Shown: positions 1 through 64,000 of the stretch, piece by piece | How positions within the stretch are numbered: position 1 is the first letter of the stretch | Layout of the letters: each line of letters opens with the position of its first letter | DNA from: Mesorhizobium onobrychidis | GTDB taxonomy: Bacteria; Pseudomonadota; Alphaproteobacteria; Rhizobiales; Rhizobiaceae | Reading direction: 5' to 3' | NCBI RefSeq assembly: GCF_024707545.1 | Contig: NZ_CP062229.1 | Span: forward strand, 5,871,501 to 5,935,500 | DNA length: 64,000 nt | Position numbers and translations under genes: made by a program | The notes under the pieces: generated by a model | What the model was told of the DNA's origin: nothing | What the model saw: only the letters and a program-made list of their open reading frames with translations | Database searches by the model: none

Positions 1-937
1 CGATCAGCAGCTCAACTTCGGTCGGCCTGAAATAGCGCGGATCCACCTCGATCAGGACAGCGCCTGATTTTGCATCGACGCCTTTTTCGTCAATACCGGA
101 ACCAACCCACTCGATCTCGATCCCGACCTCGCTGAATGCAAGCTCGACAAAGCGTCGGACCGAATTCTTTACGCCGGTTGCAAGGACGTAGTCATCCGGC
201 ACTTCATGCTGAAGGATTCTCCACATGCCTTCGACGTAATCGCGGGCATGGCCCCAATCCCGTTCAGCCGACAGATTGCCGAGGTAGAGCTTGTCCTGAA
301 GGCCGAGCCTGATTGCAGCCGCCGCGCGCGTGATCTTGCGGGTGACGAACGTCTCGCCGCGCATCGGGCTTTCGTGGTTGAACAGGATGCCGTTGGAAGC
401 ATGGATATCGTAAGCTTCGCGGTAATTCACGGTGATCCAGTAGGCATAAATCTTTGCCGCCGCATATGGCGACCGAGGATAGAAAGGCGTCGTCTCCCGT
501 TGCGGGATCTCCTGCACCTTGCCGTAGAGCTCGGAAGTCGACGCCTGATAAAAACGCGTCTTTTTTGTCAGGCCAAGCAGCCGGATGGCTTCGAGGAGAC
601 GCAATGTGCCGATCGCGTCGGCGTTCGCGGTATATTCCGCGGTCTCGAAGCTCACCTGAACATGCGATTGCGCCGCGAGATTGTAGATCTCGTCCGGCTG
701 CACCTCCTGGACGATGCGGATCAGGTTGGTGGCGTCGGTCATGTCGCCGTAATGCAGCGACAGCCTTACGTCCTTCTCATGCGGATCCTGGTAGAGATTA
801 TCGATGCGACCGGTGTTGAACGACGAGGAACGCCGCTTGATGCCATGGACGTCATAGCCCTTTGCCAGAAGAAGTTCCGCCAGATAGGCGCCATCCTGAC
901 CGGTGATGCCGGTGATGAGTGCGGTTTTTCGGCTCAT
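1..937 (-). CDS. gmd: GDP-mannose 4,6-dehydratase (3' end outside window)
   Basis: Converts GDP-mannose to GDP-4-keto-6-deoxymannose, the precursor of GDP-fucose, GDP-rhamnose and related sugars for surface polysaccharide. Translation from the ATG at 937 begins [19 protein letters not shown], with the Rossmann GxxGxxG motif. It continues with the typical Gmd segments [25 protein letters not shown] and [12 protein letters not shown] (YxxxK catalytic pair). About 312 codons are present and only the last residues are missing at the window edge. It is followed upstream by a polyprenyl-phosphate sugar transferase on the same strand, which supports an exopolysaccharide or lipopolysaccharide locus. 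Large plus-strand frames over it are shadows. Confidence 0.95.
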
Positions 938-1029
938 TTCGTTCCCTTCGGCGGCTCTAGAAACACAACCATATTCTCCAGTCGAACGGCGGCATTCGAC
1001 CCCTGGAGCAGACTAATTCAACTCGGCTA

Positions 1030-2304
1030 CTATCGGGACCCAAACCCGCTTAGCATGGTTTTTAGGGTCCTCAGCACAATAACGATATCAAGCCATGGCG
1101 AGAAATTCTTGATGTAGTAGAAATCATAATGCAGCTTCTCGATCTCGTCGTCGTCGTCCGACACATATCCCTGATTCACCTGAGCCCACCCGGAAATTCC
1201 TGGGCGAACGATATTTCGGTAGCGATAGAACGGCAGCGCCATCGAATAATGAGAAGACAACACCGTCGCTTCGGGGCGGGGCCCAATCCAACTCATCTCC
1301 GAGCGAACGATATTTATCAACTGCGGCAGTTCGTCAATTCGGCTCCTGCGAAGGAAGCGGCCGAGCCGGGTGATCCTGTTATCGCCCGGCTTCGTCACTG
1401 CAAGACTGCGAACGTTCGCCGCCTCAGGTGCGCTGACGGTCATCGTTCGGAACTTGTACACCGTAAACGATCTTCCGCCATAACCGAGGCGCTCCTGACG
1501 AAATATGGCGGGCCCAGGAGATTCCAGCTTAATCATTATCGCAACCAGGGTCAGGAATGGCGCTAGCATAATCAGGGCCAACAGGGCGCAGACCCAGTCG
1601 ATCACCTGCTTGATCTTGAGATAGGCCTGGTTGGGATTAAGCGAACCCAACGTATTTTCGGACAAATGCTCGATTTCGACGCGACCCGTCAGCGATTCAC
1701 TGATCTGCTTGACGTGATAGACAGGAACGCCTGCGAGAGCCTGGTCGGCTATGTAGCGCTCCCAATCATCGGATAGCTCGGCACGAAGGTCGGCAACAAC
1801 GCCGCTCACGCGATCAATGACCGTTTCGGGGGAGCGGAGCCAATGCCAATTCACGCCGCCAATCTCTTCAAGACGACTGACAGCCCCGCCTGGAACCACG
1901 GCGAGACTGTACGGGTCCAGGCGCCGGCTCAGGATGCTCAGACCGAAATACCAGAAGATCGACAGGGTCAAACTGCCGGCTGCCTGGAACGCGCTATAGT
2001 CAATTCGGAACAGGAAAATTCCCAAATATACAAGTCCGTAGGACAGCGCAAAGGTGGGCATAATATAGCCAGCAGCCGCAACGCCAGGCAGATTGATTAT
2101 TCGGCGAAAGAAAAAAAAGCCTGCAGTATGTGCGACGATGCCCGCGAAGATCGTAATCTGAATGTTGGAATAGGAAAATATATTTGGATCGATCAGCATC
2201 CTAACCAGCGCTGGAGTTAGAATTGCAAAAGCCAATCCACCAATAAGCTGGAACCTAATCCGGTGCAGCAGGTGCCGCTGATTTTTCGGCTTTATGATGG
2301 ACAT
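1030..2304 (-). CDS. Polyprenyl-phosphate hexose-1-phosphate transferase (initiating sugar transferase)
   Basis: A 424-aa membrane protein of the WbaP/ExoY type, which loads the first sugar phosphate onto undecaprenyl phosphate for polysaccharide assembly. The N-terminal third has four to five hydrophobic segments. A soluble CoA-binding-like domain follows (about residues 140-215), then one membrane segment, and the catalytic domain with KFRTM, RRSRIDELPQL and GPRPE motifs. The C-terminus YDFYYIKNFSPWLD is typical. The ATG at 2304 was chosen over an in-frame TTG at 2310; neither has a strong ribosome binding site. It lies between gmd and a NusG-like gene. Which sugar it transfers cannot be read from the sequence. 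Confidence 0.9.
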   Translation of the reverse strand: MSIIKPKNQRHLLHRIRFQLIGGLAFAILTPALVRMLIDPNIFSYSNIQITIFAGIVAHTAGFFFFRRIINLPGVAAAGYIMPTFALSYGLVYLGIFLFRIDYSAFQAAGSLTLSIFWYFGLSILSRRLDPYSLAVVPGGAVSRLEEIGGVNWHWLRSPETVIDRVSGVVADLRAELSDDWERYIADQALAGVPVYHVKQISESLTGRVEIEHLSENTLGSLNPNQAYLKIKQVIDWVCALLALIMLAPFLTLVAIMIKLESPGPAIFRQERLGYGGRSFTVYKFRTMTVSAPEAANVRSLAVTKPGDNRITRLGRFLRRSRIDELPQLINIVRSEMSWIGPRPEATVLSSHYSMALPFYRYRNIVRPGISGWAQVNQGYVSDDDDEIEKLHYDFYYIKNFSPWLDIVIVLRTLKTMLSGFGSR

Positions 2305-2504
2305 ATTCAATTCAGAGCGCTCTCTAGTGAAGTCACCGAAAAACGGTCAGGAAACGTTCGCATTCCATGAAAAATACAGAGATTGTCAGGCTTCGTGTCC
2401 ATTCGCGCGCAAGGCAACCTTGCGAAGCATAGCAAACACTGCAGCTGCTGCGGCAAGAATCGCTTTCATTCTACCGGTATGCTTCGGCTCCAACAATGGC
2501 TACC

Positions 2505-2530
2505 GCACTCCCGGGTGAAACCCGAGAGCC
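2505..2530. repeat. Small GGGT/ACCC hairpin between the sugar transferase and NusG-like genes
   Basis: A short inverted repeat (ctcccgggt, gaaa loop, cccgagag) sits in the 269-bp gap between the two genes. It resembles the hairpin inserted in the mosaic repeat near 14770 (ccctcgggt / gcccgaggg). It has no downstream T-run, so it is more likely a dispersed palindrome than a terminator. The rest of the gap holds nothing I recognise. Confidence 0.4.
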
Positions 2531-2573
2531 GCCTTTGCAGCACTTGCACCGCATGACCTGGCGTCAGTTGCGG

Positions 2574-3137
2574 TTATGCGATCGCGACGAGTTCCCTTGA
2601 ATCCATGTCAACAGGGATCTCGCCATTCATGATGGCAACCAGGACTCGGGCCCTTCCGGCTGGATCGAGCCGGTCAAGGCGACCGATCATCTCCGCGAAA
2701 GGACCTGAAAGAATCCGAACCGATGCGCCCGCAGCAAGCCCTCCGCTGAAATCAAGCAGGCCATCCCTGCCAGTCAGGGCTATGAACCGCTCCACCAACC
2801 CTGACGGGACCGGCAATGGCCGCTCGCCCTGCATGATGAGTGAGCGCACACCGAACGTTCCATTGACCGAGCGCCACCGCTGCAGCGCGACATCGAGGGC
2901 GATGAACATGTAACCTGGAAAATAGGCCGCCGGTCGCGTCTCGATGCGCCGGGCATGACGTGTGGTCTTCTCGCAGCGAGGCGTAAACGGGTGAAACCCC
3001 TGTATCCGGAGATGCCGTTCGGCGACGTCTTCTTTTCCCGGAAATATGCTGGCGGCATACCAGCGTGCTGCGGTGCCGGTTGCGCGCCGTTGCGACGATA
3101 CAGTCGCCTTAACAGTTGTTTTTTCCGGGCTGGTCAC
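2574..3137 (-). CDS. NusG-like (RfaH/UpxY-type) transcription antitermination protein
   Basis: A specialised NusG paralogue that probably lets RNA polymerase read through the adjacent long polysaccharide operon. The NGN domain begins near RWYAASIFPGKEDVAERHL and contains AAYFPGYMFIALD, the NusG FPGY signature. The C-terminal KOW-type domain follows (GASVRILSGPFAEMIGRL). The open frame extends to a TTG at 3206, but the extra N-terminus is Arg/Cys-rich and not NusG-like. A GTG at 3137 gives 187 aa, closer to the family's roughly 170-180 aa; the start is uncertain. A 16-bp perfect palindrome lies upstream. Confidence 0.8.
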   Translation of the reverse strand: MTSPEKTTVKATVSSQRRATGTAARWYAASIFPGKEDVAERHLRIQGFHPFTPRCEKTTRHARRIETRPAAYFPGYMFIALDVALQRWRSVNGTFGVRSLIMQGERPLPVPSGLVERFIALTGRDGLLDFSGGLAAGASVRILSGPFAEMIGRLDRLDPAGRARVLVAIMNGEIPVDMDSRELVAIA

Positions 3138-3571
3138 ACGACTCGCTCTCGGCCGTTTTCGGCATGGTTGACGGCAAGGGTTACGACAGCGTGAAGATAC
3201 CAGCAAGCAACCATCTCGCGAGAATCAAGCTTCGTCGAAAAAATCCTGTTAATTGTCCACTACTTTAGCTGCAGCTAAAAGTCATCGAGCCGCTTTCTGT
3301 TTTAGCTATCCAGCAGCGGTATCGAGCAATTGCGTCGATATGTAGCTGCCTGGTTACGCTGATTCGCGAACCGCTGGCTCTTCTGGTGCTTAATCGGTCG
3401 ATTTGAACATAGTGTGACGGTTATCGTTAGCAAAGCGTTACCGACCCCTTGGCGGCGGCCTGCTTTGACGAGAACTCGCGGCAGGCCGTCGCTGAAACGG
3501 GACCCTTCCACGATCACATCCTGTGGTTGCGTGGACTCGATCAGTGCAACGCCCGATCTATCGACCAGAGT
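3138..3571. other. 434-bp intergenic region upstream of the NusG-like gene
   Basis: Both flanking genes read leftward, so this gap should carry the promoter of the NusG-like gene. The only clear element is the palindrome at 3264-3279. Short frames across the region show no family resemblance and I treat them as noise. Confidence 0.5.
3264..3279. promoter_or_regulatory. 16-bp perfect palindrome, candidate operator
   Basis: TTTAGCTGCAGCTAAA is a perfect inverted repeat 127 bp upstream of the chosen start of the NusG-like gene. Size and symmetry suit a dimeric regulator binding site. The binding protein is unknown. Confidence 0.45.
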
Positions 3572-4156
3572 TCAGGAGCGTTTGAGCAGCGACCAGACGG
3601 CTGGCACAAGGCTTGCTGCCAGGCCGGCCTTGATCAGGTCGCCGACGATGAAGGGCACGACGCCGAACTGCCATGACTTTTCCGGGCCGATGAGCAGTGC
3701 CAGCCAGGCAAAGCCCATCGCCATCATGACGATTTCGGCAACCAGAATCGCGTTGAAGAGCTTGATCGGATGGCGATCCCAACCGCGATCGGCGGCCCAG
3801 CCGACGATCGCCGCCATGACCACGAAGCCGGCAAGATAGCCGCCGGTCGAGCCGAGCATGTAAGCGATGCCGATGCCCTTTTCCGGCGTGCCCTGGAAGA
3901 CCGGAAGACCCATGGCGCCCTCCGCCATGTAGAGAAGCAGCGTGGCGACGCCGAGGCGCATGCCGAATGCTGCGGCGATCAGAAAGACGGCTAAGGTCTG
4001 CATCGAGATGTCAACCGGCCCGAGCAGAACTCTGGTCTTGGCAGACAAGGTCAGCACCAGCGTTCCAACAATCGCCAGCAGAAGTTGCGTCGCCAGGCGG
4101 GCCGCGCCCTTTTCAGGCAAAGCGAGAGAAACAAGCGGCGTCGTTGCAATTGCCAT
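3572..4156 (-). CDS. bioY: Biotin transporter BioY
   Basis: The substrate-binding membrane subunit of a biotin ECF-type transporter. The 194-aa protein has about six hydrophobic segments and the BioY hallmarks: RVLLGPVDISMQTLAVFL after the first helix, then YMAEGAMGLPVFQG and GSTGGYLAGF. The start was set at ATG 4156, preceded by GAGGAAGACC; an in-frame ATG at 4168 is the alternative. No bioM or bioN gene for the energising module is adjacent, which is common because some BioY proteins work alone. It is divergent from the MBL-fold gene. Confidence 0.93.
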   Translation of the reverse strand: MAIATTPLVSLALPEKGAARLATQLLLAIVGTLVLTLSAKTRVLLGPVDISMQTLAVFLIAAAFGMRLGVATLLLYMAEGAMGLPVFQGTPEKGIGIAYMLGSTGGYLAGFVVMAAIVGWAADRGWDRHPIKLFNAILVAEIVMMAMGFAWLALLIGPEKSWQFGVVPFIVGDLIKAGLAASLVPAVWSLLKRS

Positions 4157-4272
4157 GGTCTTCCTCATTCCGGACTGCCGCAGATCGCGGCCTTGCGTTT
4201 TCCTATATTGGCTTCCGTGTTATGCGGCAATCGGTTTTGCCGTCTCCAGAACAGAGCTGAACGACATTCCCT

Positions 4273-5181
4273 ATGGCGCTGACATTCGACACAGACTTCG
4301 ACCCGCCCTACGGCCAGGGCGTGACCGTTGCGCCCGACGTGCTCCGGATTACCGCGAAAAATCCCAGCCCGTTCACCTTTTACGGCACCAACAGCTACAT
4401 CGTCGGGCGCAAAACGCTGGCGGTGATCGATCCGGGTCCGGATGACGATGCGCATCTCAAGACACTGCTCGAGGTGATCGGAGACAGGCCGGTCAGCCAC
4501 ATTTTCGTCAGCCACACGCATCGCGACCATTCTCCGCTGGCAGCGCGGCTGAAGCAGCACACCGGCGCAATTGTACTGGCCGAAGGTCGGCATCGGCCGG
4601 CGAGGCCGCTGCGCATCGGCGAGGTCAATCCGCTCGACGCCAGCGCCGACACCGCCTTTAATCCGGATATCGCGCTTGCCGACGATACGGTGATCGACGA
4701 CGACGGCTGGGCGATCAGAACGGTGCTGACGCCGGGCCATACCGCCAATCATGCGGCTTTTGCGCTGGAAGGAACAGGTATCCTGTTCTCGGCCGATCAC
4801 GTCATGGCTTGGTCAACCTCCATCGTTGCGCCGCCGGACGGCGCCATGGCCGACTATATGGCCTCGCTGGATCGGCTGATCGAGCGCGACGATCGCCTGC
4901 TGCTGCCCGGTCACGGCGGGCCGGTGACAGCACCGCGCAGCTTCATGCGCGAGTTGAAGTCGCATCGCAGGACGCGCGAGCAAGCGATCCTGGAGCGCCT
5001 CAGAAGCGGCGACCGGACGATCAAGGAGATGGTCGCGGCGATCTACAGGGATACCGATCCGCGCCTGCATGGCGCGGCCGGCCTGTCGGTGCTTGCCCAT
5101 CTCGAGGACCTGGTGGCCCGCGGCCTCATCACCACCGACGGCGACCCGGCGATCGACGGCATATTCAGGCCGCCTGGCTAA
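4273..5181 (+). CDS. MBL-fold metallo-hydrolase, LACTB2-like
   Basis: A 302-aa metallo-beta-lactamase-fold hydrolase. The metal-binding motif is SHTHRDH (H81, H83, D85, H86), followed by the later ligands GHTANH, SADH and LPGHGG. A C-terminal winged-helix-like tail (about residues 225-300, with MVAAIYRDTDPRLHGAA and VLAHLEDLVARG) matches the LACTB2 group, whose human member is an endoribonuclease; the bacterial substrate is unknown. Its TAA stop lies inside the left terminal repeat of the MITE-like element that follows. Confidence 0.88.
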   Translation: MALTFDTDFDPPYGQGVTVAPDVLRITAKNPSPFTFYGTNSYIVGRKTLAVIDPGPDDDAHLKTLLEVIGDRPVSHIFVSHTHRDHSPLAARLKQHTGAIVLAEGRHRPARPLRIGEVNPLDASADTAFNPDIALADDTVIDDDGWAIRTVLTPGHTANHAAFALEGTGILFSADHVMAWSTSIVAPPDGAMADYMASLDRLIERDDRLLLPGHGGPVTAPRSFMRELKSHRRTREQAILERLRSGDRTIKEMVAAIYRDTDPRLHGAAGLSVLAHLEDLVARGLITTDGDPAIDGIFRPPG

Positions 5182-5328
5182 GAGACCGTTTGGAAACTCC
5201 ACTCTGGCGGCCATCTGATGGCGCTTTCTGCGCTTGCGGTGCTCACGGACCCAAATGTCCGCTGCGCGCCGGTTCTCGAAACCACCACCATATGACTCGC
5301 CAGAGCGAATTTCGAAACAGTCTCTAAG
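5178..5328. repeat. MITE-like intergenic element with imperfect terminal inverted repeats
   Basis: The left end CTAAGAGACCGTTTGGAAA (5178-5196) matches the reverse complement of 5310-5328 at 16 of 19 positions. A second paired block, ctctggcg (5202-5209) with cgccagag (5298-5305), extends the arms to about 32 bp. The roughly 90-bp interior has its own small hairpin around cggac/gtccg and no coding content. Size, arms and intergenic placement fit rhizobial palindromic mosaic elements. The left arm supplies the stop codon of the hydrolase gene. Confidence 0.75.
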
Positions 5329-5363
5329 ATCCCGCCACGAACTCACACTACGCTCCTGAAAGC

Positions 5364-6284
5364 TCAGAACCGGCTGGAACGTTCTTCCGGTTGAGGTGAC
5401 TTTAAACCCTGGCAAGAGCATTCCGGATTGGCCGGAAGTCGCGCGGCGGTCTCCAGCGCAACCCGCGAGGCTGTCATGGAGAGATTGGGCAGCACGTCCT
5501 CCTGCAGCAATTTCCGGCGATTGCGGTCCATATAGTCGTTGAAGCCCGCCGTGACGAACGCACAGGGCACGAAGCAAGCGCCGATCTCGCGCGCCAAGGT
5601 GGCCTCAGGGGCAATAGAATGGTTAAGCACATCCGCCCCCATGCCGCGATACGCCAAGGCTTCGGCTGGGGTTGTCAGTCGCGGCCCGTAACAGTGGGCA
5701 GCCACCAACTGCTGTTCGATGCCATGAACGCGGCATTCGGCCGGCCAATGACGGCGGGCCGTTTCGACCAGAACCGCCGCACATCTTGGACACACGATCT
5801 GCTTGCCCGAACAGTCAAAGCTCTGGCGGTCCGGAAGCAGTGAAAACGGGGTCTGCGTCAGTTCGATGATATCGGCGGTCACCACCATGTCTCCGGGCTG
5901 GATCGCCTTGTTGACGGCGCCAACGGTCGAGCAGGCGAGAACTTGCCTTACACCCGCCCGCATCAATACCCAGAACGCGCGGCGATGGCAGGAATGGTCG
6001 ATATGGTCGCGGGGATTGCCGTGCGAATACATGCACAGCGCCCGCTTCGCTCTCCCTTCGGCTGTAATCGAGGCATCGAACTCGAGCAGCTTCCAGTTGT
6101 CGGTACGACCGAAAGGTGTTTCAAAACTCATGTCGCGCCGCAACGTGCGCACGCCATCGAATTCGACATCTTCCGGGAAGGCAAGCCCCCAGTTTGCCGA
6201 CCCGGTGATGATAGCCAACCCTACCTGAGGTATCTCCGTCGAATGATCCGCCGGAGCGCCGGCTGCGTGATGATTTGTAGGCAT
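5364..6284 (-). CDS. mtnP: 5'-methylthioadenosine phosphorylase family protein
   Basis: A phosphorolytic nucleosidase of the MTAP/PNP class, predicted to cleave 5'-methylthioadenosine or a related purine nucleoside to base and sugar-1-phosphate. Visible landmarks are the N-terminal phosphate-loop-like IITGSANWG, the SHGNPRDHIDH segment (counterpart of the MTAP HGxxRxHxP motif), ACSTVGAVNKAIQPGDMVV and the late AHCYGPRLTTPAEA. The ATG at 6284 has a GGAAG ribosome binding site and lies 15 bp after the upstream permease stop, giving 306 aa. It is the last gene of an ABC transporter operon, so imported substrate is probably fed to it. Exact nucleoside specificity is inferred. Confidence 0.8.
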   Translation of the reverse strand: MPTNHHAAGAPADHSTEIPQVGLAIITGSANWGLAFPEDVEFDGVRTLRRDMSFETPFGRTDNWKLLEFDASITAEGRAKRALCMYSHGNPRDHIDHSCHRRAFWVLMRAGVRQVLACSTVGAVNKAIQPGDMVVTADIIELTQTPFSLLPDRQSFDCSGKQIVCPRCAAVLVETARRHWPAECRVHGIEQQLVAAHCYGPRLTTPAEALAYRGMGADVLNHSIAPEATLAREIGACFVPCAFVTAGFNDYMDRNRRKLLQEDVLPNLSMTASRVALETAARLPANPECSCQGLKSPQPEERSSRF

Positions 6285-6298
6285 GCTTCCAGTCTCGG

Positions 6299-7099
6299 TC
6301 AGGATTTTTGGCGAAGGGCGACCATCAGGACGACGACCACAACAATAGCGGTCCACAATGTCGAGATCGCTGCAATGGTCGGATCGATCTGATCGCGCAG
6401 CGACACGAACATGAGCTTCGGCATCGTGCTGTTGCGACCACTTGCGACGAAGATCGAAATCACAGACTCGTCGAGCGACGTCAGGAAGGCCATCAATGTC
6501 GCCGACAACAAGCTGATCCGAAGTTGCGGAACGATTATTCCGCCAATAGCTCTGGCCCAGTTCGCACCAAGGCTACGCGCCGCCTGAACCTGGTTCCAGT
6601 CAAAGCGAGCCAGGGCGGGCAGCAACACAATGCACGCCACCGGAACGGCCAGCACCACATGTCCGACCAGCACACCGAACAACGTTCCGACCAAACGTTG
6701 TGCCGCCAGCACAAAAAAGAGGCCGATCGCAAGCAGGATTCCTGGGGTGATCGAGGGGGTGAGCAGGACGCTCTGGATGGCCGCAGCAGTCTTCCCACCG
6801 AGCCGATTCATTGAGATGCAGGCGAGCAGCGCAAAAGGCACCGCGATCAGCGCCGTCAATGTCCCAAGGATCAGGCTCGTCCTGAGTGCAGCCATCCACG
6901 TCGCCGAGCCGAAGAAGTTCTCGTACCAACGCAACGAGTAGGCGTGCGGCGGAAACTCGAGGAGATTCGACGCCGAGAAGGAAAGCGGCACCACCACGAG
7001 CGTCGGCAACATCAGAAATGCCATCACAAGAGCAGCAAAGCCCCAGAGGACAATGCGGGCCAGTCTGTTGTGCGGGTACGCCTCAAGCATGGGAGGCAT
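6299..7099 (-). CDS. ABC transporter permease, PotC-like
   Basis: An inner-membrane permease of the spermidine/putrescine class, about 266 aa with six predicted helices. The cytoplasmic EAA loop is seen in QAARSLGANWARAIGGIIVPQL. The frame opens with TTG at 7102; ATG 7099 or ATG 7090 are the realistic starts, overlapping the end of the upstream permease and implying translational coupling. It forms an operon with the second permease, the ATPase and the binding protein. Confidence 0.88.
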   Translation of the reverse strand: MPPMLEAYPHNRLARIVLWGFAALVMAFLMLPTLVVVPLSFSASNLLEFPPHAYSLRWYENFFGSATWMAALRTSLILGTLTALIAVPFALLACISMNRLGGKTAAAIQSVLLTPSITPGILLAIGLFFVLAAQRLVGTLFGVLVGHVVLAVPVACIVLLPALARFDWNQVQAARSLGANWARAIGGIIVPQLRISLLSATLMAFLTSLDESVISIFVASGRNSTMPKLMFVSLRDQIDPTIAAISTLWTAIVVVVVLMVALRQKS

Positions 7100-7970
7100 C
7101 AACTGTGTTCTGGGCCAGCAGGCGGCGTGCCGCCAGCAACATCACACCGATCAGCGCCATCAGAACGAGGAGCAGAATGCCCAGGACGCTCGCCGACCCC
7201 CAATCCTGAAAGGTCGATAGCGTTCGCTCGATCCGGGTAGAGAGAGGATTTACCTTGCCGCCGCCAAGCACCGCCGGCGTGATGAAAAAACCTATGGAAT
7301 AGATGAGAACGATGATCGAACCCGAGAAGATGCCGCCCGCCGAAAGTGGCATTATGACGGTGCGCATCACCTGCTCGAATGTGGCTCCCATGCTCGCTGC
7401 CGCGCGAATGAGGTTTTGGTCGATATCGCGCATCGCGGCATAAACGGGCAGCAGAAAGAGCGGCAGCATGTAGTGAACCATGCCGATCAGCGTTCCGGTG
7501 AAGTTATAGACCAGCGGCAAAGGCTCCGCCGTCAGGCCCGAACCGGTCAAAGCCGCGTTGATCAGGCCATCACGCCGCAAGAGCACGAGCCAGCCATAGG
7601 TGCGCACCAGGATAGCGGTCCACAATGGCAGCATGACGAAGGCCATCAGTACGTTGGCCACCCTTGGTCTGACGCTGGCCAGAGCGAGTGCCAGCGGGGT
7701 GCCTAGAAGAATGCAGATCGCCAGCGTGCCGAGGGACAGTTCAAGGGTCGTGACGAGCGCCGACCATGTCAGTCCGCTCGAAAGCACTTTCGCGTAGTTG
7801 CCGACAGTGTACTCACCCCCTGTGGTCAGGAAAGATTGCCGGATGATCCAAAGGATGGGCAGTATCGCCGCCAGTCCAACGATGAACAGCGCCGGGAGCG
7901 AAAGCGAAAGGAAGAATCGCCGCTCGCGTCGCGCATCTGCGGCGAGCGCAGGATCCGGAGTGACGGTCAC
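7083..7970 (-). CDS. ABC transporter permease, PotB-like
   Basis: The partner permease, 295 aa, with six or so hydrophobic segments and the EAA-type loop AAASMGATFEQVMRTVIMPL. The GTG start at 7970 overlaps the TGA of the ATPase gene by four bases (GTGA), a strong coupling signal that decides the start. It pairs with the PotC-like permease to form the membrane channel. Confidence 0.88.
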   Translation of the reverse strand: MTVTPDPALAADARRERRFFLSLSLPALFIVGLAAILPILWIIRQSFLTTGGEYTVGNYAKVLSSGLTWSALVTTLELSLGTLAICILLGTPLALALASVRPRVANVLMAFVMLPLWTAILVRTYGWLVLLRRDGLINAALTGSGLTAEPLPLVYNFTGTLIGMVHYMLPLFLLPVYAAMRDIDQNLIRAAASMGATFEQVMRTVIMPLSAGGIFSGSIIVLIYSIGFFITPAVLGGGKVNPLSTRIERTLSTFQDWGSASVLGILLLVLMALIGVMLLAARRLLAQNTVDASHA

Positions 7971-9007
7971 GCTGTCGCTCCCGGTATCGCGTGAACCTTC
8001 GCTGCTGGTGCATATGCGGTCATCCGCTGACCGGCGGCAAGCTCGGCGCAGCCGCCGGCCAGCGCTGCCGGAATGCAGACAAGAACCTCTTGCCCACCGT
8101 CAAGCGCCAGCGTCAAAAGCCAGTTTTCGCCGCGAAACGCCTTGGCGCGCAGTATCCCTTCGAGCGCCACTCCGTCTTGCCCGACGAGCTTCGCATCAAG
8201 ATGAAGGCTTTCCGCGCGGATCATCAAAGTCCCGCGTGACGCTTCGGCGCCATCGATCCTGCGCACCGAGCCTGGCGCCACAATGTTAGCCTCGCCCATG
8301 AACTCCGCGACGAAGCGAGTCGATGGACGATCATAAATCCGCTGCGGCGTATCGATCTGCTGGATGCGGCCGGAGTTCATCACCGCAATCCGGTCAGACA
8401 TAATCAGCGCTTCGCGCTGGTCATGGGTCACGTAGATTGTGGTGATCCCCAGATCATCGTGCAGACGCCGGATCTCGTACTGCATGGTTTCGCGTAGATT
8501 CTTGTCGAGCGCCGACAGCGGCTCGTCCATCAGCATCACGCGTGGTTCGAAGACGATCGCCCGCGCCAATGCCACACGTTGGCGCTGGCCGCCGGATAGT
8601 GCGGCAACATTGCGCTCCGCCAGACCATCCAGCTTCACGCGGGCCAGGGTGGCAAGCGCCCGCTGACGCGCCTCCGCTCTCGGCGTCTTGCGCAGCACCA
8701 GCGGATACGCGACATTCGCCAGGACATTCATGTGGGGAAACAAGGCGTAATTCTGGAATACTATGCCGATGTCCCGTTTGTTGGGCGCCAGGCGAGTGAT
8801 GTCCCGATCGCCCAACAAGAGTTGGCCGGAATCCGGCCGGACAAAACCGGCCAGAGCCATGAGTAACGTGGTTTTGCCAGATCCCGATGGCCCTAGCAGC
8901 GTGAGGAATTCGCCAGCTTGAATGTCGAGCGAAACATCATCCAGTGCGACGTAGGTCCCGTAAGCCTTGCTGACGCTGTCGATGGTGATCGGGAGCGACT
9001 TCATCAT
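7967..9007 (-). CDS. ABC transporter ATP-binding protein, PotA-like
   Basis: The cytoplasmic ATPase of the importer, 346 aa. Walker A is GPSGSGKTT, the signature is LSGGQRQRVALARA, Walker B is RVMLMDEPLSALD, and the H-loop is YVTHDQREAL. A TOBE-type C-terminal domain (about residues 270-340) is typical of the MalK/PotA group. The start ATG 9007 is followed by a second ATG; GGAGCAG precedes it. It lies just downstream of the binding-protein gene. Confidence 0.93.
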   Translation of the reverse strand: MMKSLPITIDSVSKAYGTYVALDDVSLDIQAGEFLTLLGPSGSGKTTLLMALAGFVRPDSGQLLLGDRDITRLAPNKRDIGIVFQNYALFPHMNVLANVAYPLVLRKTPRAEARQRALATLARVKLDGLAERNVAALSGGQRQRVALARAIVFEPRVMLMDEPLSALDKNLRETMQYEIRRLHDDLGITTIYVTHDQREALIMSDRIAVMNSGRIQQIDTPQRIYDRPSTRFVAEFMGEANIVAPGSVRRIDGAEASRGTLMIRAESLHLDAKLVGQDGVALEGILRAKAFRGENWLLTLALDGGQEVLVCIPAALAGGCAELAAGQRMTAYAPAAKVHAIPGATA

Positions 9008-9031
9008 CTGCTCCAGCCTTACAGCTGAGAC

Positions 9032-10072
9032 TCAGCGGGCCATCATCTCATCGAAGGCTTTTTGGGCAGCCTCGCCGTTCTTGACCCACCATTCTGAATT
9101 CGAAAACACCGAAGTGCCGGCATTTTCGGGCGCGGTCGCAAGCGTCTTCAGGCGATTCTCGGGAATCAGGCCACCCTCATATGCCGCAGGATTGACTGGG
9201 CCATAGGCGATGAAATCGGTCAGTTTCGCAACACGCGCGGGCTGCGTCATCGCTGCGATGAGCTTCATCGCGGCTTCCTTATTCGGCGCTCCCTTCGGCA
9301 CCCCAAGGCAGTCCGTGCCGATAACCGAACCCTTGAACGTGTAGTCAGCAGCACCCCCGTCTGCTTTCACGGTTTGGGCCCGTCCGTTCCAGGTAACGAC
9401 CAGATCCGCTTCGCCGTCCTTCAGCAACTGCGCGGACTGAGCTCCCGAGGTCCACCACACGGCGACGTTTGGCTTGATCGCTTCAAGCCGCTTGATGGCG
9501 CGCTCCAGACCTTCCGGCGTGCTGAGCACGGAATAGACGTCCGCCGGCGCTACGCCATCGGAGAGAAGCGCGATCTCGATCGAGTCTTGCGCATTGGCGC
9601 GCAACGCGCGGCGACCCGAGAATTTGGCAACGTCCCAGAATTCCGCCCAGGTCTTCGGCGGGTTCTCGCCATAGGTCTTGGTGTTCCACGACATGACGGT
9701 GCCATAGGAATCGAACGGATAGCAGTAGTCGGACTTTGCGCCGTCCGGCACGGATTTGGGATCGATGATCTTGTAGTCGAGCGGCTCCAGCAGCGATTGT
9801 GCGGCCGCCTGGGCGCCTTCCGGTGAGCCCAGGTGAATGACGTCGGTCGCGACCGCACCCGAGGTGACCTGCATCTTTAAGGCGGCCAGGCCGTCGCTCT
9901 GCGTCTCCTCGCGGACATCGTAGCCAAGCTCTTTTGCAGCGGGGCCCCACATGGCCTCCTTGATGGCGTTGCCATAGTCGCCCCCTGCGGTCGTGATGGT
10001 GACTGTTTGCGCATGGACGGGCAAGGCCGCCGAGATTGCGAACGCTGTTAAGGAAATGCGTAGCCAGGACAT
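9032..10072 (-). CDS. Periplasmic substrate-binding protein, PotD/polyamine-type
   Basis: The 346-aa binding protein of the importer, starting with a Sec signal peptide (MSWLRISLTAFAISAALPVHA, processed after AHA or nearby). It belongs to the extracellular solute-binding family that includes PotD/PotF. Segments such as YPFDSYGTVMSWNTK, PKTWAEFWDVAKF and ADLVVTWNGRA fit this class. GGGAGGAGAACCT precedes the ATG. As the first gene it is transcribed from the shared region with the divergent LacI gene, directly under the 18-bp operator. The polyamine label comes from family; the neighbouring nucleosidase suggests a nucleoside-like ligand is possible. Confidence 0.87.
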   Translation of the reverse strand: MSWLRISLTAFAISAALPVHAQTVTITTAGGDYGNAIKEAMWGPAAKELGYDVREETQSDGLAALKMQVTSGAVATDVIHLGSPEGAQAAAQSLLEPLDYKIIDPKSVPDGAKSDYCYPFDSYGTVMSWNTKTYGENPPKTWAEFWDVAKFSGRRALRANAQDSIEIALLSDGVAPADVYSVLSTPEGLERAIKRLEAIKPNVAVWWTSGAQSAQLLKDGEADLVVTWNGRAQTVKADGGAADYTFKGSVIGTDCLGVPKGAPNKEAAMKLIAAMTQPARVAKLTDFIAYGPVNPAAYEGGLIPENRLKTLATAPENAGTSVFSNSEWWVKNGEAAQKAFDEMMAR

Positions 10073-10126
10073 AGGTTCTCCTCCCCAACTTTTATCAAAT
10101 GTTGCTCGAAATGGCCATTTATTTGT

Positions 10127-10144
10127 AATCGTAACGTTACGATT
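10127..10144. promoter_or_regulatory. LacI-type operator O1 (18-bp perfect palindrome)
   Basis: AATCGTAACGTTACGATT is a perfect inverted repeat centred between 10135 and 10136, with the central CG typical of LacI/GalR operators. It lies 55 bp upstream of the binding-protein start and in front of the divergent LacI gene, so it could control both. Confidence 0.8.
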
Positions 10145-10210
10145 GCATCTGAATGAGCCGGAGTCAAGCTGCTTCCTATGGGAGTTTGGATTGACCGGGA
10201 TGTCGAATCC

Positions 10211-10221
10211 GGTAACGTTAT
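10211..10221. promoter_or_regulatory. Second, shorter operator-like site O2
   Basis: ggtaacgttat repeats the GTAACGTTA core of the operator at 10127-10144. It is about 50 bp before the chosen start of the LacI-family gene, so it would sit in its leader and suit autoregulation or looping with O1. Confidence 0.5.
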
Positions 10222-10270
10222 GGCGGTCAGCAAATCAGCCGGCGCTTTCGCAAATGAAGTCGGGCGAACA

Positions 10271-11269
10271 ATGGCCAATCTAAAGCAGATCGCGGCGGAA
10301 CTTTCCCTCTCGGTGACCACGGTGTCCCGCGCTCTGAAGGATGGGCCGGAAGTGCAGCCCTCGACCATAGCCCGCGTCAAGGAGGCGGCTAAGCGGGTCG
10401 GCTACCTGCCAAATCATCATGGTCTTGCGCTCAAAACCGGTCGAACGCTGATGCTGACGGCAGTACTCCCGATGGAGACACGAGACCATCTCTCCGATCT
10501 GTTGAAGCTTCCTTTAATCGAAGGCATGACGCTGGCGGCGCGGCAAGCCGGTTATAGTCTGTCCATCTATTCCACCACTCCCGACGACGATCCCGTCGAG
10601 AGTGTTCAGCGGCAGCTTCAGGCGCGCAGCACAGACGGACTGATCATCACGCGCTTGGTGTCGGGTGATCCGCGCGTCAAGCTGCTGCTGGACAAACGCA
10701 TGCCATTCGTCGCGTTTGGAAGAACCGACCTGGATACCGCGTATCCTTATGTCGATGTCGACAATGAACAGATTGCCTACGAGGCAACCCGACGGCTCAT
10801 GGATAAGGGCTGTCGACGCATTGCACTGCAACTTCTGGTTCCGGAGGATCAGGCAAGTGCCATGCGTCTTTCCGGCTATGGAAGGGCAATGGCCGAGGCC
10901 GGTATTCCGATCGACCAATCGCTGATCGGTCATGGCATGTTCACCATGGAATCGAGCGCAGCCTGGTTCGATCGCTTGCTGGCTTGTTCAGATCCGCCGA
11001 CAGGCCTGGCATGCGCCAACGAACTGGGCCTTCTAGGGGCGTTACACGTTCTCGGCAGAAGAGGTCTTGTGCCGGGGAGCGACGTCCACATTGTTACTCG
11101 TGACAGCACGCGGCTGGCACGCTTCCTGCCGGCAAAGATCGGAATTCATTCCGTGGACATGGCGGGTGTTGGACGCAAACTTATCGAAGTCCTGGAGAGC
11201 CGGATCATCAATCCGCTTGGGCCGATGGAGACAGTCTTGATGCAAGGCAGATTCGAGCCGGCCGAATAG
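10271..11269 (+). CDS. LacI-family transcriptional regulator
   Basis: A 332-aa repressor with an N-terminal helix-turn-helix (LKQIAAELSLSVTTVSRAL) and hinge helix, followed by a periplasmic-binding-protein-like effector domain (about 60-330). The frame is open back to 10178, but LacI proteins begin just before the HTH, so ATG 10271 (MANLKQIAAEL) is preferred; ATG 10220 would place O2 across the start. It is divergent from the ABC/nucleosidase operon, whose promoter region carries a matching palindrome, so it is the probable local regulator. The effector is unknown. Confidence 0.92.
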   Translation: MANLKQIAAELSLSVTTVSRALKDGPEVQPSTIARVKEAAKRVGYLPNHHGLALKTGRTLMLTAVLPMETRDHLSDLLKLPLIEGMTLAARQAGYSLSIYSTTPDDDPVESVQRQLQARSTDGLIITRLVSGDPRVKLLLDKRMPFVAFGRTDLDTAYPYVDVDNEQIAYEATRRLMDKGCRRIALQLLVPEDQASAMRLSGYGRAMAEAGIPIDQSLIGHGMFTMESSAAWFDRLLACSDPPTGLACANELGLLGALHVLGRRGLVPGSDVHIVTRDSTRLARFLPAKIGIHSVDMAGVGRKLIEVLESRIINPLGPMETVLMQGRFEPAE

Positions 11270-11527
11270 TCTGCCCGTAGGTTCAATCAACCGACCTAGG
11301 GACGGCGAACCAACCTCGCGTGGTTGCTTCGCGGCGCAACCGATCGCCGCAATCCCACAACTGTCCCGTCGAGCGAAGCACGTACATTTCGACCGAAGGG
11401 AAAGGCCCGCTTATGGACGCAAGGCGACCGGCGAGACAAGTCGAATAGACTCCGGCAACCCCTGATTGTATTAGCCGCATTTCTGTGGCGCCGAGCGATA
11501 CCGCTTGGCTGCAAAATGCTCTGGACA

Positions 11528-12310
11528 TCACTCGACCGGGGCCGTGCCGACCTGGCCGGCGACTTCCTGATCCAGCTCGGTGAGGAAATCCACGATGCGG
11601 GCCGCATTGTCGCCAAGGTCGTAGCGGCCATAACGTGTGGCCGAACGCATGTCGACAATGACTGCATCGCCATCGTCGGTCACACGGATGGCGACGTCGG
11701 CGGGAAGGCTGAGGAGGAAGCTCTTGGCCAGGGCGTTGATCGTCACCTCGCTTTGCCCGATCGCACGGGGAAACGCCGCCGTTAGCTGCCAATCCCGACG
11801 GTCGAGCACGGTTTCGACTGCCTCCAGGACCCGATCGAAAGGCAGATTGTAGCTGCGTCCGGTGACAAGCGGATAGGTCTCGGTCTGCAGGCGCTGCTCG
11901 CCCGGGGTCGGTGGCGAAAGCGCGTTCATATCCCCGGTCCGGGTGCTGGTGTCGAGCACCGGCGGATCGTCGAAATCCGTCGAGATATCCCTGAGCGGCG
12001 GAGAAGTCGCTGCCCAGTAGGCAGCGATACCAAAGGGAGCAAGCACCAGCAGTGCCAGCAACGTGCCGACGGTGATATCGCGACCGCCACGGTCGCCGAA
12101 ATTCCACAGTCTCGAAAAGGCAAATCCGGCGAACAGCAGCGCAAAGGCGGCAAGCAGCGCGACAATGCCGAGCACCCAAAGGAAAGCCGGCGTTTCAACA
12201 AGCTCATATCGGTGGCCGACGAGAACGGTCAGGAGCAGGACCGCCGAAAAAGCGCCTGTCCGCCGCGACCAGCCGGCCGCCCTCGACGTCTGTCGCTCGG
12301 GATTTTCCAT
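11528..12310 (-). CDS. DUF1499 domain-containing membrane protein
   Basis: A 260-aa protein of unknown function. After a short N-terminus there are three hydrophobic segments (about residues 18-110), then a C-terminal DUF1499 domain with YNLPFDRVLEAVETVLDRRD, RVTDDGDAVIVDMRSATRYG and DLGDNAARIVDFLTELD. The frame is open much further upstream, but that stretch is antisense to the CoA-ligase gene. ATG 12310 (MENPERQTSR) is the natural start. The 258 bp after its stop hold nothing I recognise. Confidence 0.85.
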   Translation of the reverse strand: MENPERQTSRAAGWSRRTGAFSAVLLLTVLVGHRYELVETPAFLWVLGIVALLAAFALLFAGFAFSRLWNFGDRGGRDITVGTLLALLVLAPFGIAAYWAATSPPLRDISTDFDDPPVLDTSTRTGDMNALSPPTPGEQRLQTETYPLVTGRSYNLPFDRVLEAVETVLDRRDWQLTAAFPRAIGQSEVTINALAKSFLLSLPADVAIRVTDDGDAVIVDMRSATRYGRYDLGDNAARIVDFLTELDQEVAGQVGTAPVE

Positions 12311-12389
12311 TATTTTCAGCACTGCTCCACCCCGAACGGGCGCTTTGAGCCGTTTAGCGGCGGCTTTAAGGCGAAAGACGTCATGTCCG

Positions 12390-14018
<1,629 letters not shown>

Positions 14019-14142
14019 TCTTTTCCTCCCATTGGTTTTTCGTTCCATTGTGGGACGAACAAGCGGATTGTCCAGCCATGACCGGGCAGAAGCAGTACAT
14101 TGATCGAAAAGACAGGCCGCCACAATCCGGCCATCGTCGGCG

Positions 14143-14180
14143 TTAACTTTGATTAATGGGCTTAACTTTGATTAATGGGC
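14143..14180. repeat. Two tandem 19-bp repeats
   Basis: ttaactttgattaatgggc occurs twice head to tail (14143-14161 and 14162-14180), just upstream of the small gene at 14214. It may be a duplicated regulatory site or a slippage product. Confidence 0.8.
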
Positions 14181-14213
14181 AGGGGGTGCGATTGGCGAAT
14201 GAAAGAGGTTCGC

Positions 14214-14570
14214 ATGGACGCGCAGCTCGACGACAAGACTCTCGAAGATACGCTCGCCGAAAGTCTGGCTGATCTGGTGCCGGACGCCAAAACCGTTTCC
14301 GAAGACGAATTCGTCGAAGTTGTCGGCGGCGCCCTTGAGGCGGTCGGCGGCACGCTGCTGTTCAAGATGTGCGTTCAGAACGAAGGCGAGGGCCAGCACG
14401 TTGCCGCGGCATGCGTCGGCGATGGCGGCAACCGCCAGTTCCTGCTTCTTACCTTGCCGACCGGCGGTGGTGCGCTCAAGGTCGAAACCGTCTCGCGAAG
14501 CACCAATCCGGTCGCCGGTATCGCCGCCGCCTATGCCGGGCTGATGGATGCATTTCAGGCTGCCGCCTGA
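14214..14570 (+). CDS. Small hypothetical protein
   Basis: A 118-aa protein that I cannot assign to a family. The N-terminus is acidic and helical (MDAQLDDKTLEDTLAESL), and the rest is Gly/Ala-rich with one Cys pair (C60 and C73 region). No signal peptide or membrane segment is evident. GAAAGAGG precedes the ATG at 14214; an in-frame ATG at 14199 is less favoured. Codon use resembles the neighbours and the frame is preserved over its length, which supports a real gene. Confidence 0.6.
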   Translation: MDAQLDDKTLEDTLAESLADLVPDAKTVSEDEFVEVVGGALEAVGGTLLFKMCVQNEGEGQHVAAACVGDGGNRQFLLLTLPTGGGALKVETVSRSTNPVAGIAAAYAGLMDAFQAAA

Positions 14571-14678
14571 TCGGTCATCGTCAGGGCCGGCTTGACGAGA
14601 GACCTGGCAACGCCAAAGGCGATGTTTTCGAGCCCCGCATTCGACTGCGGCCTTGCGCGGCGCGCACGCCCGACACAC

Positions 14679-14815
14679 CTTAAAGTGCGTCGCGTCAAAA
14701 GGACTTCACGCGACGCGCCTTTAAGTTCTTATTTTTATGCATGTTGTTATCCCGAAACCGCTGCGCACCCTCGGGTCAAGCCCGAGGGCAAGCTTTTGGG
14801 CGACATGCATTAGGT
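14679..14815. repeat. Rhizobial mosaic palindromic repeat
   Basis: The element begins with a long hairpin, cttaaagtgcgtcgcgt (14679-14695) against acgcgacgcgcctttaag (14708-14725), with one bulge. It continues into ttcttatttttatgcatgtt and ends in ttttgggcgacatgcat. A second hairpin (ccctcgggt / gcccgaggg, about 14767-14787) interrupts the second half. The nested layout matches the mosaic repeats common between genes in Mesorhizobium and Rhizobium (recalled, not searched). Confidence 0.7.
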
Positions 14816-14834
14816 CGTGCAAGGAGAACCCGTC

Positions 14835-15224
14835 ATGGACCAGATCGCCAATCCGTCACCCGGCTTTCAACGCAACCCGGGTAAAGTGATTACTGTCGAG
14901 CCCTACATCGGAACTGTGACCGTACGCGCCGGCGACGCGGTCATTGCCTCGTCCACGAGGGCCAAGGTGTTGACCGAATCCCCCTACCCCCGGGTCCTCT
15001 ACATTCCATTCGAAGACATCGATTTCGACCAGCTTCGCAAGACGGAACTGTCGACCCATTGCCCTTACAAGGGCGATGCGAGCTATTGGAGCGTGCTGCC
15101 TGCCGCGGAAGCAGGCAAGGATGCGATGTGGGCCTATGAGCAGCCTTTCGATGAGATGATCGAAATCCGCGATCACGGCGCGTTCTATCCCAACAAAGTG
15201 ACGATCGAAGCCAATCCAGCCTGA
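14835..15224 (+). CDS. DUF427 domain-containing protein
   Basis: A 129-aa single-domain protein of the DUF427 family. Typical segments are VRAGDAVIASSTRAKVL, YPRVLYIPFEDI, THCPYKGDASYW and WAYEQPFDEMIEIRDHGAFYPNKV. AAGGAGAACCCGTC before ATG 14835 is a good ribosome binding site. Its biochemical role is not established. It is convergent with ppdK. Confidence 0.88.
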   Translation: MDQIANPSPGFQRNPGKVITVEPYIGTVTVRAGDAVIASSTRAKVLTESPYPRVLYIPFEDIDFDQLRKTELSTHCPYKGDASYWSVLPAAEAGKDAMWAYEQPFDEMIEIRDHGAFYPNKVTIEANPA

Positions 15225-15291
15225 GCAGGGACGGCTCGAGACCTGTCCTGCCGATCAGTCGGTGGTGCGGTCACGGCCAGCGTCGTGCCCC

Positions 15292-17970
<2,679 letters not shown>

Positions 17971-18179
17971 GCTTGCTCTCCGGTTGCAGGAGATTGAAAA
18001 GATTGACGAAGCCGAAGTTCCGCCGTGTCCCTATCCGAGCGATATGATGCTGCAGTGCGAAAGGCAAGCGTCGGCAAAGCCAGCCGGCTTCTACAATCGA
18101 TTAAGAAAAAGCGATGCCAAAAAGTCTTGCGGCTCGATGGCCATTTAAGTAGAACATAACAGGAACCAGGGGTAACGCC

Positions 18180-18524
18180 ATGAGACTGACCGGAAAACTC
18201 GATTATCTGGAAATGCCGGCAACTGGTGGAACGCTGGATAGGCTCAAGGCTTTCGACAGCGCCGCCTTTTCCTGGTCGTTCACCGACTACGGGCCGACCT
18301 ATTCGGCGTTTTCAGAAGGTCTTGACGGAGGCTTCCAGGCTGATGCCGGCGAAGCGCCCGCCAAGCCGCTTCCCGTGCTTTATTCCGAGCACCTGGAAGA
18401 AACCCTGGGCGCCGTCGAAAATGCCGGCGGCACGATCGTCAAGCCGATCTTCTCATTCCCCGGTGGCAGGCGGTTCCATTTCATCGATCCGGCAGGCAAT
18501 GAAATGGCCGTCTGGGGTGAATAG
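18180..18524 (+). CDS. VOC-family (glyoxalase-like) protein
   Basis: A 114-aa single-domain vicinal-oxygen-chelate protein. It has DYLEMPATGG near the start, a central SEHLEETLGAVENAGGTIV and the C-terminal GGRRFHFIDPAGNEMAVWG, with the metal-type Glu near the end. Activity is unknown; such proteins are often dimeric lyases or binding proteins. The start is ATG 18180, preceded by AGGGGTAACGCC. Confidence 0.85.
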   Translation: MRLTGKLDYLEMPATGGTLDRLKAFDSAAFSWSFTDYGPTYSAFSEGLDGGFQADAGEAPAKPLPVLYSEHLEETLGAVENAGGTIVKPIFSFPGGRRFHFIDPAGNEMAVWGE

Positions 18525-18667
18525 CGACAGAACTCCCCATCCAGGACGATGATTGCGGACCGAAACTCTGGCTACGGTCCAGTTGCGCATAGCCGCTATT
18601 CTCGGCATTGAGCTTTCCGTCGGCTCGTCCTATAAGGCCGCGCGCGCAACGGGCATGTTCCCGTTGC

Positions 18668-18742
18668 TGGGGCGTAGCCAAGTGGTAAGGCATCGGTTTT
18701 TGGTACCGACAATCCCAGGTTCGAATCCTGGCGCCCCAGCCA
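18668..18742 (+). tRNA. tRNA-Gln (anticodon TTG)
   Basis: A 75-nt cloverleaf. The acceptor stem TGGGGCG (18668-18674) pairs with CGCCCCA (18732-18738), followed by discriminator G and encoded CCA. The anticodon stem TCGGT/ACCGA encloses the loop TTTTGGT with TTG as anticodon. The T-arm carries GGTTCGAATCC. It was probably an integration site, since a recombinase remnant abuts its 3' end. Confidence 0.97.
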
Positions 18743-19290
18743 AACTGGATGCCCTGTGGATAATTTCGTCTTGGTGGCATCGCTCGACGCAGCAGCCGCC
18801 GCCGATTCTGCAAGTAAGTCAAAAGGTTGCCTGAAGTTTGCGCGAACTTCGCCGCGATCCCATTCGCAGTTCGACAGCACCAAATTCAGGAGCCGTTTTT
18901 TCTCATTTGCGGCCTGTTTCGCAAACAGTCGCCTAGCTTCTCGGGCTAGTTCCAGCAGCCGCAGGCCGTCCTCCATGTATGATTCTTGCGCCTCGCTGTG
19001 CCGTTCGATCTCGCGAAGCAGACGCGTCTGTTCCACTCGCCATTGCGCCGACATGCGATCGTAGAAAGCATTGTCGATGCGTCCATCGAGCTTATCCAGA
19101 TACATAGCCTGCAAGCGGTCCTCGACGCGCTTGTACTGCGTCTGGCAGCGCTCAATGGCCTGTTCCTGCTCACGCCGCTCATCAGCATGGCTTGCCTTTA
19201 GCGCGTCGCGCATCCAAGTCAGCACTTCCTCATCGAAATGAAGCCTGTCGAGCAAAGCGGCAAACGTTTTGTCCAGTACCTCCTCCCGCA
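18743..19290 (-). pseudogene. C-terminal remnant of a serine recombinase
   Basis: The frame encodes the helical C-terminal part of a large serine recombinase (VREEVLDKTFAALLDRLHF, a coiled-coil with Arg/Glu repeats, then RRLLNLVLSNCEWDRGEV-like sequence). The catalytic N-terminal domain is absent. The open frame runs on through the antisense of tRNA-Gln down to 18596, which yields a nonsense tail, so the natural end is lost or unclear. The 5' side is fused at about 19290 to a truncated FAD dehydrogenase. I read it as the scar of an integrative element at the tRNA. Confidence 0.75.
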
Positions 19291-19655
19291 CAAATCTCGC
19301 GCACATCGACATCGAAGGCGCGGGCGAGAGACGCCTGCCGGTAAATCTCGTGCTTGCGTTCCTCGGTCAGCGCGACGGTGATGGAGCCGACCTGGCGCAT
19401 GCCGGTGCCGACCTCGGTTTCGGCTTCCAGCTTGACGTAGAGATCGGCCGAATATTTCGCCAGCCGCGTCATGTTCTGCGAGCCGCGCAACTGGCCGATC
19501 AGGCCGGCGGCATGCCAGGTCGTGCCCGATGTCAGCTGCTTGCGCTCGAGCAGCACGATATCGGTCCAGCCGAGCTTGGCCAGGTGATAGGCGACCGAGC
19601 AACCGGAGACGCCGCCGCCAATGACAACGGCGCGAGCTTTGGACGGAATAATCAA
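19290..19655 (-). pseudogene. N-terminal fragment of a dimethylglycine/sarcosine dehydrogenase-type FAD enzyme
   Basis: About 121 residues match the start of GcvT-fused FAD-dependent demethylases such as dimethylglycine dehydrogenase: the dinucleotide-binding motif VVIGGGVSGCSVAYHLAKLG, LLERKQLTSGTTWHAAGL and GLIGQLRGSQNMTRLAKYS. The family is normally about 800 aa. Homology stops at FDVDVREI near 19293, where the recombinase remnant begins in another frame. The TTG start at 19655 has GGGAGTAA upstream. The gene is clearly inactivated. Confidence 0.8.
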
Positions 19656-19776
19656 GCGGTCTTACTCCCGTTACCAGACCAATCTATGTCGGATAAGCCA
19701 ATGCCGGTGCGAGCAACCAAACCGGCCGCCGATGCACACTTCGGCTCGCATGTCAGCCCGTTGTGCGACATTCAGG

Positions 19777-20391
19777 TCAGCGATCTCGTGACCATCCAAT
19801 CCTGTAAACACATCCTGTTTGCCTGCCTTCGACACTTTTGACGTAACCAAGCACCACGTCGGTAGTCGCGACGGCCTTCGAACCCTGGAAGTAAGGACTG
19901 TAGAGCCGAGAGGACTCCTCGAGCATAGTCGGACTTACCAGATTGATCCGACGATCTTGGCGAAGCTCAATTGCAGCACTTCGGACAAATCCCTCGAGCG
20001 CGCCATTGACCATCGCGGATGATGTTCCGAGCGATATCGGATCGTCGTTCGTTGGACCGGAGGTCAACGTGAACGATCCTTCCTCACGAAGGAATTCAAG
20101 CCCAAGTCTGACAAGGTTCACCTGCCCCATGAGTTTGCTTTGCAAGCCGATTGCGTATTGCTCGATGGTGAAGTCCGCGAGTGGGGCGAACTGAACCGCG
20201 CCCGCTGTGCATATCAGAGCATCGAACTCGCCGATCTGGCTGAACATTCGACTTACGGACGAGGGATTGTCGATATCGACCTGAAAATCGCCGGTGCTTC
20301 GGCCGACAGCGATGAGATCATGGCGCCTGGCGAGTTCAGCCGACACGGCCTTGCCGATCACGCCACTCGCACCAACATGAACGATCCTCAC
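19777..20391 (-). CDS. Short-chain dehydrogenase/reductase family protein
   Basis: A 204-aa SDR, shorter than the usual 250 aa. It has an N-terminal cofactor motif (VHVGASGVIGKAV) and SGPTNDDPISLGTSSAMVNGALEGFV around the active-site region. The usual YxxxK is not evident: the stretch after the Ser reads GTSSAMVNG, so the Tyr is missing. This resembles the YxxxK-poor short SDRs found with aldolases. The start is GTG 20391. It lies 22 bp after the DapA-like gene in the same operon. Function is unknown. Confidence 0.75.
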   Translation of the reverse strand: MRIVHVGASGVIGKAVSAELARRHDLIAVGRSTGDFQVDIDNPSSVSRMFSQIGEFDALICTAGAVQFAPLADFTIEQYAIGLQSKLMGQVNLVRLGLEFLREEGSFTLTSGPTNDDPISLGTSSAMVNGALEGFVRSAAIELRQDRRINLVSPTMLEESSRLYSPYFQGSKAVATTDVVLGYVKSVEGRQTGCVYRIGWSRDR

Positions 20392-20413
20392 GAAGCCCTC
20401 GCCTCTCTGCGAC

Positions 20414-21286
20414 TTACACGCCCAACGGTTCCAGCGAACGGCGAAGCTGCGCTTCCTGATCTGCGGAGAGCTTTCTCAATGGACTGCGAACATTACCTGT
20501 TCCGTAGCCGCGCAGTTGCGCCGCTCGAAGTACCGACGGCGTATAGGGCGACCTCCAGATAAAGAGCAACGAGGGCAACATGCGCTTCCAGAGGATTAGC
20601 GCCTGTTCGTATTCCTTGCGGTCCACTAATCTATATAGCTCGACCGCTTCAGAAGGCATGTAATTCGCACCACCCCATATGACACCGCGTGCCCCGGCCA
20701 TCAAAGCGTAGAGCGTGGTGGTGTCGCAGCCATTGAGCACCGTTCCGCTTGTCTGCAGGTACTCCTGATGGACAGTAAAGTCCCCTGCGCTGTCCTTGAT
20801 GTAGTTAAAGTTCTTCAACTGACTCAGGCGCTCAAACAGCTGTGGTGAAACCGAAATGCCGGTGGCCTGCGGGATGTTGTAGCCGACCAGGTCGACACCT
20901 AATTCAGCGTCGATTGCTTTGTAGAAGTCGAAGATTCCCTGCTCATCTCCCGGGCCCTCTAGATAGGGTGGCAGAATCATCAATGCGTCGGCGCCGACGG
21001 ACTCCGCGTGACGCGACCTTCTGATGACCTCGTCCATATTCAAAGCGGAGGTCTGGCAAATGACGTTGCAGCGACCAGCTATTCGCTTTGCGCCTACTTC
21101 GTAGAGGCGGTTGCACTCGGGCTCGGTAAGATAGGGGTGTTGCCCGGTCCCGGCGCCAAGCACCAGCCCGTGAACACCCGCGGCGACGTACTTCTCGATC
21201 AGATCCTCGAAAATCGAGTAGTTGATCGCACCATTCTCATCGAACGGTGTCTGCATTGCTAGATTTATGCCCTTCAGGTCCGCCAT
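20414..21286 (-). CDS. Dihydrodipicolinate synthase (DapA) family aldolase/lyase
   Basis: A 290-aa class I aldolase-fold enzyme. The Schiff-base lysine is K164 in NYIKDSAGD and the catalytic tyrosine is Y136 in VGYNIPQATG. GLVLGAGTGQHPYLTEPE corresponds to the GTTGE loop of the family, though here the motif is GAGTGQ, so the substrate carboxylate pocket differs from true DapA. It is probably a catabolic lyase or dehydratase. It lies between an FAD oxidase and an SDR on the same strand, suggesting a three-step pathway. GAGAGAG precedes the ATG. Confidence 0.88.
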   Translation of the reverse strand: MADLKGINLAMQTPFDENGAINYSIFEDLIEKYVAAGVHGLVLGAGTGQHPYLTEPECNRLYEVGAKRIAGRCNVICQTSALNMDEVIRRSRHAESVGADALMILPPYLEGPGDEQGIFDFYKAIDAELGVDLVGYNIPQATGISVSPQLFERLSQLKNFNYIKDSAGDFTVHQEYLQTSGTVLNGCDTTTLYALMAGARGVIWGGANYMPSEAVELYRLVDRKEYEQALILWKRMLPSLLFIWRSPYTPSVLRAAQLRGYGTGNVRSPLRKLSADQEAQLRRSLEPLGV

Positions 21287-21303
21287 GATCTCTCTCGTTG
21301 TAT

Positions 21304-22665
21304 CTAGACTTCAGCGCCGGCCTGTCGGAAACGGACCGCGGTTACGATGCGAACGCCCATCGCTGTGACAGGCTTGGGATAAGGCTTGCTGGGACTTGCT
21401 CGCGTCTTCAGTATGTCGACCACCGGCGATGATCGCCCTGACGCCAGATCGGCCACGGCCTTGCCGAAGGCTGCTCCTCGCGCGACGCCTGTTCCGTTGC
21501 AGAATGCGGCGCCGTAGACCTTCTCCGCCAACTCGCCGAAGACCATTCCGCCATTTTGCGCGAGCGTGAGAAGGCCGCCCCAGCTGGCCTCGAAGCCGAT
21601 CGACGAGAGCTCCGGCCACCGCCGATCGAACGCGATCTGCTGCTGCACCCGAGCCCTCATCACGTCCTGCGTGGTGGTCTTGAAGTCAGTCGCATAGGAA
21701 TAGACGTTGCGAACGAACAGCCGGTTGTCGATCGTGCGACGAACCGTCGTGCCGAAGCTGTTGGCGGGAATAAGTCCGTAGGCTTTCTTGTTTCCCACCC
21801 ACGAAAGCTCGTGCTCGGTGAGCTGTCGTGTCATGCTCGCAAATGTGTACAGGGGGATGGCGCGGTTGTCGAAGAAGCCAAACTTCGTCAGATAGCCTGA
21901 CGCGCAGATGATGACCTTCGAAGCCCTGATTGTTCCGGCGGGCGTCTCGCAGATGTGCTTCGGCGCACCGAACTGCACCGCCACAATGGGGGTGTTTTCG
22001 TGAACGGTGACGTTCGCGGGCAGGCTTCTTGTCGCGTTCTTGAGATACTTCGCAGGCTGGACCAATACGGTGCCGGGATGATGCAAGGCTTTGATGTAGT
22101 GTTTGCTGCCGGTGATCGCCTGGATTTCGGGGGTCTCGACCCAGCTGTAATTCTGCCCAAGCTTATCCAGCGCCTCCGAAAAGCGGTGCAGGTCCTCCAC
22201 CCCGTGAGCGGTGGCCGCGCTGTGGTATTTTCCCTGCGCGTCCCAGTCGCAATCGACCCCATACTCCTCGACGGCGCTTCGGATGTAGGCGATGCCGTCC
22301 AGGTTAACGAACAGCTCTTCCTTATTCCCCTTGATGTCTTCGACGAAATCGCGCTTCCGAGGATTGTGCGCGAGATCGATGACGAAACCCATGCACCGTC
22401 CGGATGCATTGTTCCCAATGCGGCCGGCGTCTACGAGGACAACCGAAGACTGCGGGTTGAGTTCGGCAAATCGACGGGCCGCGTGCAGCCCCATCCAGCC
22501 GCCGCCAATCACCAGGCAGTCACAGGCGACGTCGCCTTCTTGCGGCACCAGCGCCAACTCCGGCCCTGCCGTAGTGTACCAGCCGGACATAGTCGGTTCG
22601 GGGTGGGGCGGCTGAACGACTTTGCGCTCTTTGGTCGTTGTTTGGTTGAACGAATTCACTGCCAA
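21304..22665 (-). CDS. FAD-dependent oxidoreductase, DAO family (gamma-glutamylputrescine oxidase-like)
   Basis: About 453 aa. The FAD motif is CLVIGGGWMGLHAARRFAEL and the DAO-type core includes VVLVDAGRIGNNASGRCMGF. Late in the protein are SWGGLLTLAQNGGMVFGEL and FCNGTGVARGAAFG, as in PuuB-like amine oxidases. The frame opens with TTG 22665; GTG 22659 is possible. It starts an operon with the DapA-like and SDR genes and is divergent from a LysR gene that probably controls it. The substrate is probably an amine or amino acid. Confidence 0.87.
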   Translation of the reverse strand: MAVNSFNQTTTKERKVVQPPHPEPTMSGWYTTAGPELALVPQEGDVACDCLVIGGGWMGLHAARRFAELNPQSSVVLVDAGRIGNNASGRCMGFVIDLAHNPRKRDFVEDIKGNKEELFVNLDGIAYIRSAVEEYGVDCDWDAQGKYHSAATAHGVEDLHRFSEALDKLGQNYSWVETPEIQAITGSKHYIKALHHPGTVLVQPAKYLKNATRSLPANVTVHENTPIVAVQFGAPKHICETPAGTIRASKVIICASGYLTKFGFFDNRAIPLYTFASMTRQLTEHELSWVGNKKAYGLIPANSFGTTVRRTIDNRLFVRNVYSYATDFKTTTQDVMRARVQQQIAFDRRWPELSSIGFEASWGGLLTLAQNGGMVFGELAEKVYGAAFCNGTGVARGAAFGKAVADLASGRSSPVVDILKTRASPSKPYPKPVTAMGVRIVTAVRFRQAGAEV

Positions 22666-22796
22666 CTCGCTGAGTTAAGGCGGCCGGTGATGATGCTTGG
22701 CTACGATCCGCGGTCGCGTTGGGTTTCCTGTTTGAATAGACCAGTTGGCGGGTGTCTCGTAGACGGAAAAGATAGCGTCTGATATAGATCTGCTTC
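22666..22796. promoter_or_regulatory. Divergent promoter region, LysR gene and FAD oxidase operon
   Basis: The 131-bp gap between two divergent starts is where a LysR-type regulator would bind. I see no long symmetrical box beyond short AT-rich stretches, so this is inferred from arrangement only. Confidence 0.45.
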
Positions 22797-23705
22797 ATGT
22801 CAAAGCTTCGCAGCCTAGTGCCCTCGACGCATTCGCTTTTTGTCTTCGAAGCGGCTGCCCGAACCCAAAGTTTCAAAAGCGCAGCCAGCGAGCTCAGCGT
22901 GACGCAACCGAGTGTCTCGCACTCGATCAAGATGTTCGAGAAGCATTGCGGGACCGCGCTCTTTGCTCGTGACAATCGAGGAGTGCAGCTGACGGAGGCT
23001 GGCAGGCAGCTCTACGATGAGGTGCGCACTAGCTTCCGCCGTCTGGAACAGCGGCTTGAAACCATTTCCGATCGCGGAACGAAGTACGTCACTTTTGCTG
23101 CGTCGACATCCCTCGCGGCACATTGGCTTGCGCCTCAGCTCTATCATTTCCAGGAAGAGCATCCGGACGTTAAGATCAAGGTGGTCGGCACCGATCGGGA
23201 CATCGAGCCCGATCACGAAGTAGACGTCACCGTATGGGTGCGGCCACGGGATTTTGATAGGGTCAACAGCTGGTTCGTATGCGACGAGATCATTTTCCCC
23301 GTCTGCTCCCCAGCATATCTTCTGGCGCACCCCGCTCCAAAGAGCGTCGATGAGCTGGTTCGACATCAGCTCATTCATTCGTCCGATGCCTTTCGCAAGC
23401 GAATGAGCTGGCCCGAATGGGTCGAGCTTGCAGGCGGAGATGCCAGCGAGACCAAACCGAACATTGTATTCAACGACTATCAGCTGGCGCTCCAGGCAGC
23501 TCTTGCAGGCGAAGGAATCTCGCTGGGATGGTCCCTCACCGCCCAACACCTGCTTAACAACCGCCTGCTGGTTCGGCCCATCGCGACTGAGATCAAGACC
23601 GACCGCGCCTTCTTCCTCTTGTCCAATGATGACGCAGGCAAAAACAAGAGGTGCAAGGTTCTGGTGGACTGGTTCCTCGCTCAGTCAAAGGAATTACGCC
23701 CTTAG
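22797..23705 (+). CDS. LysR-family transcriptional regulator (GcvA-like)
   Basis: A 302-aa regulator. The N-terminal winged HTH (LVPSTHSLFVFEAAARTQSF, ASELSVTQPSVSHSIKMFE) is followed by a substrate-binding-fold effector domain with FAASTSLAAHWLAPQLYHF and a GcvA-like ending. It is divergent from the FAD oxidase operon, which is the likely target. The start ATG 22797 begins MSKLRSLVPS. Confidence 0.93.
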   Translation: MSKLRSLVPSTHSLFVFEAAARTQSFKSAASELSVTQPSVSHSIKMFEKHCGTALFARDNRGVQLTEAGRQLYDEVRTSFRRLEQRLETISDRGTKYVTFAASTSLAAHWLAPQLYHFQEEHPDVKIKVVGTDRDIEPDHEVDVTVWVRPRDFDRVNSWFVCDEIIFPVCSPAYLLAHPAPKSVDELVRHQLIHSSDAFRKRMSWPEWVELAGGDASETKPNIVFNDYQLALQAALAGEGISLGWSLTAQHLLNNRLLVRPIATEIKTDRAFFLLSNDDAGKNKRCKVLVDWFLAQSKELRP

Positions 23706-23965
23706 ACTAGACGGCTACCGGTCAACGCTCCCTCGGTTCTCATACCCACCCTCCGCGCCGCTTTTCGGGCTGTCCTTACCAGGTAGCAACTGCCTGCGCT
23801 GTCGACCCAGGCATAAACTGAGTTTAACACCAGCGAAACCTTTTGCGAATTCTCAGGATGATCGTTGGCCCCTATTATCAACGTCAATGAGCAGGGCCGC
23901 GTTCCGTACGCGGACCGAAGAAAGTTCTGTTGACGGGGACCTTAGCGCCCCTCTGGGAAAACGCG

Positions 23966-25507
23966 ATGATGGACTCTGATTCTCCCGTAATCCGGCGCCG
24001 CGGAGGACGCGCGTCGGTCGTAGCTGCCCGGGAATCCGAGAAGAGGCCTCGCGTCTCGACAATCAAGTACGGCATTCGACCTGTGGAGGCCGTCACCGCT
24101 GAGCAGCTTGAGCGCATTCACCAGGCTTCGTTGGCGATCCTGCGCGAGATCGGAATCGAATTCCGTGATGAGACGGCGATCCGGCAATGGAAGGAGGCAG
24201 GCGCCGATGTCCAAGGCCAACGTGTGCGCCTCGACGGCGAGATGCTGATGCATCTCATCTCGAAGGCCCCATCCCGCTTTGAGATGACATCTCGCGATCC
24301 GTTACAGCGTTTCGAGATCGCGCCAAACACAATGACTTTCAGCGCCATGCAAGGCGCGCCAAACGTCCGGGACCTTCAGGGTGTGCGACGCGCATCCACG
24401 ATCGAGGATCTGCGGAACATGAACCGGCTGACCCAGATGCTCCCCGGGTTCCATATCGCCGGCGGGTTCACCTGTGAACCGACCGACATCGCTGTTCCAT
24501 GGCGCCATCTGCACATCAACCATTCGAGCCTGGTGGAGACGAACATGCCCTTCTTCGGTCTGACGACCGGGAAGCAGCGAGCCGAGGACTCGATCGCCAT
24601 GGGGCAGATCGTCCACGGCAAGGCCTTTATGGATCAGAACGCGGTGATGCTCGGTCACGTGTCGGGAAACTCGCCGCTGGTCTGGGATTCGACCATGCTG
24701 GAAGGGCTCCGCGCTTTCGTCGAGGCGAACCAGGTCGTCCTGCTGTCGCCTTTTGTGCTCGGCGCCGCAAACACTCCCGCCGACATCCCGGCCACAATCG
24801 CGCAGTTGAACGCCGAGGCGCTCGCAGCGCTCGCCTACACCCAGCTGGTCAGGCCCGGCGCCAAAATGATCTATGGGCAATATTCGGTCTCGGTGTCGAT
24901 GCGCAGCGGCGCTCCGATGTCCGGCATGCCCGAAGTCACTCTGATCAATGCCGTCATCGGCCAACTGGCAAGGCGGTATGGCTTGCCGTGGCGAACGACT
25001 GCATCCCAGTCGTCCGCCAAGACCTTTGATGCTCAGTCCGGATACGAGTCGGCGATCGCTTACATGTCGGGAGCGAGCGCATGCGCGAACCTGATGATGC
25101 ATGCGGGCGGCTGGGATGAGGCTGGCCTCGTATGCTGCATGGCGAAGTTTGTCGCCGATGCTGAACAGAACCTGCTGATCGAAAAATACGCGCAGGGCAT
25201 TTCGTTCGAGCATTTCGACGACGCTCTCAAGGCCGTGCGGCGCATCGGCCCCGGCGGCCACTATCTCGGAGATTCCTTCACGCTCAGGCGCTTCAAGGAC
25301 GCATTCTTCGCGCCGGAGATCCTCGATTACCTCAGCTACGAGCAGTGGAAGGTCAAAGGCTCCAAGGATATGGCGCAGCGCTGCCGTGAGAAGGCGAAAT
25401 CGATCATCGCGAGTTACGAGCAGCCGCCGATGGATCCAGCCGTGCGCGAGGAACTCGATGCATTCGTGGCGCAACGCCAGGAGGAAATTTCGCCAAGCCT
25501 TGCCTAA
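23966..25507 (+). CDS. MttB-family (trimethylamine methyltransferase-like) corrinoid methyltransferase
   Basis: A 513-aa member of the MttB superfamily without pyrrolysine: the frame is uninterrupted by TAG, as in the glycine betaine methyltransferase MtgB group. Landmarks are HQASLAILREIGIEF, TMTFSAMQGAPNVRDLQG, GANTPADIPATIAQLNAE and CCMAKFVADAEQNLLIEKY. It is predicted to transfer a methyl group from a quaternary amine or sulfonium compound to the corrinoid protein at 27307. The frame begins at TTG 23930, but ATG 23966, after GGGAAAA, suits the family better. Substrate is inferred only. Confidence 0.88.
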   Translation: MMDSDSPVIRRRGGRASVVAARESEKRPRVSTIKYGIRPVEAVTAEQLERIHQASLAILREIGIEFRDETAIRQWKEAGADVQGQRVRLDGEMLMHLISKAPSRFEMTSRDPLQRFEIAPNTMTFSAMQGAPNVRDLQGVRRASTIEDLRNMNRLTQMLPGFHIAGGFTCEPTDIAVPWRHLHINHSSLVETNMPFFGLTTGKQRAEDSIAMGQIVHGKAFMDQNAVMLGHVSGNSPLVWDSTMLEGLRAFVEANQVVLLSPFVLGAANTPADIPATIAQLNAEALAALAYTQLVRPGAKMIYGQYSVSVSMRSGAPMSGMPEVTLINAVIGQLARRYGLPWRTTASQSSAKTFDAQSGYESAIAYMSGASACANLMMHAGGWDEAGLVCCMAKFVADAEQNLLIEKYAQGISFEHFDDALKAVRRIGPGGHYLGDSFTLRRFKDAFFAPEILDYLSYEQWKVKGSKDMAQRCREKAKSIIASYEQPPMDPAVREELDAFVAQRQEEISPSLA

Positions 25508-25564
25508 GGGTCCGCGCACGAACCCATGCGATCAATATCCGGGAACACCAACAAGGAGAAGAAA

Positions 25565-27214
25565 ATGGGACTTTTCAGAAGCAATGGAAATCGCGTTCCG
25601 GCTGCCATCGAAAAGATGGCGAGCGACGTCAAAGCAGGACAAATGGACCGGCGCGAGTTTCTCGCGCTTGCAAGCACGTTCGGCGCCTCGGCCGCGATGG
25701 CCTACGGCTTGATCGGCGTAGCATTGCCCCAGCCCGCACACGCCGCTGAGCCGAAGAAGGGCGGAACCCTGCGCGTGTCCATGCCCGTCAAGGCGCAGAA
25801 AGACCCACGTACCTATGACTGGGTGGAACTGGCCAACATTTCTCGCTGCTGGCTGGAGCCGCTGGTTCGCTACACACACGAATTCACATTTGAACCAGTC
25901 CTGCTGGAAAGCTGGGAGGTCAATGAGGATGCCACCGAATATGTCTTCCATGTCCGAAAGGGTGTGACTTGGAACAATGGCGATGCTTTCGACGCCGATG
26001 ACGTGGTCCTCAACATAACCCGCTGGTGCGAGAAGGGCGTCTCCGGTAATTCGATGGCCGCGCGCGTCGGGGGGCTGATCGATGCCAAGACCGGCAAGGC
26101 GAGAGATGGGGCGATCGTCAAGGTCGATGACCATACCGTCAAGCTCAAGCTAAGCGACCCGGACATCGCCATCATCGCGAATTTCACCGACTATCCCGGA
26201 CTGATCGTCCATCGCAGTTTCGATGCCGGCGGCGCCGACCCCGTGGCAAAGCCGATCGGAACCGGGGCATTCGAACTGGTATCCTACTCGGTCGGCAGCA
26301 AGGCTGAAGTCAAACGCCGAGAGAATGGCAAATGGTGGGGCGGCGAAACTCTGCTCGATGGCGTGCAGTTTATCGACTACGGAACCGACTTCCAGGCGAC
26401 AGTGGCTGCTTTCGACTCCGGTGAGATCGACGTCAATATGGAGACACCGGCGGACTTCATCGACATTCTGGACAAGATGGACGTGGCCAAATCGGAGGTC
26501 GCAACCGCAACGACGCTGGTGTGCCGCACCAACACGACCAACAAACCCTATGACGACAAGAAGGTCCGTAACGCGCTGCAGATGGCGGTCGATAACAACG
26601 CCATTCTTCAACTCGGCTATGCAGGACGGGGAACGGTCGGCGAAAACCATCACGTCAGCCCGATCCACCCGGAATATTATGCCCTTCCCAAAAAGAACCG
26701 GGACGTCGAGGGCGCGAAGAAACTCGTTGCTCAATCCGGACATGCCGACTTCGAGCATGAGCTGATTTCGATCGACGAAGACTGGCAGAAGAACACCGGT
26801 GATGCCATTGCGGCGCAGCTACGAGAGGCCGGCTTCAAGGTCAAGCGTACGGTGCTTCCGGGTTCGACTTTCTGGAACGACTGGGCGAAGTATCCCTATT
26901 CACTGACCGTTTGGTATATGCGGCCGCTCGGGGTTCAGGTCCTTGCGCTGGCTTATCGCACTGGCGAGGCTTGGAATGAGACTGCTTACGCAAACCCCGA
27001 CTTCGACGCCAAACTCAAGAAGGCGTTCTCGGTCATCGACGCCGCCAAGCGCAAGGAGTTGATGAAGGACATCGAAGACGTGCTGCAGGACTCCGGGGTT
27101 ATCATCCAGCCGTTCTGGCAAAGTCTCTTTGGTCACATGAACAAAAAAGTTCAGAGCTATGCAATCCACCAGACTTTCCAGATGGATTTGCAGAAAGTCT
27201 GGCTGTCAGCCTAG
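25565..27214 (+). CDS. ABC transporter substrate-binding protein, peptide/nickel family 5
   Basis: A 549-aa binding protein. The N-terminus carries a twin-arginine motif ([11 protein letters not shown]) and a hydrophobic stretch ending in AHA, so export by Tat is likely. The mature part begins [10 protein letters not shown] and shows the family-5 features [20 protein letters not shown] and [26 protein letters not shown] precedes ATG 25565. No permease or ATPase genes follow, so it is an orphan here. It sits between the methyltransferase and its corrinoid partner, suggesting it captures their substrate. Confidence 0.9.
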
Positions 27215-27306
27215 TCCACTCCCAAGGCTCCAACCGGAAGCCTGGTCGGTGCCCCATCGATCGTGGGGTACCGACCTCCTTTGAATTATGCACGAGGCGA
27301 CCCGAC

Positions 27307-27999
27307 ATGGCCGACGACGAGATCATCCTTTCCGAGCTTTCCGACGACGAACTCGTGCAGCAGATGCACGACGACCTTTATGACGGGTTGAAAGAAGAGA
27401 TCGAGAGCGGCACCAACATCCTCCTGGAGCGCGGCTGGCAGCCCTACACCGTGCTCACCGAGGCTCTGGTTGAAGGAATGCGCATCGTCGGCGAGGATTT
27501 TCGCGACGGCATCCTGTTCGTGCCGGAAGTGCTGCTCTCGGCCAACGCGATGAAGGCCGGCATGTTCATCCTGCGACCGCTGCTCATCGCCACCGGCGCG
27601 CCGAAGCAGGGCAAGATGGTTATCGGCACCGTCAAGGGCGACATCCACGACATCGGCAAGAACCTTGTCGGCATGATGATGGAAGGCGCGGGCTTCGACG
27701 TCATCGATCTCGGCATCAACAATGCGGTCGAGAAATATATGGCAGCGATTGAGGAGCATAAGCCAGACATCGTCGGCATGTCGGCGCTGCTCACCACCAC
27801 CATGCCCTACATGAAGGTCGTCATCGATACGATGAAGGAAAAGGGCATTCGCGACGACTATGTCGTGCTGGTCGGCGGTGCGCCTCTCAATGAGGAGTTC
27901 GGCAAGGCCGTCGGCGCCGACGCCTATTGCCGCGACGCTGCGGTAGCGGTCGAGACTGCCAAGGACTTCATGAAGCGCAAGCACAACACGCGCAGTTGA
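27307..27999 (+). CDS. Corrinoid (B12-binding) methyl-carrier protein, MtbC/MttC-like
   Basis: A 230-aa cobalamin carrier. A helical cap (about residues 10-95, ILLERGWQPYTVLTEALVEGM) precedes the B12 Rossmann domain. The axial-ligand motif GDIHDIGKN carries His114, followed by GMSALLTTTMPYM and VLVGGAPLNEEFG. It accepts methyl groups from the MttB-like enzyme. GAGGCGA lies before the ATG at 27307. The methyl-acceptor methyltransferase and the reductive activator usually needed are not in this window. Confidence 0.93.
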   Translation: MADDEIILSELSDDELVQQMHDDLYDGLKEEIESGTNILLERGWQPYTVLTEALVEGMRIVGEDFRDGILFVPEVLLSANAMKAGMFILRPLLIATGAPKQGKMVIGTVKGDIHDIGKNLVGMMMEGAGFDVIDLGINNAVEKYMAAIEEHKPDIVGMSALLTTTMPYMKVVIDTMKEKGIRDDYVVLVGGAPLNEEFGKAVGADAYCRDAAVAVETAKDFMKRKHNTRS

Positions 28000-28081
28000 T
28001 GTCGGCAGCGTCCATCCTGCAAGACGCTGGTGCCAACGCGACCGCCCATGTTGATCACCATCAACGAGGATGTATGACCTT

Positions 28082-29113
28082 ATGAATGCGCCATTTTCAG
28101 CAGGAGACCGTTCGCGGATTGTGGGATGGAATCCCAACCGGCAGGTGATCGACACCCAAGACGTGTACCGACTGGTTATTCTTGCACTTCCGGGATTTTC
28201 CCAGCTCGGCCTTTCATCCTTCGTGGAGCCCCTTCGCCTTGCGAATTCCATCTCCGGCCGATCCTCCTTCGAGTGGACGATTGCGAGCCCGGATGGCCAG
28301 CCGGTTGAATGCGCCAGCGGGTTCATCCTTTCGGTCGGCAGTAATTTTTCCGGCACTGGAGAATGCATTCAGTCCGGCAAGGGACCAAGCATGGTCATCG
28401 TCTGCGCGGGCGAATGGGTCCAAAAGCAGATGTCGACTTCCCTCACGAAAATTCTTCGGCTTTGCAAGCGGCACGGGGTTCCAATCGCGGCGTTGGGTAC
28501 CGCGACATGGCTGCTGGCGGAAAGCGGGTTGCTCGACGATACGGCATGCACAATCCATTGGGACAAGCGTGCCGCCCTGTCTGAAAAGTTTGGCCGCCTC
28601 CAGGTTACCGACCAACTGTTCGTTCGCGATCCTCACCTCCTGACTTGCGCGGGAGAATTCGCGTCCTTCGACCTCGTTATGGAGCTGATCAGTGAGCGCC
28701 TTGGCAGAGACATCGCTTTAGCTGTCTGCCGACATACGACAGCCGGGCATTGGCGCCCTGCTTCGGACAGACAATGGACTGTCAATGCTGGTGAAACCGG
28801 CATCTGCAAGGCGCTAGCAGACGTGATTCGAATCATGGAGGAGCACATTGAGGACCCACTGCCGCTCCGCTACATCGCAAAATGCGTCGGCCGCTCACAG
28901 CGTCAAATCGAACGGCTTTTCCAGCGGTCGATTGCCTCGTCTCCCATGCGATTCTACCTGCATTTGAGACTTAGCCGCGCCAAGCGCCTCATTGAACAGA
29001 CAGAATTGCCCGTGGTCGAGATCGCAATCGCATGTGGTTTCGCATCGGCATCACATTTCTCGAAGTGCTTCCGGCAAACGTTCGGTGCGAATCCGAGCGC
29101 TTGTCGATCCTGA
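28082..29113 (+). CDS. GlxA-type AraC-family regulator with DJ-1/PfpI domain
   Basis: A 343-aa activator-type regulator. An N-terminal amidase-like DJ-1/PfpI domain (residues about 15-185, LVILALPGFSQLGLSSFVEPLRLANSI region) is fused to a C-terminal AraC double HTH (AKCVGRSQRQIERLFQ and IAIACGFASASHFSKCFRQ). Relatives such as GbdR and CdhR regulate glycine betaine, carnitine or arginine catabolism. Its position between the corrinoid gene and dddP suggests it controls this group. ATG 28082 and ATG 28070 are both possible starts. Confidence 0.9.
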   Translation: MNAPFSAGDRSRIVGWNPNRQVIDTQDVYRLVILALPGFSQLGLSSFVEPLRLANSISGRSSFEWTIASPDGQPVECASGFILSVGSNFSGTGECIQSGKGPSMVIVCAGEWVQKQMSTSLTKILRLCKRHGVPIAALGTATWLLAESGLLDDTACTIHWDKRAALSEKFGRLQVTDQLFVRDPHLLTCAGEFASFDLVMELISERLGRDIALAVCRHTTAGHWRPASDRQWTVNAGETGICKALADVIRIMEEHIEDPLPLRYIAKCVGRSQRQIERLFQRSIASSPMRFYLHLRLSRAKRLIEQTELPVVEIAIACGFASASHFSKCFRQTFGANPSACRS

Positions 29114-29177
29114 TCTTCAGGGGTGACAGTGAACGCGGTAGGACCACCGACACGCATATTCGGCAGTTGGAAACATC

Positions 29178-30512
29178 ATGATGTCTTCGTTTTCGATCGT
29201 GAATCACAAGATTGATCCTAAGCGAGGCGCAACGGCACTGAAGGCGGACGGGACCATCGACAACAACGATCGGGTGGAAATCGGCCCGACTGATGTAGCT
29301 TTTGCTGAATGGGAGCAGCTAGGACTCACTGCCCCTAACGTGGAACGGATGAGGAAAACCCGGCTAAACCGCATCGTGCAACAGCTGCGCCAACGGGATT
29401 ACGCCGGCGTGCTTTGTTTCGATCCGCTGAACATTCGATACGCGACCGACTCCTCGAACATGCATATCTGGACCATGCACAATCCGTCGCGAGCCGTGTT
29501 CGTGTCAGCGGATGGGTATGTCGTTCTCTGGGACTTTCACCGCTGCAGTCATCTTTCGACTTACCTGCCGCTCATCAACGAAATCCGAGACGGTGGGGCG
29601 GGCTTCTACTATTTCGTTGCCGGCGATGCAGAGGAACCAATCGCCAAACAATTCGCGGGGCAGATCGATGAATTAATGCGACGCTGTGCCGGCAAGAACC
29701 GACGTCTTGCCGTCGACAAAATCGAAATTCCCGGCCTGCGCGCGATGGAACCAGTCGGCATCGAGGTCTGCAACGGCATGCAACTCATGGAGCATGCGAG
29801 GGCCATCAAGGGTATCGACGAGATCAACGCGATGCGCTGCTCGCTAGCCACATGCGAAATCGCCGTTGGCAAGATGCGCGAGCGTTTGCGGCCAGGCATA
29901 GCCGAAACAGAATTGTGGTCGGTTCTTCATGCCGAAAACATCGCCCGCGGCGGCGAGTGGATCGAAACGCGCATTTTGACTTCCGGCCCACGCACAAACC
30001 CGTGGATGCAAGAAGCCGGCCCTCGACGCATAATGCCAGGGGATCTGGTCGCCTTCGACACCGACATGGTCGGGCCTTATGGCATGTGTGCGGATTTTTC
30101 GCGCACTTGGTATTGCGGCGACGGCAGGCCAACCGACGAACAGCGAAAGCTACACGCCATCGCCTACGAGCACGTGATGACCAACATGGCCATGCTCAAA
30201 GCTGGAGTATCATTCAACGAACTAACCGAGCGCGGCCACAAGCTCCCTGCCGAGTTCGTGGATCAGCGATATGGCGTCATGATGCATGGCATCGGTCTAT
30301 GCGACGAATATCCCGCGATCCTCTATCCCGAAGACTTTATCCCGGGAGCATTCGACTATGCTCTCGAGCCGGGGATGACGTTGTGCGTTGAGGCCTATAT
30401 CGGTGCCGTTGGTGGCCGTGAAGGCGTAAAGCTCGAAGAGCAGGTTTTGATCACGGACAGCGGTTTTGAAAACCTGACAAAATGCCCATTTGATCCGGCT
30501 TTGATTATCTAG
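29178..30512 (+). CDS. dddP: DMSP lyase DddP (M24 peptidase-fold)
   Basis: A 444-aa M24-fold protein that should cleave dimethylsulfoniopropionate to DMS and acrylate. Using start ATG 29178, the metal ligands fall at D294, D296, D306, H370, E405 and E420, each exactly one less than the ligands I recall for characterised DddP (295, 297, 307, 371, 406, 421). D376 matches the catalytic Asp377. The N-terminal domain has VEIGPTDVAFAEWEQLGL and WDFHRCSHLSTYLPL, segments special to DddP rather than to aminopeptidase P. It is next to a GlxA-type regulator and corrinoid methyl-transfer genes. A non-DMSP onium substrate remains possible. Confidence 0.85.
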   Translation: MMSSFSIVNHKIDPKRGATALKADGTIDNNDRVEIGPTDVAFAEWEQLGLTAPNVERMRKTRLNRIVQQLRQRDYAGVLCFDPLNIRYATDSSNMHIWTMHNPSRAVFVSADGYVVLWDFHRCSHLSTYLPLINEIRDGGAGFYYFVAGDAEEPIAKQFAGQIDELMRRCAGKNRRLAVDKIEIPGLRAMEPVGIEVCNGMQLMEHARAIKGIDEINAMRCSLATCEIAVGKMRERLRPGIAETELWSVLHAENIARGGEWIETRILTSGPRTNPWMQEAGPRRIMPGDLVAFDTDMVGPYGMCADFSRTWYCGDGRPTDEQRKLHAIAYEHVMTNMAMLKAGVSFNELTERGHKLPAEFVDQRYGVMMHGIGLCDEYPAILYPEDFIPGAFDYALEPGMTLCVEAYIGAVGGREGVKLEEQVLITDSGFENLTKCPFDPALII

Positions 30513-30922
30513 GATTGTCCGTCTGACCGGGATGAGCACGCGCACCAGAAAGTTGATGCCTCCTCAAATTTTTCCTAAAACCGACTCTAGTGTCCGAATT
30601 TGTCCCATAAGCACACGCAATTCGGGCTGAGGCGCGATCCAGAAAGTTCGAAAAGCTTCCAGGCGCCCCAGCCATCGCTCACAGTGTCTGTTCCGGACAC
30701 ATGTGTAATGCGACAGTTGAGCAAGTTAAATGCGACAGCGCTCTCGCGGCACGCTACGCCGCTGCCAGCTTGACAGCCTCGTCCCCAATGCCCATCAGAC
30801 GATGTCAAAGCTTGCGGTGAACGCAGCAGCGAACAGACGGCCAGGCCCGAACGAATGACAACAATCTGCCAGAGCGCCGGGTCCCGAGGGCGTGGTTGGA
30901 TCTCTGCAACGGAATTCTAGTC
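30513..30922. other. 410-bp region without an intact gene; left boundary of the lasso cluster
   Basis: Between dddP and the nucleotidyltransferase gene lies a degenerate repeat (30598-30738) related to 53400-53568. Beyond it, 30739-30922 shows no recognised element. The base composition changes here toward the less GC-rich style of the lasso cluster. Confidence 0.55.
30598..30738. repeat. Degenerate repeat R1', copy of 53400-53568
   Basis: It shares blocks with 53400-53568: gttcgaaaagc, ccccagccatcgctcacag, ttccggacacatgtgta, and a pair of tgcgacag words at the right end. A minus-strand frame reads CERWLGRLEAFRTFW, close to CERWLGFLDAFRTFC in the other copy, so both are remnants of one gene family. 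There are many substitutions and indels, so the copies are old. Confidence 0.7.
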
Positions 30923-32074
30923 ATGCAGGGAATTGACGAGCTGCTTTGCGCCACCTTACGTCGCGAAAATCCGAATTGGCCGGAATACGGCGACAATAAT
31001 TTCGTGGACCGCTTCATCGAGCGAAGTGCTTATCACGGGGTACAGGCGCTGCTTCATCATTGTATTGCAGATCGCGAACGCGGTGATCTGGGTTGGCCGG
31101 AAGTTATCCTAGCTACTTGTCGTCAGCAGGCCACCGCTCAAGCATTGTGGGAGATGCGCCACCAGTATTTGCTGAATCAAGTACTGGAGCGGCTCGTGGC
31201 TATTGGCATCCATCCAATTCTGTTCAAAGGCACGGCCCTAGCCTACGATGTCTATCCGGCGCCTTTCCTGCGTACAAGAGGTGACACGGACCTCCTCGTG
31301 CCGTCGGACAGCCGTGATCGGGTGGCAAAAGCACTAGAAGCCCTGGGGTTTCGTGAACTGGGAATAAGAGCGGATGTCATTAGCGGTCAGACGAGCTATA
31401 GTTGGACAGATCCCTCCTCCGATCAGCAACACACGCTCGATTTGCATTGGCGGATCGCCAATTCCACACTCCTGTCAAATCTGTTCTCGTATGAAGAATT
31501 GCGTTCCGAGGCCCGGCCACTGCCGAACTTAAGCGCGAATGCCCTCGCAGCTGATCCAGTGCACGCGCTCGTGCTCGCCTGCATGCATCGAGCGGTCCAC
31601 AAGCACGCTTTGTATTACGTCGATGACGTGGCCCATTATGGCGGCGATCGACTGATCTGGTTTTACGACATTCAGCTTCTGTTTTCGATGCTATCGCCGT
31701 CGCAACGCAATGAATTTGTTGAACTTGCCGAGCGTAAAGGATTGCGGGCGACCTGCCTGGACGGCATCGAGGCGACCCGAGCCCGTTTTCATACCACTAT
31801 ACCCGAAGCCGTGTCTGGCGCGCTTTCCCGTCCTGGACCGACAGAAACCGCGTCGGGCTATCTCAGCGGACCCAGGTGGTACCGAATATGGATGGACTTC
31901 CAGGCCGCGACAGGCGTGCGAAACAGGTCCGGTTTTCTGGCCGAACTCCTCTTCCCGCCGGCAATCCACATGCGGCAAAAATATCGCCAGGCAAACCTAT
32001 CGTGGCTGCCTTGGCTCTACTTACGCCGGGCCCTAGCCGGGTCTTTGAAGTATTTACGCAGCCGGGATAGTTGA
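30923..32074 (+). CDS. Nucleotidyltransferase-family protein of the lasso cluster (PF14907 type)
   Basis: A protein of about 383 aa resembling the uncharacterised nucleotidyltransferase family often found with lasso-peptide and PqqD-containing clusters. The key segment is PILFKGTALAYDVYPAPFLRTRGDTDLLVP, which includes the DxD of the active site. A helical C-terminal half contains histidine-rich LACMHRAVHKHALYY. It might nucleotidylate the peptide or a partner; no activity is established for this context. The TTG at 30896 also opens the frame, but ATG 30923 is preferred. It is followed 115 bp later by the exporter. Confidence 0.8.
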   Translation: MQGIDELLCATLRRENPNWPEYGDNNFVDRFIERSAYHGVQALLHHCIADRERGDLGWPEVILATCRQQATAQALWEMRHQYLLNQVLERLVAIGIHPILFKGTALAYDVYPAPFLRTRGDTDLLVPSDSRDRVAKALEALGFRELGIRADVISGQTSYSWTDPSSDQQHTLDLHWRIANSTLLSNLFSYEELRSEARPLPNLSANALAADPVHALVLACMHRAVHKHALYYVDDVAHYGGDRLIWFYDIQLLFSMLSPSQRNEFVELAERKGLRATCLDGIEATRARFHTTIPEAVSGALSRPGPTETASGYLSGPRWYRIWMDFQAATGVRNRSGFLAELLFPPAIHMRQKYRQANLSWLPWLYLRRALAGSLKYLRSRDS

Positions 32075-32189
32075 GTCTCTCTGCGGGCGCGTGATTCCGA
32101 AATCGTAAGAAATTCTACCGCAGTTGAGGATGCAGCCTGCCTCTTGGTGCTCACTCCAGCAGATCACCTCGATCGATCTCTTTGGAACT

Positions 32190-33869
32190 ATGAACAGATT
32201 GTCGAAAATTAGTGAGACAAACATGCTGCTGACATTAGCGGCACCTTATCGCCTGGCGTTGGCCGTTGGCCTGATATTGATGCTATGCGAAAGCGCTGCT
32301 TTGTTGGTTATGCCTTGGCTTGGTGGCAGGCTTGCTGAAACGTTTCTCCAGGAAAGCGCAGGCAGCAGCACGATCAATATCCAGGTGCTTTTTCTAGGAG
32401 CATTGGCGCTGTTTGCGGTTCAGGCCGTTTTAAAATTCAGCAATATATACCTGCTTGGTGGGACGACCACACGAATACTGGCAGACTTGAAAATCCGAGT
32501 TTACGACCATCTTCAGGCCTTACCGCTTGCTTTCTCCCACCGGCGGCGTCACGGCGATACGCTCGCGTTACTTACTCATGATGTGTATGTCGTGAGCGAC
32601 TACATCAGCGGCACCGCACTTGCTGCCTTGCCGCTCTTCTTCACCGTCAGCGGGGCATTGGCTTTAATGTTCCGAATCGATTCTCTTCTCGCTATGTTCG
32701 CCGCAATCATTATTCCATTGCTCTATCTACTGCTTAAAATTTTCGGACGACGCATGCGGCCATTGGCTCTCCAACTTCAGGAGGAGCACGCCATTGCCAT
32801 CGCCATTGCTGAGGAAAACCTCAGCATGCTTCCCGCCATCAAGACCTTCACGCGCGAACAGCAAGAATCGCAGCGTTATCGGAGCCAAATCGAGCGCGTC
32901 GTCAGCCTGAGCGCCAAGGAGCGCGCCATCCATGCCGCATTGGGGCCGGGGGTTCAGTTTGTGACGGCGACCGCGGTCGTTCTTATGCTTTGGTTGGCCC
33001 AAGGGCAAATTGGCGATGGGGCTCTCACCGTGCCTCAATTGGTGAGTTTTCTCCTCTACGCCCAGGTAATGGCGCGGCCGATGGCCGGGCTCGCAGATGT
33101 CTATGGACAGACCCAGCGCGCGCGCGGCGCGCTGAGCCGGCTCGCAACAGTCTTGGCCGAAGAGCCTGAGCCGAGCTGGCATGCGGGCAAGCAGATGGGA
33201 AAAATAAACGGCAACATCGAATTCCGCAGTGTCACGTTCAGTTACCCGGGGCGCGAGCCTGCATTGAGGTGCCTCGATCTATCCGTCGCCGCGGGCGAGA
33301 CAATAGCCATCATAGGTCCCAACGGTGCAGGAAAGAGCACGGTGGCGCATTTGCTTATGCGATTGCATGAGCCTTCCAAGGGAAGCATCTTCATCGACGG
33401 CGTGGATATTTCCACGGTTTCCTTGCATAGCCTGCGCAGCCAGATAGGGGTTGTGCCTCAGCACGTGTTACTGTTCAACGCCAGCGTCCGCGACAACATC
33501 GCATATGGGCGGCCTGAGCCCACACAGCATGACGTCGAGGCAGCAGCACGGTCGGCCCGCGCGCATGATTTCATCATGCAACTGCCGCAGGGCTACCAGA
33601 CGCCAATCGGCGATCGCGGCGTGCGGCTGTCCGGAGGGCAACAGCAGCGGTTGGCGTTGGCTCGGGCGCTGCTGAAAGATCCGCCGATTCTGATACTCGA
33701 TGAAGCGACCGCTATGTTCGATCCAGAGGGGGAGCGCGAGTTCTTGCAGGCATGCGTGGATGTGCTGCGACAGAGGACGGTGCTTTTGATAACCCACCGA
33801 CCGGCGAGCCTGGCGCTGGCTGATCGGGTGTTCAAGCTGGACGAGGGCATTATGACAAGCGCCGAGTAA
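32190..33869 (+). CDS. ABC exporter, fused permease and ATPase (lasso-peptide D protein)
   Basis: A half-transporter of about 559 aa. Six transmembrane helices (residues 10-300) precede an ATPase with Walker A GPNGAGKST, signature LSGGQQQRLALARALL, Walker B LILDEATAMFD and H-loop LLITHRPASL. It lacks a C39 peptidase domain, as expected for McjD-type lasso exporters where leader removal is done by B2. It should export the mature peptide and give self-immunity. The frame opens at TTG 32124; ATG 32190 gives a natural N-terminus. Confidence 0.9.
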   Translation: MNRLSKISETNMLLTLAAPYRLALAVGLILMLCESAALLVMPWLGGRLAETFLQESAGSSTINIQVLFLGALALFAVQAVLKFSNIYLLGGTTTRILADLKIRVYDHLQALPLAFSHRRRHGDTLALLTHDVYVVSDYISGTALAALPLFFTVSGALALMFRIDSLLAMFAAIIIPLLYLLLKIFGRRMRPLALQLQEEHAIAIAIAEENLSMLPAIKTFTREQQESQRYRSQIERVVSLSAKERAIHAALGPGVQFVTATAVVLMLWLAQGQIGDGALTVPQLVSFLLYAQVMARPMAGLADVYGQTQRARGALSRLATVLAEEPEPSWHAGKQMGKINGNIEFRSVTFSYPGREPALRCLDLSVAAGETIAIIGPNGAGKSTVAHLLMRLHEPSKGSIFIDGVDISTVSLHSLRSQIGVVPQHVLLFNASVRDNIAYGRPEPTQHDVEAAARSARAHDFIMQLPQGYQTPIGDRGVRLSGGQQQRLALARALLKDPPILILDEATAMFDPEGEREFLQACVDVLRQRTVLLITHRPASLALADRVFKLDEGIMTSAE

Positions 33870-33871
33870 GT

Positions 33872-33896
33872 CCAGCCTCACCGTCACCCAGGCTGG
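33872..33896. terminator. Small dyad between convergent exporter and B1 genes
   Basis: ccagcct (33872-33878) and aggctgg (33890-33896) form a perfect 7-bp stem with an 11-nt loop just after the exporter stop. No T-run follows, so a terminator role is only suggested by location. Confidence 0.35.
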
Positions 33897-33965
33897 CTCA
33901 ATTGCACTCGGCGCTTCGGATCAGGCTATTGCGCGCCTGCTGCTGGACAATACGAATTTATACAC

Positions 33966-34244
33966 TCATGCCTCTTCAATCTTGACCAGCCCCTGGCGTT
34001 CGAGCGTTTGCAACAAGCTGAATACGTCTTTCTCCAAGGGCGCAGGCTCGACCTCGTACTCGTCGAGCATAGTTCCGCAGATTTCGCCTACGGTTTTTCC
34101 TTCGGACAGCAGTATCCAGATACGTGCCCCGACCGGGTCCAGCCCAAAATACGTTCCGCTGGCGAGATCCAGGATCACCGTCTCCTTGCCCACCTGTCGC
34201 GCCATCACTTGCGCCGGAATCGCCACTCTGTCAGTCAACTTCAT
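33966..34244 (-). CDS. PqqD-family RiPP recognition element protein (lasso B1)
   Basis: A 92-aa stand-alone PqqD-like protein. LDLASGTYFGLDPVGARIW is the hallmark strand-turn-helix of the family, followed by LSEGKTVGEICGTML. In lasso clusters such B1 proteins bind the YxxP leader motif and present the precursor to the B2 protease and cyclase. Its start overlaps the end of the kinase gene by 14 bp, so it is translationally coupled to it. It is now separated from the other biosynthetic genes by the IS21 insertion. Confidence 0.92.
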   Translation of the reverse strand: MKLTDRVAIPAQVMARQVGKETVILDLASGTYFGLDPVGARIWILLSEGKTVGEICGTMLDEYEVEPAPLEKDVFSLLQTLERQGLVKIEEA

Positions 34245-35067
34245 GCTGGTTCACCTTATACGCGTGTCTCACAATGGCCCGCCTGACCCGCGACAGGTCT
34301 TCAAAGCGTCGGGGATAATCCAGGCGGTAAAAAATTGGTTGCCCAGCCAGGCAGGATAATTCATCGAAATGGGCGGCAAGCAGTTCGTGTGCCTCAATTT
34401 CGAGTAAGAAAGAATGCTTCACTAGTTCCATCAGAGCTTCGCGCCCAGTCATACCCTCGAACACCGCTTCCTGCTGGACACCATCGCCAAGAAAATACAC
34501 CCGGCGTAAGCGCCGGGGTTGCTCGCAGAAGACGATCTCATCGCCCGCAAGAAGACGAGCCTTCGACGTGAACTGCACCGGGGGCGCTTTCCGTACACCA
34601 TCCTTGCCGACCAAGGCTTCCTCACTGTCTCCCCATAAGCGGATCGAAGGATGGCTCGGCATAATCCGAAACCCACCGTCGCAAGGCTCTAACAGCAGCC
34701 CATCATCCGTCAGGAAGCGGAACCCGTCGGTTGCGAAGCTTGCCGCCAGCGTGGACTTGCCTCGACCTGACCCGCCGATAAATGCGATGCCCTCGCCGCT
34801 GATTTCGACCGCGCTGCCGTGCAAAACCAGCTTCCCCTGTCTGCTGAGCGCCAAGGGCAAAACCTGATTCAGATAAAGATGCTGAATGGTCGCGTCGGAG
34901 ACTCCCTGCACCGGCCATGCTTGGATCTGTCCGCCATCTTGGCTCAGCTGGAAATCCGCCAGTTCGGGAAAACGCAGCAGGTAGGCTCCCCCGATGCGGT
35001 AGAAGTCCGTCCACAAAGTCCCGTCTGGAAAAACCCACTGGTGAAACAAGGTGGCGTCAAGCGGCAT
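34231..35067 (-). CDS. HprK-like kinase of the lasso cluster (5' end displaced by IS21)
   Basis: A 278-aa protein with an HPr-kinase-type P-loop, FIGGSGRGKSTLAASF (K104), preceded by LHGSAVEI with the conserved His83. HprK homologues in lasso clusters phosphorylate the peptide (paeninodin type). The current first Met (35067) lies 12 bp from the IS21 left end. Removing the IS and one target copy restores a longer frame: MTVDFQVADARPQ joined to MPLDATLF, beginning with an ATG that overlaps the methyltransferase stop (ATGA). The gene has therefore lost its native start and coupling, though an in-frame ATG remains. Confidence 0.88.
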   Translation of the reverse strand: MPLDATLFHQWVFPDGTLWTDFYRIGGAYLLRFPELADFQLSQDGGQIQAWPVQGVSDATIQHLYLNQVLPLALSRQGKLVLHGSAVEISGEGIAFIGGSGRGKSTLAASFATDGFRFLTDDGLLLEPCDGGFRIMPSHPSIRLWGDSEEALVGKDGVRKAPPVQFTSKARLLAGDEIVFCEQPRRLRRVYFLGDGVQQEAVFEGMTGREALMELVKHSFLLEIEAHELLAAHFDELSCLAGQPIFYRLDYPRRFEDLSRVRRAIVRHAYKVNQHEVD

Positions 35068-35217
35068 TTGAGGGCGGGTGTCGATACCGGATCAATACTC
35101 CCCAGAAGTGCCGTTTGAATCTTCCCCAGTTTAGCGTTGCCGCCGGTCTTCCGGGGCGCGCCCCGGAGGACCGGCGGCACGTCATCACCGATACTGCTCT
35201 CGATGGTCGAGAGGGGA

Positions 35218-37364
<2,147 letters not shown>

Positions 37365-37445
37365 TTGGGGAATTTTACTTCGGCACTTTTGGGGAAATTT
37401 CACCCGGTATTGACAGGCGGGCGTCCGCCACTTGAAAGTCCACCG

Positions 37446-38576
37446 TCATTCCGTGTCCTTGCCCAGCACTTGGGCGACAAATCGCGCTGTTTCTTCCACG
37501 GAAGGGAACAAGCCGGGGTGTTCGCGCAGCACGGCTTCTTCAACCTGCCTGACGGTCCTTTGACCATCGCAAAGCCCTAGCACGATCATTCTTGCCTGCC
37601 CTCGGCAATTGGGTCGGGGCACATGCGCGGGATTCCGTTTCATGATCTCGGCCGGCGTCTGCAACTCGCCCTCCCAGGTCGAATGGCTGAATTTCCGCCC
37701 TCCGGACGGGATTTCGACTTCCCAGGCGATAACCGAATCCGTCGGACGCGCCACCACCCTCGCCCTCACCACATCGCCGGATTTTACCTCGACGGCTTCG
37801 GCGATGGGCAGGAAAGCCTGAGAGCGCTTGATTGGACGATCGGCAAGCGGCGAGTTCGTCAACCACACCCCTTCGGCCAACTCACAATCGAACCAGCCGC
37901 CGAGTCCGCGCAGGACGCCATCGCGTTCTATGCGCAACTCCGCATCCCAGGAGAAAAAGTCCGGATTGTCTTCACGAAAATCGATGCTGCCCAGCTCAGC
38001 GGGGGCGCCAAGCAATTCTTCCCGCTGAAGATTGACCGCATGCTTGGTGTTGACGGCGTATTGGCGCAGCCAATGGAATTCGCTGGGTACGCCCTCTCGC
38101 CGCCACCCGTCGGCCAAGCCGCAACTGGTTTCCGATTCCACTGCGGCGAGTTGAAGCCTGAGCCTGGCGGGGATCAATGCCCCCCCTGGCTTCAGGAAAC
38201 GCCGCCTGGCGTCCGCCAAATATTCGATGATGCCGGCATCAAAGCCGAAGTAGCCGACTTGATCGCAGATCACCACATCAACCCGTTCGGGCAATTCAGC
38301 CCGCGGAGAGTAGTCCCCCATGAAAATCGCTCGGCCACCCCAGCCTGCGCGAACGAAGGATTCCCGCGCGACCTCGATCATGGCGGTTGCGTCGATGGCG
38401 TACACACGGGACGCGCCCGCCTGCAAGCACAACAGCCCCAGAATCCCGGTGCCACAACCGAGATCCGTGATGCAATCCCCATGTTTGACCACTTGGGCAA
38501 CAGCGGACTTGAACTGTTCAAGTCTTACCGAATCGCTGACATACCCCAAGTGTTCCGCCAGCACGGAACTCGACAT
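37446..38576 (-). CDS. PRMT-like methyltransferase fused to a C-terminal PqqD-like domain
   Basis: A 376-aa fusion. Residues 1-325 form a class I SAM methyltransferase like protein arginine methyltransferases: motif I ITDLGCGTGILGLL (D38-G44), YAIDAT for SAM ribose binding, and a beta-barrel-like C-half. The PRMT double-Glu loop is altered (CDQVGYFGFDAGIIE), so arginine is not a safe substrate guess. The last 50 residues (LGLCDGQRTVRQVEEAVLR) resemble the helical part of PqqD and may dock the leader. The gene follows the precursor by 13 bp and its TGA natively overlapped the kinase ATG. It is a candidate peptide-modifying enzyme. Confidence 0.8.
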   Translation of the reverse strand: MSSSVLAEHLGYVSDSVRLEQFKSAVAQVVKHGDCITDLGCGTGILGLLCLQAGASRVYAIDATAMIEVARESFVRAGWGGRAIFMGDYSPRAELPERVDVVICDQVGYFGFDAGIIEYLADARRRFLKPGGALIPARLRLQLAAVESETSCGLADGWRREGVPSEFHWLRQYAVNTKHAVNLQREELLGAPAELGSIDFREDNPDFFSWDAELRIERDGVLRGLGGWFDCELAEGVWLTNSPLADRPIKRSQAFLPIAEAVEVKSGDVVRARVVARPTDSVIAWEVEIPSGGRKFSHSTWEGELQTPAEIMKRNPAHVPRPNCRGQARMIVLGLCDGQRTVRQVEEAVLREHPGLFPSVEETARFVAQVLGKDTE

Positions 38577-38589
38577 TCCCCCGCACGGC

Positions 38590-39006
38590 TCAGTGAACAG
38601 AGGGGCGCCGTATCCTCAGCATGCCGTAGTTCACCATCTTGTAACCGTCAGGATGAACGCTTACGGCTTCCGGCATAACCGTCTCGACCTCGTCGGCCAT
38701 TACACCAAACTGTCTGCCAAGGCCCCACTGTTCGCGGTATTCAGGCTTGTAGTCGAACAGATAGAGGCCGATTCCAAGCGAATGGGTGCCAATGCGGATG
38801 ACGTTCTCTTTGGCGCGCGGGTCGGAAACCATAGCCATGGTGCCGCCCCCATCTACGCTTCCTGCTCCGGCGCCTCTAGTTATCGCGCTTACGGAACCGT
38901 AGATTTGCAATGTGGGAGTCGAATAGGGCGCCTTGTTTGGCTCGGCAGCTTTGTTTTCAACGGTGAGGTGGGATGGCGTCTGCTGGTCGTTCAGATTGCT
39001 TTTCAT
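38590..39006 (-). CDS. Lasso-peptide precursor with C-terminal S74 intramolecular chaperone domain
   Basis: A 138-aa precursor. Residues 28-45 fit the lasso leader consensus YxxPxLxxxGxxxxxTxG exactly (Y28, P31, L33, G37, T43 at -2, G45 as core residue 1). The core GAGAGSVDGGGTMAMV has Asp at position 8, the acid needed for an 8-residue macrolactam ring. From S61 the sequence becomes a peptidase S74 domain: SDPRAKENV, LGIGLYLFDYKP, GRQFGVMADEVE and HPDGYKMVNYGML. S61 and K66 have the Ser/Lys spacing of the S74 self-cleavage dyad, so cleavage before S61 would free a 16-residue core. It lies between the cyclase and methyltransferase genes. A stand-alone phage tail protein is unlikely here. Confidence 0.88.
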   Translation of the reverse strand: MKSNLNDQQTPSHLTVENKAAEPNKAPYSTPTLQIYGSVSAITRGAGAGSVDGGGTMAMVSDPRAKENVIRIGTHSLGIGLYLFDYKPEYREQWGLGRQFGVMADEVETVMPEAVSVHPDGYKMVNYGMLRIRRPSVH

Positions 39007-39180
39007 TAACTCGGACCTTTACGCTGGCTTGGTATCTCTCAGGAAACCGTCAGATGAACTATCTGGACGTTCTCGGTGACTTTTGAACAAGATCGGCACC
39101 TTGGCACCAAGCGAAAACGGGCGCAACCCTGACGTCCAGCATTCATCGAACATTGAACCGACGTGACGATCAAGACACGT

Positions 39181-39272
39181 AACGGTACGTTACATGTCTT
39201 CAACGGTACGTTACAAGGCATCCATTAACAGTACGTTATATGGCATCAACGATACGTTACATGGCATCCATA
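39181..39272. repeat. Nested tandem repeats over the 3' end of the cyclase gene
   Basis: Two 46-bp units (39181-39226 and 39227-39272), each holding two copies of a 21- and 25-bp variant of aacggtacgttacatggcat. Read on the minus strand the copies echo the last codons of the cyclase (CHVTYR, then CHITY, CNVPLKT, CNVPLRV). The copy nearest the gene carries its stop. This is local duplication of the gene end, lying between the cyclase and the precursor. Confidence 0.85.
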
Positions 39273-41126
39273 AATACTCCACAAAATCCATTTCGGCATG
39301 CCGGCCTGTGAATTGTCTCGATAAGCCCGGAATAGCCGGGCCATCCCGTCCCGATCAACCCAGGTGCTACGCTCATGGGGAATCGTCTCGGTCAATATGG
39401 CTTGCATCCGGTCCAGATGCTCACGGAACACGATCGAAAATTCTGCCTTGCTTTTCCGTTCGAGGATCGTCTTCGGCAGGAGATTCTTCAAAGCTTGGAC
39501 ATGGATATATTTGGATGTATCCCCACGCAGCCGCAGCCTTTCCGGTAGCGAAAACGCATACTGAACGAGTTTGGGGTCGTGGAGCGGGTATCGCATTTCG
39601 ATCCCGCAATGGGCGCCCATGCACTCAAGATCCTCCATCGCCTGGGCAGTATAAGCATCGTATAGAGGCTCAAGTAGCGCCCTCTGGCCGACGCTGCGCA
39701 CTCGCCGATGGTGTGCTGGGAGAATACGCTCGCGACGCAGCCGGATCACTTCCCCCATCCGCGGCGAGAGCCAGTAGCAGGCGTTGCTGGTCCCGCTCCC
39801 GCGCACCCTACGAACCAGGCGGCGGAGACCCTCCTGGAGAGCGATTGGCAGTAGCCGGAAAAACCCCTCCCGTATGAGCCAACTCACCGCCTGCCGCGTG
39901 CCGAATGCAGCCGCGTCGGTTTTGAGGCAGTCATAGAGCGTACGCAAATGCACTTGCGCCAGTGCCTCTGCGTAATACGCACGGGAGCCTTGCAGCCATT
40001 GATCTCCTCCGTGACCGTTCAACGTAACGCGGCTCCCGTGCGCAACGGTTTGCTGCCATAGGCCGGCATGCATTGACAAGTTCGGAAACCCCGGAAACTG
40101 CCGGCCGGACCGGGCGCGTTCCGCAAACCATGAAAGAGGCATCCTGGAAGGGGGAGTCTCATGAACCCGGAGCCCTAAATACTCACCCACGGCCCGCGCG
40201 TAGGGGAGTTCGCTGGCGCGGCCGTCCTCCTCCGTGAAGCCAAACGTGTAGCCATTTATGCCGTGTGTGAGCAGTCTGTTCGAGCGGCGCAGGTGTTCCG
40301 CCACGCAAAACACCGCGGAGGAGTCGAGTCCGCCGCTCACCTCAATGGCGACCGGCTGATGCGACCGGGACAAACGCCTGACGCACTCGAACAATAATTC
40401 GCGATAATGCTCTATGTATTCTTCGTCCTTGCGAAACGGCAACGTCGCCCAAAGATTCGGTTGCCAGTATTGTTCGAGTCGAGGCCCTTGGTTCCCGGCT
40501 ACCATTCGATGTGCTGCAATCAAGCGCAGGATACCGTTCCATAGAGTCTCGTCCCTGGAATACCATTCCCCCGCCAGCATTTCGGCCAACATGCCTTCAT
40601 TGGGTTCCTGCTTCACCCAAGGCAGCGCAAGGATCGCTGGCAGCTCTGAGGCGAAGGCCAGTGTTTTACCGTCCCAATGGTAATTGAAGGGCCTGTTGCC
40701 CATGCGGTCGCGGGCGCAAAAGGCCTCTTGTCGCCGCGCATCCCAGATTACCAGTGCGAAATCGCCGTCGATATGCGGCAAACATTCCCGCCCCCAAATC
40801 TGGTAGGCTCTCAGCACCAGTTCAGCATCCGAGCGATCTCGAAGTACGGCGCCGCGCCCCAGCAGTTCCCCCCGCAGTTCCTCCCAGTTGTCCACCCGCC
40901 CGTCCATGACCAGGACAAGGCTTGCATCCTCATTGGTCAGCGGCTGGGTTTCCTCCAGCGACTCTGGCGTGGTGCGAAGCATGCATTGACCGAGCCCGAT
41001 GGAGCCCTTCACCCAGTGGTGGATGCCATCCGGGCCCCGATGCGCCATAGCCGTGGTCATTTTTTCCACTAACCCGGGCTCCACCGGCTCACCGTCAAAA
41101 TGAATTATCCCGGCGATGCCGCTCAT
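39246..41126 (-). CDS. Asparagine-synthetase-like lasso cyclase (C protein)
   Basis: A 626-aa AsnB homologue expected to adenylate the core Asp8 side chain and close the macrolactam with Gly1. The N-terminal Ntn glutaminase-like domain begins MSGIAGI: the catalytic Cys of true AsnB is Ser here, so glutamine hydrolysis is lost. RGPDG and the later domain folds are kept. The ATP-pyrophosphatase loop is EVSGGLDSSAVF (residues 262-273), with NGHGGDQ and the C-terminal MRYPLHDPKLVQYAFSLPE. It lies 15 bp after B2 in one operon. Tandem repeats overlap its last codons. Confidence 0.93.
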   Translation of the reverse strand: MSGIAGIIHFDGEPVEPGLVEKMTTAMAHRGPDGIHHWVKGSIGLGQCMLRTTPESLEETQPLTNEDASLVLVMDGRVDNWEELRGELLGRGAVLRDRSDAELVLRAYQIWGRECLPHIDGDFALVIWDARRQEAFCARDRMGNRPFNYHWDGKTLAFASELPAILALPWVKQEPNEGMLAEMLAGEWYSRDETLWNGILRLIAAHRMVAGNQGPRLEQYWQPNLWATLPFRKDEEYIEHYRELLFECVRRLSRSHQPVAIEVSGGLDSSAVFCVAEHLRRSNRLLTHGINGYTFGFTEEDGRASELPYARAVGEYLGLRVHETPPSRMPLSWFAERARSGRQFPGFPNLSMHAGLWQQTVAHGSRVTLNGHGGDQWLQGSRAYYAEALAQVHLRTLYDCLKTDAAAFGTRQAVSWLIREGFFRLLPIALQEGLRRLVRRVRGSGTSNACYWLSPRMGEVIRLRRERILPAHHRRVRSVGQRALLEPLYDAYTAQAMEDLECMGAHCGIEMRYPLHDPKLVQYAFSLPERLRLRGDTSKYIHVQALKNLLPKTILERKSKAEFSIVFREHLDRMQAILTETIPHERSTWVDRDGMARLFRAYRDNSQAGMPKWILWSIYGCHVTYR

Positions 41127-41141
41127 ATCATCCCCATGGCA

Positions 41142-41678
41142 TCAACCAAAATTGCGCTTGAATGCGGAATAGCGCTCGCCAACATCGACCGTATCGTTAA
41201 GAACCCTGCCCCGGTATTCGACCCAAGCATGGGCTTCAAATTTGCCTTCAGCCTTCCGCGTGCCGATGCGCAGTTCTCCTTCGATGCCTTGCCGGCGCAG
41301 CAAAAACCAAAGCGTCATGGAGCGCTTCAGGCAGTTGCCGGAATATGAACCACGATACGCGGCAATGGATACCAAACGAGCGGTCTCTTGTGCCTGTCCA
41401 TAAAAATCGATCTCGCCACCCATTGAGTGAAGCCAGTCGGAGTTGCAAACTGCAACCGGAACGTTTGAAGGCGGCGGCGATTTACAAAACGTGAGTGACG
41501 GGTTTGCAACCCCCCTCACGCTTCGAAGATCGCAAATCCATATCAGTATAATTCTTGCACGTCGGAAACCAAACATCTGCAATACCATTGCAGTGAATGG
41601 TAACAGCAACATTGCAGCGATCACTGTCCTGCGTTGTGCGGCCGTCAGGGCAAGAAATTTTTTAAATCGATTGGTCAC
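41142..41678 (-). CDS. Lasso-peptide B2 leader protease (transglutaminase-like)
   Basis: A 178-aa B2 protein that removes the leader after the -1 residue. The cysteine-protease triad is visible as C116 (SGNCLKRSMTLWFLL), H150 (FEAHAWVEY) and D162 (GRVLNDTVD). The N-terminus has a hydrophobic stretch, and the RRE is supplied separately by B1, as in split B1/B2 systems. The start is GTG 41678. It appears to be the first gene of the leftward biosynthetic operon B2-C-A-methyltransferase-kinase-B1. Confidence 0.92.
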   Translation of the reverse strand: MTNRFKKFLALTAAQRRTVIAAMLLLPFTAMVLQMFGFRRARIILIWICDLRSVRGVANPSLTFCKSPPPSNVPVAVCNSDWLHSMGGEIDFYGQAQETARLVSIAAYRGSYSGNCLKRSMTLWFLLRRQGIEGELRIGTRKAEGKFEAHAWVEYRGRVLNDTVDVGERYSAFKRNFG

Positions 41679-41981
41679 TAGCGCCTGCGTTCGGTTGATA
41701 ACTAATCTGATCGCTAATTGTAACCGCTTGCGCTCGGGTGACTACCCTCTATCGAGATATGGTCATCACGCCATTTGATCGGTCAGGCACACCTCTGGCA
41801 GTGTTGTGCTTCCGGTGTGGTTAATAATCCGTCGCCGGCGATCGGAATATCAAAGCATGGCTATCATATAAGCGAGGTCCATGTTCGCTGTGTGATGTGC
41901 CAGCTTTCTCTAATCGGCAGCGAGGGGTTGTTTTTCGCCGGCCGGCGAAAGTTCGAGCCGGATTGATCCGCCCATCGCATA
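41679..41981. other. Upstream region of the lasso operon and junction with duplicated DNA
   Basis: No gene is recognised. A possible minus-strand promoter (TTACAA at 41723-41718, 17-bp spacer, TATCAA at 41700-41695) sits very close to the B2 start, so it is weak evidence. From 41932 the sequence is the duplicated segment described separately. Confidence 0.4.
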
Positions 41982-42649
41982 TTAGTTCATCGGCCATACG
42001 ATCATTAGCATCGGCACAGCAACAATGACGACGAGGAACGACAGCGGCAGTCCCAGACGTGGATAATCGCTGAAACGGTAGCCGCCCGGCCCCATGACGA
42101 GCGTGTTGCACCGGTGGCCGATCGGGGTGAGAAAATCGCAGCCGGCGCCAATGGCGACCGCCATCAGAAATGCTTCCGGCCTGTAGCCGAAATCGCCAGC
42201 AAACTCGGCGGCGATAGGCGCCATGACCAGAACGGTGGCGGCATTGTTGAGGAATGGCGTAACGGCCATGGCGGCGACAAGGATGAGCATCAGTGCGCCG
42301 GGCGCCGGAAGAATGGTCCCCAGTTTGGCAAGCTCGCCGGCAAGCACTTCTGTCGCCCCTGTACTGCGTAGCGAATCGCTCACCGGGATGAGAACGGCGA
42401 GCATGACGAGGATTGGACCATCCAGCGATTGGTAGACCTCCCGGACCGGGATGACCTTGAGAAGCACCATCCCGACCGCGGCCGAAAAGAAAGCAACGGA
42501 GACCGGTAGCAGCCCAAACGCAGTCGCCACCATAGCGAGAGCAAGGATGGTTACCGGCACGATACCCTTACGGACGCTACCAAGCAGGATAGCCCTTTCT
42601 GCCAGCGGCAGGCAGCCGAGTTCGCGCAATATCTCGGGTATCGTCGCTG
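41932..42649. repeat. Duplicated segment R2', copy of 53569-54286
   Basis: 718 bp nearly identical to 53569-54286 with scattered single-base differences and no indels that I could find. It covers a short non-coding lead (ttttcgccggccggcgaaag) and the 3' third of an SLC13 transporter gene. Identity begins at 41932 and ends at 42649, where an IS256-type transposase tail starts. Confidence 0.93.
41982..42649 (-). pseudogene. Truncated SLC13-type transporter (C-terminal part only)
   Basis: About 215-220 residues correspond to the C-terminal membrane half of the intact transporter at 53619-55391, from LRELGCLPLAERAIL to the end VPMLMIVWPMN. Only a few residues differ (GIVPVTIL for GVVPVSIL, GHRCN for GHQCN). 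The N-terminal half and both TrkA-C domains are missing. It is a dead partial duplicate. Confidence 0.9.
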
Positions 42650-42748
42650 GCCGTCGAGACCAACGAAAACTGGATGGAGGCCAACCGCTACATCAACATG
42701 GACGACCTGCGCGAGCACAACAAGCTCGCTCGACGCCAAGCCGCATGA
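42644..42748 (+). pseudogene. C-terminal fragment of an IS256-type transposase
   Basis: The frame ending at TGA 42748 reads SLAVETNENWMEANRY and INMDDLREHNKLARRQ, the tail of IS256-family transposases. It is joined directly to the truncated transporter copy. Downstream, tttttgcagaacttgacgca (from about 42769) looks like the right inverted repeat of such an element. Only the last roughly 35 codons remain. Confidence 0.65.
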
Positions 42749-43066
42749 CCAGCGCCATGGCCGCCCCTTTTTGCAGAACTTGACGCACACAACCTGCTTC
42801 AAGTCTGTTGCAAGCTTTGAACCTGTCCGTTTACTTTGCCGCAAACCAAGAGTTCTTCGACCTCCCGCGCCGCGATGCAACGAGAAGACGAAGTGGAATT
42901 TCGCATCCATCGGCGGACGCGCCGCCGGCCTCATTTTGGTCAAATCGCCCCACTTGAGGCATGAGGAATGCAACATTTTGTCTAAATTTATCAAGATAGT
43001 TCAAACCAGAACCTAAAGTCCTGTGGGTACAACGCACTCCAGAACAATAACATTGGAGGCTAGCAC
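42749..43066. other. 318-bp region with the putative right end of an IS256-type element
   Basis: Apart from the possible inverted repeat near 42769-42795 I see no gene, RNA or clear repeat. The last 60 bp should carry the promoter of the small secreted protein at 43067; ACATTGGAGGCTAGCAC is its ribosome binding region. Confidence 0.5.
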
Positions 43067-43384
43067 ATGACGTTTTCTACTGCGCATCGGAACCGTTTTA
43101 GAAGAGTGGCGATTGCAGCGATCGGGCTTGCTGTTTCCGTGGCTCTCGGCGCAAACGCGCAAGCAGGCGAAATGCGTAAATCAAAGGAAGAGACACGGTC
43201 CGTCTACCTTGTCAAATATCGTGTTAACAACGATGTTCGCTACAACAAGAAACCGGTAGGCAAGGTCGTTAAGATATCAGCATCCCGGTACTTGAACAGC
43301 AACACCTATGTCTGCACTCCGAGCGGCTTTGGTCAGAAAGCGCGTTGCTACACTCGGAGGGTCTCGAATCAGCCAGGCGTTTAA
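43067..43384 (+). CDS. Small secreted hypothetical protein
   Basis: A 105-aa protein with a clear Sec signal peptide (RRVAIAAIGLAVSVALGANAQA, cleavage about residue 33). The mature part is basic, with two Cys (YVCTPSGFG and KARCYTRR), and has no family I recognise. TTGGAGG precedes the ATG at 43067 and a strong terminator follows, so it is a single transcription unit. Confidence 0.75.
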   Translation: MTFSTAHRNRFRRVAIAAIGLAVSVALGANAQAGEMRKSKEETRSVYLVKYRVNNDVRYNKKPVGKVVKISASRYLNSNTYVCTPSGFGQKARCYTRRVSNQPGV

Positions 43385-43405
43385 TGTTGGCCTGGTTTTG
43401 ACAGA

Positions 43406-43441
43406 AGCCGCCGCGCCTGAAGCCGCGGCGGCTCCGTTTTT
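43406..43441 (+). terminator. Rho-independent terminator after the secreted protein
   Basis: agccgccgcg (43406-43415) pairs perfectly with cgcggcggct (43424-43433) around an 8-nt loop, followed by ccgttttt. It can also stop the convergent DUF995 transcript, though the T-run favours the plus strand. Confidence 0.88.
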
Positions 43442-43447
43442 GCGCGG

Positions 43448-44005
43448 TTATCGAGAATTCGCCTTAAGATGCGAAACTTCTTTGATTACCCGATTACCTT
43501 TGACCAGTTTGCGCGCCTCATCGTCCCGGCGAGCGGGATTGTGACGAAAGACATACCATTTCCCACCGACGAAAGGCTTCTGATAAACGACGCCATGTTT
43601 TTCACGGTGCAGGAAACATGTGATTGCACCGCTTCTTGCCAGACTCCCTTTCGCTACTTTGCTGGTCCAGAGAGCGCGCATGCAGAGCTTGCCCCCATTG
43701 GTCGCATACCAGTTTCCCTCCGCATAGGACCATGCTGCCCGTTTGCGCGACCAAGCGGCGAACGGCTTCCTATTTGCAGAGAACAGCCCGCGAGCAGTTG
43801 TCTCCGCAGAATAGAACCCACCGCCGTTTTGCCATTTCCAGGTGCGGCCGGCATAGAGCTTTTCAACCGCTGAGGCCTTCATCGGCGTCGCGGCAGCGGC
43901 GCGTTTTTCTATAGCGTCGCCCGCCTTGGGAGCGGCGTAGGCATTGCCTGCAAGCAAGAACACAAACAGCACCGCACTTGAGATAATCGAACGGATCGAA
44001 AACAT
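43448..44005 (-). CDS. Secreted DUF995 protein (copy 2 of the operon)
   Basis: A 185-aa exported protein. ATG 44005 (GAGAGGAAGTAAA upstream) opens a signal peptide, IISSAVLFVFLLAGNAYA. The mature DUF995 domain has EKLYAGRTWKWQNGGGFY, WSYAEGNWYATNGGKLCMRALW and CFLHREKHGVVYQKP. It is paralogous to the protein at 45097 and ends the operon. DUF995 proteins are periplasmic or secreted and recur with rhizobial polysaccharide genes; their role is unknown. Confidence 0.85.
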   Translation of the reverse strand: MFSIRSIISSAVLFVFLLAGNAYAAPKAGDAIEKRAAAATPMKASAVEKLYAGRTWKWQNGGGFYSAETTARGLFSANRKPFAAWSRKRAAWSYAEGNWYATNGGKLCMRALWTSKVAKGSLARSGAITCFLHREKHGVVYQKPFVGGKWYVFRHNPARRDDEARKLVKGNRVIKEVSHLKANSR

Positions 44006-44137
44006 TTTACTTCCTCTCCACCAAGGCAATTCCAGTAAGACTGCGTAAGAGTCCTGCGTTGGAACCGCATAGAAATAAAGGGATGGAGCGGTTCGGCCAT
44101 CTGGTGAAAGCCGAACCACTCTGTCGAACGACTTGGA

Positions 44138-45082
44138 TCAGTCCAGCGGATGGTTGGCCACGCGCCAATCGGGCCGGCCGACATTTCTCGGCCATGGATA
44201 GACTTCACGATCGTTGAAGTAGACAACGGCTGTCATGTCCGGGAACTCGGCATGCGGCTTGTTTGCTTCCGCAGCCCAGTCACGAGCATATTCGTCGTTA
44301 CCTTCGTAGCCAAGCTCCGCAATGGCGATTGGTTTGCCGAAGCCCGTCACACGGTCATAACCCGGCTTTGTGCGCTCCACAAAAGTCGTATCACGACCGA
44401 CCTCCAGCTTGTCATAGGGCTGATAGCCAAAGACGGACAGACCGATAATGTCGACATACTTGTCGCCAGGATAGAAGGCCGCCAGCCCTTCTTCTCCTTT
44501 CGGTGACCACATGTATTGGGCCGACGGAAGATGCTTGCGGCATATGTCGATGACATGCCTGTAGGCGTTCACATAACCTTCAGCATTCCAGAAAGCCCAA
44601 GTGAATTGCCCGTCATTATCTTCCATTTCCTGCGCCCAGCGGATAGTGACGGGGCTTTTCAGCTGCGCCGCCGCAGAGCAGACCGCTGACATATTGGCAT
44701 CGTAGCGCCCGCCCAAAATCCCGGCGAGCAAATCCTCAGGACCTACACGCCAGTCCCGCGCCCAGGACCACGGCTCGACCGTGATCAACAGGGAACGTTC
44801 ACGCTCACGCGCATAGGCATCTGCGGCGCTGAGCGTTGCCAGATCCACATCTTCCCAGGGAAGAAAAAGGTGTTCGATTTTTGAGTTAGTATCGTTGGTA
44901 TAATCCGCGTGCGGATCGTAGGCGCCGGGGGTTACGGAGTCAGCCGTGATGATGGGACGCTTGTCCCGAAACTGATTGCGGCTGTCGACACTCGCTCCCG
45001 ACACGCCGCTGGCTGCATAGACACCACCGGAAATGCATGCGCCGCAAAGCAAGACTGCTGATAGTTTAAAGAGACTTTTCAA
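44138..45082 (-). CDS. GH26-like glycoside hydrolase, secreted
   Basis: A 314-aa exported barrel protein resembling family 26 beta-mannanases and related lichenases. After the signal peptide (KLSAVLLCGACISGGVYA), the acid/base is likely E152 in IRWAQEMEDNDG and the nucleophile E256 in IAIAELGYEG; WSPKGEEG lies between. It probably trims or releases the polysaccharide made by the synthase in the same operon. Substrate linkage cannot be deduced. It lies between two DUF995 genes. Confidence 0.82.
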   Translation of the reverse strand: MKSLFKLSAVLLCGACISGGVYAASGVSGASVDSRNQFRDKRPIITADSVTPGAYDPHADYTNDTNSKIEHLFLPWEDVDLATLSAADAYARERERSLLITVEPWSWARDWRVGPEDLLAGILGGRYDANMSAVCSAAAQLKSPVTIRWAQEMEDNDGQFTWAFWNAEGYVNAYRHVIDICRKHLPSAQYMWSPKGEEGLAAFYPGDKYVDIIGLSVFGYQPYDKLEVGRDTTFVERTKPGYDRVTGFGKPIAIAELGYEGNDEYARDWAAEANKPHAEFPDMTAVVYFNDREVYPWPRNVGRPDWRVANHPLD

Positions 45083-45096
45083 GGCCCCCTCCTTTT

Positions 45097-45651
45097 TTAG
45101 TGTTCAGATTGCTGTGCCGCACCAAGCGCGGCTTTGATGGCATCGAGTTGACGGGAAACCAGATCGGTGGACACTAGCTTGCTGGCCTCGTCGTCTTGGT
45201 GGACCTCGGCGTTACGGAACGCATACCACTCACCACCGGGCTCGCGCTTCTGATAGATCGTTCCATTATCGATGCGATGCGAAAAGCAGGTCTTGGCGGG
45301 AAATACACCCTGTTCGGAATGCCATGTCGCGTTGAGACACATCCAACCTGTCTCGGTGATGATCCAGCGGCCTTCCGCCCAGGATTTGCCCGTCTCACCG
45401 TCGGTCCATGCCGAAAATTGCCGGTCCGCGCCCACCATTCGTCCGGCTCCGCTGTCCCACTGCCAGCTCTTGTCTCTATAGAGATCGTAGATTTCGCCTG
45501 CTGTCATGCGACGTGCTCCTTCCGGCAGAACGGAAACCTGTGAGGAAGAGGCAAAGGCCGGTGCAGCAATGCAGGACACTGCCCAAGCGACTGCTGTCAG
45601 CATCCGGAAACCTGACAGCAATAGAGCCCTTTCAGATTTAGAAAGTGCCAC
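45097..45651 (-). CDS. Secreted DUF995 protein (copy 1 of the operon)
   Basis: A 184-aa protein. The GTG at 45651 is preceded by AGGAGG at ideal spacing and overlaps the end of the UDP-glucose dehydrogenase gene by 14 bp; the longer open frame upstream is a shadow. A signal peptide (MLTAVAWAVSCIAAPAFA) is followed by the DUF995 domain: AGEIYDLYRDKSWQWDSG, WAEGRWIITETGWMCLNATW and CFSHRIDNGTIYQKREP. Function is unknown; it pairs with the paralogue at 43448. Confidence 0.87.
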   Translation of the reverse strand: MALSKSERALLLSGFRMLTAVAWAVSCIAAPAFASSSQVSVLPEGARRMTAGEIYDLYRDKSWQWDSGAGRMVGADRQFSAWTDGETGKSWAEGRWIITETGWMCLNATWHSEQGVFPAKTCFSHRIDNGTIYQKREPGGEWYAFRNAEVHQDDEASKLVSTDLVSRQLDAIKAALGAAQQSEH

Positions 45652-47065
45652 CGGAACCTCCTGCCATCTCGAGATGAGCGGCGCCCGCCGTTTGTCCTCG
45701 ATGGGCGTGTCCGGTCGCATGAGGCAGCGCGGCCGGGGTATTGTCATGCTGGGTCGTAGCTGAGCGACCGATGGCCGAAACACGGAAGCCAATCTTTTCC
45801 GCAACGCCTGGTTCAAAGGCATTCCTGAGATCGATCAAGACCGCCTGGCGCATGGTCTTTTTCAGGCGCACGAGATCGAGCTTTCGAATGCTGTCCCATT
45901 CCGTGATAACGACCACAGCTTCGGCGTTGCACGCGCATGCATAGGGATCGTCAAAAAATTCGACTTCGGACAGGAGGTGACCCGCATTCTCCATGCCCAC
46001 GGGATCATGGGCACGGATCTTGGCGCCGAAACGCTGCAAGGTTTCGATAAGCGGAACAGAGGGCGCATCGCGCATATCGTCCGTATCGGGTTTGAAGGTG
46101 AGACCCAGAACCGCGATCGTCCGCCCTTCGACGTCGCCGTCCAGAGCGTCCATCACCTTCAGCGCCATGCGGCGCTTGCGTGCTTCATTGGCGGTCACTG
46201 TTTCCTCAACGATCCGAACCGCTACCCCATAATCCTGCGCTGTACGCAGAAGAGCCATCGTGTCCTTCGGGAAACAAGAGCCCCCGTAGCCCGGGCCGGC
46301 ATTGAGGAAGCTTGTGCCGATGCGCTTGTCGAGACCCATGCCCAGCGCGAGTTCTCCGACATTGCTGCCGACTTGCTCGCAAAGATCGGCCAATTCATTG
46401 ATAAATGTAATCTTGGTCGCCAGGAATGCATTGGCAGCATATTTGATCAGTTCGGAAGTGCGGCGCTGGGTGACGACGATCGGCGTCTTTTGTGCTTCGA
46501 GAGGTGCACCGTAGAGTTCCATGAGAACGTTGCGCGCACGCTCATCCTCAACACCGATCACGACACGATCGGGTTCCATAAAATCGCGGATGGCGACGCC
46601 TTCGCGCAAGAATTCCGGATTAGACGCAACGGAGAAATGTCCGGCCGTACGTACAGATCCAATGATCTTCTGAACAGCATCGCCGGTGCCCACCGGAACG
46701 GTGGACTTCACCACCACCACGGCGCCGTCGTCGATCAGCGGCGCAAGTTCACGCGCGGCCATATAGACAAACGACAGATCAGCATCCCCATGACCGGCTC
46801 GCGGTGGCGTCCCAACCGCGATGAAAACGACCGATGCCCCCTTGACCGCCTCAGCCAGGTTGCACGTGAAGCTCAACCGGCCTACCGCTGAATTGCGTTC
46901 CACCAGTCCATCCAGACCGGGCTCGTAAATCGGTACGATGCCGCGTACGAGGCCATCTATTTTCTGAGCGTTCTTGTCCACGCATGCAACTTGGTGGCCC
47001 CAGGCCGCGAAGCATGTGCCGCTGACCAAACCGACATAGCCTGTTCCAATGATCGCGATCTTCAT
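45638..47065 (-). CDS. UDP-glucose 6-dehydrogenase
   Basis: Oxidises UDP-glucose to UDP-glucuronate, using NAD. At 475 aa it has the NAD motif MKIAIIGTGYVGLVSGTCFA, the substrate segment FLREGVAIRDFMEPDRVVIG, and the catalytic Cys in GPGYGGSCFPKDTMALL. The tail of about 45 residues after the usual end (His- and Gly-rich) is longer than typical. ATG 47065 is 14 bp after the GT2 stop. It supplies the decarboxylase gene upstream, which makes UDP-xylose. Confidence 0.95.
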   Translation of the reverse strand: MKIAIIGTGYVGLVSGTCFAAWGHQVACVDKNAQKIDGLVRGIVPIYEPGLDGLVERNSAVGRLSFTCNLAEAVKGASVVFIAVGTPPRAGHGDADLSFVYMAARELAPLIDDGAVVVVKSTVPVGTGDAVQKIIGSVRTAGHFSVASNPEFLREGVAIRDFMEPDRVVIGVEDERARNVLMELYGAPLEAQKTPIVVTQRRTSELIKYAANAFLATKITFINELADLCEQVGSNVGELALGMGLDKRIGTSFLNAGPGYGGSCFPKDTMALLRTAQDYGVAVRIVEETVTANEARKRRMALKVMDALDGDVEGRTIAVLGLTFKPDTDDMRDAPSVPLIETLQRFGAKIRAHDPVGMENAGHLLSEVEFFDDPYACACNAEAVVVITEWDSIRKLDLVRLKKTMRQAVLIDLRNAFEPGVAEKIGFRVSAIGRSATTQHDNTPAALPHATGHAHRGQTAGAAHLEMAGGSGGTF

Positions 47066-47079
47066 GTGTTGATTGCCTT

Positions 47080-48924
47080 CTATCGCTGATTTGAATTGCT
47101 GGGAGCATTGGTGCGCCAACGTGGATTGAAGATGGTTTTGTGAACAGCGCGACCACCGACGCCTGCCCCGGCAATTGAGAAGCTGTCGTCGAACAGGGAA
47201 AAGCTTTTGGTTCCCCAGGCGAGCGCCTCGATGCCGTCGCGTCCACGCTCGACCGTGGCGAAGCTGGTAACCATCAAAAGGGCCATGAAACTGCTTGCCA
47301 GCGCGGGGCGATAGGCGCGGCTTTTCATCCGCACGTCATTCTCCCTGCCATGCTGCAGCAAGATCATGAAAATCAGCAGCAAGTAAAAGCAAGCATTGAT
47401 GATGGCGAAGACGAAAAAGCCGCGCGTTTGATACGCATCCTGCACGAACACGACCGGCAGAATGGAGATCAGGACCACGAAGGCATACGGCGCCAGCACG
47501 CGAAACGGTAGCGGATCGACTTCGGACGTGCCTTTTGGCGTGACGCGAAAATCAACAAAGGATCCGGTCATCCAGTCACGGAACGCGGCAAAGGATCCAG
47601 CCAGAACCCACGGCCAGCGCGCCAGCAAAAACAGCATCGCTTCCCAACTAAAAATCTTGCCGTCGATAGGCCGAAATGTGCGACTCGACCGCCACCAGAA
47701 TGCCAAAAGCAGGATCATAAGCGACTGCGGCATGAAATGGAGCAGAAACTCTGGGTAAGTGACGTTGATGAAATTATCGCCCTGGATCAGTACGATCACG
47801 GGCAACAGGAATGTCAGAGCAAGAAAGAAGGCGTAAAGCGGGTACCAGAACTGCGAAAATAGGAATTGAACCTTCAAACGCAGCGGCAAGTGTCCGATCA
47901 GTTTTGGTGAGTATTGCAACAGGATCGTCACCAGGCTCCGCGACCACTGGAACTCCTGCGTTACAAGATCGGCAAACGTCCGTGGACCGTCGCCATGGGC
48001 GATGGCATCAAGCGCGTGAGCCCCTCGCCAGCCATAGGCATTCATGAAGAGCGTTGTGGAATGATCCTCGGCGAGTTCTGGCCCCAGCCCACCGATTTCC
48101 TTCAATGCCGCAGTGCGCACCGCATAGTGCGATCCGATGCATACGGGCGCGAAGCCATTATTGTATCCGGCTTGCAGTGACCCATGCATGCTCGCTTCGA
48201 TGTAGAGGCGGCCACGCGCGGACCAGCTTTCATGTGCATTGCGATCGCAAATGCTGGGCGCGGAAACATAACCGATTGTCGGGTCGGCAAAAGGCCGCAA
48301 CATGTTATATAGGTAGTCCGGTTCGGGAACATGATCGGCATCGAGCTGCGACACAAAATCATATTGGTCGTAGCCATAATGATCGTAGAAGAAAGCCAGG
48401 TTGCCTTCCTTGCAGCGTGTGCGGCGAGGCCAGGACTGGCGATGGTAATCGGCGCGACTTTTGCGGGTGGAAACGAATACGCCATGTTCGCGACACCATG
48501 CGAGCGTTGCGGGCGATGGATCCTCATCGGCCAGCCACGTGTCGTGAGGCACGTTCTGGGCTAACATGGCCCGCAAGGTTTCGGCCACCACCTCAAAAGG
48601 TTCTGATGGAGCCTTGGTGACCACCATGGCCACGCGACTTCCTGCGGAAATACGCAGCCGTCCGTGCGGCCGGCGTGCATTGAAGAAAATGGTGATGAAG
48701 TAGACTGGCAAAAGCGTTATCCACGCCAGAAGCGCCGTCACCAGAATTGAGCCGACCATGTTGGTGTGGGTGGCTCCGAAAACCCACCATTGCCAGAAGA
48801 ATGCGACGGCCATCGCCCACAAAACCGCACCCATAATGTACTCGACGCGCTTTCGGCCGGTGAAGACCGGCACCATCAGGGGTTCTTCCCTGTCAACAGA
48901 CAGCGCGATGCGCGGCGTTCTCAT
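47080..48924 (-). CDS. Membrane glycosyltransferase family 2, cellulose-synthase-like
   Basis: A 614-aa processive-type synthase. Two N-terminal helices precede the GT-A domain with TWLADEDPSP, the DxD motif in VSQLDADHVPEPDY, the general-base region GPELAEDHSTTLFM and QEFQWSRSLVTIL (a QxxRW variant in which W precedes S/R). Six or so C-terminal helices form the channel. The ATG at 48924 overlaps the galE stop (ATGA). No PilZ domain is evident, so direct c-di-GMP control is not supported. It is the polymerase of this operon; the product probably contains glucose, galactose, glucuronate or xylose. Confidence 0.88.
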   Translation of the reverse strand: MRTPRIALSVDREEPLMVPVFTGRKRVEYIMGAVLWAMAVAFFWQWWVFGATHTNMVGSILVTALLAWITLLPVYFITIFFNARRPHGRLRISAGSRVAMVVTKAPSEPFEVVAETLRAMLAQNVPHDTWLADEDPSPATLAWCREHGVFVSTRKSRADYHRQSWPRRTRCKEGNLAFFYDHYGYDQYDFVSQLDADHVPEPDYLYNMLRPFADPTIGYVSAPSICDRNAHESWSARGRLYIEASMHGSLQAGYNNGFAPVCIGSHYAVRTAALKEIGGLGPELAEDHSTTLFMNAYGWRGAHALDAIAHGDGPRTFADLVTQEFQWSRSLVTILLQYSPKLIGHLPLRLKVQFLFSQFWYPLYAFFLALTFLLPVIVLIQGDNFINVTYPEFLLHFMPQSLMILLLAFWWRSSRTFRPIDGKIFSWEAMLFLLARWPWVLAGSFAAFRDWMTGSFVDFRVTPKGTSEVDPLPFRVLAPYAFVVLISILPVVFVQDAYQTRGFFVFAIINACFYLLLIFMILLQHGRENDVRMKSRAYRPALASSFMALLMVTSFATVERGRDGIEALAWGTKSFSLFDDSFSIAGAGVGGRAVHKTIFNPRWRTNAPSNSNQR

Positions 48925-49907
48925 GAGCGCACCTCGAGCCCGAAGAAGGGAGCCGCTGTGCGAATTATCGTATCGAGATCGGAATAGAGCGCCTGAAAGC
49001 CAAGTTTTTCGGCAGCGAGCGCCGGATCGGCATAAAGCACCGGAGGATCGCCCGCACGACGAGCGCGCATCTCGACCGGCACGTTACGACCTGTCAGCCG
49101 GCTGATCGCTTCGAGAATTTCCTTAATGGATGTACCACGCCCGCTGCCAAGATTGACGGCCAGATTGCCACCGCAGTTGATCAGATGTTCGAGCGCCAGC
49201 ACATGCGCGCGCGCCAGATCCGCGACATGAATATAGTCGCGAATGCAGGTGCCGTCGGGCGTATCGTAATCCTGGCCATAGACTTCGAGAAAATCGATCC
49301 TGCCTGCAGCGGCCATCATGGCTCGCGGAATGAGATGCGTTTCTGGATCGTGGGTTTCGCCGATTTCCCCGTCGATATCCGCGCCGGACGCATTGAAATA
49401 ACGCAGCGCCACGTAGCGCAGCGCATAGGCAGCCGAATAATCGGCAAGCATCTGCTCCGCGATGAGCTTCGTGCGTCCATAAGGATTGATCGGGCGCTGG
49501 CTCTCGCCTTCGCGGATCGGCAAGCGATCCGGAATGCCATAGGTGGCGCAGCTTGACGAGAAGATGATATTGCGCGTTCCGCTTCTCTGGCAGGCGTCCA
49601 GCAGCGATTGGGTCCCGTTGACGTTGTTCTGATAGTATTTTGCCGGTTTCTCTACGGATTCGCCGACATAGGCCGATGCAGCAAAATGGATCACCCCGAT
49701 AGGGCGATACTCATCCATGACGTGGGTCAACCGCTCCGAGTCAAGGATGTTGCCTTCAACGAAGGCGCCCCATCGGACGGCTGACCGGTGACCCGTGGAT
49801 AGATTGTCGTAGACAATCGGATCATAACTCTGCCTGGCCAAAAGCTTGGCTGTATGGCTGCCGATAAAGCCGGCGCCACCAACGACAAGTACGTTCTTGC
49901 CGGACAT
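48921..49907 (-). CDS. galE: UDP-glucose 4-epimerase
   Basis: Interconverts UDP-glucose and UDP-galactose. The 328-aa protein begins [20 protein letters not shown] and keeps FSSSCATYG and INPYGRTK (YxxxK), then RYFNASGAD and GTCIRDYIHVADLA. ATG 49907 overlaps the TGA of the decarboxylase gene by one base (TGATG), which fixes the start; the frame further upstream is a shadow. Confidence 0.94.
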   Translation of the reverse strand: MSGKNVLVVGGAGFIGSHTAKLLARQSYDPIVYDNLSTGHRSAVRWGAFVEGNILDSERLTHVMDEYRPIGVIHFAASAYVGESVEKPAKYYQNNVNGTQSLLDACQRSGTRNIIFSSSCATYGIPDRLPIREGESQRPINPYGRTKLIAEQMLADYSAAYALRYVALRYFNASGADIDGEIGETHDPETHLIPRAMMAAAGRIDFLEVYGQDYDTPDGTCIRDYIHVADLARAHVLALEHLINCGGNLAVNLGSGRGTSIKEILEAISRLTGRNVPVEMRARRAGDPPVLYADPALAAEKLGFQALYSDLDTIIRTAAPFFGLEVRS

Positions 49908-50932
49908 CAGGCGGCCTCCGCCAGCTTTCCGGAGGGCTTCCTCAACTGCCGTTCGAAATAAGCGATCGTCGACTTCAGCCCATCGGCCAACGCCACGGTC
50001 GGCTCCCATCCAAGTTCTCTCTGGGCCACTGTGATGTCGGGCCGACGCTGGCGCGGATCGTCCACGGGCAACGGGTGATAGACGACTTTGGAGCTCGAGC
50101 CGGTCATTCCCACGATCTGCTCGGCCAACTCACCGACTGTAAATTCGCCGGGATTGCCGATGTTGACAGGCGTGTGGATCGCCTGAGGGCTGTACATGAG
50201 CCGGTAGAAGCCTTCGATCAGATCGTCCACGTAACAGAAGGAACGGGTCTGCGACCCGTCGCCGTAAACGGTGATGTCCTCGCCCTTGAGCGCCTGCACG
50301 ATGAAGTTGGAAACGACCCGGCCGTCATCCGGGCGCATGCGCGGACCATAGGTGTTGAAGATGCGCACGATACGGATGTCGACGCCGTATTGCTGATGAA
50401 AATCGTAGAACAGAGTCTCGGCAGAGCGCTTTCCTTCGTCATAACAAGAGCGCGGACCGAAGGAATTGACATTGCCCCAATAGCTTTCGGGCTGCGGATG
50501 CACATGGGGATCGCCGTAGACTTCCGAGGTGGAAGCCTGGAAAATTCGCGCCTGGTAATGTGCTGCCAGTTCCAGAAGATTGAGCGACCCGATCACGCTC
50601 GTCTTCATCGTATGGACCGGGTCGGCCTGATAGTGCGGCGGTGAAGCCGGGCAGGCGAGATTGTAGATCTCGTTGACCGGCAGATCGAGCCGTTCCACGA
50701 TATCGTGGCGCACAAAGCTGAACGTGTCGTAGTTCAGGAGGTGGCGCAAATTCTCTAGCCGCCCCGTGGAAAAATTGTCTACGCAGATAACAGAATGGCC
50801 GTCTTGCAAAAGACGTTCGCACAGATGTGATCCGAGAAAGCCGGCCCCGCCTGCGACAAGTACCCTCCGTTGCGAGGAAAGATCAGATTGCAACTTTGCA
50901 GACTGAAATGCGATACTCACGGGTGCCCTCAT
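49907..50932 (-). CDS. UDP-glucuronate decarboxylase (UDP-xylose synthase)
   Basis: Converts UDP-glucuronate to UDP-xylose. The 341-aa SDR has [19 protein letters not shown], the hallmark [31 protein letters not shown] and [13 protein letters not shown] with the YxxxK pair. ATG 50932 opens the frame; a GTG at 50920 with GAGGG before it is an alternative. It is the first gene of the leftward polysaccharide operon, making donor sugar together with the dehydrogenase four genes on. Confidence 0.93.
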
Positions 50933-51075
50933 TCATAAAAACCATCAGTGCCAAAAGGAAGACATGTAGGTGTCTAAATGCACTGAGACTTCAGGTTTTC
51001 TTCCTGTAGTGAATCTGATTATTTCCAATACCTCCCCGGTTCCTACGTTGCGATATCAGGGAATCCGGAAACTTT

Positions 51076-51339
51076 TCAAAGCGTCCATTTTTGCAGCTGA
51101 CCCGCCGCAGACATTGTCTTTTGATGGAGACGGTGGGCTTCAAGCGATTCGATTGACTGTGCCGAGATCTCCTCGATGAAGCCGATAACCTCGAGTACCC
51201 CTGCCGAGTCGACGATGCCTTGGTCGAGAAGGGACGTGTGGCTCTCCAGAGCATCCGCGTCGGCTATGTAGAAATTCGACGCCAGGAAAGCGCGGATCTG
51301 ATCCTTGCAGGTTTCGGCTCTATCCTTGGTAGACAACAT
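51076..51339 (-). CDS. Acyl carrier protein-like, abnormal C-terminus
   Basis: An 87-aa protein whose first 55 residues fit a phosphopantetheine carrier: IRAFLASNFYIADADALESHTSLLDQGIVDSAGVLEV, with the attachment Ser in DSAGVLEV. GGAGGAGAATTCA before ATG 51339 is strong. After FIEE the expected acidic helix is replaced by unrelated residues (SAQSIESLEAHRL). Another frame of the same DNA reads DLGTVNRIA, like a normal ACP end, so an indel has probably damaged the gene. No acyltransferase partners are adjacent. Confidence 0.7.
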   Translation of the reverse strand: MLSTKDRAETCKDQIRAFLASNFYIADADALESHTSLLDQGIVDSAGVLEVIGFIEEISAQSIESLEAHRLHQKTMSAAGQLQKWTL

Positions 51340-51605
51340 TGAATTCTCCTCCGCGCGGCTGCTCGACCGCACCATCGCCTCCGGCCGAAACCTTTTCATC
51401 GATCATTCTGATGAAGCCGCGATGCTGCCAAAGGTCTTTATCTCGAAGCGAGCCAAGAAACCCATTCTTGGCCGGTTCAGGATCGAGCCGCTAAGGGTTA
51501 GCTTTGTTGACTTGGTGCGATAAAATTAACTACTCTACAAACAGTGAGCCTTAAATGTATCTAATGATTTTGTTTATCTTATAAACAATACACTTCGGAG
51601 GTGAC

Positions 51606-52084
51606 GTGAGGTTTGCATGCTGCAGATGGATTTCTGACGTTATCGTCGTTATATTACTGAATTCCATGACTGTCTGTGTAATCTTGGCTGCGGTTGCCGT
51701 GACCTGTCGTGATTTCGTGCCTTCCCGGATTCGGCTCACCTCAGTATTTCTGACCTTTATCGGAGGGATCGTTCTTTCCATTCAGGGTAATGAAGGTGCC
51801 TTCTGGCCTGCCGCCATCGGCAATACCATCATTATCTATTCCTTTTGCCTGACCTGGATCGGCGCGCGCTATTTTTACGGCAAGAAGGAGGTTTGAGAGC
51901 GGCGCTTATCATTTCCATCGCAAGCTTCCCCTTCATGTCGTTTTTCCATACAAGCTGGCAGGGTCGGAATGTTGTCTATGCGGTCGGTCAGTTCCTCTCC
52001 ATGGCGATGACGGTGGCATATCTCCTGAAGCAGCGCGACGTCGCGGCCTTCCGGGTCGTGGCTGGAGGCAGTGATGTCGGATAA
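51606..52084 (+). pseudogene. Frameshifted membrane protein fragment
   Basis: The first frame (51606-51896) encodes three hydrophobic helices ending in IGARYFYGKKEV. The reading continues in another frame (from about 51895) with GLRAALIISIASFPFMSFF and VYAVGQFLSMAMTVAYLLKQ, two more helices, before stopping at 52084. The layout resembles the membrane sensor half of GGDEF proteins but no catalytic domain follows. The frameshift and lost C-terminus indicate decay. It runs directly into the AraC gene. Confidence 0.65.
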
Positions 52085-53213
52085 GACGGTCCCACCTAAC
52101 GACAGGGAGCCGACATCTGTCGAACGTCGCCGCTGGCCGCGCATGTCGCAGGATCCACTCGGCGAGGATGAGGTGGAGAAGGCCGTCCTGACGTCGTTGC
52201 GCTTTGAGACGGAAATCCTTCCACCAATCCAGCAGTTTGCTGCCTGGCGGGAGCATATGGCGGTATTGATGGATTCGCGTCTGCCGAACAATGTGGATCC
52301 CGAGGATGGATTTGTCGTCCAGCAGGCGGTGTGGAATCTGGGCGGCATGCTTTTGTTGCAACAAACCGTTCCGGCCTTCAGTTACGAACGCTCGCCAGAC
52401 GCGGTGCGGTTCAGTCCAATTGACCATTGGCAGATCACCGTTCTCCGCGCCGGTCGCACCTGGACCGGAGTTGACGGACGTGTCGCGCAAAATGAACCGG
52501 GCATGATTGAAATCCGCTCGCTCGGGCATCCGTTTAGCGGGCGGGCGCTGGCAACGGAGTCGATCAGCCTGATCGTTCCCGTCGATCTGTTTGCCGATGG
52601 AGGTAGCTTGCCGGCGGCGAGCAACAACGTCGTTTTGGGTGGACACCGGGCCAAACTGCTGATCGATCTTATGTCAAGCGTTGAAGCCAATCTCGATCGC
52701 TTCACGCAAGACGACCTTCCTAGAATCAAGGACCGTTTGCGGAAAATGGTATTCGACGCGGTTACACCTTTGGTGGATCGTGATGACGGCAACGATCAGA
52801 TCTCACAAACCGGATTGATGACGCGGGCGAGACGCTTCATTTCGAGCAATCTTGCCTCGCCCGACCTGACACCGGATGCTCTCGCCCGGGAACTGGCGAC
52901 CTCGAGGACACGGCTCTATGAGCTTTTCGAAACGTCCGGCGGCGTTGCGAATTACATTCGTCGACGACGTCTATCCGCAGCTCATGCAATGTTAGCGGAT
53001 CCTTCCGACACCCGAAAGGTCGCCGAAGTTGGTCTAGCAATCGGCTTTGATTCAGCGGCGAATTTCAGTCGAGCTTTCACGCAGCAGTTCGGGTATAGCC
53101 CGAGCAACATACGCAAGCAGTCGTCCGAAGACTACATGTACCCGGATAGGCAAACAGGTAAGAAACCAAAGGTCACATTCGAAAGCCTGCTGCAAACGCT
53201 CGGCCTCTTTTGA
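52074..53213 (+). CDS. AraC-family transcriptional regulator
   Basis: A 379-aa regulator with an N-terminal AraC-binding-type sensing domain (about 40-210) and a C-terminal double HTH: DALARELATSRTRLYELFE and VGLAIGFDSAANFSRAFTQ, then FGYSPSNIR. The ATG at 52074 has GGAGGCAGTG upstream. Target and ligand are unknown; the neighbouring membrane pseudogene may once have been part of the same system. Confidence 0.9.
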   Translation: MSDKTVPPNDREPTSVERRRWPRMSQDPLGEDEVEKAVLTSLRFETEILPPIQQFAAWREHMAVLMDSRLPNNVDPEDGFVVQQAVWNLGGMLLLQQTVPAFSYERSPDAVRFSPIDHWQITVLRAGRTWTGVDGRVAQNEPGMIEIRSLGHPFSGRALATESISLIVPVDLFADGGSLPAASNNVVLGGHRAKLLIDLMSSVEANLDRFTQDDLPRIKDRLRKMVFDAVTPLVDRDDGNDQISQTGLMTRARRFISSNLASPDLTPDALARELATSRTRLYELFETSGGVANYIRRRRLSAAHAMLADPSDTRKVAEVGLAIGFDSAANFSRAFTQQFGYSPSNIRKQSSEDYMYPDRQTGKKPKVTFESLLQTLGLF

Positions 53214-53618
53214 GGATGGCGAGGAGCATATATAAGATGTACACTAAGGACGTTCGATGACGACTTCGGGCATCTAAGCAATCGACCAACCTTCTATCCC
53301 TATAAACCCCCGAGAGCTGGCAAACGCGACAGCCCAAGTGGACCTCTCTGTCGTGAACCGCTGCGGGGATCTAGAGAGCTAATGCGTCAATCAAGCTTGT
53401 CCCATAGCGTGTTCAGATATCCTGATCTCTTTCACAAACGCTCGCAATTCGGCTGGAGGTGCGAGACAAAAAGTTCGAAAAGCATCCAGGAACCCCAGCC
53501 ATCGCTCACAGGGTCCGTTCCGGACACATGTGTAGCAGCCGTTTAATAATGCGACAGTGATGCGACAGTTTTCGCCGGCCGGCGAAAGTTCGAGCCGGAT
53601 TGGTCCGTCCATCGCATA
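53214..53618. other. 405-bp gene-free region containing repeat R1
   Basis: After the AraC stop there is no intact gene. It holds degenerate repeat R1 (53400-53568) and the start of segment R2. The part 53214-53399 shows nothing I recognise. Confidence 0.55.
53400..53568. repeat. Degenerate repeat R1, related to 30598-30738
   Basis: It carries the same blocks as R1' (gttcgaaaagc, ccccagccatcgctcacag, ttccggacacatgtgta, and two tgcgacag words). A minus-strand frame reads CERWLGFLDAFRTFC and APPAELRAF, the remnant of an unidentified gene. Here it abuts segment R2 directly. Confidence 0.7.
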
Positions 53619-54286
53619 TCAGTTCATTGGCCATACGATCATTAGCATCGGCACAGCAACAATGACGACGAGGAACGATAGCGGCAGTCCCAGACGTGGA
53701 TAATCGCTGAAACGGTAGCCGCCCGGCCCCATGACGAGCGTGTTGCACTGGTGGCCGATCGGGGTGAGAAAATCGCAGCCGGCGCCAATGGCGACCGCCA
53801 TCAGAAATGCTTCCGGCCTGTAGCCGAGATCGCCGGCAAACTCGGCGGCGATAGGCGCCATGACCAGAACGGTGGCGGCATTGTTGAGGAATGGCGTAAC
53901 GGCCATGGCGGCGACAAGGATGAGCATCAGTGCGCCGGGCGCCGGAAGAATGGTCCCCAGTTTGGCAAGCTCGCCGGCAACCACTTCTGTCGCCCCTGTA
54001 CTGCGTAGCGAATCGCTCACCGGAATGAGAACGGCGAGCATGACGAGGATTGGACCATCCAGCGATTGGTAGACCTCCCGGACCGGGATGACCTTGAGAA
54101 GCACCATCCCGACCGCGGCCGCAAAGAAAGCGACGGAGACCGGGAGCAGCCCGAACGCAGTCGCCACCATAGCGAGAGCAAGGATCGATACCGGCACGAC
54201 ACCCTTGCGGACGCTACCAAGCAGGATGGCCCTTTCCGCCAGCGGCAGGCAGCCGAGTTCGCGCAGTATCTCGGGTATCGTCGCTG
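53569..54286. repeat. Segment R2, source or sister of 41932-42649
   Basis: This is the copy attached to the complete transporter gene, so it is probably the parent of the truncated duplicate at 42 kb. The two segments run parallel, both with the transporter on the minus strand. Confidence 0.93.
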
Positions 54287-55391
54287 CATTGCCCTGCAGC
54301 ACGACGACGTCGCCGAGCCTTAGCTGGACTTCGGCCAGCCTGCGGTCGAGGCGCTCGCCGTGACGGCTGACAGCCAGGAGGTTGACATTGAAGCGGTGGT
54401 AGAGCGCAAGGCGCTGGGCTGTCCAGCCGATCAAAGGGGAGCTTTCACCGATGACGGCTTCGATAGCGACCAGCTCGCTGGTCGTGTCGTCCCCGCGGGC
54501 CCTGTTGCCCGTAACGCTGAGTTTGCCCTGGGAGACAAGGCGATCCAGCGCCTCTGGGTCGCCCTCGATCAGCAGAATGTCGTTCACTTTGAGGACAACG
54601 TCGGGCAGTGGCGTCATCCGCATAGTCCGGTTGCGCAGGATCGACGTCACGACAGCATCGCCGCCGGAAAGCTTCATGAGGTCTGCGACGGTTTTCCCGA
54701 GCACCGTCGAATCGCGGACAATTCGGGCCTCTGTCAGGTAATTCTTGATGTTGATGGCTTCATTCACCGACCCGCCCAGCTTTTCGCGCACCGGTAACAG
54801 CCAATAGAAAAGCACCAGGAAGATCGTTCCGGCGGCGGCCAGCGCGGCTCCAACAGGTGTAAAGTCGAACATTGTGAAGGCGGCGCCGGTCAGTTCCTCC
54901 CGCACACGGGACACAACGATATTGGGAGATGTTCCCACCTGCGTCATGAGCCCGCCGAGCAGTGACCCGAACGCCATAGGCATCAGGAATATCGAGGGTG
55001 AAACGCTCGACCGACGGGCGAACTGGAAGGCGATCGGAATCATGATAGCGAGCGCACCGATATTCTTTACAAACGCAGACAGGATCGTAACCACGATCAC
55101 CAGCAGCGCCAGTTGCGACCGAACACCCGACAGGTTGGGAACAAAGCGCTTGATGGTAACTTCCATGATGCCCGAGCGGGCTATGCCTGCGCTCACCAGC
55201 AAGGCACTGCCGACAATGATCACGATGTCGTCGCTGAACCCGCTGAAGGCTTCGTCAAAAGGCACGATGCCAACCGCGAGTGAAAGCAACAGTGCCGCAG
55301 CTGCGACCAGATCATATCGATACCGGCCCCATACGAGCGCCGCCATCATAACGAAGATAACGGCGAACGACAAAATTTGCGGCGTAGTCAT
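53619..55391 (-). CDS. SLC13/DASS-type anion transporter with two TrkA-C domains
   Basis: A 590-aa inner-membrane symporter for sulfate or dicarboxylate-like anions. About five helices (residues 1-190) are followed by a cytoplasmic insert holding two RCK_C/TrkA-C-type domains (ADLMKLSGGDAVVTSIL, LKVNDILLIEGDPEALDRLV; ERLDRRLAEVQLRLGDVVVL), then another six helices with FLNNAATVLVMAPIA. ATG 55391 is preferred to an upstream start at 55436. Its last third is duplicated at 41932-42649. Confidence 0.9.
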   Translation of the reverse strand: MTTPQILSFAVIFVMMAALVWGRYRYDLVAAAALLLSLAVGIVPFDEAFSGFSDDIVIIVGSALLVSAGIARSGIMEVTIKRFVPNLSGVRSQLALLVIVVTILSAFVKNIGALAIMIPIAFQFARRSSVSPSIFLMPMAFGSLLGGLMTQVGTSPNIVVSRVREELTGAAFTMFDFTPVGAALAAAGTIFLVLFYWLLPVREKLGGSVNEAINIKNYLTEARIVRDSTVLGKTVADLMKLSGGDAVVTSILRNRTMRMTPLPDVVLKVNDILLIEGDPEALDRLVSQGKLSVTGNRARGDDTTSELVAIEAVIGESSPLIGWTAQRLALYHRFNVNLLAVSRHGERLDRRLAEVQLRLGDVVVLQGNAATIPEILRELGCLPLAERAILLGSVRKGVVPVSILALAMVATAFGLLPVSVAFFAAAVGMVLLKVIPVREVYQSLDGPILVMLAVLIPVSDSLRSTGATEVVAGELAKLGTILPAPGALMLILVAAMAVTPFLNNAATVLVMAPIAAEFAGDLGYRPEAFLMAVAIGAGCDFLTPIGHQCNTLVMGPGGYRFSDYPRLGLPLSFLVVIVAVPMLMIVWPMN

Positions 55392-55553
55392 GTCTTTGAA
55401 TGCCCCGCCGCAAATGCGGCTGATCAGAACGTCCAAACCGACCTTTTGTTGCTTTCGCTGGTCACGACTTTGCTAGCACGGTTCCATCTTGCCAATAAGC
55501 CCGTGTCGAGCGGTGTTCCTGGCTCATGGGGCCATGATCCTGGTAGCGTTGCA

Positions 55554-55790
55554 TCAAGGTGCGCGATCGGTCAGTGCGCTTGCACCTTCCTCTGCGGCGC
55601 AATGTGCGCAGCAGTAGATGATGTCATCTTGTTCGACGCCATGTCCGATGATCCGGCATCCGCAATGCGGACAGAGCGGCGCAAGTTTCTGGATTGCGCA
55701 TTCGAAGCTGTCGAACGTATAGGTTTCCTCAGCCAGCTTCACTTCGAAAGCCTTGTCGTAGTCATTCCCGCATTGATCGCATCTGGCCAT
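55554..55790 (-). CDS. Small Cys-rich, zinc-binding-type protein
   Basis: A 78-aa protein with paired cysteines, CDQCGNDYDKAFEV, FDSFECAIQ, LCPHCGCRIIGHG and YCCAHCA. These would form two zinc sites and recall the treble-clef 'metallothionein-like' small proteins of rhizobia. The function is unknown. It lies between the transporter and the epimerase-like gene on the same strand. Confidence 0.75.
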   Translation of the reverse strand: MARCDQCGNDYDKAFEVKLAEETYTFDSFECAIQKLAPLCPHCGCRIIGHGVEQDDIIYCCAHCAAEEGASALTDRAP

Positions 55791-55901
55791 AGTCCTTTTC
55801 CTTCTTCTTCATTGGCTCAAGCTCGACCAACCCGCCGCATGGCGATAGGTTCCCGTCAGGATCGTAGAGTCTTGCTAAGCAGGTGACGAGCCCGAGCAGC
55901 G

Positions 55902-56834
55902 TCACGCGCGCCGTTCGATCAAGCGGATCACCTCCTCGATGTCCCGCGGCGCGATGTCGAGTTGCTTCAGGCCCGGCGCGCCGATTGCTGCCACATTGTC
56001 GTGCCGCATAAGATCGACCTGGTTGCGCGTTATGGGCGCTCCCGGAAGGAGTTCCGCGACGCCAGCCAAAGCGTCCCACGCCGCAAACGGCACCGGCATC
56101 AGCCTGATGTGGGTACCGAGTTGTCGGGCGACCTCCCGCAGCAGTTCCTTATAGGTGTAGATGCGCGGGCCACCGAATTCGAATATGGATGAGCCCTTGT
56201 GGTTTCGCCCGTCGATCAGCCGGGTGACTGCGTCTGCGACGTCTTCCACATAGACCGGCTGAAGCCGTGTGCCGCCATCGCCGAACAGCGGATAGACTGG
56301 CAGGAGGCGTATCAGCCTCACAACCGTCGTGAGGAAAACGTCGTCAGGTCCTGTCATGACGGCGGGACGCACAATGATGGCGCCGGGAAATGCGCTCGCC
56401 ACCGCCTCTTCTCCGCGCCCACGTGCCCTAATATAATTCGAATCCGATTGAGGATCGGAGCCGATGCCCGAAATCTGGACGAACCGGTCGACTTCGCCAG
56501 TGCGCGACGCGACGGCAAGATCAGCTGCGGCTTCCACGTGTACGCGCTCAAACGTCTGGGCGCCCTGCTCGACATAGAGACTGACGGCATTCACGATGGC
56601 CTGTGATCCGGCAATGGCCGAGCCGATCGAGGACGCATCCAATATATCCGCCTCGACGGCTTCGGGCATCCTTGCCGTCGAAGAAAAGACCGGGCCCACA
56701 CGAGCCGGGTGGCGGGATGCGGCGCGGACCGTGAAACCCTTTTCAAGGAGCCGCTTCACGATCCGGCGCCCGAGAAAGCCTGTCCCGCCGAACACAGTGA
56801 CGATCCGTTCTGCGTTGAGATCGTCAGGATCCAT
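55902..56834 (-). CDS. NAD(P)-binding atypical SDR (NDUFA9/epimerase-like)
   Basis: About 310 aa. The cofactor motif VTVFGGTGFLGRRIVKRLL is followed by RAASRHPARVGPVF, VDRFVQISGIGSD and RPAVMTGPDDVFLTTVVRL, then QPVYVEDVADAVTRLI, as in the complex I NDUFA9-like group of atypical SDRs. It may bind quinone or lipid-related ligands; no activity is established. The frame is open to 56927. ATG 56834 (AAGG upstream) or ATG 56846 are likelier starts. Confidence 0.82.
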   Translation of the reverse strand: MDPDDLNAERIVTVFGGTGFLGRRIVKRLLEKGFTVRAASRHPARVGPVFSSTARMPEAVEADILDASSIGSAIAGSQAIVNAVSLYVEQGAQTFERVHVEAAADLAVASRTGEVDRFVQISGIGSDPQSDSNYIRARGRGEEAVASAFPGAIIVRPAVMTGPDDVFLTTVVRLIRLLPVYPLFGDGGTRLQPVYVEDVADAVTRLIDGRNHKGSSIFEFGGPRIYTYKELLREVARQLGTHIRLMPVPFAAWDALAGVAELLPGAPITRNQVDLMRHDNVAAIGAPGLKQLDIAPRDIEEVIRLIERRA

Positions 56835-57148
56835 TTGCCTTGCCATCCCTTGTCTTCGCGTGCCCGCCGAGCGCCTGCCGCGAGGATTGCCCTTGGCCGG
56901 CGTATGAACCGTGACGGTGGAAAACAAGGCAGGAACGCTTTTTGTTCCGTCAGTGCTGGGTCGAGAGGGAGACGGCCGATGTTTCTATAGAAGGCGAGTG
57001 TTTGACGCTGAGTTGCTTTATCCGTGCTGTCAAAAACTGGTCGAGGCACTGCAGCGTCGAAATTGACAAATCATCACTTGCAAATCCGTCGCCGCTGTCT
57101 TTTGCTCGCGCGACAGTTGTCCATGACTGTTGAATGGTTGGCGAACGG
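56835..57148. other. 314-bp divergent intergenic region
   Basis: It separates the epimerase-like gene from the XRE-cupin regulator and must hold both promoters. Only a weak dyad, gacagt(tgtccatg)actgtt near 57109-57128, stands out, close to the regulator start; it could be an autoregulatory site. Nothing else is recognised. Confidence 0.4.
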
Positions 57149-57760
57149 ATGAACAAAATCGATCGGCGACGGCCGGAGTCCGAAATGGACGCCACCGTAA
57201 ATGCCGCGCGGCTTGGAACGCGGTTGCGCCTCGCCCGGCAGACACGGGGCATGACGCTGAAGGCGCTGGCGACAGCTGCGAACTGCTCTGAAAGCCTTTT
57301 ATCCAAGATCGAGAACGGCAAGGCTTCGCCATCCCTGCCCATGCTTCACCGCCTGGTCGAAGTTCTGGAGACCAATATCGGCTGGATGTTCGAACAGGTC
57401 GACGACGACGAGGCGATCGTGTTCCGCGCAGGCGCGCGGCCGTTGATCTCGCTCGACGCGCTGAGGCGCGGCGAGGGCATCTCGCTCGAACGCATCATTC
57501 CATATTCGCCCGGTCACCTGTTGCAGTGCAATATTCACCATATCGAAGCAGACGGCGAGAGCGAAGGCCCCATCCAGCATGTCGGCGAGGAAGTCGGCTA
57601 TGTGCTGGCTGGCCGAATCAAGCTGATCGTCGACGGCAAGGGCCATGACCTCGCCACCGGCGATGCGTTCGTATTCAGGTCGGAGCTGCCGCACCATTAC
57701 CGCAACATCGGCAAGGAGAGAGCCAGCATTTTCTGGGTCAACACGCCGGCGACCTTCTGA
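57149..57760 (+). CDS. XRE-family regulator with C-terminal cupin
   Basis: A regulator of about 203 aa. The N-terminal Cro/CI HTH is LRLARQTRGMTLKALATAA and SESLLSKIENGKASPSLPML. The C-terminal cupin (residues about 110-203) has HVGEEVGYVLAGRIKLIVDG, GDAFVFRSELPHHYRN. Proteins of this PuuR-like type bind a small ligand in the cupin. It precedes the sugar transporter operon and is probably its regulator. Starts at 57134, 57149 and 57185 are all possible. Confidence 0.9.
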   Translation: MNKIDRRRPESEMDATVNAARLGTRLRLARQTRGMTLKALATAANCSESLLSKIENGKASPSLPMLHRLVEVLETNIGWMFEQVDDDEAIVFRAGARPLISLDALRRGEGISLERIIPYSPGHLLQCNIHHIEADGESEGPIQHVGEEVGYVLAGRIKLIVDGKGHDLATGDAFVFRSELPHHYRNIGKERASIFWVNTPATF

Positions 57761-57783
57761 CGGCGTTCAGAGATTCAAAGACG

Positions 57784-57813
57784 TTGACAAATATTCAAGT
57801 CTCTTGAATGTTT
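57784..57813 (+). promoter_or_regulatory. Putative promoter with overlapping operator for the sugar operon
   Basis: A perfect -35 hexamer TTGACA (57784-57789) overlaps an inverted repeat: AAATATTCAAG (57789-57799), 3-bp spacer, CTTGAATGTTT (57803-57813), matching at 10 of 11 positions. A -10-like AATGTT lies 17 bp after the -35. The arrangement suits repression by the adjacent XRE-cupin protein. Confidence 0.65.
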
Positions 57814-57880
57814 GCTCGTGCCTGTAGCACCAATGGGACCAGCCGAATGGGTTTGGCCCGCAAGCAAGGGGAACCCGTAA

Positions 57881-58819
57881 ATGCGTCCGTTCAAACTTCT
57901 CGTCCGTTGCGCCGCCGTCGTCGCCATTTGCTCGACAGCGATGGGGTCGGCGTTCGCCGATACGTTCGCTCTCGTCAACATCAACCAGCAGGCCCTGTTC
58001 TTCAACCAGATCAACGAGGGTGCGCAAAAGGCGGCCGATGCCGCCGGCGCCAAGCTGGTCATCTTCAATGCCAACAACGTGCCGAGCGCGCAAAATGACG
58101 CGATCGAGAACTACATCACACAAAAAGTCGACGGCATCATCTTGGTCGCCATCGACGTAAACGGCGTCAAGCCTGCAATCACCGCCGCGAAGGCGGCCGG
58201 CATCCCCGTGATCGCCATCGACGCGCAGATTCCCGACGGCGACAACGTTGCGTTCATCGGTGTCGACAACGCCAAGGCCGGCGAGGATATCGGCAAATTC
58301 TACGCCGACCATGTGAAGTCGGAGATGGGCGGCACTGCCAAGATCGGTATTGTCGGCGCGCTCAATTCTTTCATTCAGAACCAGCGGCTCGACGGTTTCA
58401 AGAAGGCGGTCACTGACAGCGGCCTGGCGATCACCTTCCTCGACACGGTCGACGGCCAGAATGTTCAGGAGACCGCGATGAGCGCTTCGGAGAATTTGAT
58501 GACCGCCAATCCGGACATGACGACGCTATACGCGACCGGCGAGCCGGCGTTGCTCGGCGCTGTTTCGGCCGTAACCAGCCAAGGCCGCACCGGCGACGTC
58601 AAGGTGTTCGGCTGGGACCTTACCAAGCAGGTCATTCAGGGCATTGACGATGGTTGGGTGGTGGCAGTCGTCCAGCAGGATCCGGCCGGCGAAGGCAAGG
58701 CCGCTGTCGAAGGGCTGACCAAGCTCAAGAAGGGCGAAACGGTCGAGCCGATCATCAATATTCCGGTGACGATCGTGACCAAGGACAATGTCGACAAATA
58801 TCGCGCGATGTTCCAGTAA
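57881..58819 (+). CDS. Sugar ABC transporter substrate-binding protein, RbsB-like
   Basis: A 312-aa periplasmic protein. A signal peptide (CAAVVAICSTAMGSAFA) precedes a ribose-binding-type fold, with INQQALFFNQINEGAQKAAD, QKVDGIILVAIDVNGVKPAI, VAFIGVDNAKAGEDIGKFYA and VFGWDLTKQVIQGI. AGGGGAACCCGTAA precedes the ATG. First structural gene of the operon. The ligand, probably a sugar or nucleoside, is unknown. Confidence 0.93.
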   Translation: MRPFKLLVRCAAVVAICSTAMGSAFADTFALVNINQQALFFNQINEGAQKAADAAGAKLVIFNANNVPSAQNDAIENYITQKVDGIILVAIDVNGVKPAITAAKAAGIPVIAIDAQIPDGDNVAFIGVDNAKAGEDIGKFYADHVKSEMGGTAKIGIVGALNSFIQNQRLDGFKKAVTDSGLAITFLDTVDGQNVQETAMSASENLMTANPDMTTLYATGEPALLGAVSAVTSQGRTGDVKVFGWDLTKQVIQGIDDGWVVAVVQQDPAGEGKAAVEGLTKLKKGETVEPIINIPVTIVTKDNVDKYRAMFQ

Positions 58820-58893
58820 ACTGCGTCGATGACCGGTCCGCGGCGCCGCCTGAGGCTACGCTGCGGACGCTTCGCAAAGCCCGTGGATCGAAG

Positions 58894-59691
58894 ATGAGCA
58901 GTAGCGAGACCTATCGGGTGCGGATGAGCGGCATCTCAAAGCGCTACAACGCCATTCAGACGCTCGATGACGTGTCGCTGGTGCTGAGGCCGGGCGAGGT
59001 CCTGGGGCTTGTCGGCGACAATGGCGCGGGAAAGTCGACGCTGAGCAAGGTGCTGTCGGGGGCGGTGGTTCCCGATGCCGGCACGATCGAGATCGATGGC
59101 ATGCCGGTGACCTTCACTTCGCCGGCGGACGCGCGTGCAGCGCGCGTCGAGATGGTCTATCAGGACCTGTCGCTCTGCGACACGGTCGATGTCGCCGGCA
59201 ATCTCTTTCTCGGTCGCGAGCCACGCCGCCGCTTTGCCGGCATTTCCTTTCTCGACAAGAAGCGCATGCACGAGCAAACGCGCCAGATGCTCGACCGACT
59301 CGGCATCGTTATCGCCGACACGCGGCTCAAGGTCGAAAACCTGTCCGGCGGACAGCGACAGTCGATCGCGATCGGCCGCGCCGCCTCGTTCGAGCCGTCC
59401 GTGCTGATTATGGATGAGCCGACGGCAGCGCTTGCAGTCGCCGAGGTCGAGGCTGTGCTGGACCTGATCCGCGCCGTGAGCGCGCGCGGGGTCAGCGTCA
59501 TTCTGATCACCCACCGCCTTCAGGATCTGTTCCTCGTATGCGACCGCATCCAGGTCATGTACGAAGGACGCAACGTCGCCGAGCGGCTGATCGGCGAAAC
59601 CAATATCGAAGATGTCGTCAACCTGATCGTGGGCCGCAAATTCAACGCTCGTTCGGCCACCAACGCCTATCGCGATGGAGCGCCAGCATGA
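58894..59691 (+). CDS. Sugar ABC transporter ATP-binding protein (single domain)
   Basis: A 265-aa ATPase with one nucleotide-binding domain, unlike the double-domain RbsA. Walker A is LVGDNGAGKSTLSKVL, the signature is LSGGQRQSIAIGRA, Walker B is VLIMDEPTAALAV, and the H-loop is VILITHRLQDLF. ATG 58894 (MSSSETYRVRM) is chosen; the longer frame overlaps the binding protein. Its stop overlaps the permease start (ATGA). Confidence 0.93.
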   Translation: MSSSETYRVRMSGISKRYNAIQTLDDVSLVLRPGEVLGLVGDNGAGKSTLSKVLSGAVVPDAGTIEIDGMPVTFTSPADARAARVEMVYQDLSLCDTVDVAGNLFLGREPRRRFAGISFLDKKRMHEQTRQMLDRLGIVIADTRLKVENLSGGQRQSIAIGRAASFEPSVLIMDEPTAALAVAEVEAVLDLIRAVSARGVSVILITHRLQDLFLVCDRIQVMYEGRNVAERLIGETNIEDVVNLIVGRKFNARSATNAYRDGAPA

Positions 59692-60698
59692 GCGACGTGA
59701 CTTCGACCCATTCCGCTCAATCTCAAAGGGTCCACGCAGGCACCTGGCGAGATGCGGTGCTTGCCAATGGCAGTGTCGTGTCGATCGCGCTGTTCTTTCT
59801 TATCGTTAGCGTCATCTTTTCGGTGGCGACGGACGCCTTTCTGACGTCGCCCAACCTGCTGAACATCCTGCGTCAGTCGGCACCGCTGCTGATCGTCGCC
59901 GCGGCGATGACGTTCGTCATCACCACCGGCGGCATCGACCTTTCGGTCGGCTCCGTGCTGGCACTGGTGGCAACCTTGTCGGCGACATTGCTGCAGCTGG
60001 GCCTGCCATGGCCGGTGGTCATCCTCGCCATGCTTGCGCTGGGCGCCTTGCTTGGCGCGGTTCAGGGCTATTTTGTCGCTTATGAGGGCATCCCGGCCTT
60101 CATCGTCACGCTTGCCGGGCTTTCGGTGATCCGTGGCGTGGCGCTGCTGATCACCGGCGGCTACTCGATCCCCATCGAGCCGGGAAGCCCTTTCACGGTG
60201 CTGGGCCGCGCCTGGCTGCTTGGCGTGCCGGCGCCGGCGCTGATCGCGCTGGCGATCCTCGCGATCGCCTATATCGCCTTCAACGAGACGCCGTTCGGCC
60301 GCTACGTGACCGGCATCGGCGCCAACGCCGAAGCGGTTAGACGTGCCGGCGTCAACACACGGCTGACGACACTTTTCGTCTACGTGATTTCCGCCGCCGC
60401 GGCAGCACTTGCGGGGATCATCATTGCAGCCCGGCTTGGATCCGGATCGTCGAATGCCGGGCAAAGCTTTGAGCTCGAAGTGATCGCTGCCGTCGTGCTT
60501 GGCGGCACCAGCCTGTTCGGCGGCCGCGGAACGATCGTCGGCACGGTGCTCGGCGCGCTTACCGTGGCCGTCATCGGCAACGGCCTGATCCTGGCGCATC
60601 TGTCGCCTTTCCTGACGCCGATCGTCACCGGAACGATCATCCTGATCGCCATCTGGCTGAACTTCCGCCTGTTCCGCGGCGCCGTCCGGAGCCGTTGA
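59688..60698 (+). CDS. Sugar ABC transporter permease, RbsC-like
   Basis: A 336-aa permease with eight or more helices and the RbsC landmarks TTGGIDLSVGSVLAL, AFIVTLAGLSVIRGVALL, YVTGIGANAEAVRRAG and LGGTSLFGGRGTIVGTVLG. Translationally coupled to the ATPase. Completes the importer. Confidence 0.94.
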   Translation: MSDVTSTHSAQSQRVHAGTWRDAVLANGSVVSIALFFLIVSVIFSVATDAFLTSPNLLNILRQSAPLLIVAAAMTFVITTGGIDLSVGSVLALVATLSATLLQLGLPWPVVILAMLALGALLGAVQGYFVAYEGIPAFIVTLAGLSVIRGVALLITGGYSIPIEPGSPFTVLGRAWLLGVPAPALIALAILAIAYIAFNETPFGRYVTGIGANAEAVRRAGVNTRLTTLFVYVISAAAAALAGIIIAARLGSGSSNAGQSFELEVIAAVVLGGTSLFGGRGTIVGTVLGALTVAVIGNGLILAHLSPFLTPIVTGTIILIAIWLNFRLFRGAVRSR

Positions 60699-60702
60699 GC
60701 CT

Positions 60703-61797
60703 ATGGGTGATGATCTCTTCGATGACGCAGCTCCCAGGCAGCGGCTGGCGATCGGGGTCGATACCGGCCATGTGATGACCGTGCTCGGCCCCGTCCCGGT
60801 CGAAGAAATGGGCATTACGCTGATGCATGAGCACATCTTGCTCTGCGGCGCGCGCAGCTGGAGATGTCCCTGTCATCCTGACGACATGGCTCTCGCCGAG
60901 CAGCCGGTGAATATCGAGATCATCGGCGAATTGCGCATGAACCCTTACGTCAACCGCGACAATGTTTCGCTCGACGACAGTGACCTGGCGCTGTCGGAAC
61001 TGCAACGCTATCGCGCGCTCGGCGGCCACACCATCGTCGACGCGACCAATATCGGCATCGGCCGCGAGCCGGAAAAGCTCGCCCGCATCAGCCGCATGTC
61101 CGGCCTGAAGATCGTCATGGGCACCGGCTTCTATCTGGAACACACCCATCCCGAATGGCTGAAAGCGATGGATGTCGACGCAGTGACCGAGTTCATCGTC
61201 AACGACGTCGGCGGCGGCGAGACGCAGCCGCCGATCCTGGCCGGCCTGATCGGCGAGGTCGGCGTCAGCAAGGACTTTACCGCCGAGGAGCGAAAGTCGC
61301 TGAGAGCTTCGGCGCGGGCCGCGCGCATCACCGGCGTGCCGCTGTCGATCCATCTGCCGGGGTGGGAGCGGCTGGCGCACGAGGTGCTCGATGTCGTGGA
61401 GGCCGAGGGCGCCGATCTTCGCCACACTGTGCTCTGCCACATGAACCCCAGCCACAATGATCTCGACTACCAGACAAGCCTCGCCCGGCGCGGCGCTTTC
61501 TTGGAATACGATATGATCGGCATGGATTACTATTATGCCGATCAGGACGCGCAATCGCCCTCCGACGAAGAGAATGCGCGAGCAATCGCGGCACTTATCG
61601 AGGCCGACTTCGGTGACCGCCTGCTGCTGTCGCAGGATGTTTTCCTCAAGATCATGCTGACCCGCTTCGGCGGTTTCGGCTACGGCTACATCCTCAAGCA
61701 CTTCATACCGCGCCTGAAACGGCATGGCGTCGAGCAGCCAGCCATCGACCGCATGCTGATCGCCAATCCGAAGGCCGTGTTCGCGCGGCAGAACTAA
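60703..61797 (+). CDS. Phosphotriesterase-family metal-dependent hydrolase
   Basis: A 364-aa TIM-barrel hydrolase of the PTE/Php family. Metal-site segments are GITLMHEHILL near the N-terminus, VDATNIGIGR, LIGEVGVS, PLSIHLPGW, VLCHMNPSHND and LLLSQDVFLK. The usual carboxylated Lys is not obvious at the GEVG position, where it is Glu (a variant seen in lactonase-like members). It begins four bases after the permease. A lactonase or sugar-phosphate ester activity in the pathway is likely but unproven. Confidence 0.87.
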   Translation: MGDDLFDDAAPRQRLAIGVDTGHVMTVLGPVPVEEMGITLMHEHILLCGARSWRCPCHPDDMALAEQPVNIEIIGELRMNPYVNRDNVSLDDSDLALSELQRYRALGGHTIVDATNIGIGREPEKLARISRMSGLKIVMGTGFYLEHTHPEWLKAMDVDAVTEFIVNDVGGGETQPPILAGLIGEVGVSKDFTAEERKSLRASARAARITGVPLSIHLPGWERLAHEVLDVVEAEGADLRHTVLCHMNPSHNDLDYQTSLARRGAFLEYDMIGMDYYYADQDAQSPSDEENARAIAALIEADFGDRLLLSQDVFLKIMLTRFGGFGYGYILKHFIPRLKRHGVEQPAIDRMLIANPKAVFARQN

Positions 61798-61824
61798 GCG
61801 GCCCGAACTTACGACGGAGTTCAA

Positions 61825-62595
61825 ATGTCCAAGAAAAAGATCCTGCTTGCCGGTGAATCCTGGGTGTCGACCGCCACCCATATCAAGGGTTTCGACCAGT
61901 TTCCGACGGTCACCTACCACACCGGCGCGGAGGAATTGCTGACGGCGCTGAAGGCGACCGACTTCGACGTGACCTTCATGCCGGCGCATGAGGCACAGCG
62001 CAGCTTTCCGCAAACAATGGAGGCGCTTTCGGCCTATGACGCGGTGGTGCTCTCCGACATCGGCGCCAACACGCTGCTCCTGCATCCCGACACCTGGGTC
62101 CACTCCAAGCCGACGCCGAACCGCCTGCGGCTGCTGCGCGATTATGTGCGCGATGGCGGCGGGCTTTTGATGTTCGGCGGCTACTATAGCTTCCAGGGCA
62201 TCAATGGCGGCGCGCGCTACCGCAAGACGCCGGTCGAGGAGGTGCTGCCGGTGAACTGCCTCGCGTTCGATGACCGCGTCGAGGTGCCGGAAGGGTTTGC
62301 GCCTGTCCTGAACGGCTCCTCGAACCATCCGATCCTGAAGGGTCTCGGTTCGGATTGGCCAATCCTGCTCGGCTTCAACGAGGTGACGCTGAAAGACGGG
62401 GCGGAAGTACTGGCAACCGTGTCGTCGGATTATGGATCGCTGCCACTGCTCGTCACCGGCCACTATGGCAAGGGCCGCACTGTGGCCTGGACGTCCGATG
62501 TCGGGCCGCATTGGCTGCCACCGGAGTTCATCGCCTGGAACGGATACAAAACCCTGTTTGAACAGATGCTGAGCTGGGCGACCGGTGAGAGCTGA
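61825..62595 (+). CDS. Glutamine-amidotransferase-like (GATase1/ThuA-like) protein
   Basis: A 256-aa single domain of the class I amidotransferase-like fold. Segments include KILLAGESWVSTATHIKG, DAVVLSDIGANTLLLHP, VRDGGGLLMFGGYYSFQG and GKGRTVAWTSDVGPHW. A canonical nucleophile Cys in the elbow is absent (GGYYS in its place), as in ThuA-like and DUF1355 groups with roles in sugar metabolism. CGGAGTTCAA precedes the ATG. Confidence 0.82.
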   Translation: MSKKKILLAGESWVSTATHIKGFDQFPTVTYHTGAEELLTALKATDFDVTFMPAHEAQRSFPQTMEALSAYDAVVLSDIGANTLLLHPDTWVHSKPTPNRLRLLRDYVRDGGGLLMFGGYYSFQGINGGARYRKTPVEEVLPVNCLAFDDRVEVPEGFAPVLNGSSNHPILKGLGSDWPILLGFNEVTLKDGAEVLATVSSDYGSLPLLVTGHYGKGRTVAWTSDVGPHWLPPEFIAWNGYKTLFEQMLSWATGES

Positions 62596-62598
62596 GCG

Positions 62599-63507
62599 AT
62601 GCATGTCCATGTCGTAGGCAATGCCTGCATCGACACGACGTTTCGCGTCGGCCGCTTCCCTGCCACCGGCGAGACTTTGAACGCCAGCAGCTACGCCGAC
62701 GGCCTCGGCGGCAAGGGAGCAAACCAGGCGGTTGCTGCCGCGCGCACGGGTGCTCCGGTGACGTTTTGGACGGCGCTCGGCAAGGACCGCGCAGGCACAT
62801 GGATCAGGAGCCGCCTCGACAGGGAGTTGTCTGACCTCGAGGCGATTGAATTCGACCTGCCAAGCGACCGCTCGACCATCGTCATTGAGGCCGGCGGCGA
62901 GAACTTCATCGTCAGCGGCGTCGCCTGCAGCGAGGCGTTCGATCCGATCGCGCAAACCGCACTTGCGCGCCGGATCGCGTTTGGCGACATCCTTGTCTGC
63001 CAAGGAAACCTGCGGGGCGCCGCGATAGATGCCTGCCTGCGGGCAGCACAGGAAAATGGCGCGCGCACCGTCCTGAACGTCAGCCCTATCGATGCGGCGG
63101 CTCTGCCTGATTTCGGTATGGCAGAGGTTTTGGTGGTGAATCAATCCGAGGCGAAAGCGCTGACCGGCCAAGACGATTTGGCAGCCGCAGCCGGCGCGCT
63201 GGCGGCCAAAGGCGCCGGGACAGTCGTGATCACACTTGGCGCTGAAGGTTGTCTCGTCCTTGGCCCTGACCCGGGGGGATCGCTTCGTTTGCCGGCGCCA
63301 CGCGTCGAGGCGCTCGACACAAGCGGCGCCGGCGATGTCTTTTGCGGCTGTCTGGCCGGCGGGCTTGCCAAGGGCGTGTCGGTTATCTCAGCGCTGAAAT
63401 TCGCGCTCGCGGCCGCGGCAATTGCGGTGACTCGCCCGGGCACATTGATATCCTGTCCTTCCGCGTCTGAAATGGCGGCGCTCATCGATGAAACGGAGCT
63501 CTCATGA
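62599..63507 (+). CDS. PfkB-family carbohydrate kinase
   Basis: A 302-aa ribokinase-like sugar or nucleoside kinase. It has the N-terminal GLGGKGANQAVAAARTG signature, the C-terminal ATP and catalytic-base motif VEALDTSGAGDVFCGCLAGG (D in DTSGAGD), and LVVNQSEAKALTG. It would phosphorylate the imported substrate. Three bases separate it from the previous stop and it overlaps the next start. Confidence 0.93.
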   Translation: MHVHVVGNACIDTTFRVGRFPATGETLNASSYADGLGGKGANQAVAAARTGAPVTFWTALGKDRAGTWIRSRLDRELSDLEAIEFDLPSDRSTIVIEAGGENFIVSGVACSEAFDPIAQTALARRIAFGDILVCQGNLRGAAIDACLRAAQENGARTVLNVSPIDAAALPDFGMAEVLVVNQSEAKALTGQDDLAAAAGALAAKGAGTVVITLGAEGCLVLGPDPGGSLRLPAPRVEALDTSGAGDVFCGCLAGGLAKGVSVISALKFALAAAAIAVTRPGTLISCPSASEMAALIDETELS

Positions 63508-64000
63508 CCCAACTCGGCCAATCAGGCGGCGACGCGCTCGTAGAACTTTTCGGCCGCACCAAGGTGGTGATCGGTGTCGTTCATCTTGCGCCGCTTCCGG
63601 GCGCGCCGCGCTATGACGGCGAGGCGGTCGAGGCGATCTATCAGCGGGGTCTGGATGATGCGAGATCCTATCTCGATGGCGGATGCGACGGCGTGATCGT
63701 CGAGAATCATGGCGACATCCCTTTTGCCAAACCTGACGATATCGGACCGGAGACAGCGGCCTTTATGGCGGTCGTTTCCGACCGTATCCGTCGCGAACTC
63801 GGCAAGCCGGTCGGCATCAATGTGCTCGCTAACGCCGCGATCCCTGCCCTTGCGATCGCCAGTGCCGCTGGCGCGGGCTTTATCCGCGTCAATCAGTGGG
63901 CGAATGCCTATGTCGCTAACGAGGGTTTTGTCGAGGGGGAGTCGGGTCGCGCGGCACGCTACCGCGCCAGGCTGCGCGTCAACGGCATCCGCGTTTTCGC
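63504..64000 (+). CDS. BtpA/SgcQ-family protein (3' end outside window)
   Basis: The first 165 codons of a TIM-barrel BtpA/SgcQ-type protein: KVVIGVVHLAPLPGAPRY, YLDGGCDGVIVENHGDIPF, PVGINVLANAAIPALAIA and GFIRVNQWANAYV. The ATG overlaps the kinase stop (ATGA). SgcQ-like proteins accompany carbohydrate uptake operons; the activity is not established. It is truncated by the window edge. Confidence 0.9.
   Translation, partial: MTQLGQSGGDALVELFGRTKVVIGVVHLAPLPGAPRYDGEAVEAIYQRGLDDARSYLDGGCDGVIVENHGDIPFAKPDDIGPETAAFMAVVSDRIRRELGKPVGINVLANAAIPALAIASAAGAGFIRVNQWANAYVANEGFVEGESGRAARYRARLRVNGIRVF

Follow-up and report, generated by a model that had tools for sequence, protein, structure and literature searches.

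A lasso peptide precursor family with a phage-type S74 domain as its probable self-removing follower, examined from a Mesorhizobium onobrychidis gene cluster

Phage endosialidase S74 domains trimerise and cut themselves off just before a serine, which forms a dyad with a lysine five residues further on. Why would the precursor of a lasso peptide end in such a domain? The question is raised by an open reading frame in a stretch of 64,000 nucleotides from Mesorhizobium onobrychidis, hereafter the window, whose numbering is used below. The frame (38590..39006, minus strand, ATG start, 138 residues) is predicted to encode a lasso-peptide precursor with a C-terminal S74 domain. Its leader comprises residues 1 to 44 (38875..39006, minus strand); residues 28 to 45 match the motif YxxPxLxxxGxxxxxTxG and reach 19.8 bits with the NCBIfam model lasso_leader_L3 (NF033521), barely over the cut-off of 19, in agreement with the leader proposed in the initial annotation. 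The positions given there are also correct: Thr43 stands at -2, Gly45 is core residue 1, and Asp52 is core residue 8, an acid within core positions 7 to 9. The similarity of a family profile to the TbiA leader chain (5v1v_C) is weak, with an E value of 0.97. The predicted core, residues 45 to 60 (38827..38874, minus strand), reads GAGAGSVDGGGTMAMV with a predicted Gly1-Asp8 ring, a delimitation based on nucleotide identity and ring-acid counts. Residues 61 to 138 (38593..38826, minus strand) form the peptidase S74 or intramolecular chaperone (ICA) domain, in a short form without the C-terminal coiled coil. PF13884 (Peptidase_S74, Pfam) matches residues 61 to 115 with 29.5 bits against a cut-off of 22, which bears out an S74 domain starting at Ser61. 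The best PHROGs match is phrog_6121 (74.9 bits, residues 33 to 129), and the PHROGs matches are mainly phage tail and structural families. Ser61 (38824..38826, minus strand) is the predicted nucleophile, with a predicted cut between Val60 and Ser61, and Lys66 (38809..38811, minus strand) is the predicted general base of the dyad; the spacing of five residues claimed for the pair is found in the frame.

The frame lies in a lasso gene cluster, as had been proposed, with genes for B1, B2 and the cyclase all present. The cyclase, a C protein of the asparagine-synthase type, is encoded at 39246..41126 on the minus strand (PF00733 and PF13537; NF033535 at 372 bits, under its cut-off of 525). The peptidase B2 (41142..41678, minus strand; NF033537, 72.4 bits, cut-off 33) gives the only B2 match found in the 7.55-Mb genome, and B1, a PqqD-type leader recognition element, is found at 33966..34244 on the minus strand (PF05402, 69.8 bits). 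Also on the minus strand are a PRMT-fold methyltransferase with an extra C-terminal helical part (37446..38576; predicted model and Foldseek, PRMT2/PRMT6 at E ~3e-26) and an HprK-related kinase (34231..35067), whose profile matches stay below the cut-offs of the models and which keeps a His/Lys/Asp/Asp motif, as mapped in this analysis. An ABC exporter (32124..33869, profile matches) and an NTP_transf_5 nucleotidyltransferase (30896..32074; PF14907, 111 bits) are encoded on the plus strand. An IS21 insertion with approximate ends at 35083..37415 on the plus strand (istA 35137-36486, istB 36483-37364, transposase and IstB above cut-off) sits between the methyltransferase and the kinase, and it may separate the genes for the kinase and B1 from their promoter upstream. 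In Mesorhizobium ventifaucium (locus L001) the same genes stand together, at 93.6 to 95.6% nucleotide identity, without the insertion; a short stretch of that locus, 11585-11594, aligns at both IS21 junctions. Upstream of the precursor, a tandem repeat at 39180-39271 (21 bp x 4, or 46 bp x 2) overlaps the end of the cyclase gene and differs between the two species; it may have a regulatory function or generate variation. The cluster is adjoined by a homologue of the DMSP lyase DddP (29178-30512; NF043017, 609 bits, cut-off 600), which was not found in 23 related loci as fetched.

Is this layout an accident, for example the chance joining, in a single strain, of a lasso leader to a piece of phage sequence? 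Three protein searches at E <= 1e-3 gave 1239, 1077 and 935 matches, and the best 120 of each were listed; the counts that follow come from an alignment of the 338 distinct proteins among these listed matches, the window's own included. The leader positions are almost fixed in the listed proteins, with Tyr in 334, Pro in 335, Gly in 334 and Thr in 334. Thr is missing from four proteins, three of which start 3 to 5 residues ahead of the S74 serine and one of which has Val. The ring acid, Asp or Glu, occupies core position 8 or 9 in 333 of the 334 listed cores, the one exception having it at 7, while two-residue windows of the core clear of positions 8 and 9, taken from 1-2 to 12-13, hold an acid in at most 19 of 334. 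Core lengths range from 13 to 37 with a mode of 17, and 328 of the 334 listed cores are distinct. Homologues thus keep both the YxxP leader and the ring acid, the point on which the initial annotation had staked its reading. A genome scan returned 23 loci, whose titles cover Alpha-, Beta- and Gammaproteobacteria as well as Cyanobium, and Caldilineaceae are present among the listed proteins. Near the precursor, each of these loci has at least one cassette gene: cyclase and kinase in 20, ABC protein in 19, B2 in 19 (15 at E <= 1e-5), B1 in 18, methyltransferase in 16 and nucleotidyltransferase in 15 (13 at E <= 1e-5). In every locus lacking a cyclase (L016, L018 and L023) or a kinase (L004, L005 and L018), no more than 0.9 kb separates the precursor from one contig end; this does not account for the lack of a B1 match in L016 and L023, whose open side is downstream. 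No lasso genes occur within ~9 kb of one further S74-type precursor, L055. The same S74 form does occur elsewhere, in phages and within large rhizobial proteins, as an accidental fusion would have it, but 338 listed proteins with a conserved core, ring acid and dyad, together with 23 loci with cassette genes, refute an accident, which we regard as practically out of the question. Lasso precursors followed by a phage-type S74 domain are a real family, spread over several phyla. We did not find this layout described in the literature searched, and where NCBI names listed members, they are called "tail fiber domain-containing protein," which the unusual length of the precursor may explain.

Among the genomes sampled, members of the family are few. 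At E <= 1e-15 it was found in 3 of 398 genomes of a phylum sample, and a genus sample yielded 3 of 146, the own genome being included in both. In all, 110 of the 146 genus genomes match at E <= 1e-3, and most of the other matches in the genus cover either the leader alone, in frames of ~50 to 89 residues, or S74 alone, in larger proteins. Several members can share one cluster, since a Dechloromonas locus (L010) carries three S74-type precursors with different cores (7059-7736, 10670-11101 and 11105-11533). Small rhizobial frames in two other loci (L046, 8893-9267, and L047, 8797-9141, both on the minus strand) begin with YxKPxL...G.LS.VTA and end in S74, and no lasso genes were found near them; they may represent another type of S74-bearing RiPP-like precursor.

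Where does the core end? Between the window and the M. ventifaucium locus, nucleotide identity is 95.5% in the leader, 66.7% in the core and 95.7% in S74, so the core is variable between conserved flanks. In 231 cores from the listed matches of the first two protein searches, the tail methionine has a mean offset from the ring acid of +5.1, +5.0 and +5.5 for tail lengths of 7, 8 and 9, and its mean distance to the S74 serine is 2.9, 4.0 and 4.5; the near-constant offset means that over these lengths it tracks the ring more than the serine, and at lengths of 10 and 11 the offset drifts to +6.4 and +7.0. An ortholog from the genus (L061, 92 to 96% identity) has lost the S74 coding stretch by deletion, and its precursor ends ...TRGGSGSAVDGSMVTMN, a 15-residue core with Asp8 that stops where S74 would begin. 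The exporter reading frame there is disrupted too, a possible sign of decay, so either S74 is dispensable in this locus or the locus decays. A metagenome assembly (L019) has a stop codon at the serine position, leaving a 22-residue core with Asp9, and separate S74-less precursors have cores of 26 residues with Glu8 (L011) and 19 residues with Asp9 (L016). All four cores fall within the length range of the S74-type cores. The proposed core end before Ser61 is upheld by the point at which the S74-less ortholog stops and by the near-invariant dyad, in which Cys is the sole substitute seen for Ser. These relatives also bear on whether S74 is removed at all, as the product might instead be a small S74 protein capped by a lasso, its N-terminus cyclised and threaded. 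Lasso enzymes tolerate C-terminal fusions, and the window and L001 differ no more in S74 than in the leader, both of which would suit a retained domain; S74-less lasso precursors exist in the same kind of cluster, however, and the dyad is intact, and we consider a lasso-capped S74 protein quite unlikely.

Does the S74 domain cut? The serine position is Ser in 335 of the 338 listed proteins and Cys in 3, with nothing else, a Cys share biased upward since the third search was deliberately started from a Cys variant; Lys at Ser+5 is present in 338 of 338. The Ser-to-Cys swap would retain a nucleophile, and the invariant Lys together with a Ser replaced only by Cys is the strongest sequence argument for catalysis. 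Natural Cys-Lys variants of the dyad are L021 (9965-10399), P0235 and P0307. The S74-like fold itself is predicted for residues ~61 to 130, with strong matches to viral models and weak ones to the PDB; a Foldseek search of the PDB with the precursor model gave no match reaching E 1e-3, and PF13884 matches 111 of the 111 members of set A2 at E <= 1e-3. The 59 sampled lasso S74 domains form one side of a branch (97/95.8), with 19 others on the opposite side. By alignment to the MYRF structure 7dc3 (PMC8326128), Ser61 is the equivalent of MYRF S587; the structural alignment covers only residues 75 to 133 of the model against MYRF 606 to 678. According to PMC8326128 and PMC3742443, MYRF is cut directly before S587, the S587A and K592A mutants stay uncut, and cutting requires trimerisation via a C-terminal helix.

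It is this helix that is missing here. With only 11 residues after Tyr127, the chain lacks the C-terminal helix by which characterised S74/ICA domains trimerise, and the predicted model has no helix beyond residue 114 and thus no C-terminal trimeric coiled coil. The trimeric scaffold suggested in the initial annotation is left unsupported, because the MYRF-type coiled coil that drives trimerisation, and that MYRF needs for cleavage, is missing from this protein. The Ser and Lys are likewise retained in the other S74 proteins examined, so conservation of the dyad could partly be heritage of the fold. These two are the strongest counter-arguments to catalysis. They would suit a catalytically idle follower, serving solubility or the docking of kinase and methyltransferase, that a host protease trims or that stays until B2 and C act, and tailoring enzymes are indeed usual in the clusters (kinase 20/23, methyltransferase 16/23). 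An idle domain is hard to reconcile, though, with a dyad whose Lys is present in all 338 listed proteins and whose other position is Ser or Cys in all 338, and the S74-less ortholog L061 ends at the same point. We hold the idle follower to be improbable, and self-cleavage before Ser61 to be the most likely role of S74, a probable one on the sequence evidence assembled here.

The kinase adds a further question. It looks intact as far as its sequence goes: the complete motif is retained by 27 of the 28 kinases aligned. Characterised lasso kinases phosphorylate the C-terminal serine of the precursor, according to PMC9266682. In the family, 52 of the 334 listed cores end in Ser or Thr, 52 of the 334 listed tails contain neither, and the window's core ends in Val60; of the paeninodin-type features, the HprK-like kinase bearing His-Lys-Asp-Asp is present and the serine at the core C-terminus is absent, and the role of the kinase does not fit simply. 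The one near-invariant hydroxyl at the core end is that of Ser61. Could the kinase phosphorylate it, block self-cutting and so gate release? The known kinases target a serine at the core C-terminus (PMC9266682). Five of the leader-only loci of the same genus were examined (L048-L052); each encodes a lasso precursor lacking S74, accompanied by matches to B1, B2, cyclase, kinase and exporter, and these precursors end in ...LTFS, a terminal Ser in 5/5. Against such gating, 3 of the 338 listed members carry Cys at that position, and the conservation of Lys is better explained by protease chemistry; we think it very improbable. Methyltransferase homologues, found in 16 of the 23 S74 loci, gave no match in the five S74-less ones. 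An extended role for S74, unlikely to our mind, is that of a built-in chaperone and folding sensor, as in phage tailspikes, which would hold the core tail while the enzymes thread the peptide and close the ring, and cut only afterwards, possibly gated by the kinase on Ser61.

The reading we prefer remains the self-removing follower. The S74 domain would fold and its Ser61/Lys66 dyad would cleave the Val60-Ser61 bond, freeing the C-terminus of the core; the leader would be held by B1, B2 would cut after Arg44, and the cyclase would close the ring around the tail. In this way B1, B2 and the cyclase would probably turn residues 45 to 60 into a lasso with a Gly1-Asp8 ring, and the predicted product is most likely this 16-residue lasso. 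Tailoring of the peptide may be the task of the kinase, the methyltransferase and the nucleotidyltransferase, and export would fall to the ABC protein. The probable origin of the follower would be the short S74 form that phages carry too. That form has the same short end in phage DNA-injection or ejection and structural proteins and in large rhizobial proteins: in all seven viral contigs, the two phage loci and the rhizobial loci looked at, the matched S74 is followed by at most 5 residues, the one exception being a plasmid locus (L032) with 38. There, in contrast to the lasso precursors, S74 ends larger proteins, and no cassette genes were found in the seven viral S74 loci; phage records matching the short form number 32 of 50,697.

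Set beside other systems, the cluster is familiar in its enzymes and different in its precursor. Borosins and BURP-domain burpitides are RiPPs whose precursors are fused to a catalytic domain that installs the modification. Here too an enzyme domain lies within the precursor, but it would only release the core and not modify it. Compared with the S74/ICA domains of phage endosialidase and MYRF (PDB 3gw6, 7dc3), there is neither a C-terminal coiled coil nor a triple beta-helix in front, and the cargo is a 16-residue core in place of a trimeric fibre or a transcription factor. With paeninodin and pseudomycoidin (PMC9266682) the cluster shares B1, B2, cyclase, HprK-like kinase and ABC exporter, and with pseudomycoidin also the nucleotidyltransferase gene; the PRMT-fold methyltransferase is additional here, and while their precursors end in a phosphorylated serine, here the core ends in Val and S74 follows.

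What would these precursors mean for lasso peptides? They would make up a sizeable, apparently unnamed branch of the class. If S74 cuts, it would be a traceless, self-removing C-terminal tag, usable for lassos with chosen C-termini, and the family is a small system for asking whether a short S74 domain without a coiled coil can cut at all. It also raises the question of cis-chaperoned lasso threading; should the chaperone role be true, lasso threading would gain a genetically encoded chaperone and a release switch.
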